Shown here piece after piece: positions 1 through 64,000 of a stretch of DNA of 64,000 bases. Position 1 is the first letter of the stretch; every line of letters starts with the position of its first letter. The notes under the pieces are model-generated. The model was not told where the DNA came from. It saw only the letters and a list, made by a program, of their open reading frames with translations, and searched no databases. The DNA is from Rhizobium sp. TH2. GTDB lineage: Bacteria > Pseudomonadota > Alphaproteobacteria > Rhizobiales > Rhizobiaceae. Location: contig NZ_CP062231.1 in NCBI RefSeq assembly GCF_024707525.1, positions 1,240,001 through 1,304,000 of the forward strand, written 5' to 3'. The position numbers were made by a program, and so were the translations under genes.

Positions 1-675
1 GCGCTGAACCAGGCGATCAACAAGCAGGCGATCGTCGATGCCGTCTTCCAGGGTGCCGCCCAGGTTGCCGTCAACCCGATCCCGCCGACAATGTGGTCCT
101 ACAACAAGTCGACTGTCGACGATAAGTACGATCCTGAAGCTGCCAAGGCCGCTCTCGAAGCTGCTGGCGTCAAGGATCTCAGCATGAAGATCTGGGCGAT
201 GCCCGTCTCGCGTCCCTACATGCTGAACGCCCGTCGTGCTGCTGAACTGATGCAGGCTGACCTCGAGAAGGTCGGCGTCAAGGTCGAGATCGTCTCGTTC
301 GAATGGGCCGAGTACCTGAAGCGCTCCTCCGATAAGGATCGCGATGGCGCCGTTATCCTCGGCTGGACCGGCGACAATGGCGATCCGGACAACTTCCTCG
401 ATACGCTTCTGGGCTGCACCGCCGTCGGCGGCAACAATCGCGCTCAGTGGTGCAACGAAGAGTTCGACGCCCTCGTGAAGAAGGCTAAGGTCACGTCGGA
501 TCTCGCCGAACGCACCAAGCTCTATGAAGAGGCTCAGGTCGTCTTCAAGCGCGAAGCGCCTTGGGCAACCATCGACCATTCCGTTGCCTTCGGCCCGATC
601 AGCAAGAAAGTCTCCGGCTACATGATGGACCCGCTCGGTATCCATCGCTTTGACGGCGTCGATATCGCAGAGTAA
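1..675 (+). CDS. dppA: Dipeptide ABC transporter substrate-binding protein, 5'-truncated by window edge
   Basis: This is the C-terminal 224 residues of a periplasmic solute-binding protein of family 5, which delivers peptides to the DppBCDF permease. The reading frame is open from the first base, so the start lies outside the window. The stretch with GWTGDNGDPDNF, then GGNNRAQWCN, and the ending MMDPLGIHRF match the C-terminal half of E. coli DppA closely. The permease and ATPase genes follow in order on the same strand, which fits a dppABCDF operon. The 74-bp gap to dppB has no clear terminator. Dipeptide specificity is inferred from the DppA-like motifs; a haem or other peptide ligand is possible. 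Confidence 0.93.
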   Translation, partial: ALNQAINKQAIVDAVFQGAAQVAVNPIPPTMWSYNKSTVDDKYDPEAAKAALEAAGVKDLSMKIWAMPVSRPYMLNARRAAELMQADLEKVGVKVEIVSFEWAEYLKRSSDKDRDGAVILGWTGDNGDPDNFLDTLLGCTAVGGNNRAQWCNEEFDALVKKAKVTSDLAERTKLYEEAQVVFKREAPWATIDHSVAFGPISKKVSGYMMDPLGIHRFDGVDIAE

Positions 676-761
676 AAGGGTCGTGCGGCCGGTGTGAAGC
701 CGGTGCATTTCTGGCGGGGTAGCTTTCGCTGCCCCGCCTTTTCAACTATATGGAACATACC

Positions 762-1766
762 ATGCTGCGTTTCTTGCTCGGCAGGATTGCGGTTCTGATC
801 CCCACTTTCGTGGGCGTCGCGCTGATTGCTTTTTCCTTCATTCGTCTGCTGCCCGGCGACCCCGTCATGTTGATGTCGGGTGAACGGGTCATGGACCCGG
901 TGCGCTATGCCAAGGTCATGCATGATCTTGGCCTGGACCGTCCGTTCTACATCCAGTTCTTCGATTATTTCGGCAATCTGCTGCAAGGCGATCTCGGCAA
1001 TTCGATCGTCACCAAGCGGCCGGTACTGGACGAGTTCTTCACGCTGTTTCCGGCGACACTGGAACTCTCCTTCTGCGCCATCGTCCTGGCGGTTGGTCTT
1101 GGCATCCCGGCCGGTGTGATTGCCGCGCTGAAGCGGGGAACCTGGCTCGATCAAACCCTGATGGGCGCCGCGCTGGTCGGCTATTCCATGCCGATCTTCT
1201 GGTGGGGCCTGCTGCTCATCATCTTCTTCTCGGGCTATCTCGGCTGGACGCCCGTCTCGGGCCGCATCTCGCTGATGTATTATTTCCCGACCACGACCGG
1301 CTTCATGCTGATCGACAGCCTGCTGTCGGGGCAATCCGGGGCGTTTCGCTCGGCACTTGCCTATCTCATCCTACCGTCGATCGTGCTCGCCACGATTCCG
1401 CTGGCGGTCATCGCGCGGCAGACGCGCTCGGCCATGCTCGAAGTGCTGGGCGAGGATTACGTCCGCACCGCCCGCGCCAAGGGGCTGTCGCCGTTCCGGG
1501 TCATCGGCATCCATGCGCTGCGCAATGCGATGATCCCCGTCGTCACCACCATCGGCCTGCAGGTCGGCGTGCTGCTCGCGGGCGCCATCCTGACGGAATC
1601 GATCTTCTCCTGGCCGGGTATCGGCAAATGGATGGTCGATGCCGTCTTCAAGCGTGACTATGTGGTCGTGCAGGGCGGATTGATGCTGATCGCGGCGGTG
1701 ATCATGTTCGTCAACCTGATCGTGGACATTCTCTACGGCTTCCTCAATCCGCGGATCGGCCGGTAG
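762..1766 (+). CDS. dppB: Dipeptide ABC transporter permease DppB
   Basis: This is an inner-membrane permease of about 334 residues, normal for DppB/OppB. It begins MLRFLLGRIA, the usual first helix of the family, and contains the binding-protein-dependent permease (EAA) loop near EDYVRTARAKGLSP, which contacts the ATPase. Several long hydrophobic helices are evident. An in-frame ATG lies 12 bases upstream at 750, but the family start and a GGAAC ahead of 762 favour 762. It sits between dppA and dppC and should form the heterodimeric channel with DppC. Confidence 0.93.
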   Translation: MLRFLLGRIAVLIPTFVGVALIAFSFIRLLPGDPVMLMSGERVMDPVRYAKVMHDLGLDRPFYIQFFDYFGNLLQGDLGNSIVTKRPVLDEFFTLFPATLELSFCAIVLAVGLGIPAGVIAALKRGTWLDQTLMGAALVGYSMPIFWWGLLLIIFFSGYLGWTPVSGRISLMYYFPTTTGFMLIDSLLSGQSGAFRSALAYLILPSIVLATIPLAVIARQTRSAMLEVLGEDYVRTARAKGLSPFRVIGIHALRNAMIPVVTTIGLQVGVLLAGAILTESIFSWPGIGKWMVDAVFKRDYVVVQGGLMLIAAVIMFVNLIVDILYGFLNPRIGR

Positions 1767-1775
1767 GACAAATCG

Positions 1776-2666
<891 letters not shown>

Positions 2667-2668
2667 CC

Positions 2669-3523
2669 ATGGCCCTTCTCGAAGTTAAAAATCTCGTCGT
2701 TGAATTCGAAACCGTCGCCGGCGCATTCCGGGCGGTGGACGGCGTGTCGCTCTCCGTCGATGCCGGCGAGGTTCTCGCCATCGTCGGCGAGTCCGGTTCC
2801 GGCAAGTCGGTCTCGATGCTGGCGGCGATGGGTCTGTTGCCATGGACGGCGCATGTGAGCGCCGACACATTGACCTTTGATGGCCGCGACATGCTGAAAA
2901 TGTCCGATGCCGATCGCCGCAAGATCATCGGCAAGGATATTTCGATGATCTTCCAGGAGCCGGTGGCCAGCCTCAATCCTTGCTTCACCGTCGGCTACCA
3001 GATCGAGGAAGTGCTGAAGGTCCACACCGATCTCGGCAAGAAGGCGCGGCGTGACCGCGCCATCGAGCTTTTCAACGCGGTCGGCATTCCCAACCCCGAG
3101 GATCGTTTCGGTCACTTCCCGCACCAGATGTCGGGCGGCCAGTGCCAGCGCGTGATGATCGCCACCGCCCTTGCCTGCAATCCGAAACTCCTGATCGCCG
3201 ACGAGCCGACCACCGCGCTCGACGTGACCATCCAGAAGCAGATCCTCGATCTGCTGATGCGGCTCCAGGCCGAGCACGGCATGGGCCTGATCATGATCAC
3301 CCACAATATGGGCGTCGTCGCCGAGACCGCCGATCGCGTCATCGTGCAATACAAGGGCCGCAAGATCGAGGAGGCCAATGTGGTTGACCTCTTCGAGAAC
3401 CCGAAGAGCGCCTACACCAAGGCACTTCTCTCGGCACTGCCCGAAAACGCCGCCGGCGGCCGCCTGCCGACCATCACCGAACTGCTCAACGACGAGCAGA
3501 TTTTCCAGGGAGCCGCGCAATGA
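2669..3523 (+). CDS. dppD: Dipeptide ABC transporter ATP-binding protein DppD
   Basis: This is the first of two cytoplasmic ATPases powering the transporter, 284 residues. It shows Walker A GESGSGKS, the signature MSGGQCQRV, Walker [13 protein letters not shown] and the H-loop MITHNMG. The C-terminus is shorter than in many DppD proteins and the iron-sulfur-type cysteine cluster of that tail is not evident. AAGAGG at 2655-2660 is well placed for ATG 2669; a GTG at 2663 is in frame but closer to the ribosome-binding site. The stop overlaps the dppF start by 4 bases (ATGA). Confidence 0.92.
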
Positions 3524-4347
3524 CCCCCGTCGTCGAAGGCCGCGATATCAAGCGCGATTATTATATTCCTGGCGGCTTGTTCAAGAAGGGCCGGATGGTC
3601 CATGCGGTAAAGGGCGTGAACTTTACCGTCGAGGAAGGCAAGACGCTGGCGATCGTCGGCGAAAGCGGCTGCGGAAAGTCCACGCTCGCCCGCATCATCA
3701 CCATGATCGATCCCGCGACGTCGGGCGAACTGCTGATCGACGGCCAGAAGATCGACATCGCGTCCCAGCCGCTGACGCCTGAAATGCGCAGCAAGGTGCA
3801 GATCGTCTTCCAGAACCCCTACGGTTCGCTCAATCCGCGCAAGAAGATCGGTGAAATTCTCACCGAACCGCTTGTTATCAACGGCAAATTCGCCGCCGAC
3901 GAGCGGCGCGACCGGGCGATGACCATGCTGAAGAAGGTTGGCCTCGAGGAAAAGCACTATACGCGCTACCCGCATATGTTCTCCGGCGGCCAGCGGCAGC
4001 GTGTTGCGATCGCCCGGGCGCTGATGCTCAATCCGCGCCTGCTGGTGCTGGACGAGCCGGTCTCGGCGCTCGATCTCTCGGTGCAGGCGCAGGTTCTGAA
4101 CCTGCTGCAAGACCTGCAGGACGAGTTCCGCCTGACCTATGTCTTCATCAGCCACGACCTCTCGGTCGTCCGTCACATCGCCGACGAGGTGATGGTGATG
4201 TATTACGGCGAAGCCGTCGAGCACGGCCCGCGTGACGAGGTGTTCAACAACCCGCAGCACAACTACACCAAGACGCTGTTCGCCGCCACGCCGCGCGTGG
4301 ATGTCGAGGCCATCAAGACCCGTGTCGCGAGACGCCGGGCGGCTTGA
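3520..4347 (+). CDS. dppF: Dipeptide ABC transporter ATP-binding protein DppF
   Basis: This is the second ATPase, 275 residues. Walker A is GESGCGKST, the signature is [15 protein letters not shown], and Walker B is LLVLDEPVSALDLS. The N-terminal segment RDYYIPGGLFKKGR is a typical DppF/OppF insertion before the P-loop. It overlaps dppD by 4 bases and ends the dpp operon; the following gene is unrelated and has its own ribosome-binding site. DppD and DppF form the heterodimeric motor. Confidence 0.92.
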   Translation: MTPVVEGRDIKRDYYIPGGLFKKGRMVHAVKGVNFTVEEGKTLAIVGESGCGKSTLARIITMIDPATSGELLIDGQKIDIASQPLTPEMRSKVQIVFQNPYGSLNPRKKIGEILTEPLVINGKFAADERRDRAMTMLKKVGLEEKHYTRYPHMFSGGQRQRVAIARALMLNPRLLVLDEPVSALDLSVQAQVLNLLQDLQDEFRLTYVFISHDLSVVRHIADEVMVMYYGEAVEHGPRDEVFNNPQHNYTKTLFAATPRVDVEAIKTRVARRRAA

Positions 4348-4415
4348 GGCCGTCGCTAGGCGAACATTGCCGCCACTGCTATCATCCGCTCCAACCATCA
4401 TCAGGGAGCGGATGC

Positions 4416-5000
4416 ATGTATCTCAAGACAATCGCGGAGAGCGAAGCCACCGGCCGCGTGGCCGAGATCTATGAAAAGCAGAAGGCCTCGATGGGCTTCG
4501 TCATGGAAACCGCGAAATGCATGACGACGCGGCCCGATCTCCTGCCAATCTACACTGATTTCTCGGATCGGATCCGGGCTGGCTTCTCGCTCGGCATGCG
4601 GGAATGGCGGCTCATCACGCTGATATCAGCCAAGCACATACCCTCGACCTATTGCTCCTACGTCTATTCGGGGATGCTGGTGGCCGACCTCGGCTCCAAG
4701 GAGACCGTCCTGGCGGTGCAGCAGGATTTCCGCAATGCCGGCCTTCCGGCTCGCGATGTCGAGATGCTGGCCTATGCCGAGAAGATCACCATTGACGCAT
4801 CCAAGGTCACCCAGTTCGATATCGACCGGCTCCGCGCCGTCGGTTTCACCGACCCGCAGATATCCGATATCGCGCTCTGCGCGTCGTTTCGAGCTTTCAT
4901 CAGCCGGTTCTTCGATGCCGTGGGAACCACGCCTGAAGACGTCTATGTCGATGAGGATCAGGCGTTCAAAGCGGCAATGACGGTCGGCAAGAAGTTTTGA
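4416..5000 (+). CDS. Carboxymuconolactone decarboxylase / AhpD-like family protein with atypical active site
   Basis: The protein has 194 residues and resembles peroxidase-related members of the carboxymuconolactone decarboxylase/AhpD fold. It has an EKQKASMGFV-type N-terminus, a central segment before ISAKHIPSTYCSYVY, and a C-terminal helical pair. Classical AhpD proteins have a C-x-x-C-x-x-x-H redox site. Here only one cysteine is present, in STYCSYVY, and the usual histidine position is tyrosine, so thiol peroxidase activity is uncertain. The ATG at 4416 follows CAGGGAGCGG. It lies 68 bases after dppF on the same strand, and its link to that operon is unknown. Confidence 0.75.
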   Translation: MYLKTIAESEATGRVAEIYEKQKASMGFVMETAKCMTTRPDLLPIYTDFSDRIRAGFSLGMREWRLITLISAKHIPSTYCSYVYSGMLVADLGSKETVLAVQQDFRNAGLPARDVEMLAYAEKITIDASKVTQFDIDRLRAVGFTDPQISDIALCASFRAFISRFFDAVGTTPEDVYVDEDQAFKAAMTVGKKF

Positions 5001-5111
5001 CGCAGGCGCGGATTTCCGCGCGAAATGCATGAGGCTTTGGTGTATAGAAGGCGAAACTTGACGGCCGGACGCAAGTTCTGCCGCCGCTCGTTTGAACATC
5101 GTCCGACTGCC

Positions 5112-6275
5112 ATGCGCCCCGCTTATCTGATCGCCGGTTCCATCTCACTCGTCCTGGCTTTGGCCGGCGGGTTAGGCCTTGCCGAGACCAATCTCTATCC
5201 CACCAGGGAAAAGCTCGGCGAGGCACTGTTCCACGACACCAACCTGTCGATGAACCGCAAGCAGGCCTGCGCCACCTGCCACATGCCGGAACGCGCCTTT
5301 TCGGATCGTCATGACGTGCACAAGGGCAATGCCGTTTCGCTCGGCGACGACGGCAAGAGCTTCGGCGACCGCAACGCACCGACCGCGACCTATGCGGCAC
5401 TGTCGCCACCCTTCCAGAAGAATGCCGAAGGCCTCTATCTCGGCGGGCAGTTCTGGGATGGCCGCGCCAGGACCCTTGAGGAACAGGCGGCCGGCCCGCC
5501 GCTCAATCCGATCGAGATGGGTATGCCCGACGACAAGGCGATTGCCGAGCGTATCGTCGAGAACAAGGATTATGTGAAAGCATTCGAAGCGTTCTACGGG
5601 CCTGATGTGATCAAGGACCCCAAGAAGACCTTCCATGCCGCAACCGAAGCCATCGCCAGCTTCGAGCGCACCAAATCCTTCTCGCCCTTCGACTCGAAAT
5701 ACGACCGCTACCTGCGCGGCGAAGAGAAGTTCACCGAACAGGAGGAACTCGGCCGCACGCTGTTCTTCTCCACCCAGTTCACCAATTGCAATCTCTGCCA
5801 TGACGTGAAGGGCAGGGACGGCAAGTTCGAGACCGCCACCTTCACTTCCTACAAATATTTCAACATCGGCGTGCCGGCCAATCCCGATGCGCGCAAGATG
5901 AACGGTTCGAAGCCCGATTTCGTCGATTCCGGCCTCGCCGCCAACCCTGAAGTCAACGGCGATCCGAAGGAACGCGGCAAGTTCAAGACGCCAAGCTTGC
6001 GCAACATCGCCGTCACCGGCCCCTACATGCACAACGGCGTCTTCAACGATTTGAGGACCGTCATCCTGTTCTACAACAAGTACAATTCCAAGAAGAAGAG
6101 CCGGCAGATCAACCCCGAAACCGGCCAGCGCTGGGCCGATCCCGAGGTCGCCGACAATATCGACAAGGAAAAGCTGGAGACTGGCCCAGGCCTGGATGAC
6201 AAGCGCGTCGATGCGCTGGTTGCTTTCCTCAAGACACTGACCGACAAACGGTATGAGCCTCTGCTCGGGAAGTAG
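5112..6275 (+). CDS. Di-heme cytochrome c peroxidase / MauG family protein
   Basis: This is an exported di-heme c-type peroxidase of about 387 residues. Residues 1-24 form a signal peptide (hydrophobic run from residue 5, then GLAET). There are two haem-binding CxxCH sites: ACATCH at C53/C56/H57 and NCNLCH at C226/C229/H230. The C-terminal FKTPSLRNIAVTGPYMHNG is the usual conserved block of this family. It probably reduces hydrogen peroxide in the periplasm using cytochrome c, although MauG-type oxidative roles cannot be excluded. Translation could begin further upstream at 5025, but the signal peptide supports the ATG at 5112. Confidence 0.88.
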   Translation: MRPAYLIAGSISLVLALAGGLGLAETNLYPTREKLGEALFHDTNLSMNRKQACATCHMPERAFSDRHDVHKGNAVSLGDDGKSFGDRNAPTATYAALSPPFQKNAEGLYLGGQFWDGRARTLEEQAAGPPLNPIEMGMPDDKAIAERIVENKDYVKAFEAFYGPDVIKDPKKTFHAATEAIASFERTKSFSPFDSKYDRYLRGEEKFTEQEELGRTLFFSTQFTNCNLCHDVKGRDGKFETATFTSYKYFNIGVPANPDARKMNGSKPDFVDSGLAANPEVNGDPKERGKFKTPSLRNIAVTGPYMHNGVFNDLRTVILFYNKYNSKKKSRQINPETGQRWADPEVADNIDKEKLETGPGLDDKRVDALVAFLKTLTDKRYEPLLGK

Positions 6276-6379
6276 CAGCCATACGAAATGACCGATGCAA
6301 TGGGCTGGACAGCGCTACCATCGTCCGTTACCTCTAGGCCCAATAATCACACAAATTGCAATCGCTTAGGGAGGCTTCC

Positions 6380-7159
6380 ATGTCGCTATCCGATATCGTC
6401 ATTCCGGATCTGAAAGGCCTTGCCGTGCTCATCACCGGCGCCTCGACCGGCATCGGTGCGGCGCTCGCTCGCGCCTTCGCCAGGCAGGGCTGCATGGTCG
6501 GCTTGCACTATAATTCCTCCACCGAGGCCGCGCATGCGGTGGCCAAGGAGATCGAGGATGCGGGCGGCAGTGTCTTCGTGGTCAAGGGGGATGCCACCAA
6601 GTCGGATGAGATGCGGCGCGTGGTCGATGAAACGGCCCGGACATTCGGCCGCCTCGACGGGCTGATCAACAATGCCGGCGGCATGGTCGCGCGCGTGCTT
6701 TACGAGAACATGTCCGACGAACATTACGACGCGGTGATGGATCTCAATGCGCGCTCAGTGCTTGCCACGTCGCATGCGGCACTGCCGCATCTCAAGAAGC
6801 AGGGAGGCTTCATCATCCACACAAGCTCGGTCGCTGCGCGCACCGGCGGCACCGCGGGCTCCGGTCCCTACGGCTCCTCCAAGGCGTTCGTCGAGGCGGT
6901 CGGCAAGGGCATGGCGCTGGAATTCGGCAAATACGGCATCCGCGTCAATTCCGTCGCGCCGGGTTATATCGCAACCCCGTTCCAGGATCGCTACGCCCTG
7001 CCGGGGCAGGAGCAGCAGGTCGCCAAGGCGGTGCCTCTCGGCCGCGTCGGAACCGCCGAGGATTGCGTCGGCACCTTCCTGTTCCTCGCCTCCAACACGC
7101 TTTCGGGCTACATCACCGGCCAGATGATCGACGTCAATGGCGGTCAGTTGATGCCCTGA
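6380..7159 (+). CDS. Short-chain dehydrogenase/reductase (3-oxoacyl-ACP reductase-like)
   Basis: This is a classical SDR oxidoreductase of 259 residues. The cofactor motif TGASTGIG is at residues 19-26, NNAGG is at about 97-101, and the catalytic Ser150-Tyr164-Lys168 set is present (HTSS and YGSSK). The C-terminal block ITGQMIDVNGGQLMP is typical of FabG-like enzymes. AGGGAGG lies just before the ATG at 6380. The substrate cannot be read from sequence. It lies upstream of the tetR/DUF899 pair but has its own leader; the TetR operator lies beyond its stop codon, so shared regulation is not shown. Confidence 0.9.
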   Translation: MSLSDIVIPDLKGLAVLITGASTGIGAALARAFARQGCMVGLHYNSSTEAAHAVAKEIEDAGGSVFVVKGDATKSDEMRRVVDETARTFGRLDGLINNAGGMVARVLYENMSDEHYDAVMDLNARSVLATSHAALPHLKKQGGFIIHTSSVAARTGGTAGSGPYGSSKAFVEAVGKGMALEFGKYGIRVNSVAPGYIATPFQDRYALPGQEQQVAKAVPLGRVGTAEDCVGTFLFLASNTLSGYITGQMIDVNGGQLMP

Positions 7160-7192
7160 CAAGGGCGATTCATGGATACTGAAAAGGAGGGA

Positions 7193-7221
7193 TTGACTCC
7201 ATACCAACTGGTTGGTATTTT
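7193..7221 (+). promoter_or_regulatory. Promoter with embedded TetR operator
   Basis: A -35 box TTGACT (7193-7198) and a -10 box TATTTT (7216-7221) are separated by exactly 17 bp. The spacer and -10 contain the near-perfect palindrome ATACCAACTGGTTGGTAT (7201-7218), with 8-bp arms around a TG centre. This is the layout expected for autorepression by the TetR-family product of the gene beginning 7 bases after the -10. The predicted transcription start coincides with that ATG. Confidence 0.8.
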
Positions 7222-7227
7222 CATTGC

Positions 7228-7836
7228 ATGACTCCAGTACAACACGAATCTCGCACCAAGCTTCTCGACGCCGCGCTCGATGTCTTTCGCGCCAAGGGCT
7301 ACACGGCCACCCGTGTCGAGGATATCTGCGCCGCCGCCGGGCTGACCAAGGGCAGCTTCTTCCACCATTTCAAGACCAAGGACGAGCTTGCAATCGCCGC
7401 TGCCGGGCGCTGGACCGAGGTGACGGGCGCGCTTTTCCACGGCGCGGATTACCACAAGCCCACCGATCCGGTGGACAGGGTTCTCGGTTACATCGAATTT
7501 CGCAAGCAGCTGCTGCGCGGTTCGCTCGCCGAATATACCTGCCTGCTCGGCACGCTGATCCAGGAAGTCTACGACACCAATCCGCCGATCCGCATAGCCT
7601 GCGAGGCAAGCATTTCGAGCCATGTCGCGACACTGGTCGATGATATCGAAGCTGCGAAAACAGCACACGCGCCTGGCGCGAGCTGGAGTACCGAGAGCCT
7701 GGCTTTGCATATGCAGGCGGTCATTCAAGGCTCCTATATCATCGCCAAGGCGCGCTACGGTGCCGACCCGGCCGCCGAGAGTATCGAACATCTGAAGCGC
7801 TACGTGGCCGGGCTGTTCGGCCGCTCGATCCAGTAG
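7228..7836 (+). CDS. TetR/AcrR family transcriptional regulator
   Basis: This is a 202-residue repressor. The N-terminal helix-turn-helix lies at about residues 8-55 (RTKLLDAALDVFRAKGY, then VEDICAAAGLTKGSFFHHF). The rest is the ligand-binding helical domain. It is probably autoregulated through the palindrome at 7201-7218. No Shine-Dalgarno lies close to the ATG, and the -10 box ends 6 bases before it, suggesting a leaderless mRNA. The DUF899 gene follows after 18 bp with a good ribosome-binding site and is the most likely regulated partner. Confidence 0.9.
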   Translation: MTPVQHESRTKLLDAALDVFRAKGYTATRVEDICAAAGLTKGSFFHHFKTKDELAIAAAGRWTEVTGALFHGADYHKPTDPVDRVLGYIEFRKQLLRGSLAEYTCLLGTLIQEVYDTNPPIRIACEASISSHVATLVDDIEAAKTAHAPGASWSTESLALHMQAVIQGSYIIAKARYGADPAAESIEHLKRYVAGLFGRSIQ

Positions 7837-7854
7837 CTAACCAGGGAGGACGTC

Positions 7855-8538
7855 ATGCAACTACCCGAGATCGTCAGCCGTGAAGAATGGCTCGCCGCTA
7901 ACAACGCCATGATCGTCAAGGAAAAGGCGATGATGCGCGCAGGAGATGCGCTCGCCGCGGAGCGCCGCCGCAAGCCCTGGGAGCTCGTCGAGAAGGACTA
8001 TGCCTTCGAAGGACCGAACGGGACGACCAGTCTCGCGGGCCTGTTCGAAGGTCGGTGCCAGCTTATCGTCTATCACCACATGCTGAAGAAGGACGACCCG
8101 GCACCGTGCCCCGGCTGCGGCATGTTTACCGACAATCTCGGCAAGCTGGTCCACCTCAACCAGCGCGACACGACGCTCGCGCTGGTCGCCAGGGCGCCTC
8201 TCGACCAGATCGAAGCGTTGAAGATGCGGCTCGGCTGGACCGTGCCGTTCTACTCGACCGGCGCCGAGTTCAACGCCGACGTCGATGTCTCCGGCGGCGG
8301 CTTCGGGCTCAACGTCTTCATCATGCACCACGGCCGGATATATCGCACCTATTTCACCACCAGCCGCGGCGTCGAACAGCTTGGGTCGGTGTGGAGCTTG
8401 CTCGACATCACTCCATTTGGCCGCCAGGAAAGCTGGGAGGATTCGCCAGAAGGCACACCCCAGACCAACCCTTATCGCTGGTGGCGGCTGAACGACCAGT
8501 ATGAGCCGAAGCAACAGGTGCATGGTTGTTGTGCATGA
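7855..8538 (+). CDS. DUF899 family thioredoxin-like protein
   Basis: This is a 227-residue protein of the DUF899 family, predicted to have a thioredoxin-like fold. The N-terminus VSREEWLAA, the CPGCGMFTDNL segment, the motif RAPLDQIEALKMRLGWTVPF and the C-terminal YRWWRLNDQY are all family features. The CPGC pair is a candidate redox site, but no reaction is established for the family. The ATG is preceded by AGGGAGGACG. It is co-directional with the upstream tetR gene and probably co-transcribed. It ends at GTTGTTGTGCATGA with a CCA tail of cysteines (HGCCA). Confidence 0.85.
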   Translation: MQLPEIVSREEWLAANNAMIVKEKAMMRAGDALAAERRRKPWELVEKDYAFEGPNGTTSLAGLFEGRCQLIVYHHMLKKDDPAPCPGCGMFTDNLGKLVHLNQRDTTLALVARAPLDQIEALKMRLGWTVPFYSTGAEFNADVDVSGGGFGLNVFIMHHGRIYRTYFTTSRGVEQLGSVWSLLDITPFGRQESWEDSPEGTPQTNPYRWWRLNDQYEPKQQVHGCCA

Positions 8539-8552
8539 CGTAAGACTCGTCT

Positions 8553-8582
8553 TGTCATGACAGATATGCTATCGTCATGACG
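8553..8582 (+). promoter_or_regulatory. Tandem palindromic operator of vapBC
   Basis: Two perfect 10-bp palindromes, TGTCATGACA (8553-8562) and CGTCATGACG (8573-8582), share the core GTCATGAC and are exactly 20 bp apart, two helical turns. A candidate -10 TATGCT lies between them (8565-8570), with a weak -35 AAGACT at 8542-8547. This is the arrangement expected for cooperative binding of a VapB or VapBC complex over its own promoter. Confidence 0.7.
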
Positions 8583-8849
8583 ATCAATCGAGATGATGTC
8601 ATGAATTTGCAGATACGCGATCCACGTGCGCACGAATTGGCCCGAAAGCTTGCCAAGAAGCGCGGTCTCTCGATGACGGACGCCGTTATTCAGGCGCTGG
8701 AAGCGCAACTTCAATTTGATGACGGGGCGTCACGTGCAGCACGGCTGGCGTCGGTTCAGGCAATCGCTGCCAATCTTGCGCGCCAATCGCCCGGTGGTGG
8801 ACGCGATATGACGAAGGATGAGATTGACAGGATGTGGGGTCACGATTGA
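8577..8849 (+). CDS. vapB: VapB-family antitoxin
   Basis: This is the antitoxin of a type II toxin-antitoxin pair, up to 90 residues. It belongs to the Rv0623-like/PSK family: the segment MNLQIRDPRAHELARKLA followed by a short helix is the N-terminal DNA-binding part, and the acidic C-terminus ending MTKDEIDRMW should wrap the toxin. The usual family start corresponds to the ATG at 8601 (82 residues). The ATG at 8577 lies inside the second operator palindrome. The stop overlaps the vapC start by 4 bases (TTGA). Confidence 0.85.
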   Translation: MTINRDDVMNLQIRDPRAHELARKLAKKRGLSMTDAVIQALEAQLQFDDGASRAARLASVQAIAANLARQSPGGGRDMTKDEIDRMWGHD

Positions 8850-9241
8850 CCTTTATCGACACCTCGGTGATTGTCGCCATTCTTTCGCTGGAAGAGGATG
8901 CGGACTATTGGTCCGAATCCATATTGGACTCTGAAGGTCCGGTAACAAGTCCTCTTGTCGTACTCGAAGCGGCGATGCGCTTGTCGAGTAAACTCTCTCT
9001 TGATCCAGAGAGGATCAAACGATCCGTTGAAAGCTTTCTGAAGCAGTTGAGAATTGAAGTGAGCCCGATCGATGCAAACGACGGCTGGACCGCAATCCAG
9101 GCTTTTCAGCGCTATGGTAAGGGGCGAGGGCACCCGGCTCAACTCAATCTGGCGGATTGCCTCTCCTACGCCTGCGCGAAGAACCGCGGCATCACACTCC
9201 TGTACAAGGGCAACGATTTTGCCGCGACGGACCTTGCCTAA
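8846..9241 (+). CDS. vapC: VapC-family PIN-domain ribonuclease toxin
   Basis: This is a 131-residue PIN-domain protein that should cleave RNA when not bound by VapB. Acidic residues expected for metal binding are visible: D5 in FIDTS, the glutamate in VVLEAAM, the aspartate in LNLADCLSYA and the one in YKGNDF. The most likely start is TTG at 8846, overlapping the vapB stop, with TGGGG 6 bases upstream; a GTG at 8834 is an alternative. The 3' end overlaps the convergent DUF3750 gene by 4 bases. Confidence 0.87.
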   Translation: MTFIDTSVIVAILSLEEDADYWSESILDSEGPVTSPLVVLEAAMRLSSKLSLDPERIKRSVESFLKQLRIEVSPIDANDGWTAIQAFQRYGKGRGHPAQLNLADCLSYACAKNRGITLLYKGNDFAATDLA

Positions 9242-9972
9242 ACCCCAACCCTTCCAAATGCCGGCACCTTGATCCCCGGATGGCGGAAGTCGAAGCCCGC
9301 CACCAGGCCCATGATATGCATCTCGAAACCGCTCTTCACGCCGGCCGAGATTCCGAGCAGGCCGTATAGCGTCACATGCAGATCGCCTGACGGATCGTAA
9401 TAAAAGAGCCGCCCCTCGGGGAGGTAGTCGCGGCCGATGGCGTTGGCCGGTAGCACGGCATCGATCTGGGGCACCGCACGCAGGATCGAGGCGACAAATG
9501 TATTGGAGTTCGGCCCGGGCCACAGCCGGTAGCCGCCCTTGATATTATGCGGATAGGCGGCAATCGCGTCCTCGATGTCAGGAATCAGGGCTTCGGCCTG
9601 CTCGCCGGTGATCTCCCATACTTTTTGAGGCTGGTTGGAATACCAGTAGCCGTCCGGCTCGTAGCCGTTCTTGCGCACCGGCTGCCCCCAGCCCACCACG
9701 TCGTAGCGGTCATAGCGCGGCACGTCGTGTTTCTTGAGCACGATCCAGCTATGCACGGCAAAGGCGCCCTTGAGGCCGCCGGTGGTCGCCGCGAAGATCG
9801 TCACCCGCGCCTCGCGGTTGGTTTGGGGGTTGGGCAGCACGTGGCTGCTGGTCCATCTCGCGGCTCGCCAATTGGCTGGATGTTCCTTGGTGGCCCAAAT
9901 CGCCGCAGCGGCAAGACCCGGCAGTAGATAGACACAGATCAGAAAGGCCAATATCGTCCGGATTGGTCGCAT
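9238..9972 (-). CDS. DUF3750 domain-containing protein
   Basis: This is a 244-residue protein with a single N-terminal hydrophobic segment (residues 5-26), either a signal anchor or an uncleaved signal. The body matches the DUF3750 family common in rhizobia, with conserved features such as FAVHSWIVLKK, DVVGWGQPVR, GPNSNTFVASILRAVP and a C-terminal GFEMHIMGLVAGFD. The histidine in VHSW and the cluster around PNSNTF suggest an enzymatic fold, but the function is unknown. Its last codons overlap the end of vapC tail to tail, so neither gene has a terminator between them. Confidence 0.85.
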   Translation of the reverse strand: MRPIRTILAFLICVYLLPGLAAAAIWATKEHPANWRAARWTSSHVLPNPQTNREARVTIFAATTGGLKGAFAVHSWIVLKKHDVPRYDRYDVVGWGQPVRKNGYEPDGYWYSNQPQKVWEITGEQAEALIPDIEDAIAAYPHNIKGGYRLWPGPNSNTFVASILRAVPQIDAVLPANAIGRDYLPEGRLFYYDPSGDLHVTLYGLLGISAGVKSGFEMHIMGLVAGFDFRHPGIKVPAFGRVGV

Positions 9973-10040
9973 GAATATGATTCCGTCTTCCCCAACTGAT
10001 GGATTTTCAAAGCGAATTCAGGCGTATTGAGGGAAAAATC

Positions 10041-11042
10041 ATGTCCAATCCGGTTCTAGTCGAAGTTACGCGCGGCAATCAGGTCGAAAGCCGCCACCGT
10101 GGCGCTATCGCAGTCACCGATGAGACGGGCCGGATTGTGCTTTCATTCGGCAATATCGATGCGCCGGTGTTTCCGCGCTCGGCCTGCAAGGCTATGCAGG
10201 CACTGCCGCTGCTTGAGAGCGGTGCCGCGGATCGCTATGGCTTTGGCAACCGTGAGATCGCGCTTGCCTGCGCGTCGCATTCGGGGGAGCCGGAACATGC
10301 CGCACTCGCCGGCGCCATGCTGAAGGCTGCCGGACGCGGCGAGGAGACGCTGGAATGCGGCGCGCATTGGTCGTTCCAGCAAAGCGTGCTGATCGACCAG
10401 GTCCGCAGCATGGACCGGCCGAACCAGTTGCACAACAATTGCTCGGGCAAGCATGCCGGCTTCGTCTGCGCCTGCTGCCATGAGGGGCACGATCCCAAGG
10501 GCTACGTGACCTATGATCATCCGCTGCAAGCGGAGATCCGCGATGCGATGGCCGACCTGACGGGCACTGCGCTCGGCCGCGAAAACAGCGGCGTCGATGG
10601 CTGCTCGATCCCCACCTATGCGGTGCCGCTGAGGGCGTTGGCGCACGGTTTCGCCAAGATGGCGACGGGCGTGGGCATCGGGCCGAAGCGTGCCAGGGCG
10701 TCGAAGCGCATCATCGGGGCCTGCATGGCAGAACCCTTCTTCGTCGCCGGCACCGGCCGCACCTGTACCCGCCTGATGGAGGCCGCTCCCGGCCGCATCT
10801 TCGCGAAGACCGGCGCCGAAGGCATGTTCTGCGCCGTCGTGCCGGAGCGCGGGCTGGCCATCGCGCTCAAAAGCGACGATGGGTCGTCCCGCGCTGCCGA
10901 CGCGATGGTCGCGGGCGTGCTCGCGCGCTTCTTCGACGGTGAGGTCAGCGAGCGTCTCACCGCGATCGCCAACCACACGATACGCAACTGGAAGGGGATC
11001 GAAGTCGGCGACGTTCGCGTAGTGGATGGTCTTCTGGCCTGA
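10041..11042 (+). CDS. ansA: Rhizobial-type (AnsA/ReAV) L-asparaginase
   Basis: This enzyme hydrolyses L-asparagine to aspartate and ammonia and belongs to the zinc-containing rhizobial class studied in R. etli, unrelated to E. coli type I/II enzymes. All known key positions can be placed, offset by one from R. etli: Ser47 and Lys50 in SACK, Ser79 in CASHSGE, and the metal ligands Cys134, Lys137 (NNCSGKHAGF) and Cys188 (VDGCSIP). The length is 333 residues. The ATG at 10041 follows GAGGGA. It is probably cytoplasmic and transcribed alone. Confidence 0.9.
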   Translation: MSNPVLVEVTRGNQVESRHRGAIAVTDETGRIVLSFGNIDAPVFPRSACKAMQALPLLESGAADRYGFGNREIALACASHSGEPEHAALAGAMLKAAGRGEETLECGAHWSFQQSVLIDQVRSMDRPNQLHNNCSGKHAGFVCACCHEGHDPKGYVTYDHPLQAEIRDAMADLTGTALGRENSGVDGCSIPTYAVPLRALAHGFAKMATGVGIGPKRARASKRIIGACMAEPFFVAGTGRTCTRLMEAAPGRIFAKTGAEGMFCAVVPERGLAIALKSDDGSSRAADAMVAGVLARFFDGEVSERLTAIANHTIRNWKGIEVGDVRVVDGLLA

Positions 11043-11193
11043 GATTGTGCCAGAAGTGGCCAAGGCTTGGTTAACCCGAAGTTAGGTAAAATTCTCGGAA
11101 ACCAGTTTACGAGGTGTTTTACCGAAAGCGTTGGTGTTTGCTAATATTCCCTCATGGCGGCGCATGACTTGTCCGCCCGGAAGGGAGTGTTTC

Positions 11194-11919
11194 ATGTTTG
11201 CCGGACGTTACTTGTGGTGGAACATGTTCGCGGCGATGGCTTACGTCTTCTTCGCGATTTACTTCTTTTATGTTTCCTGGCTGGCCATCCGCGTATCGGG
11301 CTGCGCCTCGCTTGCCGGCAGTTGCGGCGGGCTCGAGGCCAAGCTCAATGCCGTGGTCCGGCCCTATGGCATGGTGGCCTGCGGCATCATCGTGCTGGCG
11401 GCGGGCATCATGCGCATCCGCTTCCTGAAGATGAGCCCGCTCTGGGGGCTGGCATTCTTCGTCTGGTTCGGCACCTCGGCGGAATTCTTCTTCACCTTCG
11501 GCAATCTCTGGTTCGCGCATGTGGACATGGGAACGATCCTGGCCGGCATGCCGATCGAGACGCTGTTCCTCGCGGCCCTCGTCATCTTCCTGTGCTTCCC
11601 GGTCGAACTTTACAAGAAGTCGCCGGAAGGCGGGTTGCGGGTGATGTATTTCGTGGCGGGCTTCACCGCGTCCTACTCATTCTCGTTCACCGTCGCCAAC
11701 TCGCCTCATGTTCTCGGCTATGTCGGGCTGATCACCGGCAACGACGCGCTGGTGGCCAATATCGCAGCGATCCAGGCTCAAACACGCCACCTGCTCTCGC
11801 TGGGCCATGAGGGATTGCTGCCGATGGTGGTGGTGCTGGCGATCTTTATCAGCGCGTTGAGCTATCTGCTCTGGATACGCAAACAGCCCGGCGGCGCGCC
11901 TGCCGCCGTGGCGGCATAG
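11194..11919 (+). CDS. Integral membrane protein of unknown function
   Basis: This is a 241-residue protein with about six or seven predicted membrane helices (hydrophobic runs near residues 8-30, 54-72, 80-100, 112-130, 140-160 and 200-220). A short extracytoplasmic loop after helix 1 has two cysteines, CASLAGSC, that could form a disulfide. I do not recognise the family. AAGGGAG precedes the ATG at 11194. The gene is isolated: asparaginase lies upstream on the same strand and the next gene is convergent. Confidence 0.7.
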   Translation: MFAGRYLWWNMFAAMAYVFFAIYFFYVSWLAIRVSGCASLAGSCGGLEAKLNAVVRPYGMVACGIIVLAAGIMRIRFLKMSPLWGLAFFVWFGTSAEFFFTFGNLWFAHVDMGTILAGMPIETLFLAALVIFLCFPVELYKKSPEGGLRVMYFVAGFTASYSFSFTVANSPHVLGYVGLITGNDALVANIAAIQAQTRHLLSLGHEGLLPMVVVLAIFISALSYLLWIRKQPGGAPAAVAA

Positions 11920-11925
11920 CGGTCG

Positions 11926-12150
11926 TCATTCAGCGCTTTTGCGCTTGCGGCCCTTCGGGGCGGCGGCTTCGGTCACCACCGGCTTGGCGGCTTCCTGCTC
12001 CAGCCTGAGCTGGCGGAGCTTCTGGGTCTTCTTCTCGCGCGCGCTCACTTCGGCATCGATGATCTGCATGGCAGCATCATGCGTCGTGGCAGCTTTCTGC
12101 TGCGCACTCAGCTTTGTCGGGCTGAAGAATTTTTCCTTGGTTGCAACCAT
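11926..12150 (-). CDS. Small basic hypothetical protein
   Basis: This is a 74-residue, highly charged protein. The middle (MQIIDAEVSAREKKTQKLRQ) looks like one long helix and the C-terminus GRKRKSAE is basic. Its ribosome-binding site AGGAGG is ideally spaced. It lies downstream of rpsU on the same strand, separated by a GC hairpin with a GAAA loop at 12179-12194. No function can be assigned; the composition would suit RNA or DNA binding, which is inference only. Confidence 0.65.
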   Translation of the reverse strand: MVATKEKFFSPTKLSAQQKAATTHDAAMQIIDAEVSAREKKTQKLRQLRLEQEAAKPVVTEAAAPKGRKRKSAE

Positions 12151-12178
12151 GAAATCCTCCTGTAATGGAGAGAGATAG

Positions 12179-12194
12179 GCCGGCTTTCGCCGGC
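12179..12194. terminator. GNRA-loop hairpin between rpsU and the downstream small gene
   Basis: The sequence forms a perfect 6-bp GCCGGC stem closed by GAAA when read on the minus strand. It lies 12 bases past the rpsU stop. There is no T-run after it on the minus strand, so it may act as an mRNA 3'-end stabiliser or a weak terminator rather than a full stop. Confidence 0.45.
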
Positions 12195-12205
12195 ACTTGG
12201 AATTT

Positions 12206-12454
12206 TTAGCGGGCTGCCGTTGTCGGTCTCAGCGGCTTCTTGGGCATCGGCAGCAGGCCTTCGCGCTGCATCTTCTTGCGCGCCAGCTTGCGGTGGCGGC
12301 GAATGGCTTCGGCGCGCTCGCGGGCACGCTTTTCGGACGGCTTCTCATAGGCGGTGTGCGCCTTGGCTTCGCGGAAAATGCCTTCGCGCTGCATTTTCTT
12401 CTTGAGCACGCGCAGTGCCTGGTCGACATTGTTGTCTCTGACGAGTACTTGCAA
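12206..12454 (-). CDS. rpsU: 30S ribosomal protein S21
   Basis: This is a small-subunit ribosomal protein of 82 residues. The N-terminus [20 protein letters not shown] and the middle [11 protein letters not shown] are diagnostic of bS21, and the C-terminus is lysine/arginine-rich. The start codon is TTG at 12454, with GGAGG 8 bases upstream; no ATG is available near the conserved N-terminus. It lies in a minus-strand group with cspA and two small proteins, an arrangement seen in rhizobia. A non-ATG start may limit its expression. Confidence 0.93.
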
Positions 12455-12512
12455 AAAATACCTCCTTGTCGCGAGGGCAGGGCGCCACCCGCTTTGCCTG
12501 TGTTATATGCTG

Positions 12513-12800
12513 TTATTTCCGGACCTTGATCGAGGACGCCTTGAACCACGGTTCCTTGGCGACCGCGCTTGCGGTCTGCTGAACGACGACCTTGGATCGG
12601 GCCGAACGTTCCGTATCGATATCGCTGGAGGAAACCCTCCGGTCGAAGCCTTCACTTTGCGAACGGACGCGATACTGCACCTGTCCGTCGGAGTCGGGCA
12701 TGACGGCGAGAATCTTGAATTCGCCGTCGGTTCTGGCATTCCTGAGCGGGCCGTCGCGGAGCATGATCAAATCACCAACGCCGTATTTCGCCTTGCTCAT
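12513..12800 (-). CDS. Small hypothetical protein (SH3-like motif)
   Basis: This is a 95-residue protein. The N-terminus KAKYGVGDLIMLRDGPLRN, followed by GEFKILAVMPDSDGQVQYRVR and FDRRVSSSDID, looks like a small beta-barrel of the SH3/KOW type that reads as a property-binding or nucleic-acid-binding module. No family is recognised. AGAGAG lies upstream of the ATG at 12800. It is located between cspA and rpsU; the cspA terminator at 12847-12873 lies just upstream. Confidence 0.65.
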   Translation of the reverse strand: MSKAKYGVGDLIMLRDGPLRNARTDGEFKILAVMPDSDGQVQYRVRSQSEGFDRRVSSSDIDTERSARSKVVVQQTASAVAKEPWFKASSIKVRK

Positions 12801-12846
12801 CGGCTGCTCTCTTTCTGGCGGCGTCCCAAACGGACGGCCATAATGC

Positions 12847-12873
12847 AAAAAGGCCGGGCTTGCCCCGACCTTT
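12847..12873 (-). terminator. Intrinsic terminator of cspA
   Basis: Read on the minus strand, AAAGGTCGGG pairs with CCCGGCCTTT around a 5-base GCAAG loop (one G-T wobble) and is followed by further T residues. It lies 74 bases after the cspA stop. Confidence 0.7.
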
Positions 12874-12946
12874 GCCCGTCATCTGCCTGCCGACTGCCAG
12901 TACATCCGTGGTCAGCGGCGGCGAATGACAAAATTCTCTTGCGAGA

Positions 12947-13156
12947 TCAGAGCGCCCGAAGGTTCTCGGCCGAGCTCTTGCCCGAACGGTTGTCCTTGAC
13001 GACTTCGAACTCGACCTTCTGGCCTTCGACGAGGTCACGCATGCCGGCGCGCTGTACGGCCGAGACGTGCACGAAGACGTCGGTCGAGCCGTTGTCCGGC
13101 TGAATGAAGCCGAAGCCCTTGGTGGTGTTGAAGAATTTAACGGTTCCAGTGTTCAT
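12947..13156 (-). CDS. cspA: Cold shock protein
   Basis: This is a 69-residue single-stranded nucleic-acid-binding protein. Both RNP motifs are present: KGFGFIQ (RNP1) and VFVHVSAV (RNP2). The protein acts as an RNA chaperone in the cytoplasm. AAGGA precedes the ATG. An AT-rich leader of roughly 120 bases lies upstream, with a candidate -10 TATAAA (13285-13290 on the minus strand), in keeping with the long regulated leaders of cold-shock genes. Confidence 0.95.
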
Positions 13157-13398
13157 GACGATTTCCTTTATTCAATCGCAGTTTCGCCTGACGGTCATTC
13201 GGTAAGGCGCATCGAAATTGGAGGAAATCTGAGGAAGCACAAGGCTCCCAAGCAAAGGTCGCAAACAAGTATCGATGAATGCTATTTATACGATTATGCA
13301 GAAAATTCAAGGCTGGATAAAAAATAATTTCCGAAACGTTTTTTTCGACAAAACAAATTTCCAGGATTTGCGAGCGGCGGATGCCGCCGCTCGGCTTA
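13157..13398 (-). promoter_or_regulatory. cspA leader and promoter region
   Basis: This 242-base stretch has no gene. It is markedly AT-rich compared with the surroundings, particularly 13260-13360. A candidate minus-strand -10 TATAAA (13285-13290) would give a leader of about 120 bases. The part nearest the gene can fold (GCCTGACGG and nearby bases). Thermosensing by the leader is known for other cspA genes; here it is inference. Confidence 0.45.
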
Positions 13399-13668
13399 GA
13401 GCGTTTCATTGTTAAATGGAAGCAGTTCTGCCGAGCAGGTTTTCGTCAGGAGCAAGGCGGCGGGCGAGCGTCGTACCCTGAGGTACGGCCGAGGCCGACG
13501 CCGCAGGTCATGGCGGAAAGATGCCCGGCCCTTCGGGTTGGCTGAAACGGGCCGCCTGATCGACCGGCCGGCTTGGCCGTACGCTTTGGCTACGACACGC
13601 GCCGGCCGGTCGACCATCCGACTCCGTTTGAGCCAACAGAACTGATTCCATTTAACAATGAAGCGCTC
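13399..13668. mobile_element. 270-bp MITE-like element, copy 1
   Basis: The element is bounded by 32-bp terminal inverted repeats with two mismatches, beginning GAGCGTTTCATTGTTAAATG. The inside contains a second perfect inverted repeat, CGACCGGCCGGC at 13561-13572 and its complement at 13601-13612. It has no transposase gene. A second copy of equal length is at 26127-26396, and I count about a dozen differences between them. The left flank is TTA and the right flank TG, so the target duplication, if TA, has decayed. Confidence 0.8.
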
Positions 13669-13756
13669 TGGCGGAATAGCCTCAAGCTTGCAATAGGATG
13701 CGCCCCGGCAACGGGGCCGCGCGGACATCGCCAACCGTGCCGGCACGGCCCCGCGG

Positions 13757-14326
13757 CTATGCCGCATCGCCTTTTCGGATCTCGATGTTGCGGGCGGCGC
13801 GCAGCGAATAGCCCCACCAGGCAAGCGCCGTCATCTGCCGCGCAAGCGAGGCGTTCAACTGTTCGGGAAAGCGAGGCTCACCCTCTTCGTCCAGGTTCGT
13901 CCATGGGTTCTGGATGCTCACCGTTTCCCTGACATCGGCCATGTCCAATTCAGCGACGACCAACCGCAACTGCTCGACGGCCCTGAGCCCACCCGAAAGG
14001 CCGCCATAGGAGATGAAGGCGACGGGTTTCTTCTTCCAGGGCTCACCGAGGCAATCCAGCATGGTCTTCAGCGGTGCGGGAAAACTGTGATTGTATTCCG
14101 GCGTCAGTACGATCACCGCGTCGGCGGCACTTACATCGGATTCCAGCAGGCGAGCGGCAGCACGCCGCTTGACGCCGCCGGCATCGAAATCCCTGGCATC
14201 CGCGAGCCGGATCGAGAAATCGGGATACTTGCCGAGCTCCCGAAGCAGCCATTTGAGCACCCGGTCGGCGACCCGGTTCTCGCGCGCGCTGCCGATAAGA
14301 ATGACGGTGTTGAGATTGTCTCGCAT
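13757..14326 (-). CDS. NAD(P)H-dependent FMN reductase-like flavoprotein
   Basis: This is a 189-residue flavodoxin-fold protein. ILIGSAREN near the N-terminus is the phosphate-binding loop, [18 protein letters not shown] is the family signature, and [17 protein letters not shown] is the second flavin loop. It probably reduces FMN, azo compounds or quinones with NAD(P)H. It is transcribed divergently from soxR, and a SoxR-type operator lies in its promoter (-35/-10 at 14399-14404 and 14374-14379), so induction by redox-active compounds is expected. Confidence 0.88.
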
Positions 14327-14373
14327 GCCGGCTCCTGTGCCTGGATCTGGGTTTGACTGTCGAAGGAGCCAGA

Positions 14374-14404
14374 GTCATAAAACCTCAACCTAACTTTAGG
14401 TCAA
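14374..14404 (-). promoter_or_regulatory. SoxR-type promoter with 19-bp spacer
   Basis: On the minus strand, TTGACC (-35) and TATGAC (-10) are 19 bp apart, the over-long spacing used by MerR-family activators. The dyad CCTAAAGTTAGGTTGAGG within the spacer (14383-14400) agrees at about 15 of 18 positions with the E. coli soxS operator. It drives the FMN-reductase gene. Confidence 0.85.
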
Positions 14405-14409
14405 GTGGC

Positions 14410-14886
14410 ATGAGCAAGAAAAATTCCGGCTTCGATCCGCGTCGCACCCTGTCGGTGGGAGAAGTGGCCACACGCGCCGGCGTTGCGGTCTCGGCGCTGC
14501 ATTTCTACGAGAGCAAGAAGCTGATCGCGTCCGAACGCTCCGAGGGCAACCAGCGCCGCTACCGGCGCGGCGTGCTCAGGCGTGTCGCGGTGATCAAGGC
14601 CGCGCAACGCGTCGGCATCCCGCTCGACGAGATCAAGGCCGCCCTCGACTCGCTGCCGCCCGACCGCCCACCCACCGCCGACGACTGGGCATCCCTCTCC
14701 ACCCGCTGGCGCGACGACCTCAACAAGCGGATCACGGAACTCGAAGCCCTGCGCGACCATCTCGACGGCTGCATCGGCTGCGGGTGCCTGTCGGTGGCGA
14801 GCTGTCCGCTCAGGAACCCATATGACAAGCTAGGCAGGGAAGGGCCGGGGGCGAGATTGTTGGGGGAGAAGTTGATGAGGGCATAA
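14410..14886 (+). CDS. soxR: Redox-sensitive transcriptional activator SoxR
   Basis: This is a 158-residue MerR-family regulator. The helix-turn-helix and wing lie at residues 12-60 ([20 protein letters not shown]), followed by a dimerisation helix. Near the C-terminus [12 protein letters not shown] gives the four-cysteine pattern C-x2-C-x-C-x5-C, which holds the 2Fe-2S cluster. It starts at the ATG at 14410, immediately next to the divergent operator, and probably controls the neighbouring FMN reductase; in rhizobia SoxR usually regulates its neighbours rather than soxS. Confidence 0.94.
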
Positions 14887-14928
14887 GCTCTGGGTTGTGG
14901 ATGCCCTTATTGGCTGTAGGGTAGTGGT

Positions 14929-15279
14929 ATGACAGCAATAATTTCATTCTCCGAGAACATATCCGATTGGGGTGCAGCCACCTGGATCTGGAGAGCCGTC
15001 GTCGATCATGCAGCAAAGAACATCGATGACGGTGAATGGGTCCATAATATGGATGAGCAACTAGATAGAAATATCGGGTTGTTTCGTATGGGTGAGGTTT
15101 CGATCGAAAGAGAAGCCGAGTTCATTCGAGTCTTGGAAAAATATGTCGAAGGTGGCGGTTACAAGGAATTGCTCCCCAATGAAAGTTTAGACAAAGAATA
15201 TTTTGATTGCCTGTTTGAATTAGTTTCCAAATTGAAACTCCACATTGTCCAACGCAGTGCGTTTGGTCATAGCGTATAG
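14929..15279 (+). CDS. Hypothetical protein, acidic, AT-rich codons
   Basis: This is a 116-residue acidic protein. It opens MTAIISFSENISDWGAATW and has a helical C-terminus. I recognise no family. Its base composition is lower in GC than both neighbours, suggesting separate ancestry. No good ribosome-binding site is visible. It could be a small immunity-like or accessory protein, but nothing in the context proves this. Confidence 0.5.
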   Translation: MTAIISFSENISDWGAATWIWRAVVDHAAKNIDDGEWVHNMDEQLDRNIGLFRMGEVSIEREAEFIRVLEKYVEGGGYKELLPNESLDKEYFDCLFELVSKLKLHIVQRSAFGHSV

Positions 15280-15355
15280 GAGCGCGTCGGGCTCAAGCTA
15301 AGACGAGGGCGAATTCTAAGCCTAGCTCGCGAGGGACGCTTCTAAAAACCGGCGA

Positions 15356-15379
15356 GGCTCCCAGACACCTGTGGGAGCC
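15356..15379. terminator. Hairpin after the sulfate transport operon
   Basis: GGCTCCCA and TGGGAGCC form an 8-bp stem with an 8-base loop. On the minus strand TTTTT follows 9 bases later, so this may end the sbp-cysTWA transcript. It also lies between a plus-strand hypothetical gene and cysA, which face each other. Confidence 0.45.
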
Positions 15380-15408
15380 CCGAAGGTGATGCTACTGTTG
15401 TTCTTCCG

Positions 15409-16446
15409 TCACCCCGCCCCAAATATCTTCCACCGCTCAGGCCGGAACTTCACCATCGTGCCCCGCTCCGCTGTCGCATCAAGCGGCACCTCGATCTCGA
15501 CATGGTTCGGCTCCCTCGCCGTGCCCACATCCACCTCGATGATGCGCGTGCCCGCCAGCCGCCGGTGCGAGGTGACGCGGCCGGATATGCCGTCGCCTTC
15601 GGAGATCAGTTCCACGTCGCTCGGCCGGAAGAAGAACTGGCCTTCGCCCTCGTGTTCGTCGCTGACGCCCACGGGAATGCCGAGATAGTTCACCGTGCCG
15701 CCCGATACCGTCACCGGCAGGTTGACGCTGTCGCCGATGAAGGAGAAGACGAAGGGCGAGTTGGGGCGGTCATAGACATCGTCCGAGGAGCCGATCTGTT
15801 CGATCTTGCCCTGGCTCATCACCACCACGCGGTCGGCAAGTTCGAGCGCTTCTTCCTGGTCGTGGGTGACGAAGATCGTCGTATGGCCGGTGCGGTCGTG
15901 GAATTCGCGCAGCCATTTCCTAAGTTCTTTTCTGACTTTCGCATCGAGCGCGCCAAAAGGTTCGTCGAGCAGCAGCACCCGCGGTTCGATCGCCATGGCG
16001 CGGGCGAGCGCAACACGCTGCCGCTGGCCGCCGGAGAGCTGGTTGGGATAGCGCTTTTCCAGGCCGGTGAGTTGCACCATGTCGAGCAGTTCGAGCGCCC
16101 GGCGCCGGATCTCCTCTTTCGGTGGGCGCACGTCGCGCGGGCGCACGGTCAGGCCGAAAGCGATGTTGTCGAGGATCGTCATATGCCGGAACAGCGCATA
16201 ATGCTGGAAGACGAAGCCGACATTGCGCTCCTGCACCGGCTTCCAGGAGGCATCCTCCTGGCCGAAGAAGATGCGGCCGGTGGTGGGCCGTTCCAGCCCC
16301 GCGACGAGCCGCAGCAGTGTGGTCTTGCCGGAGCCCGAGGGGCCGAGCAGCGCGATCAGTTCGCCGGAGCGGATGCCAAGCGAGACTTCGTCCAGCGCCG
16401 GGTATCGGTCGAATTCCTTGCGGATCTTTTCAATGCGGATTTCCAT
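15409..16446 (-). CDS. cysA: Sulfate/thiosulfate ABC transporter ATP-binding protein
   Basis: This is the 345-residue ATPase of the sulfate importer. Walker [10 protein letters not shown] is at about residues 34-42, the signature [15 protein letters not shown] is at about 133, and Walker [13 protein letters not shown] follows. The C-terminal domain after residue 235 contains the TOBE-like regulatory barrel of CysA proteins. It is the last gene of the cysTWA set, 11 bases after cysW. Confidence 0.94.
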
Positions 16447-16457
16447 TCAAGTGGTCC

Positions 16458-17351
16458 TTAATGCTTGTTGTTGCCGGCGAGGCCATGCGAGAACCAGATC
16501 TCGAGCACGGTGCGGACAACGAGTGTAACGAGGGCGAGGAGGGCGAGCAGCGAGGCGACCGCGAAGGCTGCGGCGAGATTGTACTCATTATAGAGAATCT
16601 CGATATGCAGCGGCATGGTCGTGGTCAGTCCCCTGATGTGGCCGGAAACCACGGAGACCGCGCCGAACTCGCCCATGGCACGTGCATTGCAAAGCAGCAC
16701 GCCATAGAGCAGGCCCCATTTGATATTGGGCAGCGTCACCCGGAAGAAGGTCTGCCAGCCATTTGCGCCAAGCGTGATCGCGGCTTCCTCCTCGGCCGTG
16801 CCCTGTTCCTGCATCAGCGGGATCAGTTCGCGGGCGACAAAGGGGAAGGTCACGAAGACGGTGGCAAGCACGATGCCGGGCACCGCGAACAATATCTCGA
16901 TGCCGTGATGCTTGAGCCACGGCCCGAGCGCCGATTGCGCACCGAACAGCAGCACATAGACTAGGCCCGAAATAACCGGCGAGACCGAGAAGGGCAGGTC
17001 GATGAGCGTGATCAGGAAGGCCTTGCCCTTGAACTCGAACTTGGCGATCGCCCAGGAGGCGGCAACGCCGAAGATCAGGTTCAGCGGCACGGCGATGCCC
17101 GCGACCAGCAGCGTCAGCCGGATCGCGGCAAGCGCATCGCGTTCCTTCAGCGCCTCGACATAGGTATCCATGCCATTGCGGAAGGCCTCGATCAGCACCG
17201 AGATCAACGGTAGCACGATGATCAGCACGAGATAGAGCGCCGCCATGCCCATCAGCAATATCTTGGCGGCGAGCGGCTCTGTGACGGGCGAGCGCCATTT
17301 GCGCTCGCGTTCCCGGATTGTGGAGGGCGCGTTGAAATCGTCAAGCGACAT
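16458..17351 (-). CDS. cysW: Sulfate ABC transporter permease CysW
   Basis: This is a 297-residue inner-membrane permease with six predicted helices. The EAA-type loop [21 protein letters not shown] contacts the CysA ATPase, and [13 protein letters not shown] is typical of the CysW branch. The start overlaps the end of cysT by 11 bases, so the two are coupled. CysT and CysW form the membrane channel. Confidence 0.93.
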
Positions 17352-18198
17352 TGGCGTATCTCCGCGTCCAGGCCTGGATCAGGTTGATCACGAAAAGCAT
17401 CGCGAATGCCACCGCCAGCATGATCGTACCGATTGCCGTGGCGCCCGCATAGTTGAACTCTTCGAGCTTGATGATGATCAGCAGCGGCGCGATTTCCGAG
17501 ACATATGGAATGTTGCCGGCGATGAAGATCACCGAGCCGTATTCGCCGGCGGCGCGGGCAAAGGCCAGCGCAAAACCGGTCAGGATCGCCGGAAACAGCG
17601 ATGGCAGGATGACGCGATAGAGTGATTGAAGGCGGTTGGCGCCGAGCGTAGCGGCCGCCTCCTCGACTTCCTTGTCGATCTCCTCGATGACTGGCTGCAC
17701 CGTGCGAACCACGAAGGGCAGGCCGATGAAGATCAGCGCCACGACGATACCGGCGGGCGAATAGGCGATCTTGATCCCGAAGGGAGCAAAGAGCGATCCG
17801 ATCCAGCCGTTCTTGGCATAGAGTGCCGCAAGCGCGATGCCGGCGACGGCGGTCGGCAGGGCGAAAGGTAGATCGACGATGGCATCGACCACCCGCTTGC
17901 CGGGAAAATTATAGCGCACCAGCACCCAGGCCACGGGCACGCCGAAGATCACGTTGATGATGGCGGCGATGAAGGCGCAACCGAAGGAGATCTGCAGTGC
18001 ATGCAGCGTGCGGGCGTCGGACAGCAGTTCGGCATAGCCGGAAAAGCCGATGCCTGCCGAACGGATGACGAGCGCCGCCAGTGGTATGAGTATGATCAGC
18101 GTCAGCCAGAAGATCGTAATGCCAAAACTGAGCCCGAAGCCCGGTATGACACTATGCCTCCTGAAGCCGATACGCTCGGCAAGAGGTTGTGATGTCAT
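17341..18198 (-). CDS. cysT: Sulfate ABC transporter permease CysT (CysU)
   Basis: This is the 285-residue partner permease. Family blocks are [20 protein letters not shown] at the start, [17 protein letters not shown], the EAA-loop [21 protein letters not shown], and [26 protein letters not shown] lies just upstream of the ATG at 18198. A strong hairpin (18366-18390) separates it from sbp and may reduce read-through from the sbp promoter. Confidence 0.93.
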
Positions 18199-18365
18199 TG
18201 TATTCCCCGTTGTGTCTGAGGCGGGAAAGCCTTTGGCCTTCCGAAGTTTTTTATTATTTCCGCCCCATCTCGACCACGTCCATACCCGTCGTCCGGATAG
18301 CGCAGGCGCTTGTGCGCCCGAAAACCCGGCGAGGTCTATTAGCCGAAAGGGTGGCGGCATGCAAA

Positions 18366-18390
18366 GCCCCTCCCCGGGATGGGGAGGGGC
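18366..18390 (-). terminator. Hairpin between sbp and cysT
   Basis: GCCCCTCCCC and GGGGAGGGGC form a perfect 10-bp GC stem with a 5-base loop, 18 bases after the sbp stop. Only three Ts follow on the minus strand. It is likely a partial terminator or 3'-end stabiliser that leaves sbp more abundant than the permease genes, as is common for binding-protein genes. Confidence 0.6.
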
Positions 18391-18408
18391 CTGTTGGTAA
18401 GAAGTCGC

Positions 18409-19443
18409 TTATTGTGCGGGCTTGTAGATCTGGTCGAACACGCCGCCGTCACCGAAATGCTCGGGCTGGGCCTTTTTCCAGCCGCCGAACAGCGGGTCGT
18501 CGATGGTGACGAGATTCAATTCCGGCAGCGGCTTGTAGTCTTTTGCCAGCTTCGGCTCGACGGGACGGTAATGGTTCTTGGCGGCGAGCGTCTGGCCTTC
18601 CTCGGAGTAGAGGTAGTTCAGATAGGCTTCCGCCACCTTGCGGGTGCCCTTGGCATCGGCATTGCCATCGACTACTGCGATCGAGGGCTGGGCGAGGATC
18701 GAGAGGCTCGGCGTCACGATCTCGAAGCCGGCATCGGCAAATTCGCCCTGCGCGAGATAGGCTTCGTTTTCCCAGGCGAGCAGCACGTCGCCGATTTCGC
18801 GCTGTGCGAACGAGGTCAGCGAACCGCGGGCACCGGAATCGAGCACCGGAGCGCGCTTGAAGAGGTCGGCGATGTAAGCCTTGACCTTGCCCTGGTCGCC
18901 GCCGAATTCCTTGTTGGCCCAAGCCCAGGCAGCGAGATAGTTCCAACGCGCACCACCGGAGGTCTTCGGGTTCGGGGTGACGATCTGGACGTCACCCTTC
19001 ACGAGATCGCCCCAGTCCTTGATGCCCTTCGGATTGCCCTTGCGGACGAGGAAGACGATCGTCGAGGTGTAGGGAGCGGAATCATGCGGCAGGCGCTTCT
19101 TCCAGTCGGCCGGGATCTTGCCGGTCTTCTTGGCAACGGCATCGACGTCGCCTTCGAGCGCCAGCGTCACCACGTCGGCGTCGAGCCCGTCGATCACTGC
19201 GCGGGCCTGCTTGCCCGAACCGCCATGCGACTGTTCGATAGTCACCGTTTCGCCGGTGTCCTTGAGCCACTTGGCGGCGAACGCCACGTTGAATTCCTTG
19301 TAGAGCTCGCGGGTCGGATCGTAGGAAACGTTGAGCAGGGTCACGTCGGCGAATGCTGGAATGACGGTGGAAAACGCCAGCGCCGCGCCGAGAGCGGCAC
19401 CGCCAAGTCGTTTCAGAACGCTTGTCTTAGGCTTGTTGAACAT
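18409..19443 (-). CDS. sbp: Sulfate-binding protein
   Basis: This is a 344-residue periplasmic sulfate-binding protein. The N-terminal signal peptide spans about residues 15-32 ([17 protein letters not shown]). Family blocks include [50 protein letters not shown] and the C-terminal [11 protein letters not shown]. It delivers sulfate to CysTWA. A promoter with a 21-bp inverted repeat lies directly upstream. Confidence 0.94.
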
Positions 19444-19476
19444 CGAATTACCCTCCAGTAATTTGTTAATTCCTAA

Positions 19477-19504
19477 ACTCTATCTGGTAGGTAGAGTATG
19501 TCAA
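19477..19504 (-). promoter_or_regulatory. sbp promoter with inverted-repeat operator
   Basis: On the minus strand the -35 TTGACA (19499-19504) and the -10 TAGAGT (19477-19482) are 16 bp apart. Between and overlapping them is an inverted repeat with arms ACTCTA-CT and AG-TAGAGT (19477-19497). A repressor bound here would block RNA polymerase. The nearby Rrf2-family gene is the obvious candidate. Confidence 0.6.
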
Positions 19505-19713
19505 TTACGTAGATGGAGAAAGCAAAATTCGCGTCGACACCCTAGCCGAATTTGGAACGCAGGGCGACATTTTACGCCGCAGACGAAATGGGGAACGTGG
19601 GAAAACGTTTCAACCGGGTATGAAATTTCACCAGTCAAAGCCGCTTCATACGAATGATTTTACGTTTTTGCGGGGAAAATGGATGGTTTGCGAGCCAACT
19701 GGCGAAGCGGGAA

Positions 19714-20157
19714 TCAGCCCGCCAGCATCACTGCGGCGCGGCCGTCTTCGTAGAGCGTGTCGGCGATCGTCGACTTGAACAGCACCTCGCGCGTGGCATC
19801 CGCCACCCGGGCAAAGACGTGCCGGATCTCGCATTCGGCCTCGGAGAGACAGTCGTCGCATTTGCGGTAGGCGGTCTGCGACAGGCAGGGCAGCGGCGCG
19901 ATCGGGCCGTCGATCATGCGCAGGACCTCGCCGAAGGTGATCTCGTGCGGCGGCCTGAGCAACAAGTATCCGCCCTCCTTGCCGCGCTTGGACATGACCA
20001 GCCCGCGATGCTTGAGATCGAGCAATATCTGCTCGAGGAATTTCTTCGGGATCTTCTGCTGTTCCGCGATCTCGGCAATCAGCATCGGCCGCTTGGCCTC
20101 GGCCCGTGCAAGCGCCGCAAGCGCGCGCAACGCATATTTTGCCTTTTGAGAGATCAT
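19714..20157 (-). CDS. Rrf2-family regulator with four-cysteine cluster
   Basis: This is a 147-residue winged-helix regulator. The DNA-binding part is at residues 1-65 (MISQKAKYALRALAALA, LIAEIAEQQKIPKKFLEQIL, KRGKEGGYLL). Cysteines 91, 100, 103 and 109 form C-x8-C-x2-C-x5-C, compared with three in IscR and RirA. An iron-sulfur or thiol sensor is therefore likely. The gene is divergent from cysH and precedes sbp, so a sulfur-regulating role is inferred. Confidence 0.88.
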   Translation of the reverse strand: MISQKAKYALRALAALARAEAKRPMLIAEIAEQQKIPKKFLEQILLDLKHRGLVMSKRGKEGGYLLLRPPHEITFGEVLRMIDGPIAPLPCLSQTAYRKCDDCLSEAECEIRHVFARVADATREVLFKSTIADTLYEDGRAAVMLAG

Positions 20158-20407
20158 CTAACGCTCGAAACCATGATTCTTCGGGAAGTGTAACCCATAT
20201 TTGCCATGCACAGTGAATAAAGGCTGTTTTGCGGCGGCTTATCCCGCTGGAAATGCTCATTTTCGGCTAGATGTAAGAGTGTTCTGCCGATGGGCCGCAC
20301 CGGAGAGATATTTGCTCCACTGCCGCATGGACCTGAGAACGCAATTCCTGTCGCAAGACGCAGTACCCTGTGATAATCCGGCGAACTCGGAATCTCAGGA
20401 CACTTTA

Positions 20408-21157
20408 ATGAACATGATCAGTCTTTCCACGGAAGCCCAGTCGCTGAACGACCAGATGGCCGCACTCGATCTCGCTGGCCGGTTGTCGCTCGCAGCCAGC
20501 CTTGGTGGTCGTGTGGTCTTCACCACGAGCCTCGGCATCGAGGATCAGGTGATCACCCATGTCATCGGCGAGCATCGCTTCGATATCGACGTGGTGACGC
20601 TGGAGACTGGTCGCCTCTTTCCTCAGACAGTCAAGCTCATCGCCGACACGGAAGAGCGCTACGGCATCGATATCCGCCGCTTCTATCCCGAGAAGGCCGA
20701 TATCGACGCCTATGCCGCCCAGTATGGCCTGAACGGTTTTTATGACAGCGTCGACGCCCGCCACGCCTGTTGCGGCGTCCGCAAGGTCAAGCCGCTTGCG
20801 CGGGCGTTATCGGGCGCGCAGATCTGGGTCACCGGTCTTCGCCGCGGCCAGTCCGGCAACCGGTCGGATACGCCCTTTGCCGAATATGATGCCGAACGCA
20901 ACCTGATCAAGATCAATCCGCTTGCCGACTGGGATATCGACCGCATCAACAAGCTGGTCGCCGATCAGGCGGTTCCGATCAATCCGCTGCATGCCCGCGG
21001 CTATCCCTCGATCGGCTGTGAGCCGTGCACCCGCGCCATCAAGCCGGGCGAGCCCGAGCGCGCCGGCCGCTGGTGGTGGGAGAACGACGAGAAGCGCGAA
21101 TGCGGCCTGCATGTGCCGGAAGCAGCGCTGCCGTCGCTCGAGTCGAGCGAACTTTAA
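20408..21157 (+). CDS. cysH: Assimilatory APS reductase
   Basis: This 249-residue enzyme reduces activated sulfate (APS) to sulfite. The paired cysteines CC at 121-122 and CEPC at 204-207 bind a 4Fe-4S cluster, which marks it as an APS-type and not an E. coli PAPS-type enzyme. ECGLH at 231-235 holds the catalytic cysteine. The start at 20408 has AGGACA upstream. It is the first gene of a cysHDN group, divergent from the Rrf2 gene. Confidence 0.93.
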   Translation: MNMISLSTEAQSLNDQMAALDLAGRLSLAASLGGRVVFTTSLGIEDQVITHVIGEHRFDIDVVTLETGRLFPQTVKLIADTEERYGIDIRRFYPEKADIDAYAAQYGLNGFYDSVDARHACCGVRKVKPLARALSGAQIWVTGLRRGQSGNRSDTPFAEYDAERNLIKINPLADWDIDRINKLVADQAVPINPLHARGYPSIGCEPCTRAIKPGEPERAGRWWWENDEKRECGLHVPEAALPSLESSEL

Positions 21158-21175
21158 GAACTGAGTATGTGGTTT

Positions 21176-21223
21176 CCCCCTCATCCGGCCTTCGGCCACC
21201 TTCTCCCCGCGGGGGAGAAGAGG
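21176..21223. repeat. REP-like palindromic element, inverted pair member 1
   Basis: This element reads CCCCCTCATCCGGCC, then CACCTTCTCCCC and GGGGGAGAAG, giving a strong hairpin. It is one of four related copies in the window and lies in the cysH-cysD gap, in opposite orientation to the copy at 21292. Confidence 0.75.
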
Positions 21224-21291
21224 ATGCAAGTCTCGAAATCACTGGATCAACGAAACGCCGAGCTGGCCTTCTGAATGAAGCGGCTCAGCGG

Positions 21292-21346
21292 TCTCCCTCT
21301 TCTCCCCAGCGGGGAGAAGGTGGCGCGAATGCGCCGGATGAGGGGG
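21292..21346. repeat. REP-like palindromic element, inverted pair member 2
   Basis: This has the complementary layout to the preceding copy: CTTCTCCCC and GGGGAGAAGG followed by CGGATGAGGGG. The two copies 68 bases apart can form a larger stem and may modulate the cysH-cysD message. Confidence 0.75.
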
Positions 21347-21370
21347 TTCGAAGAAAGAGAAAGAACGAAA

Positions 21371-22324
21371 ATGCACCAGTCCGAATTCGATCCCCATTCC
21401 AGGGATATCTCCACCAGCCGCCCGCCGCTCGATCCGCATTTGAAGGCGCTGGAAAACGAAGCCATCCACATTTTCCGCGAAGTCGCCGGCGAATTCGAGC
21501 GTCCTGTCATGCTCTATTCGATCGGCAAGGACTCCTCTGTCCTCCTGCATCTCGCGCGCAAGGCCTTCTATCCCGGCCGCGTGCCGTTTCCGCTGCTGCA
21601 TGTGAACACCGGCTGGAAGTTCAAGGAAATGATCGAGTTTCGCGACAAGATCGTCGCCGAATACGATCTCGACCTGATCGCCCACACCAATCCGCGCGGT
21701 GCGTTGGAAAACGTCACGCCGTTCACCCACGGCTCGGCGCTCTACACCGACATTATGAAGACCGAGGCGCTGAAGCAGGCGCTCGACGCCGGCAAGTATG
21801 ACGCTGCCTTTGGTGGCGCCCGCCGCGACGAGGAAGCCAGCCGCGCCAAGGAGCGCATTTATTCCTTCCGTACACCCGATCATAAGTGGGACCCGCGCAA
21901 CCAGCGCCCGGAACTCTGGAACGTCTATAACGGCCAGATCCGCCAGGGCGAAAGCGTCCGCGCCTTCCCTCTGTCGAACTGGACCGAGGTCGATATCTGG
22001 CGCTACATCCAGGCCGAGAACATTCCGATCGTGCCACTCTATTTCGCCGAGGAACGTCCGATCGTCGAGCGCGACGGCATGATGATCCTGGCCGAGGACG
22101 AGCGTCTCGAACTGCTGCCGGGAGAGACGAGGCGCATGGAAATGATCCGCTTCCGCACGCTGGGCTGCTTCCCGCTCACCGGTGCGATCCGCTCGACGGC
22201 GACCACGCTCGACGAGATCATCGACGAACTCGAAACCGCCACCGTCTCCGAACGCCAGGGCCGCGCGATCGATCGCGACCAGTCCGGATCGATGGAGAAA
22301 AAGAAGCGCGAAGGATACTTCTGA
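21371..22324 (+). CDS. cysD: Sulfate adenylyltransferase subunit 2
   Basis: This is the 317-residue catalytic subunit of ATP sulfurylase, which makes APS from sulfate and ATP. The PP-loop motif [18 protein letters not shown], the block [20 protein letters not shown] and the C-terminal [11 protein letters not shown] are characteristic. The ATG at 21371 follows AGAAAGAACG. cysN starts two bases after the stop, so the heterodimer partners are translated together. Confidence 0.95.
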
Positions 22325-22325
22325 T

Positions 22326-23801
22326 ATGACCGTGACATCCAATCTCGCCGAGGCACCGGCTTCGGCACTCGAAGCCGCGCGCGCCACCCGTGATTCCCGC
22401 CCGCTCCGGCTCATCACCTGCGGCTCCGTCGATGACGGCAAGTCGACGCTGATCGGCCGGCTGCTCTGGGATACCAAGGCGGTCAAGGAAGACCAGGCCG
22501 CCACGCTGCGCCGCGATTCCGGCAAGCAGAACGATCTCGGCCTGCCCGATTTTGCACTGCTGCTCGATGGCCTGCAGGCCGAGCGCGAGCAGGGCATCAC
22601 CATCGATGTCGCCTACCGCTATTTCGCCACGACCAAGCGCTCCTTCATCGTCGCCGACACGCCCGGACACGAGCAGTATACCCGCAACATGGCGACCGGC
22701 GCCTCGACCGCCGACCTCGCGATCCTTCTCGTCGATGCGCGCGCCGGCCTGCTCGAACAGACCCGCCGCCATGCCACGATCGCCTCGCTGATGGGCATCC
22801 GGCAGTTCGTGCTCGCGGTCAACAAGATCGACCTCGTCGATTACTCGGAAACCCGCTTCAACGAGATCGCCCATGAGTTCAAGGAGCTGGCAATCTCGCT
22901 CGGGGTGAGCAAGATCACCGCCATTCCGGTTTCGGCATTGAAGGGCGAGAACCTCGTCTATGAAGGCCGTGCCAACATGCCGTGGTATGACGGCCCGACC
23001 GTGGTCGAGACGCTGGAAAAGGCGACCGTCCGTTCGGCTCAGACGGTTGGCTTCCGCATGAGTGTACAGCGCGTCTCGCGCCCGGGTGAAAGCTTCCGCG
23101 GCTATCAGGGCACCGTCTCCGGCGGCGCCGTCAAGCCGGGCGATTCGGTCGTCATCCTGCCCTCGGGCATGGTGGCGAACGTCGCCAAGATCGTCACCTT
23201 CGACCTCGTCCGCAATGCGGCCGTCGCCGGCGATGCCGTCACGCTGGTGCTCGACCGCCAGGTCGATATCTCGCGCGGCGACATGATCGTCTCGATCGAC
23301 AGCCAGCCGATGCAGGGCCTGGGCTTCGACGCCCATCTCGTGGCGCTGCAGCCCGAAGGCATCGAGCCCGGCAAGCGCTACTGGCTGAAATCCGGCTCAC
23401 GCCGCCAGCGCGTGCTGGTCGAACCGAAGCTGCAGCTCGACCTCAAGGCCGGCAACTGGAACGACGCCGAACGCCTGCCGATGAACGCGATCGGCAAGGT
23501 GCATCTCGTGTTCGAGGAACAGGCCGTCTTCGATACCTATGAGCAGAACCGCTCCACCGGTGCCTTCATCCTGATCGATCCGGACACCAACAACACGGTG
23601 GCCGGTGGCATGATCACCGCACGCCGAAGCACGGTGAGTACCATCCATGGCGACGATGCCCGCGTGCTGTTGTCGCTGCCCGCCGATCTCGCCGACCAGA
23701 TCATGGCGAGCCCGCTCTTCGCATCCCGCCGCGACGAAGTCGAAATCCGCCGATTGACTGCGGGCCGCGTGCGCAAGCTCATCGACGGGCTGGATGCCTG
23801 A
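22326..23801 (+). CDS. cysN: Sulfate adenylyltransferase subunit 1 (GTPase)
   Basis: This is the 491-residue GTPase partner of CysD, an elongation-factor-like protein. G1 is GSVDDGKSTL at about residue 33, G3 is DTPGHEQY and G4 is VNKIDLV; EF-Tu-like barrel domains follow. It ends at the usual CysN length and has no fused APS kinase (CysC), unlike NodQ. A strong terminator follows at 23838-23865. Confidence 0.95.
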   Translation: MTVTSNLAEAPASALEAARATRDSRPLRLITCGSVDDGKSTLIGRLLWDTKAVKEDQAATLRRDSGKQNDLGLPDFALLLDGLQAEREQGITIDVAYRYFATTKRSFIVADTPGHEQYTRNMATGASTADLAILLVDARAGLLEQTRRHATIASLMGIRQFVLAVNKIDLVDYSETRFNEIAHEFKELAISLGVSKITAIPVSALKGENLVYEGRANMPWYDGPTVVETLEKATVRSAQTVGFRMSVQRVSRPGESFRGYQGTVSGGAVKPGDSVVILPSGMVANVAKIVTFDLVRNAAVAGDAVTLVLDRQVDISRGDMIVSIDSQPMQGLGFDAHLVALQPEGIEPGKRYWLKSGSRRQRVLVEPKLQLDLKAGNWNDAERLPMNAIGKVHLVFEEQAVFDTYEQNRSTGAFILIDPDTNNTVAGGMITARRSTVSTIHGDDARVLLSLPADLADQIMASPLFASRRDEVEIRRLTAGRVRKLIDGLDA

Positions 23802-23837
23802 ACAGGAAAATGAATAGAGCTACATAGTCTACATTCA

Positions 23838-23865
23838 GGGCCTCTTCGGAGGCCCTTTATTTTAT
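23838..23865 (+). terminator. Intrinsic terminator of the cysHDN operon
   Basis: GGGCCTC and GAGGCCC flank a TTCG tetraloop, followed by TTTATTTTAT. It lies 36 bases past the cysN stop and is a textbook Rho-independent terminator. Confidence 0.93.
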
Positions 23866-24039
23866 TGCCGTGGTATTTCACCGCCATAGTCGGGTCCCGC
23901 AGTCAGGTATATATTTTCCCCGTTGGTGATAAATATTTCCGCCACGTTCCATGGCGGGCATTTATTTTACCTGTTGCATTGATCGTTCATAAATTCCTAG
24001 AATTCGCCATCAATTTGGCCAGGGTATCGGGGAGCAATC

Positions 24040-26127
24040 ATGACAACCATTCCGACAGACACACTGTTTTCCGAGCAATGGTACCTCTACAACGTTACTA
24101 TCGGTGAATACGACATCAATGTTACTGCCGTGTGGGACGACTATACAGGCAAGGGCGTGAAGGTGATGGTGATCGATGATGGGTTCGACTACACCCATCC
24201 CGATCTCGCTGCCAACTACGACGACACTGCCGATTACGACTTGACGAACGAAGACGGGGATCCCACGCCGCGTGCCCCTCAATATCAAGATATGCACGGG
24301 ACGCCGGTCATGGGCCTGATCGGCGCGGCGCGTAACGACGTGGGCATTGTCGGCGTGGCGTATGGGGCCACGCTGGTGGGCGCCCGTCTCAGCTACGAAA
24401 GCGGTCTCGGCGTTTTCCTCAACCAGTGGATCGCAGGCCTCGATGCTGCGCGCGAGGACGGCACCGACATCGTCAATATGAGCTTCGATTACAACAACGC
24501 GTCCGACGTCAATCTCCAGATCGGCGAAATGTATCTTGTAGATGCGTTGCAAAGAAGCGTCGATGAAGGACGGGACGGCCTCGGCACCATACTGGTGCGA
24601 TCCGCGGGCAATCTCGATCCCTGGAATGATATGATCCCGGCATTTGGCGTCAACGGAAACCAGCTCAATGCCAACTCGCTGCAAGTGACCGTGGGCGCGA
24701 TCATGGCGGACGGCTTCTCGTCGATCTATTCGAGTGAGGGCACGCATCTGCTCATTTCCGCCTTCGGCTCTTCAATACCCGGCGATCTGATATCCACCGA
24801 CAGGCAGGGCAACGAGGGTTACACCACAGGCGACTATCTTCCCGATTTCAACGGCACGTCCGCCGCCGCCCCGATGGTCAGCGGCGTTGTCGCGCTGATG
24901 CTGGAAGCCAATCCGCATCTCGGCTGGCGTGATGTGCAGACGATTCTCGCCTATTCCGCACGGCATGTCGGTTCGGCAATCGACGGCACGACCACATCGG
25001 CGACCGAGTCCAATCCGTGGCTGTGGAACGGTGCGACCAATTGGAACGGTGGCGGTCTGCACTTCAACACCGCCTATGGATTTGGCCTTGTCGACGCACA
25101 TGCGGCGGTGCGGCTTGCCGAAACCTGGGCGGGTGTTGCCACGTCGAGCAACGAACAGCATCTTTCGCTGGATTTGCTGGCGCAGAACACCAGCCTCGCT
25201 GACGCCACGGACGGCCGGGTATTCGCCGCCGAACTCACGCAATCGATCTCGGTCGAGCGGGTCGTGGTCACGTTCGACGCCATTTCGTTGGGAGACGCGA
25301 CTGTGGAGATCACACTGACCTCGCCCGATGGCCAGGAAATCAGCCTGTCCCACCTTCCGCACGCGCGCGGTTATTACGGCCCGGTATCCTATCACAGCCA
25401 GGCTCTTCGCGGCGAACTCAGCGCCGGCGAATGGGAGGTGCGCATCGACAGCGACGACGCCACCGAGGAAGCGTTGCTGCGTGACATCAGGATCGACATC
25501 TACGGCGCCAAGGTTACGCGCAACGATAGCTACGTCTACACCGACGAGTTTTCCGAATATGCCGGCGATGGACATGCGATAGATCTTGCGGACACGAACG
25601 GGGGCGTCGATCTGCTCAACGCCGTGGCCGTCACCTCGGCCATTGCGATCAACCTCGCAGCCAAGACGGGTACGATCGACGGCGTTGCGATGACGATTGC
25701 AGGCGTCGAGAACATCTTCGGCGGCGACGGCGAGGACACGCTGACCGGCAGCAAGGGTGACAATATCATTGCCGGCGGTCGCGGCGCCGACACGGTCTTG
25801 GGCGGGAAAGGCGACGATCGATTCCGCTTTTTTGGCGTCTTTGACAGTGCCAGCAGCGGTGCCGGCCAGGACGTCTTCGGCGATTTCGGCAAGGGCAATG
25901 ACGTCTTCGATCTCAGAAGCATCGACGCGAATATCAACACCGCCAAGAACGACAAGTTCAGGTTCATCGGTGAGCATGATCTGACCGGCGTCGCGGGACA
26001 GTTGCATTTCCAGCGTTCTGGCGGCGTCACCTTCGCTGGCGGCGACGTGGATGGCGACGGCGATGTCGATATCCTCTTCAGCATCGACGGTAACCACAAG
26101 CTGGTAAAAGGCGACTTTGATCTTTAG
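24040..26127 (+). CDS. Subtilisin-like serine protease with P-domain and RTX C-terminus
   Basis: This 695-residue protein is a secreted S8 peptidase of the kexin/proprotein-convertase type. The triad is Asp46 (VIDDGFD), His86 (DMHGTPV) and Ser274 (NGTSAAAPM), with Asn191 in the oxyanion hole. A beta-sandwich P-domain follows at roughly residues 370-500. Glycine/aspartate repeats such as GGDGEDTL and GGKGDDRF are calcium-binding RTX repeats. There is no N-terminal signal; export should use a C-terminal signal and type I secretion. The PrsE/PrsD genes face it immediately downstream. The stop TAG overlaps the left end of a mobile element. Confidence 0.88.
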   Translation: MTTIPTDTLFSEQWYLYNVTIGEYDINVTAVWDDYTGKGVKVMVIDDGFDYTHPDLAANYDDTADYDLTNEDGDPTPRAPQYQDMHGTPVMGLIGAARNDVGIVGVAYGATLVGARLSYESGLGVFLNQWIAGLDAAREDGTDIVNMSFDYNNASDVNLQIGEMYLVDALQRSVDEGRDGLGTILVRSAGNLDPWNDMIPAFGVNGNQLNANSLQVTVGAIMADGFSSIYSSEGTHLLISAFGSSIPGDLISTDRQGNEGYTTGDYLPDFNGTSAAAPMVSGVVALMLEANPHLGWRDVQTILAYSARHVGSAIDGTTTSATESNPWLWNGATNWNGGGLHFNTAYGFGLVDAHAAVRLAETWAGVATSSNEQHLSLDLLAQNTSLADATDGRVFAAELTQSISVERVVVTFDAISLGDATVEITLTSPDGQEISLSHLPHARGYYGPVSYHSQALRGELSAGEWEVRIDSDDATEEALLRDIRIDIYGAKVTRNDSYVYTDEFSEYAGDGHAIDLADTNGGVDLLNAVAVTSAIAINLAAKTGTIDGVAMTIAGVENIFGGDGEDTLTGSKGDNIIAGGRGADTVLGGKGDDRFRFFGVFDSASSGAGQDVFGDFGKGNDVFDLRSIDANINTAKNDKFRFIGEHDLTGVAGQLHFQRSGGVTFAGGDVDGDGDVDILFSIDGNHKLVKGDFDL

Positions 26128-26396
26128 AGCGTTTCATTGTTAAATGGAAGCAGTTCTGCCGGAGCAGGTTTTCGTCAGGACCAAGGCGGCGGGCGAGCGT
26201 CGTACCCATAGGTACGGCCGAGACCGACGCCGCAGGTCATGGCGGAAAGATGCCCGGCCCTACGGGTTGGCTGAAACGGGCCGCCTGATCGACCGGCCGG
26301 CTTGGTCGTAGATCGTGGCTACGACACGCGCCGGCCGGTCGACCATCCGACTCGTTTGAGCCAACAGAACTGATTCCATTTAACAATGAAGCGCTC
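26127..26396. mobile_element. 270-bp MITE-like element, copy 2
   Basis: This is the second copy of the element at 13399-13668, of the same length. The terminal repeats are intact and TA occurs on both sides (TTTA-GAGCG and CGCTC-TAGC), consistent with a TA target duplication. The first base is also the last base of the subtilase stop codon. It lies between convergent genes (the protease and prsE). Confidence 0.8.
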
Positions 26397-26428
26397 TAGC
26401 GGAACTGGCCGCCTTAGCCGCCCTTCCT

Positions 26429-27745
26429 TTAGCGCTCCAGCATCGACTTGCCGAAATAGCTGGTGATCGGCCGCACCAGGTAGTCGAACGGTGTGCGCTC
26501 GGTTGTCTGGATGAAGGCATCGACCGGCATGCCGGGGATGATCTCCGCCGTGTTGCCGAGGAACTTCTCCTCGCCGGGATCGATTGTCAGCGACACGGTG
26601 TAATGGCTTTGGCCGGTACGCTCGTCGGTGATCACGTCGGCGGAGACGCGCCGCACAGTACCTCGCAGGTCGGGCGTGTGCCGGCGATCGAAGGCATTGA
26701 AGCGGATCACCGCTTTCTGGCCGACATGGATCTGGTCGATCTGCGAAGGCGGAACCTGCACCGATATCACGAGCTTCACGTCATTGGGAACGATTTCCAG
26801 GATCGGCTCTGCGGCGCGCACCACCTGACGAATCGCATGTATCGTCATGTTGAACACCCGGCCTGACATCGGCGCCTTCACCTCGATGCGCGCGAGCGTC
26901 TCGAGGGTCGAGTTCCGGCGTTCGCGCAGTTCGGCGATCCGGCCCTCGGCGTCGCCGAGTTCCTTGATCGCTTCCTCGCGCATCTGCGAACCGACATTGA
27001 TGATGGCGAGTTCGACTTCGGCGATCCGTGCCTTGCTTTCGGCGATCGATGCGTCCGCTTCCTCGATATTGCCGACCGCCTGGGCCCGGTCGCGTTCCAG
27101 CGCGGTGACGCGGGCGCGCTGCGTCAGCCCGCGCCGGAGCAGCTCGCGCTGGCCCTTGAGATCACCGTCGATCAGCGCGATCTGGTTGTTGAGCCCTTCG
27201 ATCCGGGAGTTGAGCCCGTCGATCTGCCGGTTGGTCTGCTGCTGCCGTTCCTTGAGCTGGTTCATCTGCTGGTCGCGCGTCAACCGGCGCGCCTTCAGCA
27301 GTTCCGACTGGCTGCGGACGATATCGGCTTCCGTGGCGCTCGTCTTGGCGCGCGCGACAAGCTCGGGATCGAATTTGGGCTCGGGCGAGTCGTCCTGCTC
27401 GGCGAGCAGCCGGCCGCGCGAGCCGAGAAGTGGGAAGAGCTGGCTCTCGATCACCTTGAGTTCGGCACGGTCGAAGGCGTCATCGAAGACGAGCAGCGTT
27501 TCGCCGCCCTTAACCTGCTGGCCTTCCTTGACGAGGATCTTGCCGACCACGCCGCCGGTCGCGTGCTGCACGATCTGGCGCTTGGTCTCGACCTCCACGA
27601 CGCCGATGCCGACGACAGCGCCCGCGATATTGGTGAAGACCGACCACGCGCCGAAGCCGAAGACCAGCACGAACACGGTGAGAAAGCCGGAAATCACGTA
27701 CCGGCGCATGCTCCAGGCATCTTTTGGCTTCGTCTCGGCAGTCAA
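26429..27745 (-). CDS. prsE: Type I secretion membrane-fusion protein (HlyD/PrsE family)
   Basis: This is a 438-residue periplasmic adaptor. One membrane segment near residues 15-37 is followed by a lipoyl-like half (residues 50-85), a long coiled-coil (130-290) with heptads such as QLKERQQQTNRQIDGL, and a C-terminal barrel. It links the inner-membrane ABC exporter to an outer-membrane TolC-type channel. The start is TTG at 27745, overlapping the prsD stop by 4 bases (TTGA). Confidence 0.9.
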   Translation of the reverse strand: MTAETKPKDAWSMRRYVISGFLTVFVLVFGFGAWSVFTNIAGAVVGIGVVEVETKRQIVQHATGGVVGKILVKEGQQVKGGETLLVFDDAFDRAELKVIESQLFPLLGSRGRLLAEQDDSPEPKFDPELVARAKTSATEADIVRSQSELLKARRLTRDQQMNQLKERQQQTNRQIDGLNSRIEGLNNQIALIDGDLKGQRELLRRGLTQRARVTALERDRAQAVGNIEEADASIAESKARIAEVELAIINVGSQMREEAIKELGDAEGRIAELRERRNSTLETLARIEVKAPMSGRVFNMTIHAIRQVVRAAEPILEIVPNDVKLVISVQVPPSQIDQIHVGQKAVIRFNAFDRRHTPDLRGTVRRVSADVITDERTGQSHYTVSLTIDPGEEKFLGNTAEIIPGMPVDAFIQTTERTPFDYLVRPITSYFGKSMLER

Positions 27746-29781
27746 TTCTTCGTTCCGTCCTCGGGCTTGGAATCATCCTGCTTGCCGTCGCCGGCGGTGT
27801 TGCCGCCTTCGGCCGTATCCTTGCCGGTTTCATCCTCGGCGACCGGCGCGTCGCCGCCCGCATTCGGATCGCCCTGGGGGCTTTCCGGTGTCTTCTTTGG
27901 TCCGCCGATACCTGGAACCCGCCCCATGCCGCCGGTCAGAAGACCGGTGCCGAGCAGTCCTGGCAGCGCCGTCGGCGGTCCCGCGATGGCCTTGGTACCC
28001 CCGCCTGATCCGCCAGGATTGGGTGGCGGCGTCAGATGCGCACCGGCTGCGGGCGATTGCGGACCCTGTCCCGGCGTCACCTGCTGGAAGTTCTTCAAAT
28101 GCTGCTTGAGCACCTCGTCGCGCGGACCGAACGCCACGCGGTTGCCGCCTTCGAGAATGAGGATCAGGTCGCATTCCTCGATCGCGGCGGGACGGTGCGC
28201 CATGATGACGACCGAACGGCCTTCCTTCTTGGCGTTGCGGATGGCGATGTTGAGCGCCATCGAGCCTTCCGCGTCGAGATTGGCGTTGGGCTCGTCGAGC
28301 ACCAGCAACACCGGCTCGCCATAGAGAGCGCGGGCGAGGCCGATGCGCTGTTTCTGGCCGCCGGAGAGCCTTTGGCCCTGCGCGGGCAGGCGGGTGTCGT
28401 AACCGTTCGGGAGGCGCAGCACGAGGTCATGCGCGGCGGCCTTCTGCGCGGCCGAGACCACGCGCTCGGAATCCGGTTCGAGCGACAGGCGGGAGATGTT
28501 CTCGGCGATCGTACCCTCGAACAGCGCGACTTCCTGCGGCAGGTAGCCGACATAATTGGCCAGGTCGTCGACGCCATATTGCTCGATCGAGGCTCCATCC
28601 AGCCGCACGCGCCCCGCCTGGATCGGCCAGACGCCGGTCAGCACCTTGGCCAGCGTCGACTTGCCGGAACCGGATTGGCCGATGACACCCAGCGCCTGGC
28701 CGGGCTTGAGTTCGAAGGAGAGGTTTCTGAGCGTAGGCACACGTTCGCCGGGCGGCACGACCGAGATGTTCTGCACTTCGAGGATCGCGCGGGGCTTCGG
28801 CAGTGTCGTGCGGGCAGGTTCCGGCGGCACGCGCAGCAGCACCTCGGACAGGCTCTTCCAGCCCTGCATGGCACGCTGGATGATCGACCACTGGGCGATC
28901 ATCGTCTCGATCGGCGACAGCGCGCGGCCGATGATGATCGAGCTCGCCAGCATGGCGCCGGAGGTGATGTGGCCCTGGATGGCAAGCCATGCGCCAAGGC
29001 CCAGAATGGCCGACTGGAGAAAGATGCGGAACGTGCGCGACGTCGTCGAATAGAAGCCGTTATTGTCGCTGTAATGAATGTTGCTGATCAGCGTGCTCTC
29101 GCGCAGCGCCTGCCAGCGTTCGGCGGTCGAGCCGCGCATGCCGAGCGCGCGTACCGTATCGGATTCGCGCTGCAGCGTGGCGGTCATTTCCTCGGACAGG
29201 CGCGCTGCGTTCAGCGCCTTTTCCTGGTCTTCCTTCGTGCCGTTCTGGTTGAGCCAGGTGAGCGCAATGAGAATGAGGCCGCCGATGACCGCCACGATCC
29301 CCATCAGCGGATGGAAGATAAAGATGATCACGACGAAGACCGGCGTCCAGGGAATGTCGAATACCGAGAAGACCGCTGGCGAGGACAGCGCGCGCTGAAC
29401 AGAATCGAGGTCGCGCAGCGCCGTCGTTGTGTTGATCCCTTGCGCCGACAGCATGGTGCGGTCGATCACGATGCGGAACACGCGCATCTCCAGTTTCGCC
29501 TGGAACCGCGCCCCGATTCGCGCGGCAATGCGAGCCCGCATATGGTCGAGAACGCCCATGATGGCATAAAGCGCGACAAGCAGCACCGTGAGCACAACAA
29601 GCGTCGGCTCGGAGCGGCTGGAGAGAACCCGGTCGTAGACCTGGAGACTGTAGATCGAGCCCGTCAGCACCAACATATTGACGAAGAAAGAGAAAATACC
29701 AATGGCAAAGAACGCGGCGCGGCTCTCGTTGAGAGCCGAACGCAATTCCTCCACGCCGTTTTTCTTGGGGGCCGCCGCCAA
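27742..29781 (-). CDS. prsD: Type I secretion ABC exporter (PrsD/PrtD family) with extended C-terminus
   Basis: This is a 679-residue permease-ATPase. Six membrane segments occupy residues 22-300. Walker A GQSGSGKST is at 368-376, the signature LSGGQKQR at 472-479 and Walker B VLLVLDEP at 491-498. Residues 569-679 form an unusual disordered tail rich in Gly, Pro, Asp and Glu. The start is TTG at 29781 with AGAGG upstream. Related PrsDE systems export exopolysaccharide glycanases and other RTX proteins in rhizobia; here the nearby RTX protease and the RTX protein at 62255 are candidates. Confidence 0.91.
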   Translation of the reverse strand: MAAAPKKNGVEELRSALNESRAAFFAIGIFSFFVNMLVLTGSIYSLQVYDRVLSSRSEPTLVVLTVLLVALYAIMGVLDHMRARIAARIGARFQAKLEMRVFRIVIDRTMLSAQGINTTTALRDLDSVQRALSSPAVFSVFDIPWTPVFVVIIFIFHPLMGIVAVIGGLILIALTWLNQNGTKEDQEKALNAARLSEEMTATLQRESDTVRALGMRGSTAERWQALRESTLISNIHYSDNNGFYSTTSRTFRIFLQSAILGLGAWLAIQGHITSGAMLASSIIIGRALSPIETMIAQWSIIQRAMQGWKSLSEVLLRVPPEPARTTLPKPRAILEVQNISVVPPGERVPTLRNLSFELKPGQALGVIGQSGSGKSTLAKVLTGVWPIQAGRVRLDGASIEQYGVDDLANYVGYLPQEVALFEGTIAENISRLSLEPDSERVVSAAQKAAAHDLVLRLPNGYDTRLPAQGQRLSGGQKQRIGLARALYGEPVLLVLDEPNANLDAEGSMALNIAIRNAKKEGRSVVIMAHRPAAIEECDLILILEGGNRVAFGPRDEVLKQHLKNFQQVTPGQGPQSPAAGAHLTPPPNPGGSGGGTKAIAGPPTALPGLLGTGLLTGGMGRVPGIGGPKKTPESPQGDPNAGGDAPVAEDETGKDTAEGGNTAGDGKQDDSKPEDGTKN

Positions 29782-30038
29782 TTCAGCCTCTTCAAATCAA
29801 AATCTGTTCATAACCTCAGACGTTCCAGGCCGCAAAAGCGAGGCTGCTGGCGGCTGAAATTTTCGCCAAAACCGTGCAAGGTTTGCGGCATTAACGCTGA
29901 TTGTTACGATTAATCAATAGCAAAACAGTCGCACTTGCACGCTAATCTTGGTTCACTCACCGCCATGTCGATGTTGCGAAACAAAACAACGTGATCAACC
30001 GGCTTGACTTGGCACGCGGCGCGGAACAAACATGGAAC
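29782..30038. other. Divergent intergenic region, prsD / DUF763
   Basis: This 257-base gap between two divergent genes must hold both promoters. It has AT-rich stretches around 29895-29930, but I see no clear operator palindrome and no small gene. Confidence 0.4.
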
Positions 30039-31316
30039 ATGACCAAACGCACTGGCAGTGCCGATCTTCCGCTTCACGGTGGCCGTGTGCCGAAATGGCT
30101 GGGCGACCGCATGATGCGTCTCGGCGCGCTCATCACCGAAGCAATTGTCCAGCAATATGGCAGGGATGAATTCCTCGCGCGGCTTGCGCATCCCTTCTGG
30201 TTTCAGTCTTTCGGCGCGGTCATGGGCATGGACTGGCATTCGTCGGGGATCACGACATCGGTACTCGGCGCGCTGAAGCGCGGCCTGCCGCCGCTGTCGC
30301 GCGAACTGGGCCTCCATGTCTGCGGCGGGCGCGGCGCCCAATCGCGCAGGACGCCGCAGGAATTGCTCGATGTCGGCGACAGGACCGGCGTCGATGGTGC
30401 CGCACTGGCGCGGACGAGCCGGCTTGTCGCCAAGGTCGATAGCGCTGCACTGCAGGATGGTTTCGACCTCTACCTGCATGGCTTCATCGTCGCGGACGAT
30501 GGCAAATGGGTGGTCGTCCAGCAGGGCATGAACGAGGAGACGAGGCTGGCGCGCCGCTATCACTGGCTGTCACAGGGACTGAAGAGTTTCGTCGATTCAC
30601 CGCACGCGGCGATCGAGGGCCGGGCGACGGGCGAGATCGTCAACCTCGCGGATATCAGGGCAGGGGATTCGCGATCCGCCCAACTCGATCTCCTGGAAAC
30701 CTTGGGTCCCGATCGCATCGTCCGGGAAGTCGCCGCGATCGAAGGTCGTTCCATGACCCCGCCGGCGCAGGCCATGCTGCCCCATCTCGTCATGCCTGCC
30801 CACCACGATGTCCGCCAGGAGGATGTCAACATGCGCCGCCTTCACGGCAATATCGCCGCCGCCGCCGAGCAGGGCCCGCGTGATTTCGAAGACCTGCTTC
30901 TGGTGCCTGGCGTCGGCGCACGCACCGTCAAGGCCCTCGCGATGGTCGCCGAAGTGGTGCACGGTGCGCCGTGCCGCTTCGCCGATCCGGCGCGGTTCTC
31001 GCTCGCCCATGGCGGCAAGGACCGGCATCCGTTTCCGGTGCCGCTCAAGGTCTATGACGAGACGATCAATGTGATGAAGTCGGCGGTCCGCAAGGGCCGT
31101 CTCGGCCTCGACGAGGAATTGCAGGCGCTCAAACGCCTCGACGACCAGTCCAGGCAATTGGAGCGCTACGTCACCGGCCCCGATCTCAAGGAGATCGTCG
31201 CAGGCGAATTCGAGCACTCGGCGGAGTTCGGGGGACGAAGCGTCTTCGGCTGGGAGCCTGATTGGAGCTCAGGCAGCGCGATCAGCCACGCGTATGAAAG
31301 CAGGGAGAAAGCATAG
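30039..31316 (+). CDS. DUF763 domain-containing protein
   Basis: This is a 425-residue cytoplasmic protein of the DUF763 family, found in archaea and bacteria and of unknown function. GSADLPLHGGRVPKWL at the N-terminus, SFGAVMGMDWHSSG and a tail with DLLLVPGVGARTVKALAMV are visible. The last is a helix-hairpin-helix-like motif, suggesting contact with nucleic acid. The ATG at 30039 is chosen because the conserved N-terminus begins there; upstream in-frame starts extend it. A hairpin follows the stop immediately. Confidence 0.85.
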   Translation: MTKRTGSADLPLHGGRVPKWLGDRMMRLGALITEAIVQQYGRDEFLARLAHPFWFQSFGAVMGMDWHSSGITTSVLGALKRGLPPLSRELGLHVCGGRGAQSRRTPQELLDVGDRTGVDGAALARTSRLVAKVDSAALQDGFDLYLHGFIVADDGKWVVVQQGMNEETRLARRYHWLSQGLKSFVDSPHAAIEGRATGEIVNLADIRAGDSRSAQLDLLETLGPDRIVREVAAIEGRSMTPPAQAMLPHLVMPAHHDVRQEDVNMRRLHGNIAAAAEQGPRDFEDLLLVPGVGARTVKALAMVAEVVHGAPCRFADPARFSLAHGGKDRHPFPVPLKVYDETINVMKSAVRKGRLGLDEELQALKRLDDQSRQLERYVTGPDLKEIVAGEFEHSAEFGGRSVFGWEPDWSSGSAISHAYESREKA

Positions 31317-31349
31317 GACGGAGCGAGCCGCATTCTGGCTCGCTCCGTC
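31317..31349. terminator. Bidirectional hairpin terminator
   Basis: GACGGAGCGAGCC and its perfect complement form a 13-bp stem with a 7-base loop. It starts directly after the DUF763 stop and ends 5 bases before the stop of the facing DUF1236 gene, so it can serve both. Confidence 0.8.
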
Positions 31350-31354
31350 AAAGC

Positions 31355-31756
31355 TTATTCGATGATCTTAACGATCGCGTGATTGTCCCTTTGGACAATG
31401 ACGCGGCGGTCATTGATCACAGTATAGGCATAGGCGTCATTGTCGGGCACTTCTTCAAGCACGACGTCATCCGGCAGGGTGGTGCCGACGACAACCTTCT
31501 CCTTGACGACGTACTTGCGCTGAGGTGCCGGCCGTTCCTCGATATAGGTGACCACCTCGGCCGGGGGCGGGTCAAGCGAGGCACCGGCAATAAAGCCAAG
31601 TGCACCACCGATGACGGCGCCGACAGGACCGCCGACAACGGCACCGGCGACCGCGCCGCCAGCACCAGTGGTGATGGCCGCGTCGTCATCGGCGTAAGCA
31701 GGGATTGCAAGACCCGTAAGGGCCACACAGGTGGCTAGGATGATTGTCTTTCTCAT
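31355..31756 (-). CDS. DUF1236 / glycine-zipper secreted protein
   Basis: This is a 133-residue exported protein. The signal peptide (residues 1-21, ending IPAYA) is followed by a glycine-zipper segment (GAVVGGPVGAVIGGALGF, residues 39-56) and a C-terminal half with paired repeats YTVINDRRVIVQ, typical of DUF1236. AAGGAG lies upstream of the ATG at 31756. Its role is unknown; glycine zippers often contact membranes. Confidence 0.82.
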   Translation of the reverse strand: MRKTIILATCVALTGLAIPAYADDDAAITTGAGGAVAGAVVGGPVGAVIGGALGFIAGASLDPPPAEVVTYIEERPAPQRKYVVKEKVVVGTTLPDDVVLEEVPDNDAYAYTVINDRRVIVQRDNHAIVKIIE

Positions 31757-32280
31757 CTCGAAGCTCCTTTTCGTTTCGGTTACTAAGACGACAGCCAAAC
31801 CCCGCCCGGCAGGGATGGTTCCTACAAGGGGCGTTAAAATCGAAACAATCGGTGATCGGGTCTGCGAGATGGTCGGCCGCAAAGTGGGCCGAACAGATGC
31901 GGCGCTACTTCTCGGATAGCTTCAGCGCGTCCGTCGCGCGGCATCTTGACAGCTTGTAGATGTGGAATGCCTGGATGCGCTCGGAGACGTCGTCCGGCCG
32001 CTGCATCCGTTCGAGGTCTGTCTTTCATCGTCCCGGCGCTTGTGTCGTGCCTGCCGGCTGATTCATCCGGTTGGTTGCGAAATCCCACGGCACCCTTTGA
32101 CAAAGATCACTTTACGTCGGATTGTTCGGAGGAACTACGAGCCTTGCAGGTCAACTAAACTGAAGCACGGTTTCCGCTCCGGGACCGGGTTTGTTTGACT
32201 CCATCTTTTCCAGCGGAGGCTCATCGGCTTTTTATATTTGTGGCACATTTCGTGCCTCATGGTTTTTCAGGGAGTCTGCA
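31757..32280. other. 524-base intergenic region, no gene recognised
   Basis: This region lies between the divergent DUF1236 and DUF4126 genes. Short frames on either strand (for instance 31834-32103 on the minus strand) show no recognisable protein. The part near 32080-32130 is AT-rich and may carry promoters. I see no repeat or tRNA here. Confidence 0.4.
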
Positions 32281-32742
32281 ATGGTTGTTGTTCTGTCCTT
32301 TCTCATTGGCGTGGTGGCGGGTCTTCGCGCGATGACGGCGCCGGCCGCGGTCAGTTGGGCCGCCTATCTCGGCTGGATCGATCTCTCGCACAGCTGGCTT
32401 GCCTTCCTCGGCTATAGCTGGACGCCCTGGATTTTCACCGTGCTGGCGATCGCCGAACTGATCAACGACCAGCTTCCCAACACGCCGAGCCGTAAAGTGC
32501 CGCCGCAGTTCGCGGCCCGCGTCATCATGGGCGCGTTGTCGGGCGCAGCACTCGGCGCTTCGGCCGGCATGCTGGCGGTCGGGCTGATCGCCGGCGTGGT
32601 CGGCGCGGTTGCCGGCACCTATGGCGGTGCCGCAGTCCGTGGCCGGCTCGCCATTTCCTTCGGCAGGGATCTGCCCGCCGCCCTGATCGAGGATGCCGTC
32701 GCCGTGATTGGTGCCTTCCTCATCGTCTGGAGCCTGGCATGA
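32281..32742 (+). CDS. DUF4126 family membrane protein
   Basis: This is a 153-residue membrane protein with about four or five helices, including a glycine-rich run (GALSGAALGASAGMLAVGLI, about residues 81-100). The N-terminus LSFLIGVVAGLRAMTAPA is a DUF4126 feature. CAGGGAG precedes the ATG at 32281. The following oxidoreductase begins inside its last codon (ATGA overlap), so they are co-expressed. Function unknown. Confidence 0.82.
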   Translation: MVVVLSFLIGVVAGLRAMTAPAAVSWAAYLGWIDLSHSWLAFLGYSWTPWIFTVLAIAELINDQLPNTPSRKVPPQFAARVIMGALSGAALGASAGMLAVGLIAGVVGAVAGTYGGAAVRGRLAISFGRDLPAALIEDAVAVIGAFLIVWSLA

Positions 32743-34112
32743 AAAGCTTCGACGCGATCATTATCGGTGCCGGTCAGGCCGGTGCCCCACTCGCCGGCCG
32801 GCTTGCCTCCGAGGGCAAGACGGTCGCGCTCGTCGAGCGAAAATTCCTCGGCGGCACTTGCGTCAATGCCGGCTGCAAGCCGACCAAGACACTCGTTGCC
32901 TCGGCGCGTGCCGGCCACATCGCCTATCGCGCCGCCGATTTTGGCGTGATCATCGATAGCCCGCCGCGCATCGACATGGGGAAGGTGAAGGCGCGCGCGC
33001 AAAAAGTCATCCTGGATTCGCGCCAGGGTATCGAGGATTGGCTGGGCAGCATGCCGAGCCTCACGATCTATCGCACGGCGGCAAAGTTCAAATCAGCCAA
33101 TGTCGTCGCGGTCAATGGCGAGGAGATCACGGCGCCGCAAATATTTATCAATGTCGGCGGGCGGCCTTCGCGGCCCGATCTGCCCGGCATCGGCGAGATC
33201 GATTACATGACCAGCACCGATATCCTCGAACTCGATTTCGTGCCCCGGCATCTCGTCATTGTCGGCGGCAGCTATATCGGGCTGGAATTCGCCCAGATGT
33301 ATCGCCGCTTCGGTTCCGAAGTGACCGTCATCGAGCGCAAGCCGACGCTTCTGCCGCGCGAGGACGAGGTGATCTCCAGGGCGATCGCCAGGATCATGGA
33401 AGAGGAAGGCATCGCTCTCCGCACCAATGCAAGTTGCATCGCCTTCTCCAGGCATCCGGACGGGGTCGCCGTTAGTGTCGATTGTGAGGCCGGGGCGCCC
33501 GAGGTCGTCGGCAGCCACGTCCTGCTTGCCATGGGCCGCACGCCGAACACCGACGACCTCGGGCTCGATGCGGCGGGCGTCACGGTTGACGATCACGGCT
33601 TCATCCCGGTCGACGACCAGCTTCGAACCAATGTCAAAGGCATCTGGGCGCTGGGCGATTGCAACGGCCGCGGCGCCTTCACCCACACGTCGTACAACGA
33701 TTTCGAAATCCTGGCCGCGAACCTGCTGGATGGCGACGACCGCAAGGTCTCAAGCCGCATTCCGGCCTATGCGCTGTATATGGATCCGCCTCTCGGCCGC
33801 GTCGGCATGACCGAGCGCGAGGCACGGAAATCCGGCCGCAAGATTCTCGTTTCCGACCGCCCGATGGACCGCGTCGGCCGCGCCGTCGAGCGTGACGAGA
33901 CCAAGGGCCTGATGACTGTTGTCGCGGATGCCGAAACCCACGAGATCCTCGGCGCCGCCATCCTCGGCATCGAGGGCGACGAGGCGATCCACGGCATTCT
34001 CGACGTCATGAACGGCAAGAACGACTATCGCACGCTCAAATGGGCCGTGCCGATCCACCCGACGGTTTCGGAACTGATACCCACGCTGATTGGAGACCTG
34101 AAGCCTGCGTGA
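32739..34112 (+). CDS. Pyridine nucleotide-disulfide oxidoreductase, mercuric-reductase-like
   Basis: This is a 457-residue FAD enzyme. The FAD site is IIIGAGQAGAPLA near residue 8, the redox pair C41/C46 is in GGTCVNAGCKPTK, the NAD(P) site is VIVGGSYIGLEFAQM near 170, and the dimer block WAVPIHPTVSELIP closes the protein. It resembles MerA-like or FAD-containing oxidoreductases but lacks the N-terminal metal-binding domain and the C-terminal vicinal cysteines of true mercuric reductase, so mercury reduction is not supported. It overlaps the DUF4126 gene by 4 bases. Confidence 0.88.
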   Translation: MKSFDAIIIGAGQAGAPLAGRLASEGKTVALVERKFLGGTCVNAGCKPTKTLVASARAGHIAYRAADFGVIIDSPPRIDMGKVKARAQKVILDSRQGIEDWLGSMPSLTIYRTAAKFKSANVVAVNGEEITAPQIFINVGGRPSRPDLPGIGEIDYMTSTDILELDFVPRHLVIVGGSYIGLEFAQMYRRFGSEVTVIERKPTLLPREDEVISRAIARIMEEEGIALRTNASCIAFSRHPDGVAVSVDCEAGAPEVVGSHVLLAMGRTPNTDDLGLDAAGVTVDDHGFIPVDDQLRTNVKGIWALGDCNGRGAFTHTSYNDFEILAANLLDGDDRKVSSRIPAYALYMDPPLGRVGMTEREARKSGRKILVSDRPMDRVGRAVERDETKGLMTVVADAETHEILGAAILGIEGDEAIHGILDVMNGKNDYRTLKWAVPIHPTVSELIPTLIGDLKPA

Positions 34113-34121
34113 GATTAAGAC

Positions 34122-34838
34122 TCACAGCGTGTAGCCGAATTTCCCGATTTCCCAGGCGTTCAGCGTCTCGATCTGCGCGTTCACGTCGGGATTTTTGGCG
34201 AAGATCTCCTGCGTGGTGATCGTTTTCTTGCGCGTCTCGCTCTTGGCGTTGATGCCCTTGAACGTCTCCCACAGGCCTGAAATGCCGGGGATTTCGGATT
34301 CGAGCTTGAGAATATCCTGCTCGAAATGCTCGTAGCGCAGATAGGTATCGACGATCTCGGCGCCGTCGATCCGGTAGTTCGGATAGTTGATCTCGATGAG
34401 ATGCGGGTTCTTGGCAAAATAGGGCGTGAAGTTCTTGAGCTTCGGCTTCCTGTCGCGCTTGGTGTTCTTCCAGAAGAAGATCGAGACCGCGCGATCCCAG
34501 GGATTGCGCACCAGCGAAATCTTGCGGTAGTCGCGCCAGACATTGGCCGGCAGCCGGCGTTTGGCCATCTTGGCCGGAATGTGATTGTAGAATTTCAGCG
34601 GCAGTTCCCGCTTGAAGATCTCCGCCGGCTTGTCTTTCGAAAACAGGTCCACGAGCGCGAAATTGAAATTGCGTGGGCCGATGAAGCCGAGATTGGAGCG
34701 GATCTCTTCGTCATTCCTGGAAATCGGCGTGATGATGTCGCCCTCGGACAGGAACTTCGACAGCGCGATTTCAAAGGATGTGCCCGCGACTTTCCGGGGC
34801 TTGATGAAGATGAACTTATGCTGATGAGAAACGATCAT
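34122..34838 (-). CDS. Sulfotransferase-family protein (1 of 7)
   Basis: This is a 238-residue protein with a sulfotransferase-2-like fold. FIKPRKVAGTSFEIAL near the N-terminus is the PAPS 5'-phosphosulfate loop, and SLVRNPWDRAVSIFFW is the 3'-phosphate binding block. It should transfer sulfate from PAPS to a carbohydrate or other acceptor, which is unknown. It lies convergently against the flavoprotein gene and marks one end of the polysaccharide region. Confidence 0.85.
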   Translation of the reverse strand: MIVSHQHKFIFIKPRKVAGTSFEIALSKFLSEGDIITPISRNDEEIRSNLGFIGPRNFNFALVDLFSKDKPAEIFKRELPLKFYNHIPAKMAKRRLPANVWRDYRKISLVRNPWDRAVSIFFWKNTKRDRKPKLKNFTPYFAKNPHLIEINYPNYRIDGAEIVDTYLRYEHFEQDILKLESEIPGISGLWETFKGINAKSETRKKTITTQEIFAKNPDVNAQIETLNAWEIGKFGYTL

Positions 34839-34996
34839 GAGGCTTTCTTCGAAACGCGGATCCTGCCGGTCGAGCCGGGCCGGCGCTATTTGAGCCCAAA
34901 AGCTTCAGATTTCAAGTGGAAGGTGCATCGCTGAAGAGCGGCCCAATGTGAGCGGCAAATTCATGCTGTACTGAAAGAGCGATCGGGAGATTGGCT

Positions 34997-35073
34997 TGGT
35001 CGGAGTGAGATGATTCGAACATCCGACCCCCTCGTCCCGAACGAGGTGCGCTACCAGGCTGCGCTACACTCCG
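34997..35073 (-). tRNA. tRNA-Pro (anticodon CGG)
   Basis: The minus strand folds as a cloverleaf: acceptor CGGAGTG/CACTCCG, D-stem GCGC/GCGC, anticodon stem CCTCG/CGAGG with loop TTCGGGA (anticodon CGG), T-arm GGATG-TTCGAAT-CATCT, and an encoded CCA. Reads CCG proline codons. Confidence 0.96.
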
Positions 35074-35241
35074 ATGACCAAGCGGGGGTTCTATAGACCA
35101 CGTCCCTGGTTTCCGCAAGCGTTTTTCGAGAGAAAATACGCTACTCGAGGACAGGCCGAATGTTCTGATTTTCCTTCACAAAAGATGCTTTGGAGCCCGG
35201 CTTTTCACCGGTTTCGGCAAAATTCGGCCGCCGCCGGTTTG

Positions 35242-35913
35242 TCAATATTCGGCGTCATTGATCTTTCCGAATGCCTCGATCGCCTCCGCGACGGAGGGAT
35301 AAAAGGTGACCGTGCCTTCGCTGAGTATGCCGGCCCGCTGGCAATAGCGCTCGACCAGCCGCGTATTGCCGGTCGCCATGAAAAAGGTGATGCTGTCGCT
35401 ATTGTCCTTGACGTATTCGGCCGTCCTTCGCCGGAAGCTGCTTTCGCCGGCTTCGAACGCATCGTCAATCAGGATGAATTCGAAATTCATCGCAAGCAGT
35501 GAGGTGAGTGCCAGCCGGTGGCGCTGCTCATTGGAATATTGCCGCACCGGCAGATCGACATAGCGGCCGAGTTCGGAAAACTCCTGCAGGAACTCGTAGG
35601 CCGCGGCGAAATTCCGGCCGTAGCAATCGGTGAGGAAGCGCAGGTTCTGTTTGCCCGTCATCTTGGCGCTGATGATGCCGCGATAGCTTGCCGGCCAGGA
35701 GATGTGTCCGCCGCGTGTGATGCTGCCCTCGGTCAGCAATTCGCTTCCCGCGACGAGATCGATCAGCGTCGTCTTGCCGCCGCCCTCGGGTACGAGGATC
35801 GCGGTGCTCTCGCCATTGACGATCGTGGCGCTGAAATTCCGGATCGGCCAGACGACCTCGCCCCTGTCCTTGCGGGATTTGTAGGCTTTCCCGACATTGT
35901 CGAAGTGGATCAA
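35242..35913 (-). CDS. kpsT: Capsular polysaccharide ABC exporter ATPase (KpsT-like)
   Basis: This is a 223-residue ATPase of the KpsT/Wzt type. The P-loop reads LVPEGGGKTTLID, lacking the usual first glycine, and the signature is the degenerate YSNEQRHRLAL. Walker B is FILIDDAFEAG. With KpsM it should export a capsule or K-antigen chain. The start is TTG at 35913, sharing TTGA with the kpsM stop. KpsT proteins commonly have variant signature motifs, but this P-loop is more divergent than usual. Confidence 0.85.
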   Translation of the reverse strand: MIHFDNVGKAYKSRKDRGEVVWPIRNFSATIVNGESTAILVPEGGGKTTLIDLVAGSELLTEGSITRGGHISWPASYRGIISAKMTGKQNLRFLTDCYGRNFAAAYEFLQEFSELGRYVDLPVRQYSNEQRHRLALTSLLAMNFEFILIDDAFEAGESSFRRRTAEYVKDNSDSITFFMATGNTRLVERYCQRAGILSEGTVTFYPSVAEAIEAFGKINDAEY

Positions 35914-36752
35914 AGGAGGTCCTCGTCGTCGTCGTCGTCGCCGCGCGAGCGGATGATCTCCTTGCGGAACAGGCGTTCGACCGCGAGCGAGAGAATCATC
36001 ACCGCGGTGGTGAAGCTGAGAAGGTAATAGGGACTGTAAAGCGAGATGTAGTCGAGATAGGAGGATGACCTCAGCGCCTCGATGCAGTGCAGGAACGGAT
36101 TCCACCAGATGATGGCCTGGATCTCGGGCGGCATGGAGGAGGGCACATAGAGCACGCCGGATGCAAACAGCAGCGGCAGTGTCGCGATCTTCCAGATCGT
36201 CCGCCAGATCGGGATCAGCGCGCCGAACGTGGCATTGAACAAGCTCATGGCGAGGCAGAAATAGAACATCGTGGCAAGCGCCAGGATGAAGTCCTGGAAT
36301 TTCGTGATCATCGTTATCTGCAACAGCCGCCCGCAGCCCACGAAAAATATGGTGAGCACGATCATCCAGATGGTGAATTCCACGACCGTTCGGGCAATCA
36401 CCACATCGGGCGGCTTGACGGCGCCGAAGCCGAACAGGCTCTGGTTATTCTGAATGGCCTTGCCGGCCTTGTTGATCGTATTGCGGGTAATGCGGAAGGC
36501 GATCAGCCCGGTGAGCAGGAACAGCGTCGAACTCTCGCCGAAAGCAGCGGAAACGTTCTTCACATAGATGCGCATGACCAGGATGAGCCCGACCATCAGC
36601 GTCGGCTCGACCATCGTCCAGAAATAGGCGATTGGCCCGGCACCGAAGCGAAGCGCGGCTTCCCGGAAGATAAGCGCAACCACCACGCGGCCGTTCATAA
36701 CGGCCCCGCGCCAAATGGTTTCGCCCTCGCTTATCGTGATCGCCTGGGACAT
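35910..36752 (-). CDS. kpsM: Capsular polysaccharide ABC exporter permease (KpsM-like)
   Basis: This is a 280-residue ABC-2-type permease with six predicted helices. RFGAGPIAYFWTMVEPTLM is the conserved first-helix entry, and NPFLHCIEALRSS lies before the last helix. The C-terminus ends in an acidic run of aspartates and glutamates, encoded by a GTC/CGT repeat. It is between kpsE and kpsT with tight spacing, forming an exporter operon. In rhizobia this set resembles the rkpRST genes. Confidence 0.88.
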   Translation of the reverse strand: MSQAITISEGETIWRGAVMNGRVVVALIFREAALRFGAGPIAYFWTMVEPTLMVGLILVMRIYVKNVSAAFGESSTLFLLTGLIAFRITRNTINKAGKAIQNNQSLFGFGAVKPPDVVIARTVVEFTIWMIVLTIFFVGCGRLLQITMITKFQDFILALATMFYFCLAMSLFNATFGALIPIWRTIWKIATLPLLFASGVLYVPSSMPPEIQAIIWWNPFLHCIEALRSSSYLDYISLYSPYYLLSFTTAVMILSLAVERLFRKEIIRSRGDDDDDEDLL

Positions 36753-36768
36753 CTCTCGGCTCTAACGA

Positions 36769-38601
36769 TCAGATCGCATGGTCACGGAACGATCGGTAGA
36801 GGAACTGGCTCACCAGCCATACCGCGAGCAGCACCAGGAAAGCGATGAAACTGTCCAGCCAGCGCAAGGGGTAGAGCGCGATCTCTGGGCGCGTGGGCGA
36901 GACGAAGGTCGCGAAATAGCGCTCCTGCTTCTGTGCCTCGGCGATCGAGGTTTCGAATGCGGCGAGTGCCGTTGTATAGGCCTGCGTCGCAAATCCCTGT
37001 TCCACCGTGAGTTCCTCGAACTTGTTGAGTACTTCGGCGACATTCTGCTTGACTGGATCGCCCGGCTTGGCGGGGTCTCTGGTCGTCGACGTGGTGGCGT
37101 CGAGCTGGCTTTGCAGTTCCGCGAGCTGACCCTCGAGCGAATCGATCGTCCGCTTCATTGCGCGCGCCTGTGGGGCGCTCTTGTCTACCTCCTTGAGCAG
37201 CGCGTTGAACCGCGTCTTGTTCGATGTGAGCTGCGATTGAACTGCCATGATCTGCTGGTTCAGCTGCGCGCCCACTGACTCGGGCGTCAGCACCTTCTCG
37301 ACTTCGCGCAGCTTTCGCACCTCGCCTTGCACCTTCCGCAGCCGCTCCTCGGAGCGATCCACCTGCTTGGAGGCAACCTGCATGACCTGCTGGCGATTGG
37401 CTTCGGAGAGTTCGTTGACCAGTCTCTCCGACACTTTGAGCACCGCATCGGCAATCGCCTTGGAATCCTCGGCGGTGAAGGCATAGATAAAGAGGGTGGT
37501 GTTGCCGGTCGTCGCGTTGAAGCTCACATCGGTCATGTCGCGCCAGTATTCGGTGAATTTCTCGAGCGGCATTGCCGGATCGACACGGTAGAGCCAGTCG
37601 ATGTGGTCGCGCGTGTAGAATTGCCTCAGGTCGATGCCGAGTTCCTGCTGCACGTCGCGAATGAGCTGCAGCGATTCGACGTAGCTCGCGACGATATAGG
37701 AATCGCCCGACTGCGCCGAGCCGCCACCGAGCATCGGCAGGCCAAGCGTGGCGATCGAGGACTGGCTTGCTCCGCGAACCGAGAACTGGGTCTCGACTTG
37801 ATACTGCGGGCTGGCGACGAAGAGATAGTAGAAGGTGGTCAGCGCGGCCGGGATCAACACCATGACGATGAAGGACAAAGCCGTCCACGGTATGGTCCAT
37901 TGCCGCGGCGGCTTGGTCTTCGGTTGCTGATCACGCTTGCGGACAGGCTTTTCGAACTCGTTGTCCAGCGCGCGGCCGGTGGTGGTCGCCGGCAGCGCTA
38001 CGGCTTTGCCCTTGGCCTCGCGGCGCAACATCCTGTTGGCGCGGCGGTCCTGCTTGTCCGCCTTGCCGGCGGGACGCTCCTTGTTGGCGGGGCGTTCCCT
38101 CTTGCCCGCCTTGTCCTCGGGCTTTGGCTGTCGCGCACGAATGGCGGGATCCTCGCCGATGTCGCGGAGTGCTGCTTCTTCCGCGCCTTCGAGCGGTGGC
38201 ACGGCTATGGTGGCTTGGGCCTGCTGGGGGCGCGGCTCCTGAACTGTCACGCGCGGTTCATTCACCGCCGCGCGCTGCTCGGGCGCCGCCATGCGCGGTT
38301 CATATGCGGCGGCACGCTGATCGTTGAACGTGGCGCGGGGATCGAAACTGGAGCGCGGTTCCGGCACGACCGGGCGCGCTTCCGGAATGACGGGCCGTGG
38401 CTCGGAGACCACAGGACGCGGCTCGACGAGAACCGGCCGTGGTTCGTTGAAAACGGCGCGCGGCTGGGCTTGATCGACAATTCCGTCGCGCTGAACCGCC
38501 GCAGGCGTCTCCCCGCTGTTGAGCGGCGGATCGCGGCGTACGGGTTCATTGTTCGAGGCGTCGTCGCCCGGGCGTCGTATCGGAGAGAAAGGAGCGTCCA
38601 A
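36769..38601 (-). CDS. kpsE: KpsE/RkpR-like capsule export protein with heptapeptide-repeat N-terminus
   Basis: This is a 610-residue polysaccharide co-polymerase-type protein. Membrane segments lie near residues 238-262 and 578-604, with a large periplasmic coiled-coil between them (about 400-540). The first 235 residues are cytoplasmic and disordered: residues 50-125 hold about eleven 7-residue repeats based on V-x-x-E-P-R-P, followed by a Lys/Arg-rich stretch. Typical KpsE proteins lack this extension. The start is TTG at 38601, with no better ATG before residue 104. It probably bridges KpsMT to the outer-membrane channel. Confidence 0.85.
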   Translation of the reverse strand: MDAPFSPIRRPGDDASNNEPVRRDPPLNSGETPAAVQRDGIVDQAQPRAVFNEPRPVLVEPRPVVSEPRPVIPEARPVVPEPRSSFDPRATFNDQRAAAYEPRMAAPEQRAAVNEPRVTVQEPRPQQAQATIAVPPLEGAEEAALRDIGEDPAIRARQPKPEDKAGKRERPANKERPAGKADKQDRRANRMLRREAKGKAVALPATTTGRALDNEFEKPVRKRDQQPKTKPPRQWTIPWTALSFIVMVLIPAALTTFYYLFVASPQYQVETQFSVRGASQSSIATLGLPMLGGGSAQSGDSYIVASYVESLQLIRDVQQELGIDLRQFYTRDHIDWLYRVDPAMPLEKFTEYWRDMTDVSFNATTGNTTLFIYAFTAEDSKAIADAVLKVSERLVNELSEANRQQVMQVASKQVDRSEERLRKVQGEVRKLREVEKVLTPESVGAQLNQQIMAVQSQLTSNKTRFNALLKEVDKSAPQARAMKRTIDSLEGQLAELQSQLDATTSTTRDPAKPGDPVKQNVAEVLNKFEELTVEQGFATQAYTTALAAFETSIAEAQKQERYFATFVSPTRPEIALYPLRWLDSFIAFLVLLAVWLVSQFLYRSFRDHAI

Positions 38602-38917
38602 TGTGAAATTCCGTCAAAACGGCCAGCCGTCCGCGACCCGCCACGCTAAGATTGTTTTCTTGGGCCTGGCGCAAGAAATAAACGGCGTAGAGTGATTTGC
38701 GCCCCTCTGCCGGCCGCCAATCTATTATATTTCCATTGTGCCAACAATATGATTTTCATTTCAGAAACGGTCACTTCGTTACCACGGGTGCAGCCTGTCG
38801 CACCGCAAGGACTACCCAGTCGCTTCTACCGATAATATCCGGCTTACCTGATGCGCGATTTGGTGTAGAGGATCGTTGGGCGCCTTTCGCGCCGCCATTT
38901 ACAGCAGCATAGCCGGC
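38602..38917. other. Divergent intergenic region, kpsE / glycosyltransferase
   Basis: This 316-base gap has an AT-rich core near 38715-38765 that could hold divergent promoters. No gene, tRNA or repeat is seen. Confidence 0.4.
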
Positions 38918-40363
38918 ATGGAAAACACGGACAAAATCGCACTCATCATTCCATTGCGGCTGACCGGCGCCACCTATGAGGCCGCGGCGCGGCTCGGGCG
39001 CATCTGCGCCAACGTGCCACGCGACCTGTTCGATATCGTCATCTCCGACTACGGCACGCCGCCCGAACATCGCGGCCCGATCGACGCACTTGCCGCCGAA
39101 GGCATCAGGATCGTCACGCATCCGTCGCCGCATCGGCTGTTCTCCATCGGCCAGGCGCGCGATTTCGGCGTGCAGATGAGCCAGTCGCCGGTCATCATCT
39201 TCAACGATATCGATTTTCTCGGCACGGGGGATATGTATCGCGCGATCCACGCCGAAGCGGCGCGACGCGGGCTGTCCCGCAATCTCTTTGATTTCTTCTG
39301 CGTGCCGGTGCTCTTCCTCACCGAGGAAGGCACGAGGGCGTGGCTCGAGGCATCCGGCGATGCGAGGCCCTTCGCCGGTTCGCGCGATGTCGATTCGCTT
39401 GAAGCGGCCAAGTCGGAGATCCAGTCGGTCGCCTATGGAAGCTCCGCCATGGTGGTCAATCGCCATCATTATCTGTCGCTCGGCGGCCATGATCCGCGCT
39501 TCTCGGGCCATGGCGCGGAGGATTACGACCTGCTGCACCGGCTCGCCACGATCGCGCCGAAAGGGCCGCGCCCGCGCGATTATTTCAACGATTACAAGGA
39601 CAACGGCGTCAGGCATTACTGGGGGTTCCGGCCGTTCTTTGCGCTTTATGGCCTCGATCTATTGGCTTCCGGCATCCATCTCGTGCATCTCTGGCATCCG
39701 CGCCGCCAGGAGAAGGGCTATTTCCGGCCGGGCCGCAATTTCAGGCTCCTGAAGCGCGTCATGAAGCAGTTCGACCGAACCGGGGGTCAACCGCTGCCGC
39801 TGGCCGATCTCGCTTCGGGGCAGGGGCGCTGGAGCGTGCTCTACCGCAATGGCGCCGATCTCGACCTGCTGCGCCAACTCCTGCCGCTCTCCGGTGGCTA
39901 TGAGCTGATCAAGGTGGGCTCTTTCAAGGCCGGCCTGCGCTTCATCCCGGCAATGTCCACGGCCGGAACGCGTCTCGTGGTCGCAACGCCGGGTGTCTCA
40001 GGCGATGCCGCGGCCTTTGCTGCCGCTCTGCCTGACGGGCTGCGCCTGCTACGCGCGCTTGCGCCATCGGCGGGCGACGGCGAGATCGGCTTCCTGCTGC
40101 TGCCGGATCGGTCGGATGCGGTGGTGGCCACGCCTCGCACTGTTCAGGCGCCGTCGGGTAAACCGGTTTTTACGTGGTGGCCTGAGCTTGCCCTTCCCGG
40201 CGGCCTGCCGGCTTTGTCGAGCGGTACGATACCCACACCGGTGCCTGTCGGCGACCCGCTCTATGCGAGTTTCGGAGATATGCAGGCGCGGGCAAACCGG
40301 CCGGCGCGTAAGAAGAAGTCGCCGCTGCTGGTGCGGCTGAAGCGGTGGTTCACCGGTTATTGA
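38918..40363 (+). CDS. Glycosyltransferase, GT2 / galactosyltransferase-like
   Basis: This is a 481-residue protein. The first 250 residues are a GT-A glycosyltransferase: IALIIPLRLTGATYEAA opens the Rossmann fold, IIFNDIDFLG holds the metal-binding aspartates, and LGGHDPRFSGHGAEDYDLL is the C-terminal block of the galactosyltransferase family. Residues from about 280 on form an additional domain I do not recognise. It should add a sugar to the exported polysaccharide. Divergent from kpsE. Confidence 0.8.
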   Translation: MENTDKIALIIPLRLTGATYEAAARLGRICANVPRDLFDIVISDYGTPPEHRGPIDALAAEGIRIVTHPSPHRLFSIGQARDFGVQMSQSPVIIFNDIDFLGTGDMYRAIHAEAARRGLSRNLFDFFCVPVLFLTEEGTRAWLEASGDARPFAGSRDVDSLEAAKSEIQSVAYGSSAMVVNRHHYLSLGGHDPRFSGHGAEDYDLLHRLATIAPKGPRPRDYFNDYKDNGVRHYWGFRPFFALYGLDLLASGIHLVHLWHPRRQEKGYFRPGRNFRLLKRVMKQFDRTGGQPLPLADLASGQGRWSVLYRNGADLDLLRQLLPLSGGYELIKVGSFKAGLRFIPAMSTAGTRLVVATPGVSGDAAAFAAALPDGLRLLRALAPSAGDGEIGFLLLPDRSDAVVATPRTVQAPSGKPVFTWWPELALPGGLPALSSGTIPTPVPVGDPLYASFGDMQARANRPARKKKSPLLVRLKRWFTGY

Positions 40364-40456
40364 GGTCCGCCGACTCGCCCGGCTTGCCATCGTGGGGCCG
40401 GCGTATTAATCGGAGTGCCGGATTTTCTGCCCATCGGGCTTATGACAGGTCGTTCA

Positions 40457-41317
40457 ATGCCGCGAATTCTCTTGCATATCGGTGCCCACAAGACCGCCAC
40501 CTCCTACATGCAGAAGAAGCTCGCGCTCAATGTCGATCTCCTTGCCCGGCGCGGCTTTCACTACGATCCGCTCGAAACCTTCCGCAAGGGCTTCACGCTG
40601 CTCCTCAACGAAGAGACGACGCGCGAGAACGACTATGTGAAGCTTTTGAACGGCAAGGCCAAGTCGATGTCGCTCCTCATATCCGAGGAGAACATCATGG
40701 GTGTGCCCGGCGATCTTCCGCGTGAGCACAAATATTATATAAGGGCACGGCAGCGCCTTGCCCGCACGGCCGAACTGTTCCACACGGCCACGCCGGAAAT
40801 CTTCCTGTCGCTTCGGGAATATGCGGGTTTCGCGGTCTCCATGTACAGCGAGTATATCAGGCACCAGAAATATCTGCCGTTCGCCGAGTACCGGGCGATC
40901 TTCGAGGCGTCCAATTTCAGCTGGCTGTCGGTGATCGACGACATCTATGCGGCGGTGCCCGGCGCCAAGCTCACGCTCTGGGATTTCGCCGACTTCCGCA
41001 ACTTTGAAAAACAAGTCTTCCAGTCGATGCTCGGCTTCGATCCCGATATCTTCGAAAATCCGGTTGGCCCGGTGCGGGAGTCGTTTTCCGAAGTCGCCAT
41101 CAGGGCTATCGAAGTGCTCAGCGGCGCGCTCAAGCATGACGAGGTGAAGAAACTGGTCAATCCGATCGCGCGCAACCTGCCGAAGGGCGATCAGTATCCA
41201 GCCTTTGATCCCATGGATGCGGAGGCGAAGGCGAGCCTCAAGGCGCGGTACAAAGCCGATCTCGCCGCGATCGCCGCGAAATATCCGGCCGTCACCTTTA
41301 TCGGCAACCGGCCGTAA
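40457..41317 (+). CDS. Sulfotransferase-family protein (2 of 7)
   Basis: This is a 286-residue protein. MPRILLHIGAHKTATSYMQ at the N-terminus is the PAPS-loop form seen in bacterial sulfotransferase-like proteins, close to the start of the protein at 47746. LISEENIMG and a middle helical segment with FLSLREYAGFAVSMY (3'-phosphate block) follow. The ATG at 40457 follows AGGTCG; 40442 is an alternative. Acceptor unknown. It stands tail to tail with the sulfotransferase gene at 41325. Confidence 0.75.
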   Translation: MPRILLHIGAHKTATSYMQKKLALNVDLLARRGFHYDPLETFRKGFTLLLNEETTRENDYVKLLNGKAKSMSLLISEENIMGVPGDLPREHKYYIRARQRLARTAELFHTATPEIFLSLREYAGFAVSMYSEYIRHQKYLPFAEYRAIFEASNFSWLSVIDDIYAAVPGAKLTLWDFADFRNFEKQVFQSMLGFDPDIFENPVGPVRESFSEVAIRAIEVLSGALKHDEVKKLVNPIARNLPKGDQYPAFDPMDAEAKASLKARYKADLAAIAAKYPAVTFIGNRP

Positions 41318-41324
41318 CTGCTGC

Positions 41325-42026
41325 TCAGTCGGTAACCACGGAATCTTCGCCGGTATCCGCATCGCCCGCGGCGCGGAAACGCGGCTCGATCTTGCCGTCT
41401 CGCGTCAAACTTCCATGCAGGTCGAAGGCGAATTGCCACGCCGTCTTCAGCCGCTCGCGCGTTTCATCCGACAGCGTTATGTCGCCGACCGGCGAGACGT
41501 TCATAAGCTTCAGATCGACCGGGCGCTTGCTGCGCTCCTCGATCATCTCGTGCAGGCCCGAGAGATCCTCATAGGGAAAAATGTGGTCGCAACCGATGCC
41601 GCCATCGGTCTTGAGTGCCACGCCATACGGGCTACCGAGGCCGGCATAGGTTGCGCGCTCGCCTTTCGGCTTCAGCACCTCCTGTACGAACGCGTCGAAG
41701 GTGACGTTGCCGGTGTAGTTTCCACGCCGCTTCTTGTTGTTTGCTTCCTTGAGCTTTTCACGCGTCCGGTAGCGATACCAGCTTCCAAGCCAGTCGATCG
41801 GCTCCCGCATGACCGACACGACCTCGTATTCCGAACGTTCGAGACCGGTCTGGGCCTGCAGCCACGGCGCCACGTGGGTCATGAACTTGTGGTAGGGCAT
41901 GTGCTTCAGCGACGGCGGATTGTTGACCGCGATCGATGCCCGGGGCGACAGCGCGTGATCGAGTGCCGTCGTGCCGGTCTTCGGCTGGCTCAGGATAACG
42001 AGCCGGGCGGGATAGAGGAAAATCAT
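41325..42026 (-). CDS. Sulfotransferase-family protein (3 of 7)
   Basis: This is a 233-residue protein. ARLVILSQPKTGTTALDHAL is the PAPS-loop and SVMREPIDWLGSWYRYR the 3'-phosphate block, both near positions typical of sulfotransferases. A basic segment KEANNKKRRGNYTG follows and may contact a polyanionic acceptor. The start at 42026 overlaps the stop of the upstream gene by 4 bases (ATGA), so they are translated together. Confidence 0.8.
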   Translation of the reverse strand: MIFLYPARLVILSQPKTGTTALDHALSPRASIAVNNPPSLKHMPYHKFMTHVAPWLQAQTGLERSEYEVVSVMREPIDWLGSWYRYRTREKLKEANNKKRRGNYTGNVTFDAFVQEVLKPKGERATYAGLGSPYGVALKTDGGIGCDHIFPYEDLSGLHEMIEERSKRPVDLKLMNVSPVGDITLSDETRERLKTAWQFAFDLHGSLTRDGKIEPRFRAAGDADTGEDSVVTD

Positions 42027-42736
42027 TGCGCGGATGCCTTTTCGGCCGCTTCGGCTCGGCGCAGCGGGAGCAGCTCCTCGCGGCGCTTCGCGCACCATCT
42101 GTAGATGTTGTAATCGTCGGTGTAATAATTCTCGATGTTTCTGCGCCCAAGCTCGGAAACCGTCTTCTCGAAAGTATCCGGCGTCCTGTGCGCGCCATAG
42201 TCGTCGGTCGGTAGTTCCAGATCATCGGGCACGCCGAGCAATTGGCGCAGCAAACCGAAATCGCTATCGAAACTCTCGGTTGCGCCGATGAAATAAATCC
42301 TGTCCTTCTCCTGTTCGAGCAGTTCGACGGATCCGAGATAATGCCCATAGTTGCGCCGGAGATGTTTGATGCCGGCCATGGCATCCTCGGCGTGCTGGCG
42401 AAGTTCGGCATCCCCGGCACTCAAGCCTTCCGCGAGCTGGTTCGGAGTCTTGAAAAGCTCGAAGGCGATCTCTTCGCGCGCATTCCAGTCATTGCCGTGG
42501 CGGGGAAAGCCTTTTCGCAGCCGGCTGTTGAAGGCGGAGATATAGCGCGAGACCGGTTCGCGAACGAAGAAGATAACGTTGCCGGTCATGTTCGCGTCGG
42601 CGACATCCTGCATGCTCACTCTATGGCCGTAGAGGGCTACCGGCCCGCCACCGCCACGCTCCTTGTGAGCCTTGAGTACGGTCTTGGCGGCGGTGCCGCC
42701 CGTCTTGCCGATATGGAGCAACCCGAATTTGTCCAT
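42023..42736 (-). CDS. Sulfotransferase-family protein (4 of 7)
   Basis: This is a 237-residue protein. FGLLHIGKTGGTAAKTVL is a sulfotransferase-2-type PAPS loop, and VIFFVREPVSRYISAFNSR is the 3'-phosphate block. The carbohydrate-type pattern resembles heparan and chondroitin sulfotransferase relatives more than the cytosolic enzymes. The start is placed at 42736; an upstream extension lacks similarity. Coupled to the gene at 41325. Confidence 0.82.
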   Translation of the reverse strand: MDKFGLLHIGKTGGTAAKTVLKAHKERGGGGPVALYGHRVSMQDVADANMTGNVIFFVREPVSRYISAFNSRLRKGFPRHGNDWNAREEIAFELFKTPNQLAEGLSAGDAELRQHAEDAMAGIKHLRRNYGHYLGSVELLEQEKDRIYFIGATESFDSDFGLLRQLLGVPDDLELPTDDYGAHRTPDTFEKTVSELGRRNIENYYTDDYNIYRWCAKRREELLPLRRAEAAEKASAQ

Positions 42737-42785
42737 GCTACCAGCCTGAACATTTTTTTGCCGAACTCTGGCACGATCGCCGGTT

Positions 42786-43628
42786 CTATCGCGTCGCATC
42801 GTAAAATCCCTGGCCGAAAGCCTCGATGAGATAGGCCTGCTGCGGTTTGACCATCTCCTCCACTTCGTTGCGCACCCATTGAGGTATCTCGACATCCTTG
42901 GTCTTGTGTACCTGCTCCGTCATGGAATCGTAATTTTCGAAGCGCTCGGCGCCGATGAAGTCCTCGACGTCGCGCAGGAAGCCGGCGGGATCATGCTTGA
43001 CCCTGCCGAAGGGCAGGATCAGCAACCGGTCGGACCCGAAGAAGGATTGCCAGAGCGGGATCGCCGACTGGTAGGTGCCGCGGGGATTTTGCTTGAGCCT
43101 GTCGATGAAAAACTCCCAGTCTTCTCTGGTCTCCGGCGTCTTGCCCACCATGGTGATCGCCATCCTGATCTGTGACAGGCTGCGTGAAAGCGGTTCCCGG
43201 ATGCTCAGTATGAACTTGGTCATCGGCAGCATGTCACGGATCTTTGGCAGCGCATCCAGGGCGTGGTCGAGATAGGAGGGCGTGATTTCGCCGGATACCC
43301 GGCCGACAGCATCGGGATGGGCGAAGATAGACCGGTACCATTCGTCGGACAGGATATTGTCGCCGGCGAGACTCCGGAGAAATGCCGCCTTTGCCCCATT
43401 GTCTCCAGCCGACCCTCTTTGCCTGTTGGAATTCTCGAGGCGATCCGCGGCCTTGTCCAGATGCCGTGCGCGTCGCCGTTTCTGGTCCTCCGTCGCGTTC
43501 AGCTTATCGAAGAAGTGCACTTCCTTGAGCGGTGGCAGCCAGATGGACGGGTTCTGGGCCAGCATCTGGTACAGCCATGTCGTGCCCGCCTTGTGCGTTC
43601 CGATGCCAATGAAACCCGGCAATGTCAT
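42786..43628 (-). CDS. Sulfotransferase-family protein (5 of 7)
   Basis: This is a 280-residue protein with the best canonical sulfotransferase motifs in the region: FIGIGTHKAGTTWLYQMLA (5'-phosphosulfate loop), LKEVHFFDK, and ILSIREPLSRSLSQ (3'-phosphate block). The latter and a C-terminal FGRVKHDPAGFLRDVEDF match N-deacetylase/N-sulfotransferase- and GlcNAc-sulfotransferase-like enzymes. It probably sulfates a sugar residue; the acceptor is unknown. Confidence 0.88.
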   Translation of the reverse strand: MTLPGFIGIGTHKAGTTWLYQMLAQNPSIWLPPLKEVHFFDKLNATEDQKRRRARHLDKAADRLENSNRQRGSAGDNGAKAAFLRSLAGDNILSDEWYRSIFAHPDAVGRVSGEITPSYLDHALDALPKIRDMLPMTKFILSIREPLSRSLSQIRMAITMVGKTPETREDWEFFIDRLKQNPRGTYQSAIPLWQSFFGSDRLLILPFGRVKHDPAGFLRDVEDFIGAERFENYDSMTEQVHKTKDVEIPQWVRNEVEEMVKPQQAYLIEAFGQGFYDATR

Positions 43629-43680
43629 ATCGTCTTCCTCAATCCAAGCTCGCGATCCATACAAGAGCGCCGCTTATTCC

Positions 43681-44652
43681 TCACTTGTGTTCTCCAGACA
43701 AGGCATTAATCGCGATCCGCATCAGGTCGTCGAAACTGCCCCTGGCCGCCAGCGAGCCTTCGACATAGAGGTCTTTATCATCGGGCGGGTCCTCGAGAAA
43801 CAGCGCGTCGCGACCGAACCAGTGCCGAGCCGTCGCCCGGTTGGATGCGTCGAAGCGATCGAGCACGCCTTGCCGTTCGGTTGCCGTGTAGAGCGTCCTG
43901 GCTTTGCAATCCGCCGATTTTGCGACCTCCTGCAGAAAGCCGATGATCGCCACTCGCTCCGGATTCGGGATGTCGTACATTCCGGCGCGGCGCACATATT
44001 CCAGCGTCTCGGTGGGCAGGCTGTCGTTCTGTGCCGATGCGTCGAATTTCAGCGCCTTGGGATCGATCCCGACATGGGTCAGGAAGTCGCCGATCGCATC
44101 CTCGACCTGACCCTTCTCGATGATCAGCACCATCACCTTCTCGCGGCCGAGCGCCTTTTCCCAGAGGCCCAGCATGCGCTCGAAATCGAGCCAATGGAAT
44201 TCATCGAGACAGCCGAGAAACTCCTTCGGCGTCATCACGGAGTGCTTGCGCGAAAACGGCCACTTGATGTGCTGGTTATACCAGCTCATCAGCCAGTGGT
44301 CCTGCCGCCTGAGATAGACGATCGCATCGACGTCGTAGATTTCCTTCAGCGGCGTGAGCCAATCGAGATTCTGGTGGATGCAGAAATCCTCGCCCGAGAG
44401 GATGATATGCCCGGCATCCGCATAGGGCTCCAACTTCTTGACCAGTTCCTTGCCCGTCATTTTACCGCGATGGAGATCCCAGGCGATATCCTGGTGGTTG
44501 GTGCCCTTGAACGGATAGCACTTGCCGAGTTTCGAGAGCCGGTCGCGATTGGCCGCCAGCCCGCGCTGCAATCCGGTCGTTCCCGTGCGGTGAATGCCGA
44601 TATGCAGCGTCAGCCTGGTGCCGGTCTTCGCGCGCTTGATCTTCCAGAACAT
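43681..44652 (-). CDS. Sulfotransferase-family protein (6 of 7)
   Basis: This is a 323-residue protein. LTLHIGIHRTGTTGLQRGL is the P-loop region, IILSGEDFC and AIVYLRRQDHWLMSWYNQH are the later blocks, the last carrying the arginine/serine of the 3'-phosphate site. The C-terminal 100 residues contain no recognised domain. The ATG at 44652 follows ACGGAACGG. It lies 52 bases upstream of the previous gene's start on the same strand and 14 bases after the glycosyltransferase stop. Confidence 0.78.
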   Translation of the reverse strand: MFWKIKRAKTGTRLTLHIGIHRTGTTGLQRGLAANRDRLSKLGKCYPFKGTNHQDIAWDLHRGKMTGKELVKKLEPYADAGHIILSGEDFCIHQNLDWLTPLKEIYDVDAIVYLRRQDHWLMSWYNQHIKWPFSRKHSVMTPKEFLGCLDEFHWLDFERMLGLWEKALGREKVMVLIIEKGQVEDAIGDFLTHVGIDPKALKFDASAQNDSLPTETLEYVRRAGMYDIPNPERVAIIGFLQEVAKSADCKARTLYTATERQGVLDRFDASNRATARHWFGRDALFLEDPPDDKDLYVEGSLAARGSFDDLMRIAINALSGEHK

Positions 44653-44666
44653 CGTACCGTTCCGTT

Positions 44667-45662
44667 CTAGAGCCAGTTGGCGCGGCACATCAGGCCGAGC
44701 CGGATCAGTTGCTCGGTCGATTCATAGCGGACGCTGACGCCTTCCTCGTAGAGATTCTCGCGATTCTCCTTGGCATAGCGCTCATATTCGGTGCCGCCGT
44801 AATAGTGTTCCTTACGCTGCATCTCCTCGGCGGCCTTGTCCTTCAGGCTGGCGAAGAACTTGAAGTGGAACAGCGCGCCGGTGGGAGTCGGATTGAAGCG
44901 GTCCTGCACCCGCATCAGCCGCATCGGCTTGATATCGTGCATCGAACTGACATAACGGAAATTCCACTGCCACCAGACGACCGGGATCTTGTTGAGGGCC
45001 GGCGACTTCAGCGGATCGCGCCTGTTATGCACCCGCATGCGCGGGCCGCCCCGCGTGAATGTCGGCATGGCGTGCGTCGAGATCTGCGGATATCCGTCCC
45101 GGTCGAAGAAGGGCGCGACATCCCACGGGTTGTCACCCTGTCGATAGATGGTCTCGGCAAGCGGCTTGTCGCTATATGCGTCCAGCATCACGACATGGAA
45201 GGCCTCGCGCTTTTCCATCTTCATGTATTCGCCGAGTTCCTTGAGGCTCCGCGTCTCCATGCAGGGATAGACGAGGAATTCATCCGGATCGACGGTGACG
45301 CAGAGATGGCCGGTGCCGTATTTCCGCAGCAGGAAATTGCACCATTCCATGCCGAAGTTCGCCGCTTTGTAGCCCGCCTTGGTGTGCCACACGGAAATAT
45401 CGGGTTGCTGCCGCGCCCAATCCATGAAGCCGTCATCGGAATTGTTGTCGATGATGAGGAAGTGGTTGACGCCGAGCTTGCGGTAGTAATCGACGAAATA
45501 AGGCAGCCGGAACAGCTCGTTGCGCAGGCACATGAAGAGCAGCACGTCGCTCTTCTTCATCGCCTTGGTGTTGTCGACCTTGAGCTTCAGCTGCTTGCCG
45601 AAGCGGCGCATCCGCATGTGATGCGACACCTGGTTCAGGAACATGTTGAAGTTGAGATTCAA
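44667..45662 (-). CDS. Glycosyltransferase family 2-like protein
   Basis: This is a 331-residue GT-A-type glycosyltransferase (Glyco_tranf_2_4 type). LLFMCLRNELFRLPYFVDYY, then FLIIDNNSDDGF and CVTVDPDEFLVYP (metal-binding Asp-x-Asp) are visible. The most likely start is TTG at 45662, overlapping the upstream stop (TTGA) with GGGGG upstream; the first ATG is at 45644. It probably builds the glycan backbone or side chain of the same polysaccharide. Confidence 0.8.
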   Translation of the reverse strand: MNLNFNMFLNQVSHHMRMRRFGKQLKLKVDNTKAMKKSDVLLFMCLRNELFRLPYFVDYYRKLGVNHFLIIDNNSDDGFMDWARQQPDISVWHTKAGYKAANFGMEWCNFLLRKYGTGHLCVTVDPDEFLVYPCMETRSLKELGEYMKMEKREAFHVVMLDAYSDKPLAETIYRQGDNPWDVAPFFDRDGYPQISTHAMPTFTRGGPRMRVHNRRDPLKSPALNKIPVVWWQWNFRYVSSMHDIKPMRLMRVQDRFNPTPTGALFHFKFFASLKDKAAEEMQRKEHYYGGTEYERYAKENRENLYEEGVSVRYESTEQLIRLGLMCRANWL

Positions 45663-47506
45663 TTGTCCAACCCCCTGAGCGCCTCGGTGAGGTCCTTCGG
45701 TGCGTCTTCGCGCACCGCTGTCTGCAGTTCGAGCGCGGACGTAAAGAGTTCGGGCAGTGCCACCGGGAAATTCAGCTTGAGCAGCCGCCAGCGCGCGTGC
45801 AGCTGTCCCAGCATCGAGACCGAGGTCTTCCAATGGTCGGGCAGATCGGTGATCAGTTCCTCGATGGTGAGCGCATTGAGAGCGTCTTCCATCCGCGCGA
45901 GATTTTCCGTCACCGGCATCACGGCCTCGCCATGGCGGAACTTGAGCGCTGCCTGCCAGTCGTTGGCCGAGGTCTCGGCACTCATATTGGCTGTCTTGAG
46001 ATAGGTTTCCGTGCGCAGCCGGTAATCGGGCGGCACTTTGGCCTCCACCGCCTTCTGCATGGCGCGGAAACTCTCGATCGGCGTCGATGCACGGCCGGTC
46101 TTCTGGCCATCACCGGCGACCAGCGTCCAGTACATCTGCCGCATCACATCGTTGTCGTGCTCGGGCATGACGGGCAGCACCACGGCATTGCGGCTCAACA
46201 TCAGCGCCATTTCGCCCTGTGGACTGTCGCCCGGCGCCAGCTCGATCACCGCCATGTCATCGACGCGCGACAGGATGCGGCCGAAATAGGTCGGTGGATC
46301 GAAGTCGCGGATCAGGTTGTCGTCGCTATGAAGCCCGCGGAATGTCGCGACACCCGGCCCGAAATCGACCTTGCCGGGATGCAGCACCCGGCCGAGCACC
46401 GTCACGCCCTTGATGCCGCGAAGCGCGTCGGCGGCACGGCGCGTCAGCTGCGGCGGGCCATAGAGCACGGTAAAACTCTGTGGGCAATTTTCCAGCACAT
46501 CCGGCCATAGGCCCAGGCTACGATGCTGGAACAGCGCCGGCGTCAGCGGCGAAGCCTTCGGAAGTGCCGCGATCATCTCCTTGTAGGGAAAATGGTAGCG
46601 CTTCGAGAAATCGATCTTCAGTGGCTTCTCAGGCACCGGCTGCTTGGCGATATCGATCAGGCTCGCCCGCAGCTTCTTCGCCGCCGAACTCACCTTGCGG
46701 GCGAAGAAGAAGGGCAGGTCCCGGATCATCTCCATATGGTCGTCCATCAGGACGATCGGCTTGCCCCAGTCGTTGAAGTGGAAAAAGGTCAGGTTCCGCC
46801 GCGCGAGATTGTCATTGTGCGTGAAGCGGAAGGCCATGGTCTGGAAGAACATCTCGTCAGGGATCCACGTCGTCGAGAAGAAGAAATACACCATCGGGTG
46901 CTTCTGGATGTAATCCAGAATCTTCTCGCAGAGCTTCCAGCTCAGGCACCACCATTGCGACCCGAAGCGCGGCTCGAGCGAACGCGGAAAGCGCCGCTTC
47001 GGCCAGAACATCCGCTGCAGCTGGAAATGTCCGTTGAACAGTTTCGGATATTTCTGGTGATTGAAGAAATGCCAGTATTGATAGCGTTCCTTGCGCAGCC
47101 CGCCGATCATCCAGTTCGAATCATAGGCTTCGATGAACTCCGTCTGCGGATGTTCGTCGAGGAATTGTGAGAGCTCCGCAAGTGGCCGGATCGGCATGCA
47201 GGCGCCCGATATCAGCATCACCCGGTCGCAATCGATCTTCTCCCGGCGCACGACGCGCAGCGCCCGGACAACCGAATCCACCAGGCTGAAATTGCCCCAG
47301 CCGCATTTGATCCGGTCCTTGACCAGGTGGATGCGCGAGGATGCCGCCGTCCGTTCCTTGAGGCGTTCGAACTGCTTGGTCGGCGAATTGAGGTCGTAAT
47401 GGATCACGGCATTCGCATGCGGATCCCATTCGGTGAGCAGGCTTGCCAGGTCGGCGACGTGGTCGGCATTCTCATGTGCCAGTATGATGAACGTGATTTT
47501 CGCCAT
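45659..47506 (-). CDS. Core-2/I-branching-type beta-1,6-N-acetylglucosaminyltransferase-like protein
   Basis: This is a 615-residue protein. The N-terminal half (residues 1-270) matches the Branch/GT14 family: FIILAHENADHVADL, LISGACMPIRPLAEL and GSQWWCLSWKLCEKIL. Eukaryotic members add beta-1,6 GlcNAc branches; bacterial homologues with this long C-terminal half (DUF5928-like) occur in rhizobia. The second half has no assigned role. It overlaps the downstream glycosyltransferase by 4 bases. Confidence 0.82.
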   Translation of the reverse strand: MAKITFIILAHENADHVADLASLLTEWDPHANAVIHYDLNSPTKQFERLKERTAASSRIHLVKDRIKCGWGNFSLVDSVVRALRVVRREKIDCDRVMLISGACMPIRPLAELSQFLDEHPQTEFIEAYDSNWMIGGLRKERYQYWHFFNHQKYPKLFNGHFQLQRMFWPKRRFPRSLEPRFGSQWWCLSWKLCEKILDYIQKHPMVYFFFSTTWIPDEMFFQTMAFRFTHNDNLARRNLTFFHFNDWGKPIVLMDDHMEMIRDLPFFFARKVSSAAKKLRASLIDIAKQPVPEKPLKIDFSKRYHFPYKEMIAALPKASPLTPALFQHRSLGLWPDVLENCPQSFTVLYGPPQLTRRAADALRGIKGVTVLGRVLHPGKVDFGPGVATFRGLHSDDNLIRDFDPPTYFGRILSRVDDMAVIELAPGDSPQGEMALMLSRNAVVLPVMPEHDNDVMRQMYWTLVAGDGQKTGRASTPIESFRAMQKAVEAKVPPDYRLRTETYLKTANMSAETSANDWQAALKFRHGEAVMPVTENLARMEDALNALTIEELITDLPDHWKTSVSMLGQLHARWRLLKLNFPVALPELFTSALELQTAVREDAPKDLTEALRGLDN

Positions 47507-47745
47507 TAAGCGCCTGTATTCCTGTATTGCCGCCGTCGAGCCCTGATGATGCAGGGTCAGCGGGACGACAAAAGCAGATCTCCGCTACCATTTATCGCTG
47601 ATTGTCTTGGGCTGAAGCGTTTATCCATGGACGCGCTCAAAAGCAATATGGCGCTCGGTTTTCCACTTTTGCCGGGAGCCTTTCCTATCCGACCACCACC
47701 CGCTATAGATCGCCGAACCACACACCACCCGGAACATCCCGCCGC
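47507..47745. other. Divergent intergenic region
   Basis: This 239-base gap lies between the GT14-like gene and the sulfotransferase-like gene at 47746. No gene or repeat is seen; both promoters should be here. Confidence 0.35.
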
Positions 47746-48627
47746 ATGAAGATTCTCGTCCATCTGGGCGTTCACAAGACCGCCACGACCTTTATCCAGA
47801 GCCAGCTCGCCAACAACAGGGCGGAGCTCTCGGGCAAGGGCTATGGCGTGGCCGGCATCTGGGTCGTGCGCAAGCGCTTCACCAACCTCTTCGACAGGCT
47901 GAGCTTTTTCGACCCGGTCTGGCGGTTCCTTACCCGGCCTATTCTCAGGCGCCGTCTGGAACGCATCATCGGCAAGAACAAAACGGGCGAGACCTTTCTC
48001 CTCTCGGACGAAAACCTGCTCGGCCTGATCTCCGCCAACTACTGGCGCGGCGCGCTCTATCCCTGGGCCGGCATGCGGGTGAAGATCCTCAAAAGCCTGT
48101 TCGGCGCGCGCGAAGCACATTACTTCCTCTGCATCCGCCGCTATCCCGATTACCTCACCTCGTCCTGGCTGCAGATGGCCTCGAAAGGCAAGGCGCCGCC
48201 CTTCGAGAAATATCTCGAGAAATTTCCGCCCGAGGGGAGGGGATGGGCCGATATCGTTAGTGATATCACAAATGTCTGCGGCCCCAAAAATCTCACGGTC
48301 TGGACCTATGACTGGTTCTCCGAGAATCCGGCGCAAGTCTTCCGGCTCCTTGCTCCCGGCACCGATTTCACAGTGCCGGAGAGGGAACTCAAGCGCGAAA
48401 TTCTGCCGTCACTGACGATCAAGGGCCTCAATGTCATCAACCAGCTCGAGGACCATCTGTCGCGGGCCGAGCTCAAGCGTCTGAGCGCTGTCATCCGCAC
48501 CTTCGAGTTCGACGAACCGAATCCCCGGCTCGAAATCAGCGAGCCGGCACTCATCGCGGCCTATGATGAGAAGTACCGCGCCGATATCGAGAAAATCCGC
48601 GCCTCGGGCGTGGAATTCCACGGCTGA
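47746..48627 (+). CDS. Sulfotransferase-family protein (7 of 7)
   Basis: This is a 293-residue protein. MKILVHLGVHKTATTFIQSQ at the start is almost the same P-loop region as the protein at 40457. LLSDENLLGL and FLCIRRYPDYLTSSWLQM (3'-phosphate block) follow. A lysine/arginine-rich segment around residues 70-85 could bind an anionic acceptor. It ends the polysaccharide region before the unrelated stress protein. Confidence 0.76.
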   Translation: MKILVHLGVHKTATTFIQSQLANNRAELSGKGYGVAGIWVVRKRFTNLFDRLSFFDPVWRFLTRPILRRRLERIIGKNKTGETFLLSDENLLGLISANYWRGALYPWAGMRVKILKSLFGAREAHYFLCIRRYPDYLTSSWLQMASKGKAPPFEKYLEKFPPEGRGWADIVSDITNVCGPKNLTVWTYDWFSENPAQVFRLLAPGTDFTVPERELKREILPSLTIKGLNVINQLEDHLSRAELKRLSAVIRTFEFDEPNPRLEISEPALIAAYDEKYRADIEKIRASGVEFHG

Positions 48628-48708
48628 CCTCGCACGGAACGACGCCCCGCACTGGTGGCGCCCGGCCTTTGCGCCTACATTGCATCAGCACGCATAAGGA
48701 GAACCGCC

Positions 48709-49119
48709 ATGTACAGGAAGATCATCGTACCGGTTGAAATGGGCCAGCTCGAAAAGGGCGAGAAGATCCTCGCAAAGGCCGCCACGCTGCTCGATGCCGG
48801 CGGCGAGATCGTCCTGATGAACGTGGTCGAGAGCGTGCCCCCCTATATCACAATCGAACTGCCGATGGATTTCATCAACCAGTCGGTCACCGAAGCCGAG
48901 ACCAAGCTCGCCGCGTTGAATGCCGGGCATGGCGGCAGCGCCAGGGTCAAGGTCGTGATCGGCTCGCCCGCCCGCGAAATTCTCCATCTCGGGGAGGAGG
49001 AGCACGCCGATCTCATCATCATCGGTTCGCACCGGCCGGGTCTCGCCAATTACCTGCTCGGCTCAACCGCCGACCGCGTGGTCCGCCACGCCACCTGTTC
49101 GGTTCTCGTCGACCGCTGA
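48709..49119 (+). CDS. Universal stress protein (UspA family)
   Basis: This is a 136-residue single-domain Usp. The N-terminus YRKIIVPVEMG and the ATP-binding block IIIGSHRPGLANYLLGSTADRVVRHATCSVLV (glycine pattern G-x2-x9-G-S/T) are visible. It is expected to bind ATP and respond to starvation or oxidative stress. GGAGAA precedes the ATG at 48709. Confidence 0.93.
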   Translation: MYRKIIVPVEMGQLEKGEKILAKAATLLDAGGEIVLMNVVESVPPYITIELPMDFINQSVTEAETKLAALNAGHGGSARVKVVIGSPAREILHLGEEEHADLIIIGSHRPGLANYLLGSTADRVVRHATCSVLVDR

Positions 49120-49226
49120 TTACAAAGCGCTGTCACATCGGTTACGCGATGGAACGTTTGTTCGTTGTATTGTCTTGATGAGATCATGATCCCATGTTGT
49201 CATGGGTTGATATCAAGGACGAACCG

Positions 49227-49889
49227 ATGACGTCATTCGAGACCATGTTCCGGCGTTACGATGTCAGCGAGATCATCGCTGATGGTATCGTGCATGGTGT
49301 CGGCGTGGTCGCGGCGCTGATCGCGGTGACGGCGCTCATCTTCTACGCCACGGTCTGGGGCACATCGGGCGCGCTGGTCGCTTCTTGGATCTACGGAATT
49401 GGCCTCGTCGCTTCGCTCGGCATTTCCTTCGCCTACAACATCTGGCCGCGCTCGCCGGTGAAATGGTTCCTGCGCCGCCTCGATCATTCGGCGATCTTCA
49501 TCCTGATCGCCGCAACCTACACGCCGTTCCTGGTCGCAGCATGGCCCGATCCGCTCGTCATCGCCAACCTGATCGGTCTCTGGTGCGTGGCGGCATTCGG
49601 CATTGCCCTCAAATGCATATGGCCCGGCCGCTTCGACAAATTGACCATCCTGCTCTACCTCGCCATGGGCTGGAGCGGCGTGGTGATCTTCTCGCACCTC
49701 TATGATGTGCTGTCGCTCGCGACGCTGGTGCTGATCCTGGCCGGCGGGATCATCTACACTGTCGGGGTCATTTTCCACGTCTGGGAAAAACTGCGCTTCC
49801 AGAACGCCATCTGGCACGGCTTCGTCGTCACCGCCGCCGGCGTGCATTATGCCGCCGTGCTGACCTGCGTGGTTTGGTTTCCGGTGTGA
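49227..49889 (+). CDS. Hemolysin III family (PAQR-like) membrane protein
   Basis: This is a 220-residue protein with seven predicted helices. The family residues are seen in DGIVHGVGV near the N-terminus, DHSAIFILIAATYTPF in the middle and IWHGFVVTAAGVHY at the end, which supply the histidine/aspartate metal site of PAQR proteins. Despite the name, these are seldom proven haemolysins; a membrane-homeostasis role is known for some relatives. AAGGA precedes the ATG at 49227. Confidence 0.9.
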   Translation: MTSFETMFRRYDVSEIIADGIVHGVGVVAALIAVTALIFYATVWGTSGALVASWIYGIGLVASLGISFAYNIWPRSPVKWFLRRLDHSAIFILIAATYTPFLVAAWPDPLVIANLIGLWCVAAFGIALKCIWPGRFDKLTILLYLAMGWSGVVIFSHLYDVLSLATLVLILAGGIIYTVGVIFHVWEKLRFQNAIWHGFVVTAAGVHYAAVLTCVVWFPV

Positions 49890-49898
49890 GCCGGCTTG

Positions 49899-49949
49899 CT
49901 CCCTCTTCTCCCCTTGGGGAGAAGGTGGTCCGAAGGACCGGATGAGGGG
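49899..49949. repeat. REP-like palindromic element, inverted pair member 3
   Basis: This reads CTCCCTCTTCTCCCC with GGGGAGAAGG and GGTCCGAAGGACC, ending GGATGAGGGG. It belongs with the two copies at cysH-cysD. Directly follows the hemolysin III stop. Confidence 0.75.
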
Positions 49950-49981
49950 TTGCGCGAAGCGCCGAATTTGTATCGAGGGAA

Positions 49982-50034
49982 CCCCTCATCGCCTCGCATT
50001 CGCTCGGCACTTCTCCCCAGGGGGAGAAGAGGGA
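49982..50034. repeat. REP-like palindromic element, inverted pair member 4
   Basis: This is the opposite orientation (CCCCTCATC first, then CACTTCTCCCC and GGGGGAGAAGAGGGA), 32 bases after the third copy. The pair lies in the leader of the mrp operon and may stabilise or stop messages there. Confidence 0.75.
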
Positions 50035-50186
50035 GCAAGCGGCATCGTCGTTCCAGATACGATTACCCTCTGTTGGCGGGAGTGATTTTTGCTCGCCCAG
50101 GGGTAGCGTAGCCGATTTCCAGCCCGTAATAGTCTCCCGAAGCCAATTCGCCGGGGGCGCCTTCTTTGGAATTCTGGACGACAGCC

Positions 50187-52508
50187 ATGTTGTTCGCGCC
50201 GCTTTTGGGCGCCGCGTTCTCGCCGTTGTTGGTGCGGGCGCTGGGTCATAACGCTGCCTGGATTCTTGCGCTCTCCCTGTTCGTCCCGTTTCTCGTTTTC
50301 GCCGGCCATATCGATACGGTTGCGGCCGGCGGCATCATCACCGGCGGCTTCACCTGGGCGCCCACATTCGGCGCCGATTTTCTCTGGAAGCTTGACGGCC
50401 TGTCGCTCACTTTCGCGCTGCTGATCTCCGGCATCGGTACACTGATCGTGCTCTATTCCGGCGCGTATCTAAAGGGCCATCCGGGGCAGGGGCGGTTCAT
50501 CGCCTTCATCCTGATGTTCTCGTTTTCCATGCTGGGCGTAGTCATATCCGATAACCTGCTGATGCTGTTCATCTATTGGGAGCTGACCTCGATCACCTCC
50601 TTCCTGCTGATCGGCTTCGATCACGAGCGCGAGGCCGCCCGCCGCGGTGCCTATCAGGCACTGCTGGTCACCGGCGGCGGCGGCCTCTGCCTGTTGGCGG
50701 GCCTGCTGATGCTCGGCCAGCTGACCGGCGCGAATAGTATCAGCGGCCTGATCGCCGGCGGTGCCGCGATCCGTGATCACTATCTCGCCGAAGCTGCGCT
50801 CGTACTCGTCCTGCTCGGCGCCTTCACCAAGTCGGCGCAGTTCCCGTTCCATTTCTGGCTGCCCAACGCCATGGAAGCGCCGACGCCCGTCTCGGCCTTC
50901 CTGCACTCCGCGACCATGGTGAAGGCCGGCGTCTATCTCCTGATGCGGCTCTACCCGGTCTTCGGCGAGATGGACCTTTGGCAGACCGCACTGCCCCTGT
51001 TCGGCGGCGTGACCCTGCTGGTCGGCGGCTTTCTCGCGCTCCGCCAGACCGATCTCAAACTGATGCTCGCCTATACGACGGTCGCCTCGCTCGGCCTGCT
51101 GGTCATGCTCACCGGCATCGGCCACGAAAAGGCGATCGAGGCGGCGGTGCTCTATCTCTTCGCACATGCCCTGTTCAAGGGCGCGCTGTTCATGATCGCT
51201 GGTGTCATCGATCATGAAGCCGGCAGCCGCGACATCACCAAGCTCGGCGGTCTTGGCCGCGCCATGCCGATCACCTTTGCCGCGGCGCTCATCGCCGCCT
51301 GCTCGATGGGCGGCATTCCCTTCTTCGCCGGTTTCATGGCCAAGGAGGAGATTTACGCGGCGCTGACGACAGGCAACCTCGCGATGATTGCCGCGATCGC
51401 CGGCAACGCCATGATGTTCGCCATCGGCTTCGCCATCGCGCTCAAGGTTTTTCTCGGGCCGGCGGTTGAGACACCGAAGCACGCCCATGACGGCCCAGTC
51501 CTGCTGATGGCGGGCCCGGTCCTGCTTGCGATCATGGGCCTCGCCGTGGCGCTCGTACCCACGGAGCTTCACCAATTCATTTCCTCGCCCATGGCCTCCG
51601 CCGTGCTGGGCGCCTCGGCACATGTGGAGATCACCGCCATCCCGCATATCAGCCTGCCGTTCCTGCTCTCGCTCCTGACGATCGTGCTCGGCGCGGTCAT
51701 CCTCCTGTTCCTCGATCGCGTCCGCGCCGCAGCCAGCCGCCTGCTCGACATCATCGGCTGGGGTCCGGACCGCGGCTTCGACCAGTTCGTTTCCGGCACT
51801 GTGCGCGGCGCCTGGCATCTCACGCGCTTCCTCCAGCCCGGGCGGCTGGAAATCTACCTCACCGTCGTCTTCATCGTCATTGCGCTCAGCCTGCTCTGGC
51901 CGCTTTTCGCATTCGGCGAATTGCCCGCATGGCCAAGCTGGCCGGCCCTGCAGATCCACGAAGCGGCCTTCATGCTGATCGCCGTGATCGGCCTCGTCGC
52001 GGTGCTCATCGCCCGCAGCCGGATCACGGCCATCGTCGCGCTCGGCATCCAGGGTTTTGCCGTCGCGGTGCTCTACCTGCTGTTCGGCGCGCCGGACCTG
52101 TCCTTCACCCAGTTCATGGTTGAGACGCTGTCGGTGGTCATTCTCGCGCTGATCATGACGCGGCTCAGGCTCGATGTCACCGACCGCCGGCCGCTCGGCC
52201 ATGTCCTGTTTGATGGCGCAATTGCCATCGCCTGCGGGCTGGGCTTCGCGCTCTTCCTGCTGCGCGCCGTCGAAATCCCGTTCAACACCGAACTCACCGA
52301 GTTCTTCAGCCAATACTCGAAAATCGTCGCCCACGGCGCCAACGTCGTGAATGTTATCATCGTCGATTTCCGCGGCACGGATACACTCGGCGAAATCGCC
52401 GTCGTGACGATCACCGGTCTCGCCATCCTGGCTTTGATTCGGCTGCGGACCGCGCCCGTGACGCGCACGTTCAACGATCCTGATCTTGAGGAAAGGGAGC
52501 GCATATGA
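50187..52508 (+). CDS. mrpA: Na+/H+ antiporter subunit A (MrpA/PhaA)
   Basis: This is the large NuoL-like core of an Mrp-type multi-subunit antiporter, 773 residues with about 20 helices. [33 protein letters not shown] carries the conserved lysine/glutamate of the NuoL fold, and the C-terminal third (from about residue 600) is the MrpA-specific helical domain. It is not fused to MrpB, unlike S. meliloti PhaAB. The ATG is at 50187; a TTG at 50166 is the alternative, with GGGGG upstream. It overlaps mrpB by 4 bases. Confidence 0.92.
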
Positions 52509-52909
52509 ACTCCCTGATCCTGCGCACGCTTGCGCCCGTCATCACCCTGCTGATGATCGTCTTTTCGGTCTTCGTCACGCTGCGAGGCCACAATTCCCCC
52601 GGCGGCGGCTTCATCGGCGGCCTGCTCGCCGCTTCCGGCGTTGCGCTTTACGCGCTGGCCTTCGGCGTCGCAGCCGCACGCCGCATGCTGCGACTCCATC
52701 CGCTGACCATCGCGGCAATCGGGCTCATCGTCTCGGCGCTCTCCGGCATGGCCTCGGCGCTGTACGGCGTGCCCTACATGACCGGCCTGTGGTTCGACAT
52801 CGGCATCGACCTCTCCACCGTCATGAGCTTCGATATTGGCGTCTATCTCGTCGTCGTCGGCGCCTTCTCGTCGATCCTGCTCACGCTCGAGGAGACGGAG
52901 GACGAATGA
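52505..52909 (+). CDS. mrpB: Antiporter subunit B
   Basis: This is a 134-residue MrpB with four helices. [21 protein letters not shown] is the family's core motif. Overlaps its neighbours on both sides by 4 bases (ATGA). Confidence 0.93.
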
Positions 52910-53280
52910 TCGAGACCCCGCTCATCCTGCTCGACGGTCTGTTCTTCGCAGCGAGCATCTATCTCATGCTGTCGCGCCACATCATACGCATCCTCATCGG
53001 CGTGGCGCTGCTCGGCAATGCCGTCAACCTGCTGCTCTTCGTGGCCGGCCGGGTGACGCGGGAGATTCCGCCGGTCATCACATCGGACGTCCTCCCCGCG
53101 ACAGCCGCCAATCCGCTGCCGCAGGCCCTGATCCTGACGGCGATCGTCATCTCCTTCTCCTTCTTCGCCTTTCTGATGGTGCTCGGCTACCGCGCCTGGC
53201 AGACGCTGAAGACCGACGATACGACGGGCATGCGCTTTGCCGAGCCCGCTGACGAACCTGCGCCGCCGGAGGGGTATTGA
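52906..53280 (+). CDS. mrpC: Antiporter subunit C
   Basis: This is a 124-residue NuoK-like subunit with three helices ([53 protein letters not shown]). The ATG lies within the mrpB stop (ATGA), so translation is coupled. Confidence 0.93.
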
Positions 53281-54824
53281 TGGCTGCGCCTGCCGCTCTC
53301 GACCTCACGCGCGTCTTTGTCGCCGACCCGGCCCCCGAAGCCTGGCTGGTCATCCTCCCCGTCGTGCTCTGCATCACCATGGGCGCCGCACTCGCCGCCA
53401 TCCGCAAGCGCATCCATCTCCACGCGCCGCTGGCGATTGCCACGCTGGCGCTTCTCGCGATCATCGATGCCGCATTGCTCTATCGCGTTTCGACGGATGG
53501 CCCCATGACCATGGTGATGGGCCGCTGGCTGCCGCCCTTCGGCATCGCATTCACTGTTGACGTGCTCGGTGCGCTTCTCGCACTCACTGCCGCTTTGGTC
53601 GCCTTGGCGGGTGCCATTTTTGCGCTCTCCGATATCGACACCAACCGCAGGCGCTACGGCTTCTATCCGTTCCTGCTGTTCCTGATGGCCGGTGTCTCCG
53701 GCGCCTTCCTCACCGGCGATATCTTCAATCTCTACGTCTGGTTCGAAGTCCTGCTGATCTCGAGCTTCGGCCTCATCGTGCTCGGCGGCGAGCGCGAGCA
53801 GATCGATGGCGCGATGAAATATGGTCTGCTCAACCTCGTCGCGACGACCCTGTTCCTGATCGCGGTCGGCTATCTCTATGCGATCTTTGGCACGCTCAAC
53901 ATGGCCGACATCGCCTCGAAAGTTGGCCATCAGTCGTCCACACTGCCGCTGATGACGCTGGCGGTGCTCTTTTTCGCCGCCTTCGGCATGAAGGCCGCGG
54001 CGTTTCCGGTGAACTTCTGGCTGCCGGCCTCCTACCACACGCCCCGCATCACCGTGTCCGCCCTGTTTGCCGGCCTGCTCACCAAGGTCGGCGTCTATGC
54101 CATGTTCCGCGTACTGGTCATGCTGATGCCCGGTGCGCTCGAAACACTGGCGCCGCTGGTCGGTATCGTCGCGATCCTCACCATGCTCGCTGGTTCGGTC
54201 GGCGCCATCGCCCAGAGCGACCTGCGCCGCACGCTCGGCTATTGGGTGATCGCGGGCATCGGCGTCATGCTGTCGGGCCTCGCCATCGGCGGCATCCAGG
54301 CGCTGGCTGCATCGGTCTTCTACATGATGCATTCCATGGTGGTGATGACCGCGCTCTATTTCCTCGTCGGCCTGATGGCCATGCGATCCGGCAGCTTCGA
54401 TCTCAAAAGCGCGGGCGGGCTGTGGAAATCATCGCCGCTGCTCTCGGCGATCGGCCTCTGCCTCATCCTGTCGGTGGCCGGCCTGCCGCCATTCTCCGGC
54501 TTCTGGCCGAAGGCCATGCTGGTCGGCGCAGCGCTGGAGAAATCGCATTGGTGGCTTGCCGCCGCGATCCTCACATCGGGCTTCCTGATCACGTTCGCCG
54601 GAGGCCGCATCTTCCTGCTCGCCTTCTGGCGGGCCGCATCCGTGGAGATCAAGCCCGCACGCCTGCCGGTCATGTCGGTCGTCGCGCTCGCGGTGCTGAC
54701 GACAGCCAGTGTCGCCGCCGGCCTCTGGCCCGAACCGCTGGCAGTGCTCGCCAAATCCGCCGCCCACGGCCTTTATGCCCCCGAGACCTATATCCGCAGT
54801 GTCTTCACGGAGCCCCGGCCATGA
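53280..54824 (+). CDS. mrpD: Antiporter subunit D
   Basis: This is a 514-residue NuoN/NuoM-like subunit with about 14 helices. KYGLLNLVATTLFLIAVGYL, FFAAFGMKAAAFPVNFWLP and the lysine-bearing helix AGLLTKVGVYAMF are family features for proton transfer. The ATG overlaps the mrpC stop (TGATG). Confidence 0.93.
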   Translation: MAAPAALDLTRVFVADPAPEAWLVILPVVLCITMGAALAAIRKRIHLHAPLAIATLALLAIIDAALLYRVSTDGPMTMVMGRWLPPFGIAFTVDVLGALLALTAALVALAGAIFALSDIDTNRRRYGFYPFLLFLMAGVSGAFLTGDIFNLYVWFEVLLISSFGLIVLGGEREQIDGAMKYGLLNLVATTLFLIAVGYLYAIFGTLNMADIASKVGHQSSTLPLMTLAVLFFAAFGMKAAAFPVNFWLPASYHTPRITVSALFAGLLTKVGVYAMFRVLVMLMPGALETLAPLVGIVAILTMLAGSVGAIAQSDLRRTLGYWVIAGIGVMLSGLAIGGIQALAASVFYMMHSMVVMTALYFLVGLMAMRSGSFDLKSAGGLWKSSPLLSAIGLCLILSVAGLPPFSGFWPKAMLVGAALEKSHWWLAAAILTSGFLITFAGGRIFLLAFWRAASVEIKPARLPVMSVVALAVLTTASVAAGLWPEPLAVLAKSAAHGLYAPETYIRSVFTEPRP

Positions 54825-55147
54825 TGCGCGCGTTCCGGATATTGAAACTTTTCCTTGTTTTCCTCAGGGAGTTCGCGCTCTCGGTCTTCCGTGTCGCTTG
54901 GCTGGTGCTCTCGCCGCGCATGCGGTTCACGCCCTGCGCCTTCCGCTTTGACCTGACGCTGACCGGCGATTTCCAGATCACGCTGCTCGCCAATCTCATC
55001 ACGCTCACCCCGGGCACATTGACGGTCGACGTGACCGACGATCGCACCGCGCTCATCGTCCACGCCATCGATTGCCCTGATCCCGACGCCGCGCGCCGGG
55101 AGATCGCCGATGGCTTCGAACGGCTGATCCGGGAGGCCTTCGCATGA
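54821..55147 (+). CDS. mrpE: Antiporter subunit E, short form
   Basis: This is a 108-residue protein that carries the MrpE core ([20 protein letters not shown]). Typical MrpE proteins are about 160 residues with two more N-terminal helices; those are absent here, and the region upstream is part of mrpD in another frame. It may be a natural short form or reflect loss of the N-terminus. Starts at ATG 54821, or 54824 with one methionine less. Confidence 0.8.
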
Positions 55148-55425
55148 TCCTCACCACCGCAGTCCACATCGCACTTGCGATCCTCATGCTGGCACTGATC
55201 CTGACGGCGATCCGGGTGATTATCGGCCCGACGCTTGCCGATCGCGTGCTGGCGCTCGACCAGCTCGTCGCCATCGCCATCGGCTTTATCGCGGTGATCG
55301 CGGTCAAGACCAGCTTCGAGCTTTATATCGATATCGCGCTGGCGCTCGGCCTTGTCGGCTTCCTGACGACTGCTGCTTTCGCGCGCTACATCCACGTCAA
55401 GGCCGGCAGGGAGGATGGGACATGA
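55144..55425 (+). CDS. mrpF: Antiporter subunit F
   Basis: This is a 93-residue subunit with three helices. [18 protein letters not shown] is the conserved MrpF segment. Overlaps neighbours by 4 bases on both sides. Confidence 0.93.
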
Positions 55426-55745
55426 TGGCTTCGTTGTTCGATATCGTCATCGCTATACTGCTGCTCGGGGGGGCGTTTCTGGCGCTCGTCGCCGCGCTAG
55501 GCCTCTTCCGCCTGCCCGATCTGTTCACCCGCATGCATGCATCCTCCAAGGCCGGCACTGCCGGCTCCGGACTTTTGTTGCTCGGCGTTGCCATGCAGTC
55601 CGGAGAAATCGAGGTGTGGATAAAGTGCCTCCTGACAATAGGCTTCTTCGTCCTGACCGCCCCGGTCGCGGCCCATCTGCTCGCCAAGGCGGCGGTACGG
55701 GCAGGCGCGAAATTGCCAAGCAACGACGGCGAGAACACGAACTGA
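55422..55745 (+). CDS. mrpG: Antiporter subunit G
   Basis: This is a 107-residue subunit with three helices. [21 protein letters not shown] is the MrpG hallmark. It is the last gene of the operon. Mrp antiporters export sodium or potassium in exchange for protons and protect against alkali and salt. Confidence 0.93.
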
Positions 55746-56288
55746 CGAACGTCAAGTTTCTTTTATTTGCTTATACTTACGTGTGATCGGCGGGTACGGT
55801 GAGTAACCTGGATTACATAGACCCACCAAGTGTATATCCGCTTTGCGGATAGAGTTGGCAATCGGCCTCGGACAAGAGAATATGCCCAAATTATGGTCAA
55901 TTTGCTCGATATTCATTGTGTTCACTGGTCTGATGCCTGCTTAAGCAAAATTAACTCTTTGTTGATCGACGAAAATAACTGTTTACAATCCGTGAAAAAG
56001 TGCTACTCCCGAACAAGTAGAGCCTGAATGTTGATTCAGAATTGAGCTGTATACCCATTGATCCGGACGCTGGTTCCGGGAAATATGAAGTTTCCCGTCA
56101 AATCTGTTGGTGAATGTGGATTTGGTTCAAGTCGATCGGGATTTCAGGCATGCCGGGGAAGTTCGCTGCGAGGCTAGGGGTAGTTCGTAGCGAAGTCCAG
56201 TTTCCTGCTTGGCATGTCGCTCTACTATTGGTCGCTGTGGGCAGTGATGCCGGCAGCAGGGCAGTGGATCACTCAGGAGAATCAAAAA
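55746..56288 (+). promoter_or_regulatory. 543-base AT-rich leader upstream of mucR
   Basis: This stretch has no gene and is AT-rich throughout. It holds the perfect inverted repeat TATCCGC-TTT-GCGGATA (55835-55851) and a second hairpin CGGGAAA / TTTCCCG (56077-56083 and 56091-56097). MucR/Ros proteins bind AT-rich sites, so this may include autoregulatory sites, the mucR promoter and perhaps a small RNA. Confidence 0.5.
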
Positions 56289-56717
56289 ATGAACGAACTC
56301 GCTACCGTGGGCAACAAGGAGCTCCTTGTCGAACTGACGGCTGAAATCGTGGCTGCCTATGTCGGCAACCATGTCGTCCCGTCGGGCGATCTTGGCGCCC
56401 TTATATCGGACGTGCATTCCGCACTGTCCAGCACATCGGGCCAGGAAGCCGTGGCACCTGCCGTGGAAAAGCCGAAGCCGCCGGTGCCGGTCAAGAAATC
56501 GGTTCACAACGACTACCTGATTTGCCTCGAAGACGGCATGAAGTTCAAGTCGCTGAAGCGCCACCTCATGACCCATTACGGCATGACTCCCGAAGAATAT
56601 CGCGAAAAGTGGGATCTCCCATCCGACTATCCGATGGTCGCCCCCGCCTATGCCGAAGCGCGTTCGCGCCTCGCCAAGGAAATGGGCCTCGGCCAGGGCC
56701 GCAAGAAGCGCGCCTGA
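56289..56717 (+). CDS. mucR: MucR/Ros-family transcriptional regulator
   Basis: This is a 142-residue regulator of the MucR/Ros type. [20 protein letters not shown] starts the oligomerisation part; [21 protein letters not shown] holds the zinc-finger-like region with Cys79, Asp82 (in place of the second Cys), His92 and His96, then [16 protein letters not shown]. CysAspHis2 variants are known in some Mesorhizobium Ros-like proteins. AGGAGA precedes the ATG. It likely represses surface polysaccharide and other genes by binding AT-rich promoters. Confidence 0.92.
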
Positions 56718-56742
56718 GCCAACACCAATGAATTTCGACAGG

Positions 56743-56769
56743 AAGCGGCCCGTTGCGGCCGCTTTTTTA
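56743..56769 (+). terminator. Intrinsic terminator of mucR
   Basis: AAGCGGCC and GGCCGCTT form an 8-bp stem around a 6-base loop, running into TTTTTT. It lies 25 bases after the mucR stop. Confidence 0.9.
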
Positions 56770-56909
56770 TTCGCTTGATTGTAGGAAAATTATCCTTCAG
56801 AATTAGGAGCTTTCCAGAAATCAACGAATGATTGCCGAATTCCGCTTCACCTCTCACATTTTCTACGTCATATATGAAAATATTCCTATTTCAATTGGGG
56901 AGTATTTTA

Positions 56910-57443
56910 ATGACGCATCCATTCATTTCACACACGTTTGAAGCCGATCCCTTTGCCGGTCTCAATCTCGATATTCCCGATGCCATCAAGGAGCGCCTCA
57001 GGCGGCGCATGGCGCCCGCGCCCTGGGGTCTCACCGTACCGCGCGACCTGCAATTCGTCTCGCGTACCGGCGATGCGCGGCTGATCCGCAAGGTGTCGCT
57101 GCCCAACCGCCGGCGGTCGGTGGGATTGCGGAACGTCTGCCACGCCGTGCGCCAGGTGGCGAGCGAGATGATCTCGCTCGGCAGCCCACGCACCGGGTTT
57201 GCCCGCGACGAGCGATTCGCCGGCAGTCATGTCCAGCAGATCGCCATGTATGTCTGCCATGTCGCGCTGAGATTGACCTTCACCGACATCGCCCAGGGTT
57301 TCGGGCGCGATCGCACCACGGTCGCCCATTCCTGCGCCCGCGTCGAGGACCGGCGCGACGAGCATGCTTTCGACGATCTCGTCGGAGCCGTCGAGCGCGT
57401 GGTCGACACGGTCTTCGCAGCCGGAGAGCGGGTTCATGGCTGA
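56910..57443 (+). CDS. DnaA domain-IV-like DNA-binding protein
   Basis: This is a 177-residue protein. Residues about 106-150 (HVQQIAMYVCHVALRLTFTD, then GRDRTTVAHSCARVED) match the C-terminal DNA-binding domain of DnaA, including the signature helix that contacts DnaA boxes. No AAA+ ATPase domain is present. It could bind DnaA-box-like sites and modulate replication or transcription. TTGGGGAG precedes the ATG at 56910, and the DUF6456 gene overlaps its last 8 bases. Confidence 0.82.
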   Translation: MTHPFISHTFEADPFAGLNLDIPDAIKERLRRRMAPAPWGLTVPRDLQFVSRTGDARLIRKVSLPNRRRSVGLRNVCHAVRQVASEMISLGSPRTGFARDERFAGSHVQQIAMYVCHVALRLTFTDIAQGFGRDRTTVAHSCARVEDRRDEHAFDDLVGAVERVVDTVFAAGERVHG

Positions 57444-58245
57444 GCGCGGCAAGAGCAAGGAACAGGCCCGCGAGATCGCCCGTCTGCTGCGCTTTCTCGG
57501 CAATCACGGCTGCATCATGGAAGATCAGGCCGGCGAACACCTGCTGCTGCGGCCGGGCGGCGCCGGGCAGCCCGCGAGGCGCGAGACGATTGCGCGTGCG
57601 TCGCGGGTGGGACTGGTGCTCATCCGCGAGGGCCGGATCTTCGCGACGCGCGAGGCGCGCAACTGGCTGCGCCGCCACATGGCGGCCCGCGAGGAGGCCT
57701 TTCTCGACCAGCACAGGGTCATCGAGATCGCCGAGGCAACGATAGCGGGCGAACGCGCCCATATCAGGGTCAACGCCGCCGAATCGCCGCTCGCGCTGCT
57801 GTCACGGCTCAAGGACAAATCAGGCGATGCCTGGTTCCCGCCCGATGCCATGCTGGCTGGCGAGAGGCTGGCGCGCGATTTCCACTTCGCAGCCCTTCAA
57901 CCCAAGCTGACCCAGAGCTATGAGCCGAGGCCGGGCGCCAGTGGCCGGCCGGGACCGGGCGCCTGTACTGAGCTAAAGGACAATGTCGTGGCCGCCCGCG
58001 CCCGCGTCGCCCGCGCCGTCGATGCCATGGGGCCGGACTTGTCGGGGGTCGTGCTCGATGTCTGCTGCTTCGAAAAAGGGCTCGAGGTGGTCGAACGCGA
58101 ACGCCAATGGCCGGCCCGCTCCGCCAAGCTCATGCTCAAGACGGCATTGATGCAACTCCACCGCCACTACAATCCGCCATCGCCGCAGTCGGTGAGGCGT
58201 AGCCATGCCTGGGGCGCGGAGGGGTATCGGCCGGGGATAGCGTGA
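57436..58245 (+). CDS. DUF6456 domain-containing protein
   Basis: This is a 269-residue protein. The N-terminal 100 residues are helical with an arginine-rich winged-helix look (EIARLLRFLGNHGCIM, REEAFLDQHRV); the C-terminal half (RLARDFHFAALQPKLTQ to RSHAWGAEGYRPG) is the DUF6456 region. The family is rhizobial and of unknown function. The start overlaps the DnaA-like gene by 8 bases, so the two are co-expressed. It ends 3 bases from the facing sufE stop. Confidence 0.83.
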   Translation: MAERGKSKEQAREIARLLRFLGNHGCIMEDQAGEHLLLRPGGAGQPARRETIARASRVGLVLIREGRIFATREARNWLRRHMAAREEAFLDQHRVIEIAEATIAGERAHIRVNAAESPLALLSRLKDKSGDAWFPPDAMLAGERLARDFHFAALQPKLTQSYEPRPGASGRPGPGACTELKDNVVAARARVARAVDAMGPDLSGVVLDVCCFEKGLEVVERERQWPARSAKLMLKTALMQLHRHYNPPSPQSVRRSHAWGAEGYRPGIA

Positions 58246-58248
58246 TTT

Positions 58249-58671
58249 TCATGCCGCCTGCAGCCGGCTCACCGCTTCCGCCTGGATACGGTTGACCATC
58301 GAGCGCAAGCCGTTGGCGCGCTGGGCCGAGAGGTGCTCGATCATGCCGATGCCTCGAAACGTCTCGAGCGCATCGAGCCGGGCAATCTCGGAGGCGCGCT
58401 TGCCCGAATAGATCGCGAGCACGATCGCCACCAGCCCGCGCACGATATGGGCGTCGCTGTCGCCGCGGAGCGTCAGCGCCGGGTCCGGCCCGTCGCCGGG
58501 TTCGGTCACCAGCCATACCTGGCTGGCGCAGCCGCGCACCTTGTTTTCAGCGGTCTTGTCGGCATCGGGCAGGTCGGGCAGCGCCTTGCCGAGCTCGATC
58601 ACGTAGCGGTAGCGGTCTTCCCACTCCTCGAGATATTCGAAGTCTGCGAGTATGTCTGCGATTGCGGCCAT
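58249..58671 (-). CDS. sufE: SufE-family cysteine-desulfurase partner
   Basis: This is a 140-residue sulfur acceptor protein. EWEDRYRYVIELGKALP and NKVRGCASQVWLV are typical; Cys48 in the latter takes the persulfide from SufS. It acts in iron-sulfur cluster assembly in the cytoplasm. AGGAAG precedes the ATG at 58671. The gene is alone here; no other suf genes are in the window. Confidence 0.93.
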   Translation of the reverse strand: MAAIADILADFEYLEEWEDRYRYVIELGKALPDLPDADKTAENKVRGCASQVWLVTEPGDGPDPALTLRGDSDAHIVRGLVAIVLAIYSGKRASEIARLDALETFRGIGMIEHLSAQRANGLRSMVNRIQAEAVSRLQAA

Positions 58672-58729
58672 GGTTCTTCCTTTGACGCAGGATATAGAGA
58701 TTTGTACCGCCAAAGAAAAGCTTATTGGA

Positions 58730-58763
58730 CAAAAAGAGACGCCGTGAAGCAGGCTTCACGGCG
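58730..58763 (-). terminator. Intrinsic terminator of the DUF5330 gene
   Basis: On the minus strand CGCCGTGAA and TTCACGGCG form a 9-bp stem (the loop GCCTGC can pair further), followed by TCTCTTTTTG. It lies 53 bases past the DUF5330 stop. Confidence 0.85.
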
Positions 58764-58816
58764 CGTCAAGAGAGCTGACGATAGTTACAGGCAGGGTAAA
58801 CTCGGGATCGTGCCGG

Positions 58817-59209
58817 TCAGGCCTTCGGGCGCGGCACGGGAATGGGGATGTTCTTGATCGGGTTCGTCGGATCCAGCTTGGCAGCGACAGTGCCGGTCAG
58901 CACCGTGTCAGCCTTTTTGGCTGCGGCCTCATCGGCAAATTGCGTGTCGAGATAGGTGTAGGCAACGCGGGCGCCTTCGCGCGCCCTGGTGCCGAGCGTC
59001 GTGAAGGTCTCCGCACCCTTGACGCAGACATCCGGCTTCTCGGCGCAGAGATCGGTCGCGTAGGAAATGACACCTGCCGCAGCGCCCAGCGCGTCGGTCA
59101 GTTCGACGCCCTTTTCCTGGGAGAGCCTGTTGGTTGCGTCGGTGTCGAATATCGGCAGCATCACCAGCACGAGTGAGAACCAGAATGCGCCCTTGATCAA
59201 AAACCACAT
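58817..59209 (-). CDS. DUF5330 domain-containing protein
   Basis: This is a 130-residue protein with an N-terminal membrane anchor (residues 2-20). Two cysteines are in LCAEKPDVC in the exported part, and the C-terminus is proline-rich (PIPVPRPKA). It belongs to the rhizobial DUF5330 group of unknown function. Start set at 59209, where the family N-terminus MWFLIKGAFWFSLVLV begins. Confidence 0.8.
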   Translation of the reverse strand: MWFLIKGAFWFSLVLVMLPIFDTDATNRLSQEKGVELTDALGAAAGVISYATDLCAEKPDVCVKGAETFTTLGTRAREGARVAYTYLDTQFADEAAAKKADTVLTGTVAAKLDPTNPIKNIPIPVPRPKA

Positions 59210-59676
59210 TGTCGTCGCCTGTTCGTTGTCCGGTCTTGCCGCCGGTAGCGTGTCATGGGTGAACGGTTCTGTGCCGTCCTGATTGCCAGCGACACTAGCG
59301 CCACCCGGCCAATAACCCCTTCCGGGAATCAGGAGACTTTTCCGCGTATTCGTCGAAAATTGTAATTTCTCGCATTTGAACAGCATTCGACATGCATTTG
59401 ATTCAAATTATGGCCTGTCGCGTTAAGCATATGGGCAATGGCTCCCGAGGACTCCACCGAGTTGGGCAAGTGCCGCCCGCCACAATTATTAACGGTGCTG
59501 AAAAAACCCCGAAATCCCAAGCAATTACACCCTGTTAACCACAAATCCCGAAGTTGGACCAACATGTCTCTTTTTTGGAATTTAAGCTGTGAATGCCCGG
59601 TTCCGGACATGCGCCCTTATCCATTCCTTAAGCCGCGGATGCGATTTTTCGACTGTCAAACCAAGACAAGGCTGAC
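59210..59676. other. 467-base divergent intergenic region
   Basis: This lies between the DUF5330 gene and the histidine kinase. The centre (59350-59420) is AT-rich. I see several TTAA half-sites but no complete CtrA box. No gene or RNA recognised. Confidence 0.35.
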
Positions 59677-61137
59677 GTGTTGAAAGTATTGCGTACCATT
59701 GCCGGCAAGGCTTTTCCCATGATGGGGAATTCGGCCCCCGCGACCCACCAGGGCAACCGGGGCGTCGCGCCGAAGCATGCCGTCATCGCGGGCCTCGTCG
59801 CAGTGTCCGCTGCCAGCCTCGTGGCGCTCGCCGGCTGGAGTTGGTCCTCCATCCTGCCCTCCGGTTTTGCCGCCTTTGCCGCAAGCTGGCTTACCTGCCT
59901 TGCTCATGAAGAACTCCGCCCGCGCGCGATCGTAATGCCTCTACTGGCGAAGGCCGATCCCGCCGATCCGCTCGATAGCCTGCTGGGTCTCATCACCCGT
60001 CATGACGCGAGCGGCCAGCTGACCTCGGTCAACGGTGCCGACCGGGCTGCGTTCGGCTTCTCCCGGCATATGGCGCCGCAGTCCTATTTCGATGCGATCC
60101 ACGTTTCGGGCCGCCTTCACTATCTCCACGCGATCGATGCGCTGCGCCAGGGCTCGAGCTCGGCGAGTGCCGAATTCATGCTTGCCGTCGGCGCCGATCT
60201 TCGTCCGGTCCGGGCGCATTTCAGCGGCACCTTCGCGCGTGACGGCAGCCTTGAAGCCTTCACCATCCAGACCGTTGATATCGCCGACGAGGTTGCGTTG
60301 CGCGAGGACGTGTCAACCTGGAAGGTCGAGGCGCGCTCGGCCAACGAGGCCAAGACGCGTTTCCTCGCGGCCGTCAGCCACGAGCTGCGTACGCCCCTCA
60401 ATGCCGTGCTCGGTTTCTCCGACATCCTGCTCGGCGAATATTTCGGCAAGTTCGAGAACGAGCGCCAGAAGGAATATGTCGAGCTGATCAACCAGTCCGG
60501 CCACCACCTGCTGGCCGTGGTCAACACCATGCTCGACATGTCCAAGATCGAGGCCGGCCGTTATGAACTGATCAAGGAGCCGTTCGCCATCGGCGCCGTC
60601 ATGCGCTCTGTCGATGAAATGCTTGGGCTCGAGGCCAAGCGCAAGGGCGTGGTTCTCACTACCCGCATCGCGCGCGGTCTTGATGAAGTCGTGGCCGACC
60701 GCCGCGCCGTCAAGCAGGTGCTGATCAACCTCGCCAACAACGCCATAAAGTTCACCGAGACCGGCGGCGTCGTCACCATCGATGCAGTGGCCGAACGCGG
60801 CAACCTGGTCATTTCGGTCAGCGACACCGGCATCGGCATCCCCCAGGAAAAGCTCGCACTGATCGGCAAGCCCTTCATGCAGGTGCAGAACGACTATACC
60901 CGTCAATACGAAGGCACGGGTCTCGGTCTCGCGCTCGTCAAGGGTCTCGTCGGCCTGCATGGCGGCGAACTCCGCATAGAGAGCGAAGAGCACAAGGGCA
61001 CGGTCATGACGGTCACGCTGCCGCTCGATGGCGAAGCCGAGGCCGGCTGCGAAACATTCGAATTCCCACCACGATTGAACGAAACCTATTCAGGAGAGAA
61101 CCGCGATGGCTTCACAGCCCAAGCGAAAATCGCCTGA
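59677..61137 (+). CDS. Membrane sensor histidine kinase (DivJ/PleC-like)
   Basis: This is a 486-residue kinase. Two membrane helices lie near residues 37-53 and 58-75, followed by a PAS-like segment (95-205) and a catalytic half: H-box FLAAVSHELRTPLNAVLGF with His235, N-box LINLANNAIKFTE, and G-boxes VSDTGIGIP and GTGLGLALVKGL. The pattern NTMLDMSKIEAGRYEL is typical of the DivJ/PleC/PdhS kinases that act on DivK in rhizobia. The start is GTG at 59677 with AAGG upstream. The ligand and the partner are not proven. Confidence 0.85.
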   Translation: MLKVLRTIAGKAFPMMGNSAPATHQGNRGVAPKHAVIAGLVAVSAASLVALAGWSWSSILPSGFAAFAASWLTCLAHEELRPRAIVMPLLAKADPADPLDSLLGLITRHDASGQLTSVNGADRAAFGFSRHMAPQSYFDAIHVSGRLHYLHAIDALRQGSSSASAEFMLAVGADLRPVRAHFSGTFARDGSLEAFTIQTVDIADEVALREDVSTWKVEARSANEAKTRFLAAVSHELRTPLNAVLGFSDILLGEYFGKFENERQKEYVELINQSGHHLLAVVNTMLDMSKIEAGRYELIKEPFAIGAVMRSVDEMLGLEAKRKGVVLTTRIARGLDEVVADRRAVKQVLINLANNAIKFTETGGVVTIDAVAERGNLVISVSDTGIGIPQEKLALIGKPFMQVQNDYTRQYEGTGLGLALVKGLVGLHGGELRIESEEHKGTVMTVTLPLDGEAEAGCETFEFPPRLNETYSGENRDGFTAQAKIA

Positions 61138-61960
61138 GCGCGGCGCGCGCGGCAAGCAGCCCGCGCCCTCACGCGCCATGCGCATCGTGTTCGCATCAGG
61201 CACCGCGCTCGGCCGTCATCCGCGCGCCATCGGCGGCTTCATCGCCTTCGGCGTGATCTTCTCCTTCGTCGCCGCCAATGCGCTCTGGTATCAGCCGCGC
61301 CATCATCCGGCGCCACTGCTGGCGACCCGCATGTTCGAGGACGCCAAGGCCTCCCGCGCCATGCCCGAAGTGGCCGACGAAGAGCCGGGCGTCACGACCT
61401 TCAAGATCGAACGACAGTCCGATGAACAGCCGACGCAGACTGCCGAAAAGCCCGAGCCTTCGCCGCTGATCCGCGAGATCCAGGTGGCGCTGGCGGGCCG
61501 CGGGCTCTATGACGGCCCGGCTGATGGCTTGACCGGCCCGAAGACCGAAGCGGCGATCCTGTTCTTCGAGCAGACCGAAGGCATGGACGAGACCGGGGAG
61601 CCAAGCAACGGCCTGCTGGCCCGGTTGAAGCACGTCGCGAGTCCCGCCGATGACGCTGGAGTAAAAACCGCGAGCACCAAGGTCGAAAAGCCGGTGGACG
61701 AAGTCGCAGCTCTGATCTCCCAGTCCGACGATCCCGCCGTCAAGGTGATCCCCGAGAAGAAGCCGGCATCGCCCGCGCTCGTCATGCAGATCCAGAAGGG
61801 CCTGTCCGGCATGGCCTATGCCGATGTCAAGGTCGATGGCATACCGGGCGACGCGACCCGCACCGCCATCCGCGCCTTCGAGAAGAGCTACCGGCTGCCG
61901 GTCACCGGCGAGCCCTCCGAGCGCGTGCTCAAGAAGCTGAAGTCGATCGGCGCGATTTAA
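61106..61960 (+). CDS. Membrane-anchored peptidoglycan-binding protein
   Basis: This is a 284-residue protein with one membrane helix (about residues 41-60), followed by a disordered stretch and two peptidoglycan-binding-1-type domains (near residues 120-165, IREIQVALAGRGLYDGPADG, and 228-280, QIQKGLSGMAYADVKVDG). It probably tethers to the cell wall in the periplasm. CAGGAGAG precedes the ATG; it overlaps the kinase gene by 32 bases, so they may be co-expressed. Confidence 0.85.
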   Translation: MASQPKRKSPERGARGKQPAPSRAMRIVFASGTALGRHPRAIGGFIAFGVIFSFVAANALWYQPRHHPAPLLATRMFEDAKASRAMPEVADEEPGVTTFKIERQSDEQPTQTAEKPEPSPLIREIQVALAGRGLYDGPADGLTGPKTEAAILFFEQTEGMDETGEPSNGLLARLKHVASPADDAGVKTASTKVEKPVDEVAALISQSDDPAVKVIPEKKPASPALVMQIQKGLSGMAYADVKVDGIPGDATRTAIRAFEKSYRLPVTGEPSERVLKKLKSIGAI

Positions 61961-61989
61961 ACCGCAATCCCCACACGACCGCATTGTCA

Positions 61990-62018
61990 CCCCAAGCCGG
62001 ATATTTTCCGGCTTGGGG
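61990..62018. terminator. Perfect hairpin after the peptidoglycan-binding gene
   Basis: CCCCAAGCCGG and CCGGCTTGGGG form an 11-bp stem with an ATATTTT loop, 29 bases past the stop. No T-run follows, so a stabiliser or Rho-independent stop without U-tract are both possible. Confidence 0.65.
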
Positions 62019-62254
62019 CATGGCTGTCTGCCGGCTTGTCGTTGATTTTGCGGCCGCAGTCATATTTCCAACGGATGCTAGACAAAAGATTGTTATTTTT
62101 ACGGGTAAATACAAGATACGTCGAATAATTTTTGATCTTGTCCCGTTCAATCCGCAGTTGGCGAATGCAAGGCGGTCCGCGATGGCTGCTATGCACATTC
62201 CTGCCACAGCGGGCCAAATCCGATTTTCATGACGCAAACTCGAAAGGACCAATC

Positions 62255-63811
62255 ATGGCCGTCAATATTCTCAGTGCCGATTCCGTGACCCAATGGGTCG
62301 CCAATACCGCGAGCGACACTTATGTCCTGCAGCAGGACGTCTATCTCGCAGTGCTTGGCACGGCGATCAGCGGCACCGCCGCCGTCACCAACCGCAAGTT
62401 CCAGATCGATGGCCATGTGATCGGCGAGGGCGCCGGCTCCGGCATGTTCATCGGTTTTGACGCCATATCCGGCGGTTCCACGACCATCCACGTTTCCGCG
62501 ACCGGCTCGATCCTTGGCGAGGGTTATGGAATCGTGTCGCACGGCGGCGGCCTCGAACTCGTCAACAAAGGCGACATCAGCGGCTCCACCGCCGGGCTGT
62601 CGATGACCGGCGATTTCAACCACGTGATCAATGCCGGCACCATCTCCTCGTGGAACGGCGCCGGCTTGATATCGAGCGGCCTCGATGCCGATATCGTCAA
62701 CCAGGGTACGATCAGCGGCGTCACAAACGGCCTCGAACTCAACGGGCATGAGTTCCGCTTCGTCAATTCCGGACTGGTGACCTCTTCGACAAGCCTGCTG
62801 ACCGAGGCGGCCGTCTACATGACCGGGCACTATGGCGAGTTTGTCAATGAGGGCACCGTCTCCTGCTTGAGCTCCTATTCCATGATCGGCGACGACACCG
62901 CCCAGACGGTGACGAACAACGGATTTATCTTCGGTGCCGTGGATCTCGGTGACGGCAGCGATCGCTTCAGCAACGAAGGCGGCACCGTGCATGGGAGCGT
63001 GGACCTCGGCGCCGGCTACGACACGTTCAAGAGTATCGGCGGCACTGTCACCGGCCCGGTCTATGGCGGCCAGGATAACGATTTCTACATAATCGATGAC
63101 GCCTCGATCGAGTTGGTCGAATTCTCCGGCGACGGTATCGATGGCGTCAGATCGTCGGTCAGCTATTGGCTGCAAAGCAATTTCGAAGAGCTTTATCTCT
63201 CGGGCAAGGCCGATCTCGTCGGCGGCGGAAATTCTCTCGCCAATTATCTGGTCGGCAATGCAGGCGACAACAAACTGTTCGGCCTTGCAGGCGACGACGA
63301 GTTTCAAGCGGGCGAAGGCAATGACCGGTTTGATGGCGGCGGAGGTTCCGATCTGGTCAGTTACGATTCCGACATTAACTCGGGGGTGAAGGTCAATCTT
63401 GCGACCGGCAAGGGCGGCGGAGCCGCCGCAGGCCACGTCTATGTCAACATTGAGAATGTCACCGGTAGTGGGTTCAACGACCAGATCATCGGAAACGGAT
63501 TTGCCAACCGTCTTGACGGTTATGTGGGCAACGACGTGTTGAGGGGCGGCGGCGGAAAGGACGTCTTCATCTTCGTGGATTCCTGGGGCAAGGATACGAT
63601 CACGGATTTTCACGACAAGCAGGACAAGATCGAACTCGACTTCAACGTCAATGGCGTCGATATCAACGATTTTTCAGATCTCGGCGGGTTGATCAAGCAG
63701 AAGGGCGGCGATGTCATCATCGACTTCACGTCGATCTATCCCGGCGACATGCTGATCCTCAAGAACATGGACGTCTCCGATCTTTCCGCGGCGGACTTCA
63801 TTTTCGACTGA
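62255..63811 (+). CDS. Secreted RTX protein with beta-helix-like repeats
   Basis: This is a 518-residue protein with no N-terminal signal peptide. Residues about 75-290 contain degenerate repeats of roughly 22 residues with a V-N-x-G-x-I/V-S pattern, such as LVNKGDISGSTAGLSMTGD and IVNQGTISGVTNGLELNGH, that suggest a right-handed beta-helix. RTX calcium-binding motifs follow (LFGLAGDDEFQAGEGNDRF, GGGGKDVFIF), and the end DLSAADFIFD resembles a type I secretion signal. Probably exported by PrsDE-type machinery; the role may be adhesion or surface attachment. AAAGGACC precedes the ATG. Confidence 0.82.
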   Translation: MAVNILSADSVTQWVANTASDTYVLQQDVYLAVLGTAISGTAAVTNRKFQIDGHVIGEGAGSGMFIGFDAISGGSTTIHVSATGSILGEGYGIVSHGGGLELVNKGDISGSTAGLSMTGDFNHVINAGTISSWNGAGLISSGLDADIVNQGTISGVTNGLELNGHEFRFVNSGLVTSSTSLLTEAAVYMTGHYGEFVNEGTVSCLSSYSMIGDDTAQTVTNNGFIFGAVDLGDGSDRFSNEGGTVHGSVDLGAGYDTFKSIGGTVTGPVYGGQDNDFYIIDDASIELVEFSGDGIDGVRSSVSYWLQSNFEELYLSGKADLVGGGNSLANYLVGNAGDNKLFGLAGDDEFQAGEGNDRFDGGGGSDLVSYDSDINSGVKVNLATGKGGGAAAGHVYVNIENVTGSGFNDQIIGNGFANRLDGYVGNDVLRGGGGKDVFIFVDSWGKDTITDFHDKQDKIELDFNVNGVDINDFSDLGGLIKQKGGDVIIDFTSIYPGDMLILKNMDVSDLSAADFIFD

Positions 63812-63878
63812 GAGGAAGGGAGGCGCCCGGCTTTGGCGTTTTGACTTTCGCCGGCTGCCACCCTATTGCCTTGCCTCC

Positions 63879-64000
63879 ATGCGCGTCACATCCGATTTCT
63901 TCGTCTCCGCTCTCATCCGCCGGGTGTACTCATCCGGCGGTTTTGCTGCCATCGAGCGCAAGGGCGCCACCGAGGCCGGCGCGGTCTTCCTGCGCCAGCG
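63879..64000 (+). CDS. DUF1491 family protein, 3'-truncated by window edge
   Basis: The first 40 codons are present. MRVTSDFFVSALIRRVYSSG followed by GGFAAIERKGATEAGAVF is the strongly conserved N-terminus of the rhizobial DUF1491 family, of unknown function. The frame is open to the last base. Confidence 0.85.
   Translation, partial: MRVTSDFFVSALIRRVYSSGGFAAIERKGATEAGAVFLRQ

Follow-up and report, generated by a model that had tools for sequence, protein, structure and literature searches.

Six putative sulfotransferase genes clustered with a capsule-type exporter in Rhizobium sp. TH2: a candidate locus for a multiply sulfated capsule

Layout of the locus

The window analyzed here comprises 64,000 nucleotides of the Rhizobium sp. 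TH2 contig NZ_CP062231.1 (positions 1,240,001 to 1,304,000), and all coordinates are given within it. On the minus strand, ST1 (34122..34838), a Sulfotransfer_2-type sulfotransferase (PF03567, 24.5 bits against a cut-off of 22), is separated by a tRNA-Pro(CGG) gene (34997..35073, minus strand; ARAGORN) from three exporter genes on the same strand. These are a kpsT-like gene for a polysaccharide ABC exporter ATPase (35242..35928; assigned from ABC_tran and synteny, with an uncertain start, as the open reading frame extends to 36105), kpsM for the permease (35910..36752; ABC2_membrane, and 112 bits with the KpsM model NF050053, cut-off 300), and kpsE for the capsule-exporter polysaccharide co-polymerase (36769..38601; TIGR01010 BexC_CtrB_KpsE, E 2.4e-51, 174.9 bits, cut-off 437.5). 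A KpsM/KpsT-like exporter and a KpsE co-polymerase are present in the cluster, none reaching the curated cut-off of its model; the ATPase has its highest scores with TagH/Wzt-type models and matches no KpsT model specifically. The N-terminal part of the kpsE product is rich in repeats.

Beyond kpsE, two genes lie on the plus strand: GTA (38876..40363), a GT2-type glycosyltransferase with a C-terminal extension (Glyco_tranf_2_2, E 2e-26), and the sulfotransferase ST2 (40457..41317; reading frame from 40415). The minus strand then carries the sulfotransferases ST3 (41325..42026; frame from 42098), ST4 (42023..42736; frame from 42895, with 42736 as the ATG preceding the P-loop), ST5 (42786..43628; frame from 43664), and ST6 (43681..44652; frame from 44688), followed by GTB (44667..45833), a GT2 glycosyltransferase (Glyco_tranf_2_4, PF13704, E 4e-29) whose true start is probably internal, and BR (45659..47506), a GT14/Branch glycosyltransferase (PF02485, E 1e-17, 64.8 bits, cut-off 23.4) with a DUF5927-like C-terminal part (weak PF19349). 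The run from BR through GTB, ST6, ST5, and ST4 to ST3 shares one strand with short gaps between genes, and the ATG of ST3 overlaps the stop codon of ST4 (ATGA). ST7 (47746..48627; frame from 47602) is on the plus strand; its start and that of ST2 are internal ATGs shortly upstream of the P-loops. The N-terminal 240 residues of BR match a chain annotated as xylosyltransferase 1 (profile E 1.4e-12), but BR differs from xylosyltransferase 1 and the core-2 GlcNAc transferases (GT14; PDB 6ej7, 3otk) in its C-terminal part and in its capsule context. Sugar-nucleotide genes were not recognized within the cluster; thus, the sugars of the polymer are not predictable from it.

A sequence-only reading of this DNA had placed seven sulfotransferase genes with kpsE, kpsM, kpsT, and three glycosyltransferase genes. 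Six of them, ST2 to ST7, are indeed interleaved with these genes, whereas ST1 probably does not belong to the cluster. The tRNA-Pro gene serves as a boundary marker, adjoining kpsT in all six genomes of the genus with a linked cluster, and of the eight genus genomes with an ST1 gene, five carry it at a distance from the cluster. We therefore set ST1 aside as a full member and take six as the firm number of cluster sulfotransferases.

Sulfotransferase families and selection

All seven proteins carry the PAPS-type P-loop and the 3'-phosphate block that had been ascribed to them. Their 5'-PSB loops read, from ST1 to ST7, KVAGTS, HKTATS, KTGTT, KTGGT, HKAGTT, HRTGTT, and HKTATT, and a 3'-PB of the form R-x7-S lies downstream of the loop in each translation. 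Both motifs are conserved in the aligned orthologs from the genus, two broken copies excepted: the ST1 copy of locus L098, whose frame is broken and whose alignment row begins past the loop, and the ST7 copy of locus L113, which was omitted from the motif check because its frame is broken and its loop does not align. Recognition by domain models is uneven. ST1 and ST4 (33.7 bits with PF03567) exceed the Sulfotransfer_2 cut-off, and ST5 exceeds those of Sulfotransfer_3 (PF13469, 61 bits) and Sulfotransfer_1. ST3 reaches 20 bits with Sulfotransfer_1 (cut-off 22), which six of its seven orthologs match at E <= 0.05. In Pfam searches ST2 and ST7 had no match and ST6 no significant one.

In single-sequence searches of the PDB, ST1 matched steroid sulfotransferases weakly (E 0.006), ST3 had no match, and ST4 had no meaningful match. 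The top match of ST5 was 3rnl, annotated "Sulfotransferase" (E 9e-10), followed by chains of heparan sulfate 3-O-sulfotransferases (PDB 1t8t, 1vkj, and others), with which it aligns over the PSB loop, an E-V/P-H-F-F-D segment, and the 3'-PB region; the similarity is distant, with weak single stretches and a best E of 5e-9.

ST2, ST6, and ST7 form a single family (BLASTP of ST2 with ST7, E 1e-21; profile-profile probabilities of 98-100%). For ST7, the P-loop, S-D-E-N, and 3'-PB columns are invariant or nearly so in an alignment of 57 rows (the window sequence and 56 of at least 120 homologs), and an S-x-E motif is conserved in the family. This family is nearly invisible to Pfam: Sulfotransfer_1 and Sulfotransfer_3 each matched 2 of the 57 rows, all weakly, a further check gave 0 of 22, and the PDB sequence search found no match. 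Its tie to known sulfotransferases rests on the motifs and on profile-profile matches of ST2 and ST7 to ST5 (66 and 74%, over short stretches). Profile-profile comparison with hhalign linked ST1 and ST3 to no other sulfotransferase (<=2.8%) and ST4 to ST5 alone (44.5%). The strong divergence initially attributed to all seven sequences therefore holds between five groups but not within the ST2/6/7 family, and ST1 and ST4 share a Pfam model. In the tree, ST6 groups with proteins from Salinicola and Halomonas and with a BR-fused sulfotransferase domain. A first iterated ST6 profile drifted into BR through that fusion (locus L064); its BR matches were dropped, and alignments of orthologs were used to build clean profiles.

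The poor visibility of ST2, ST6, and ST7 to Pfam and to PDB sequence search would suit the view that several of the seven have the sulfotransferase fold and no sulfotransfer activity, being decayed or having another role. We consider this very unlikely: both PAPS-site motifs are conserved, as is S-x-E in the family concerned, and the sulfotransferase genes are under purifying selection. Their dN/dS values (0.20-0.37) are similar to those of the glycosyltransferase and exporter genes, and no sulfotransferase shows a sign of relaxed selection. These values are rough, given large synonymous differences (pS 0.40-0.68) and N-terminal overhangs on some partner reading frames; in locus L113, the BR, ST7, and ST1 frames are all broken, and the values rest on the best piece of the first and the unaltered frames of the other two.

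Kdo priming and PAPS supply from a second locus

The genes kpsC and kpsS, earlier noted as lacking, are absent from the cluster region but present in the genome: its sole pair lies ~2.6 Mb away (G000:C1:3.854-3.858 Mb, locus L103), and a capsule without Kdo priming was rejected on this basis. KpsC matches the sequence of a solved KpsC structure (E 6.5e-62), KpsS scores 236.5 bits with NF050054 (cut-off 600), and a KpsD-like gene with Poly_export/SLBB domains lies beside them. Facing kpsS-kpsC-kpsD is cysD-cysNC-cysQ, a layout kept in four of the five other genomes fetched; in the fifth (G084), kpsDCS is at a contig end. In G155 and G157, the kinase lies, by coordinates, <=5 kb from kpsS/kpsC. 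Each genome has one strong match to APS kinase, here in the cysNC near kpsC/kpsS; no kinase match was found for a second CysD/CysN pair in the window (21.3-23.8 kb). By itself, the presence of an APS kinase carries little information, since most control genomes (11 of 14) have one. Each genus genome has one kpsE match (two adjacent pieces in G154) and one KpsC/S pair; thus, the cluster and the kpsC/S locus can be paired by elimination. Most of the kit is contiguous in Salinicola corii, where cysNC, a GTB-type gene, a BR-type gene, kpsMTE, GTA, BR, and ST6-type and ST7-type genes lie within 16 kb.

Because the KpsC/S pair lies beside cysD-cysNC-cysQ, and because of the Salinicola locus, a sulfated, KpsC/S-primed capsule is the best reading. 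We put the probability at roughly three in four that the locus supplies the polymerizing, sulfating, and exporting half of a KpsC/S-primed, ABC-transporter-dependent capsule pathway, with a product that bears sulfate at several positions. The Kdo linker would be made on lipid by KpsS and KpsC; GTA, GTB, and BR would assemble the chain in the cytoplasm; ST2 to ST7 are predicted to move sulfate onto it from PAPS, which CysD-CysNC would supply and CysQ recycle; and KpsM, KpsT, and KpsE, with the KpsD-like protein, would export the polymer. PAPS genes linked to capsule genes and sulfotransferase genes beside glycosyltransferase genes are both present, split over two loci. PAPS supply and Kdo priming can evidently be encoded megabases away from sulfation, and a search confined to a single cluster would mistake the capsule pathway for an incomplete one.

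The exported product might instead be a sulfated O-antigen or some other glycan without Kdo, the exporter being used in the manner of Wzm/Wzt. The preference of the ATPase for TagH/Wzt-type models fits such a use, as do the unlinked KpsC/S genes and Halomonas korlensis, which has ST, BR, and KpsMT-like genes and no Capsule_synth match. The KpsE-type co-polymerase and the one-to-one occurrence of kpsE and the KpsC/S pair across the genus argue the other way, as do Capsule_synth genes, which 11 of the 12 distant relatives carrying BR have, versus 2 of 14 control genomes. On balance, we regard this alternative as improbable.

Number of sulfotransferases and sulfated positions

The seven genes in 14.5 kb are among at least 13 sulfotransferase genes counted genome-wide (Poisson chance estimate ~7e-12). 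Between species, the detected cluster set varies from two to six (single-sequence phmmer, E <= 1e-5), with BR and GTB constant and gene order conserved; ST4 orthologs occur in only two other genus loci, and the BR, GTB, and ST genes do not adjoin kpsE in three of nine genus genomes. Variation in the set would fit enzymes that serve several acceptors (capsule, LPS, glycolipids) or overlap in specificity, in which case enzymes could not be equated one for one with sulfated positions on a single polymer. The same can be said of the at least six further sulfotransferases elsewhere in the genome, of ST1, which lies <=12 kb from the second cysD in six of eight genomes, three of them without a capsule cluster there, and of synechan, where deletion of xssE, one of two sulfotransferase genes, is reported not to have substantially altered bloom or EPS (PMC8205485). 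Against this stand the interleaved operon layout with its conserved order, the selection data, and fusions of glycosyltransferase and sulfotransferase domains elsewhere: BR with an ST6-type domain (L064), GT4 with Sulfotransfer_2 (L157), and, in the TH2 genome itself, GT2_4 with Sulfotransfer_3 (L104). We consider several acceptors or overlapping specificities possible though doubtful; that alternative overlaps with the capsule reading, and its quarrel is chiefly with the idea of one enzyme per position.

Within the capsule reading, purifying selection and the fusions favor one enzyme per position. The earlier proposal of a sulfated surface polysaccharide is well supported as regards an ABC-exported sulfated product (KpsE/M, the KpsT-like ATPase, KpsC/S beside PAPS genes, Salinicola), with six rather than seven enzymes in the cluster; heavy regioselective sulfation by one enzyme per position is consistent with the distinct sulfotransferase groups, the selection data, and the fusions but unproved. 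More tentatively still, one may imagine a "sulfation code", in which three glycosyltransferases and six to seven position-specific sulfotransferases, including the 3-O-sulfotransferase-like ST5 and the new, nearly Pfam-invisible family, would act on a KpsC/S-primed polymer, and species would gain or lose single sulfotransferases on a constant chassis, each arriving at its own sulfate pattern, functionally like animal glycosaminoglycan sulfation. The genus, which combines glycosyltransferases of one kind with two to six detected cluster sulfotransferases, offers a natural series in which one enzyme per position is directly testable, and it could be a source of new regioselective enzymes for synthesizing sulfated glycans.

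PAPS-dependent sulfation of rhizobial surface and signal glycans is familiar from NodH, LpsS, and the sulfated K-antigens of Mesorhizobium and Sinorhizobium. To our knowledge, these systems use one or few sulfotransferases that are not clustered with a capsule exporter. NodH is also treated in PMC11625862. Capsule clusters with PAPS genes and sulfotransferases are already known. Cobetia marina KMM 1449, whose capsule was shown to be sulfated (a disaccharide repeat with one sulfate), likewise has a kpsETMD exporter, kpsSC Kdo priming, cysNC/cysD/cysQ, and sulfotransferase and glycosyltransferase genes, but in a single cluster of ~70 genes that includes sugar-nucleotide genes (PMC11766843), whereas here there are two loci and six sulfotransferases to three glycosyltransferases. 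The capsule locus of Vibrio sp. KMM 8419 shares the ABC exporter, PAPS genes, and sulfotransferases, a combination of the latter two in one cluster being, for its authors, a hallmark of sulfated polysaccharide synthesis; it is described as a 95-kb locus that also makes O-antigen, has three sulfotransferase genes, and lacks kpsC (PMC11641403). The xss cluster for the sulfated extracellular polysaccharide synechan of Synechocystis also combines sulfotransferases of distinct subfamilies with glycosyltransferases, but it is described as a Wzx/Wzy system with two sulfotransferases and eight glycosyltransferases (PMC8205485). With six sulfotransferase genes, set beside the two of synechan and the three of the Vibrio locus, the TH2 cluster is a candidate for the synthesis of a bacterial coat with unusually heavy and selective sulfation. 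Our literature search found no paper on capsular sulfotransferases of Rhodobacteraceae and none on DUF5927/5928.

Whether so many sulfotransferases are unusual, as first suggested, depends on the comparison. Among the matches listed, BR is accompanied by a sulfotransferase in 68 of 74 loci outside the genus: one is detectable in 66, two in 2, and none in 6. These counts are lower bounds, as they come from profiles of the window's own families and one Rhodobacteraceae family, applied to the best 80 of 579 confirmed stretches, with several contigs ending within the 10-kb flank. Among loci with this GT14 enzyme, a many-sulfotransferase locus thus stands out. On the other hand, two genomes of another family of the same order carry nine and ten sulfotransferase reading frames in ~16 kb (L155-L157), which weakens the claim that seven is exceptional; the locus is not a record.

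Layout of the cluster and its content across the genus

The sequence-only reading had placed seven sulfotransferase (ST) genes in one exporter cluster. These genes, ST1 to ST7, start at window positions 34122, 40457, 41325, 42023, 42786, 43681 and 47746 (the window is G000:C1:1240001-1304000 of a 6.44-Mb genome). Across 34.1-48.6 kb the order is ST1(-), tRNA-Pro(-), kpsT-like(-), kpsM(-), kpsE(-), then GTA(+) and ST2(+), and finally ST3(-), ST4(-), ST5(-), ST6(-), GTB(-), BR(-) and ST7(+), where GTA and GTB are GT2-type glycosyltransferases and BR is a GT14/Branch glycosyltransferase with a DUF5927-like C-terminal part. The run BR-GTB-ST6-ST5-ST4-ST3 has short gaps and stays on a single strand throughout, and the start of ST3 is shared with the stop of ST4 in an ATGA overlap. 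The genome encodes at least 13 STs; for seven of 13 to fall within 14.5 kb, a Poisson estimate gives about 7e-12. Compared pairwise with two or three relatives from the genus, the STs have dN/dS values of 0.20-0.37, the glycosyltransferases 0.24-0.34 and kpsEMT 0.19-0.45. The highest value of the cluster (0.45) belongs to the kpsT-like ATPase (window 35242-35928), in which the Walker A (VPEGGGKTT), Walker B (LIDDA) and signature (YSNEQ) motifs are all unusual. The kpsE product (window 36769-38601) carries N-terminal proline/arginine-rich repeats (EPRPVV...), with the KpsE domain beginning at about residue 243.

Three of the genus relatives compared are Rhizobium alvei TNR-22 (G151), R. setariae KVB221 (G152) and Rhizobium sp. 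FKL33 (G153). BR is present in all nine genus genomes; a family-wide sample has it in 3 of 151 genomes, two of them from the same genus. ST2-ST7 were all detected in the cluster of our genome and of G155 and G156, five STs in G157 (ST4 is missing), four in G151 (ST2, 3, 5 and 7) and three in G152 (ST2, 5 and 7). G153, G084 and G154 each have BR/GTB with two or three adjoining STs, and there kpsE is on a different contig or 3 Mb off. Species-specific sulfation codes upon a common chassis would be one reading, which we consider rather unlikely. In all six genomes where exporter and ST cluster are linked, tRNA-Pro(CGG) flanks kpsT. ST1, found in eight of the nine genomes, lies outside this tRNA in the three where it is near the cluster, is distant from the cluster in the other five, and has a second cysD within 12 kb in six of the eight. 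Its membership is therefore doubtful, and we count six cluster STs (ST2-ST7) rather than seven. Broken frames, due to sequencing error or decay, occur among BR, GTB, kpsC, cysD, ST7 or ST1 in G154 (loci L114 and L119) and G155 (L113).

Sulfotransferase families and their motifs

Pfam bore out the sulfotransferase reading for ST1 and ST4 (Sulfotransfer_2) and ST5 (Sulfotransfer_3 and _1), all above cut-off. ST3 fell just under (20 bits against a cut-off of 22), although six of seven ST3 orthologs, window copy included, matched Sulfotransfer_1 at E <= 0.05. The Pfam scan gave no match for ST2 and ST7 and none significant for ST6. By sequence and profile comparison these three form a single family; thus, the view that the seven sequences differ strongly does not extend to them. 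ST1 and ST3 had no profile-profile link to other STs (2.8% or less). None of 22 members of the ST2/6/7 family matched any Pfam family at E <= 0.01, and a PDB sequence search with the family returned no match. In a 57-row ST7 alignment (the window copy with 56 homologs taken from the 120 listed), two rows matched Sulfotransfer_1 and two Sulfotransfer_3, all weakly. This family is near- or fully invariant at its P-loop, at an S-x-E motif (which reads S-D-E-N in ST7) and at the arginine and serine of the 3'-phosphate-binding block (3'-PB). Profile-profile comparison linked ST2 to ST5 at 66% (P-loop) and ST7 to ST5 at 74% (3'-PB stretch), and ST4 to ST5 only (44.5%); controls, any ST against kpsT or cysNC, reached 6.1% or less. 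ST5 aligns with heparan sulfate 3-O-sulfotransferases across both PAPS-binding blocks and an E-V/P-H-F-F-D segment, which we take to be catalytic; the whole-chain E-value is 5e-9, and individual stretches are weak. Both the PSB loop and the 3'-PB are retained in the aligned genus orthologs except for one broken ST1 row (L098); the ST7 copy in L113, whose frame is broken and whose loop is missing in frame, was excluded from this check.

KpsC/KpsS and probable PAPS supply at a second locus

The apparent lack of kpsC and kpsS holds at the cluster but not for the genome. In the genus genomes, a Capsule_synth (PF05159) search detected a single KpsS and a single two-domain KpsC (with broken frames in G154); ours lie at C1:3.854-3.858 Mb. 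At this locus (L103:5656-16589 = G000:C1:3848656-3859589), cysD-cysNC-cysQ(+) face kpsS-kpsC-kpsD-like(-), an arrangement kept within the genus; its KpsC matches a solved KpsC at E 6.5e-62. The RTX-repeat gene lying between the two groups is confined to our genome among the loci compared, and the same layout minus this gene was found again in G151, G152, G153 and G154. The kinase adjoins kpsS/kpsC by coordinates in G155 and G157, the two are on two contigs in the fragmented G156, and kpsDCS lies at the end of a contig in G084.

Each genus genome has a single strong APS kinase match, the cysNC of this locus; four have a second, weak one. The second CysD/CysN pair, in the window at 21.3-23.8 kb, has no kinase match. 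Sulfate reduction in rhizobia is known to proceed from APS and not from PAPS; a lone APS kinase would accordingly serve sulfation. Every genus genome has just one kpsE (split into two neighbouring pieces in G154) and a single KpsC/S pair; judged from these two counts, the two loci would belong together by elimination. The proposal of a sulfated surface polysaccharide is thereby made more specific: judged from the gene content of exporter, KpsC/S and cysNC, the product is likely a sulfated KpsC/S capsule.

Precedents and sulfotransferase numbers beyond the genus

Rhizobial LpsS and the sulfated K-antigens of Mesorhizobium are familiar cases. We regard the present system as a probable sulfated-capsule system of an ordinary kind, richly elaborated, on a known chassis. 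Published reports describe kpsETMD, kpsSC, cysNC/D/Q and ST genes in Cobetia, whose capsule was demonstrated to carry sulfate (PMC11766843), three ST genes in Vibrio KMM 8419 (PMC11641403) and two STs for synechan (PMC8205485). Searches of open-licence papers turned up none whose title or abstract deals with the TH2 locus or with a capsule cluster of six STs.

How unusual the ST number is depends on the comparison. Among the best 80 of 579 confirmed BR stretches, 74 lie outside the genus, mostly in Rhodobacteraceae; with clean profiles, 66 of these had one detected ST in the flank, two had two and six had none, all counts being lower bounds. For loci with BR, the number and mix of STs are thus unusual. 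On the other hand, two genomes from a different family within the order go further: G172 has nine ST ORFs and G459 ten, in both cases within about 16 kb, so six or seven is no record. These ORFs surround a protein of ~1250 aa that matches kpsC and, weakly, the ST6 profile. A Pfam scan covered nine of the ten in G459: five are above a cut-off, one is below, and three lack an ST match (including the long protein, Capsule_synth plus GT2). These loci (L157:3804-19998, and L155:7870-19999 with L156:342-4320) are richer than the window.

The Rhodobacteraceae ST, a protein of ~470 aa, is encoded immediately downstream of BR in 62 loci. Among 19 members scanned, 12 matched Sulfotransfer_3, seven Sulfotransfer_2 and two Sulfotransfer_1 (E <= 0.05). 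L061:11685-13133 and 61 similar ORFs show an MRTGSN loop in the N-terminal part, and a second stretch, R-H-P...A-R-A-H, in the C-terminal part. The protein possibly holds two sulfotransferase domains in one chain.

Within the order, 85 of 397 genomes have the ST2/6/7 family, as judged from no more than five scored candidates in each. In the tree, ST6-type genes from Salinicola and Halomonas cluster with those of the genus (96/88); ST2 is tied less firmly to its Salinicola/Halomonas partner (87/85). Salinicola corii has, within 16 kb, cysNC, GTB-type, BR-type, kpsM, kpsT, kpsE, GTA, BR, ST6-type and ST7-type genes, with kpsS/kpsC 35 kb beyond. Among 12 chosen distant BR-bearing relatives, 11 have Capsule_synth (2 of 14 controls) and all 12 have APS kinase (11 of 14 controls); Halomonas korlensis, one of the 12, gave no Capsule_synth match.

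A gammaproteobacterial 1046-aa ORF (L064:1399-4536) fuses Branch/GT14 to an ST6-type domain, which is sub-threshold for Pfam Sulfotransfer_4, scores 212 bits with the ST6 profile and joins the genus/Salinicola/Halomonas ST6 group (100/98). L157 encodes a GT4-Sulfotransfer_2 fusion, and our own genome a 742-aa GT2_4-Sulfotransfer_3 fusion (C1:818 kb). Such fusions suggest that an ST may act on the sugar placed by its partner glycosyltransferase. One sulfotransferase per position, as first proposed, would be about an even bet at most. The fusion in our genome adjoins a Sulfotransfer_1 gene, in a second ST locus at L104:7040-10959 (G000:C1:815-819 kb).
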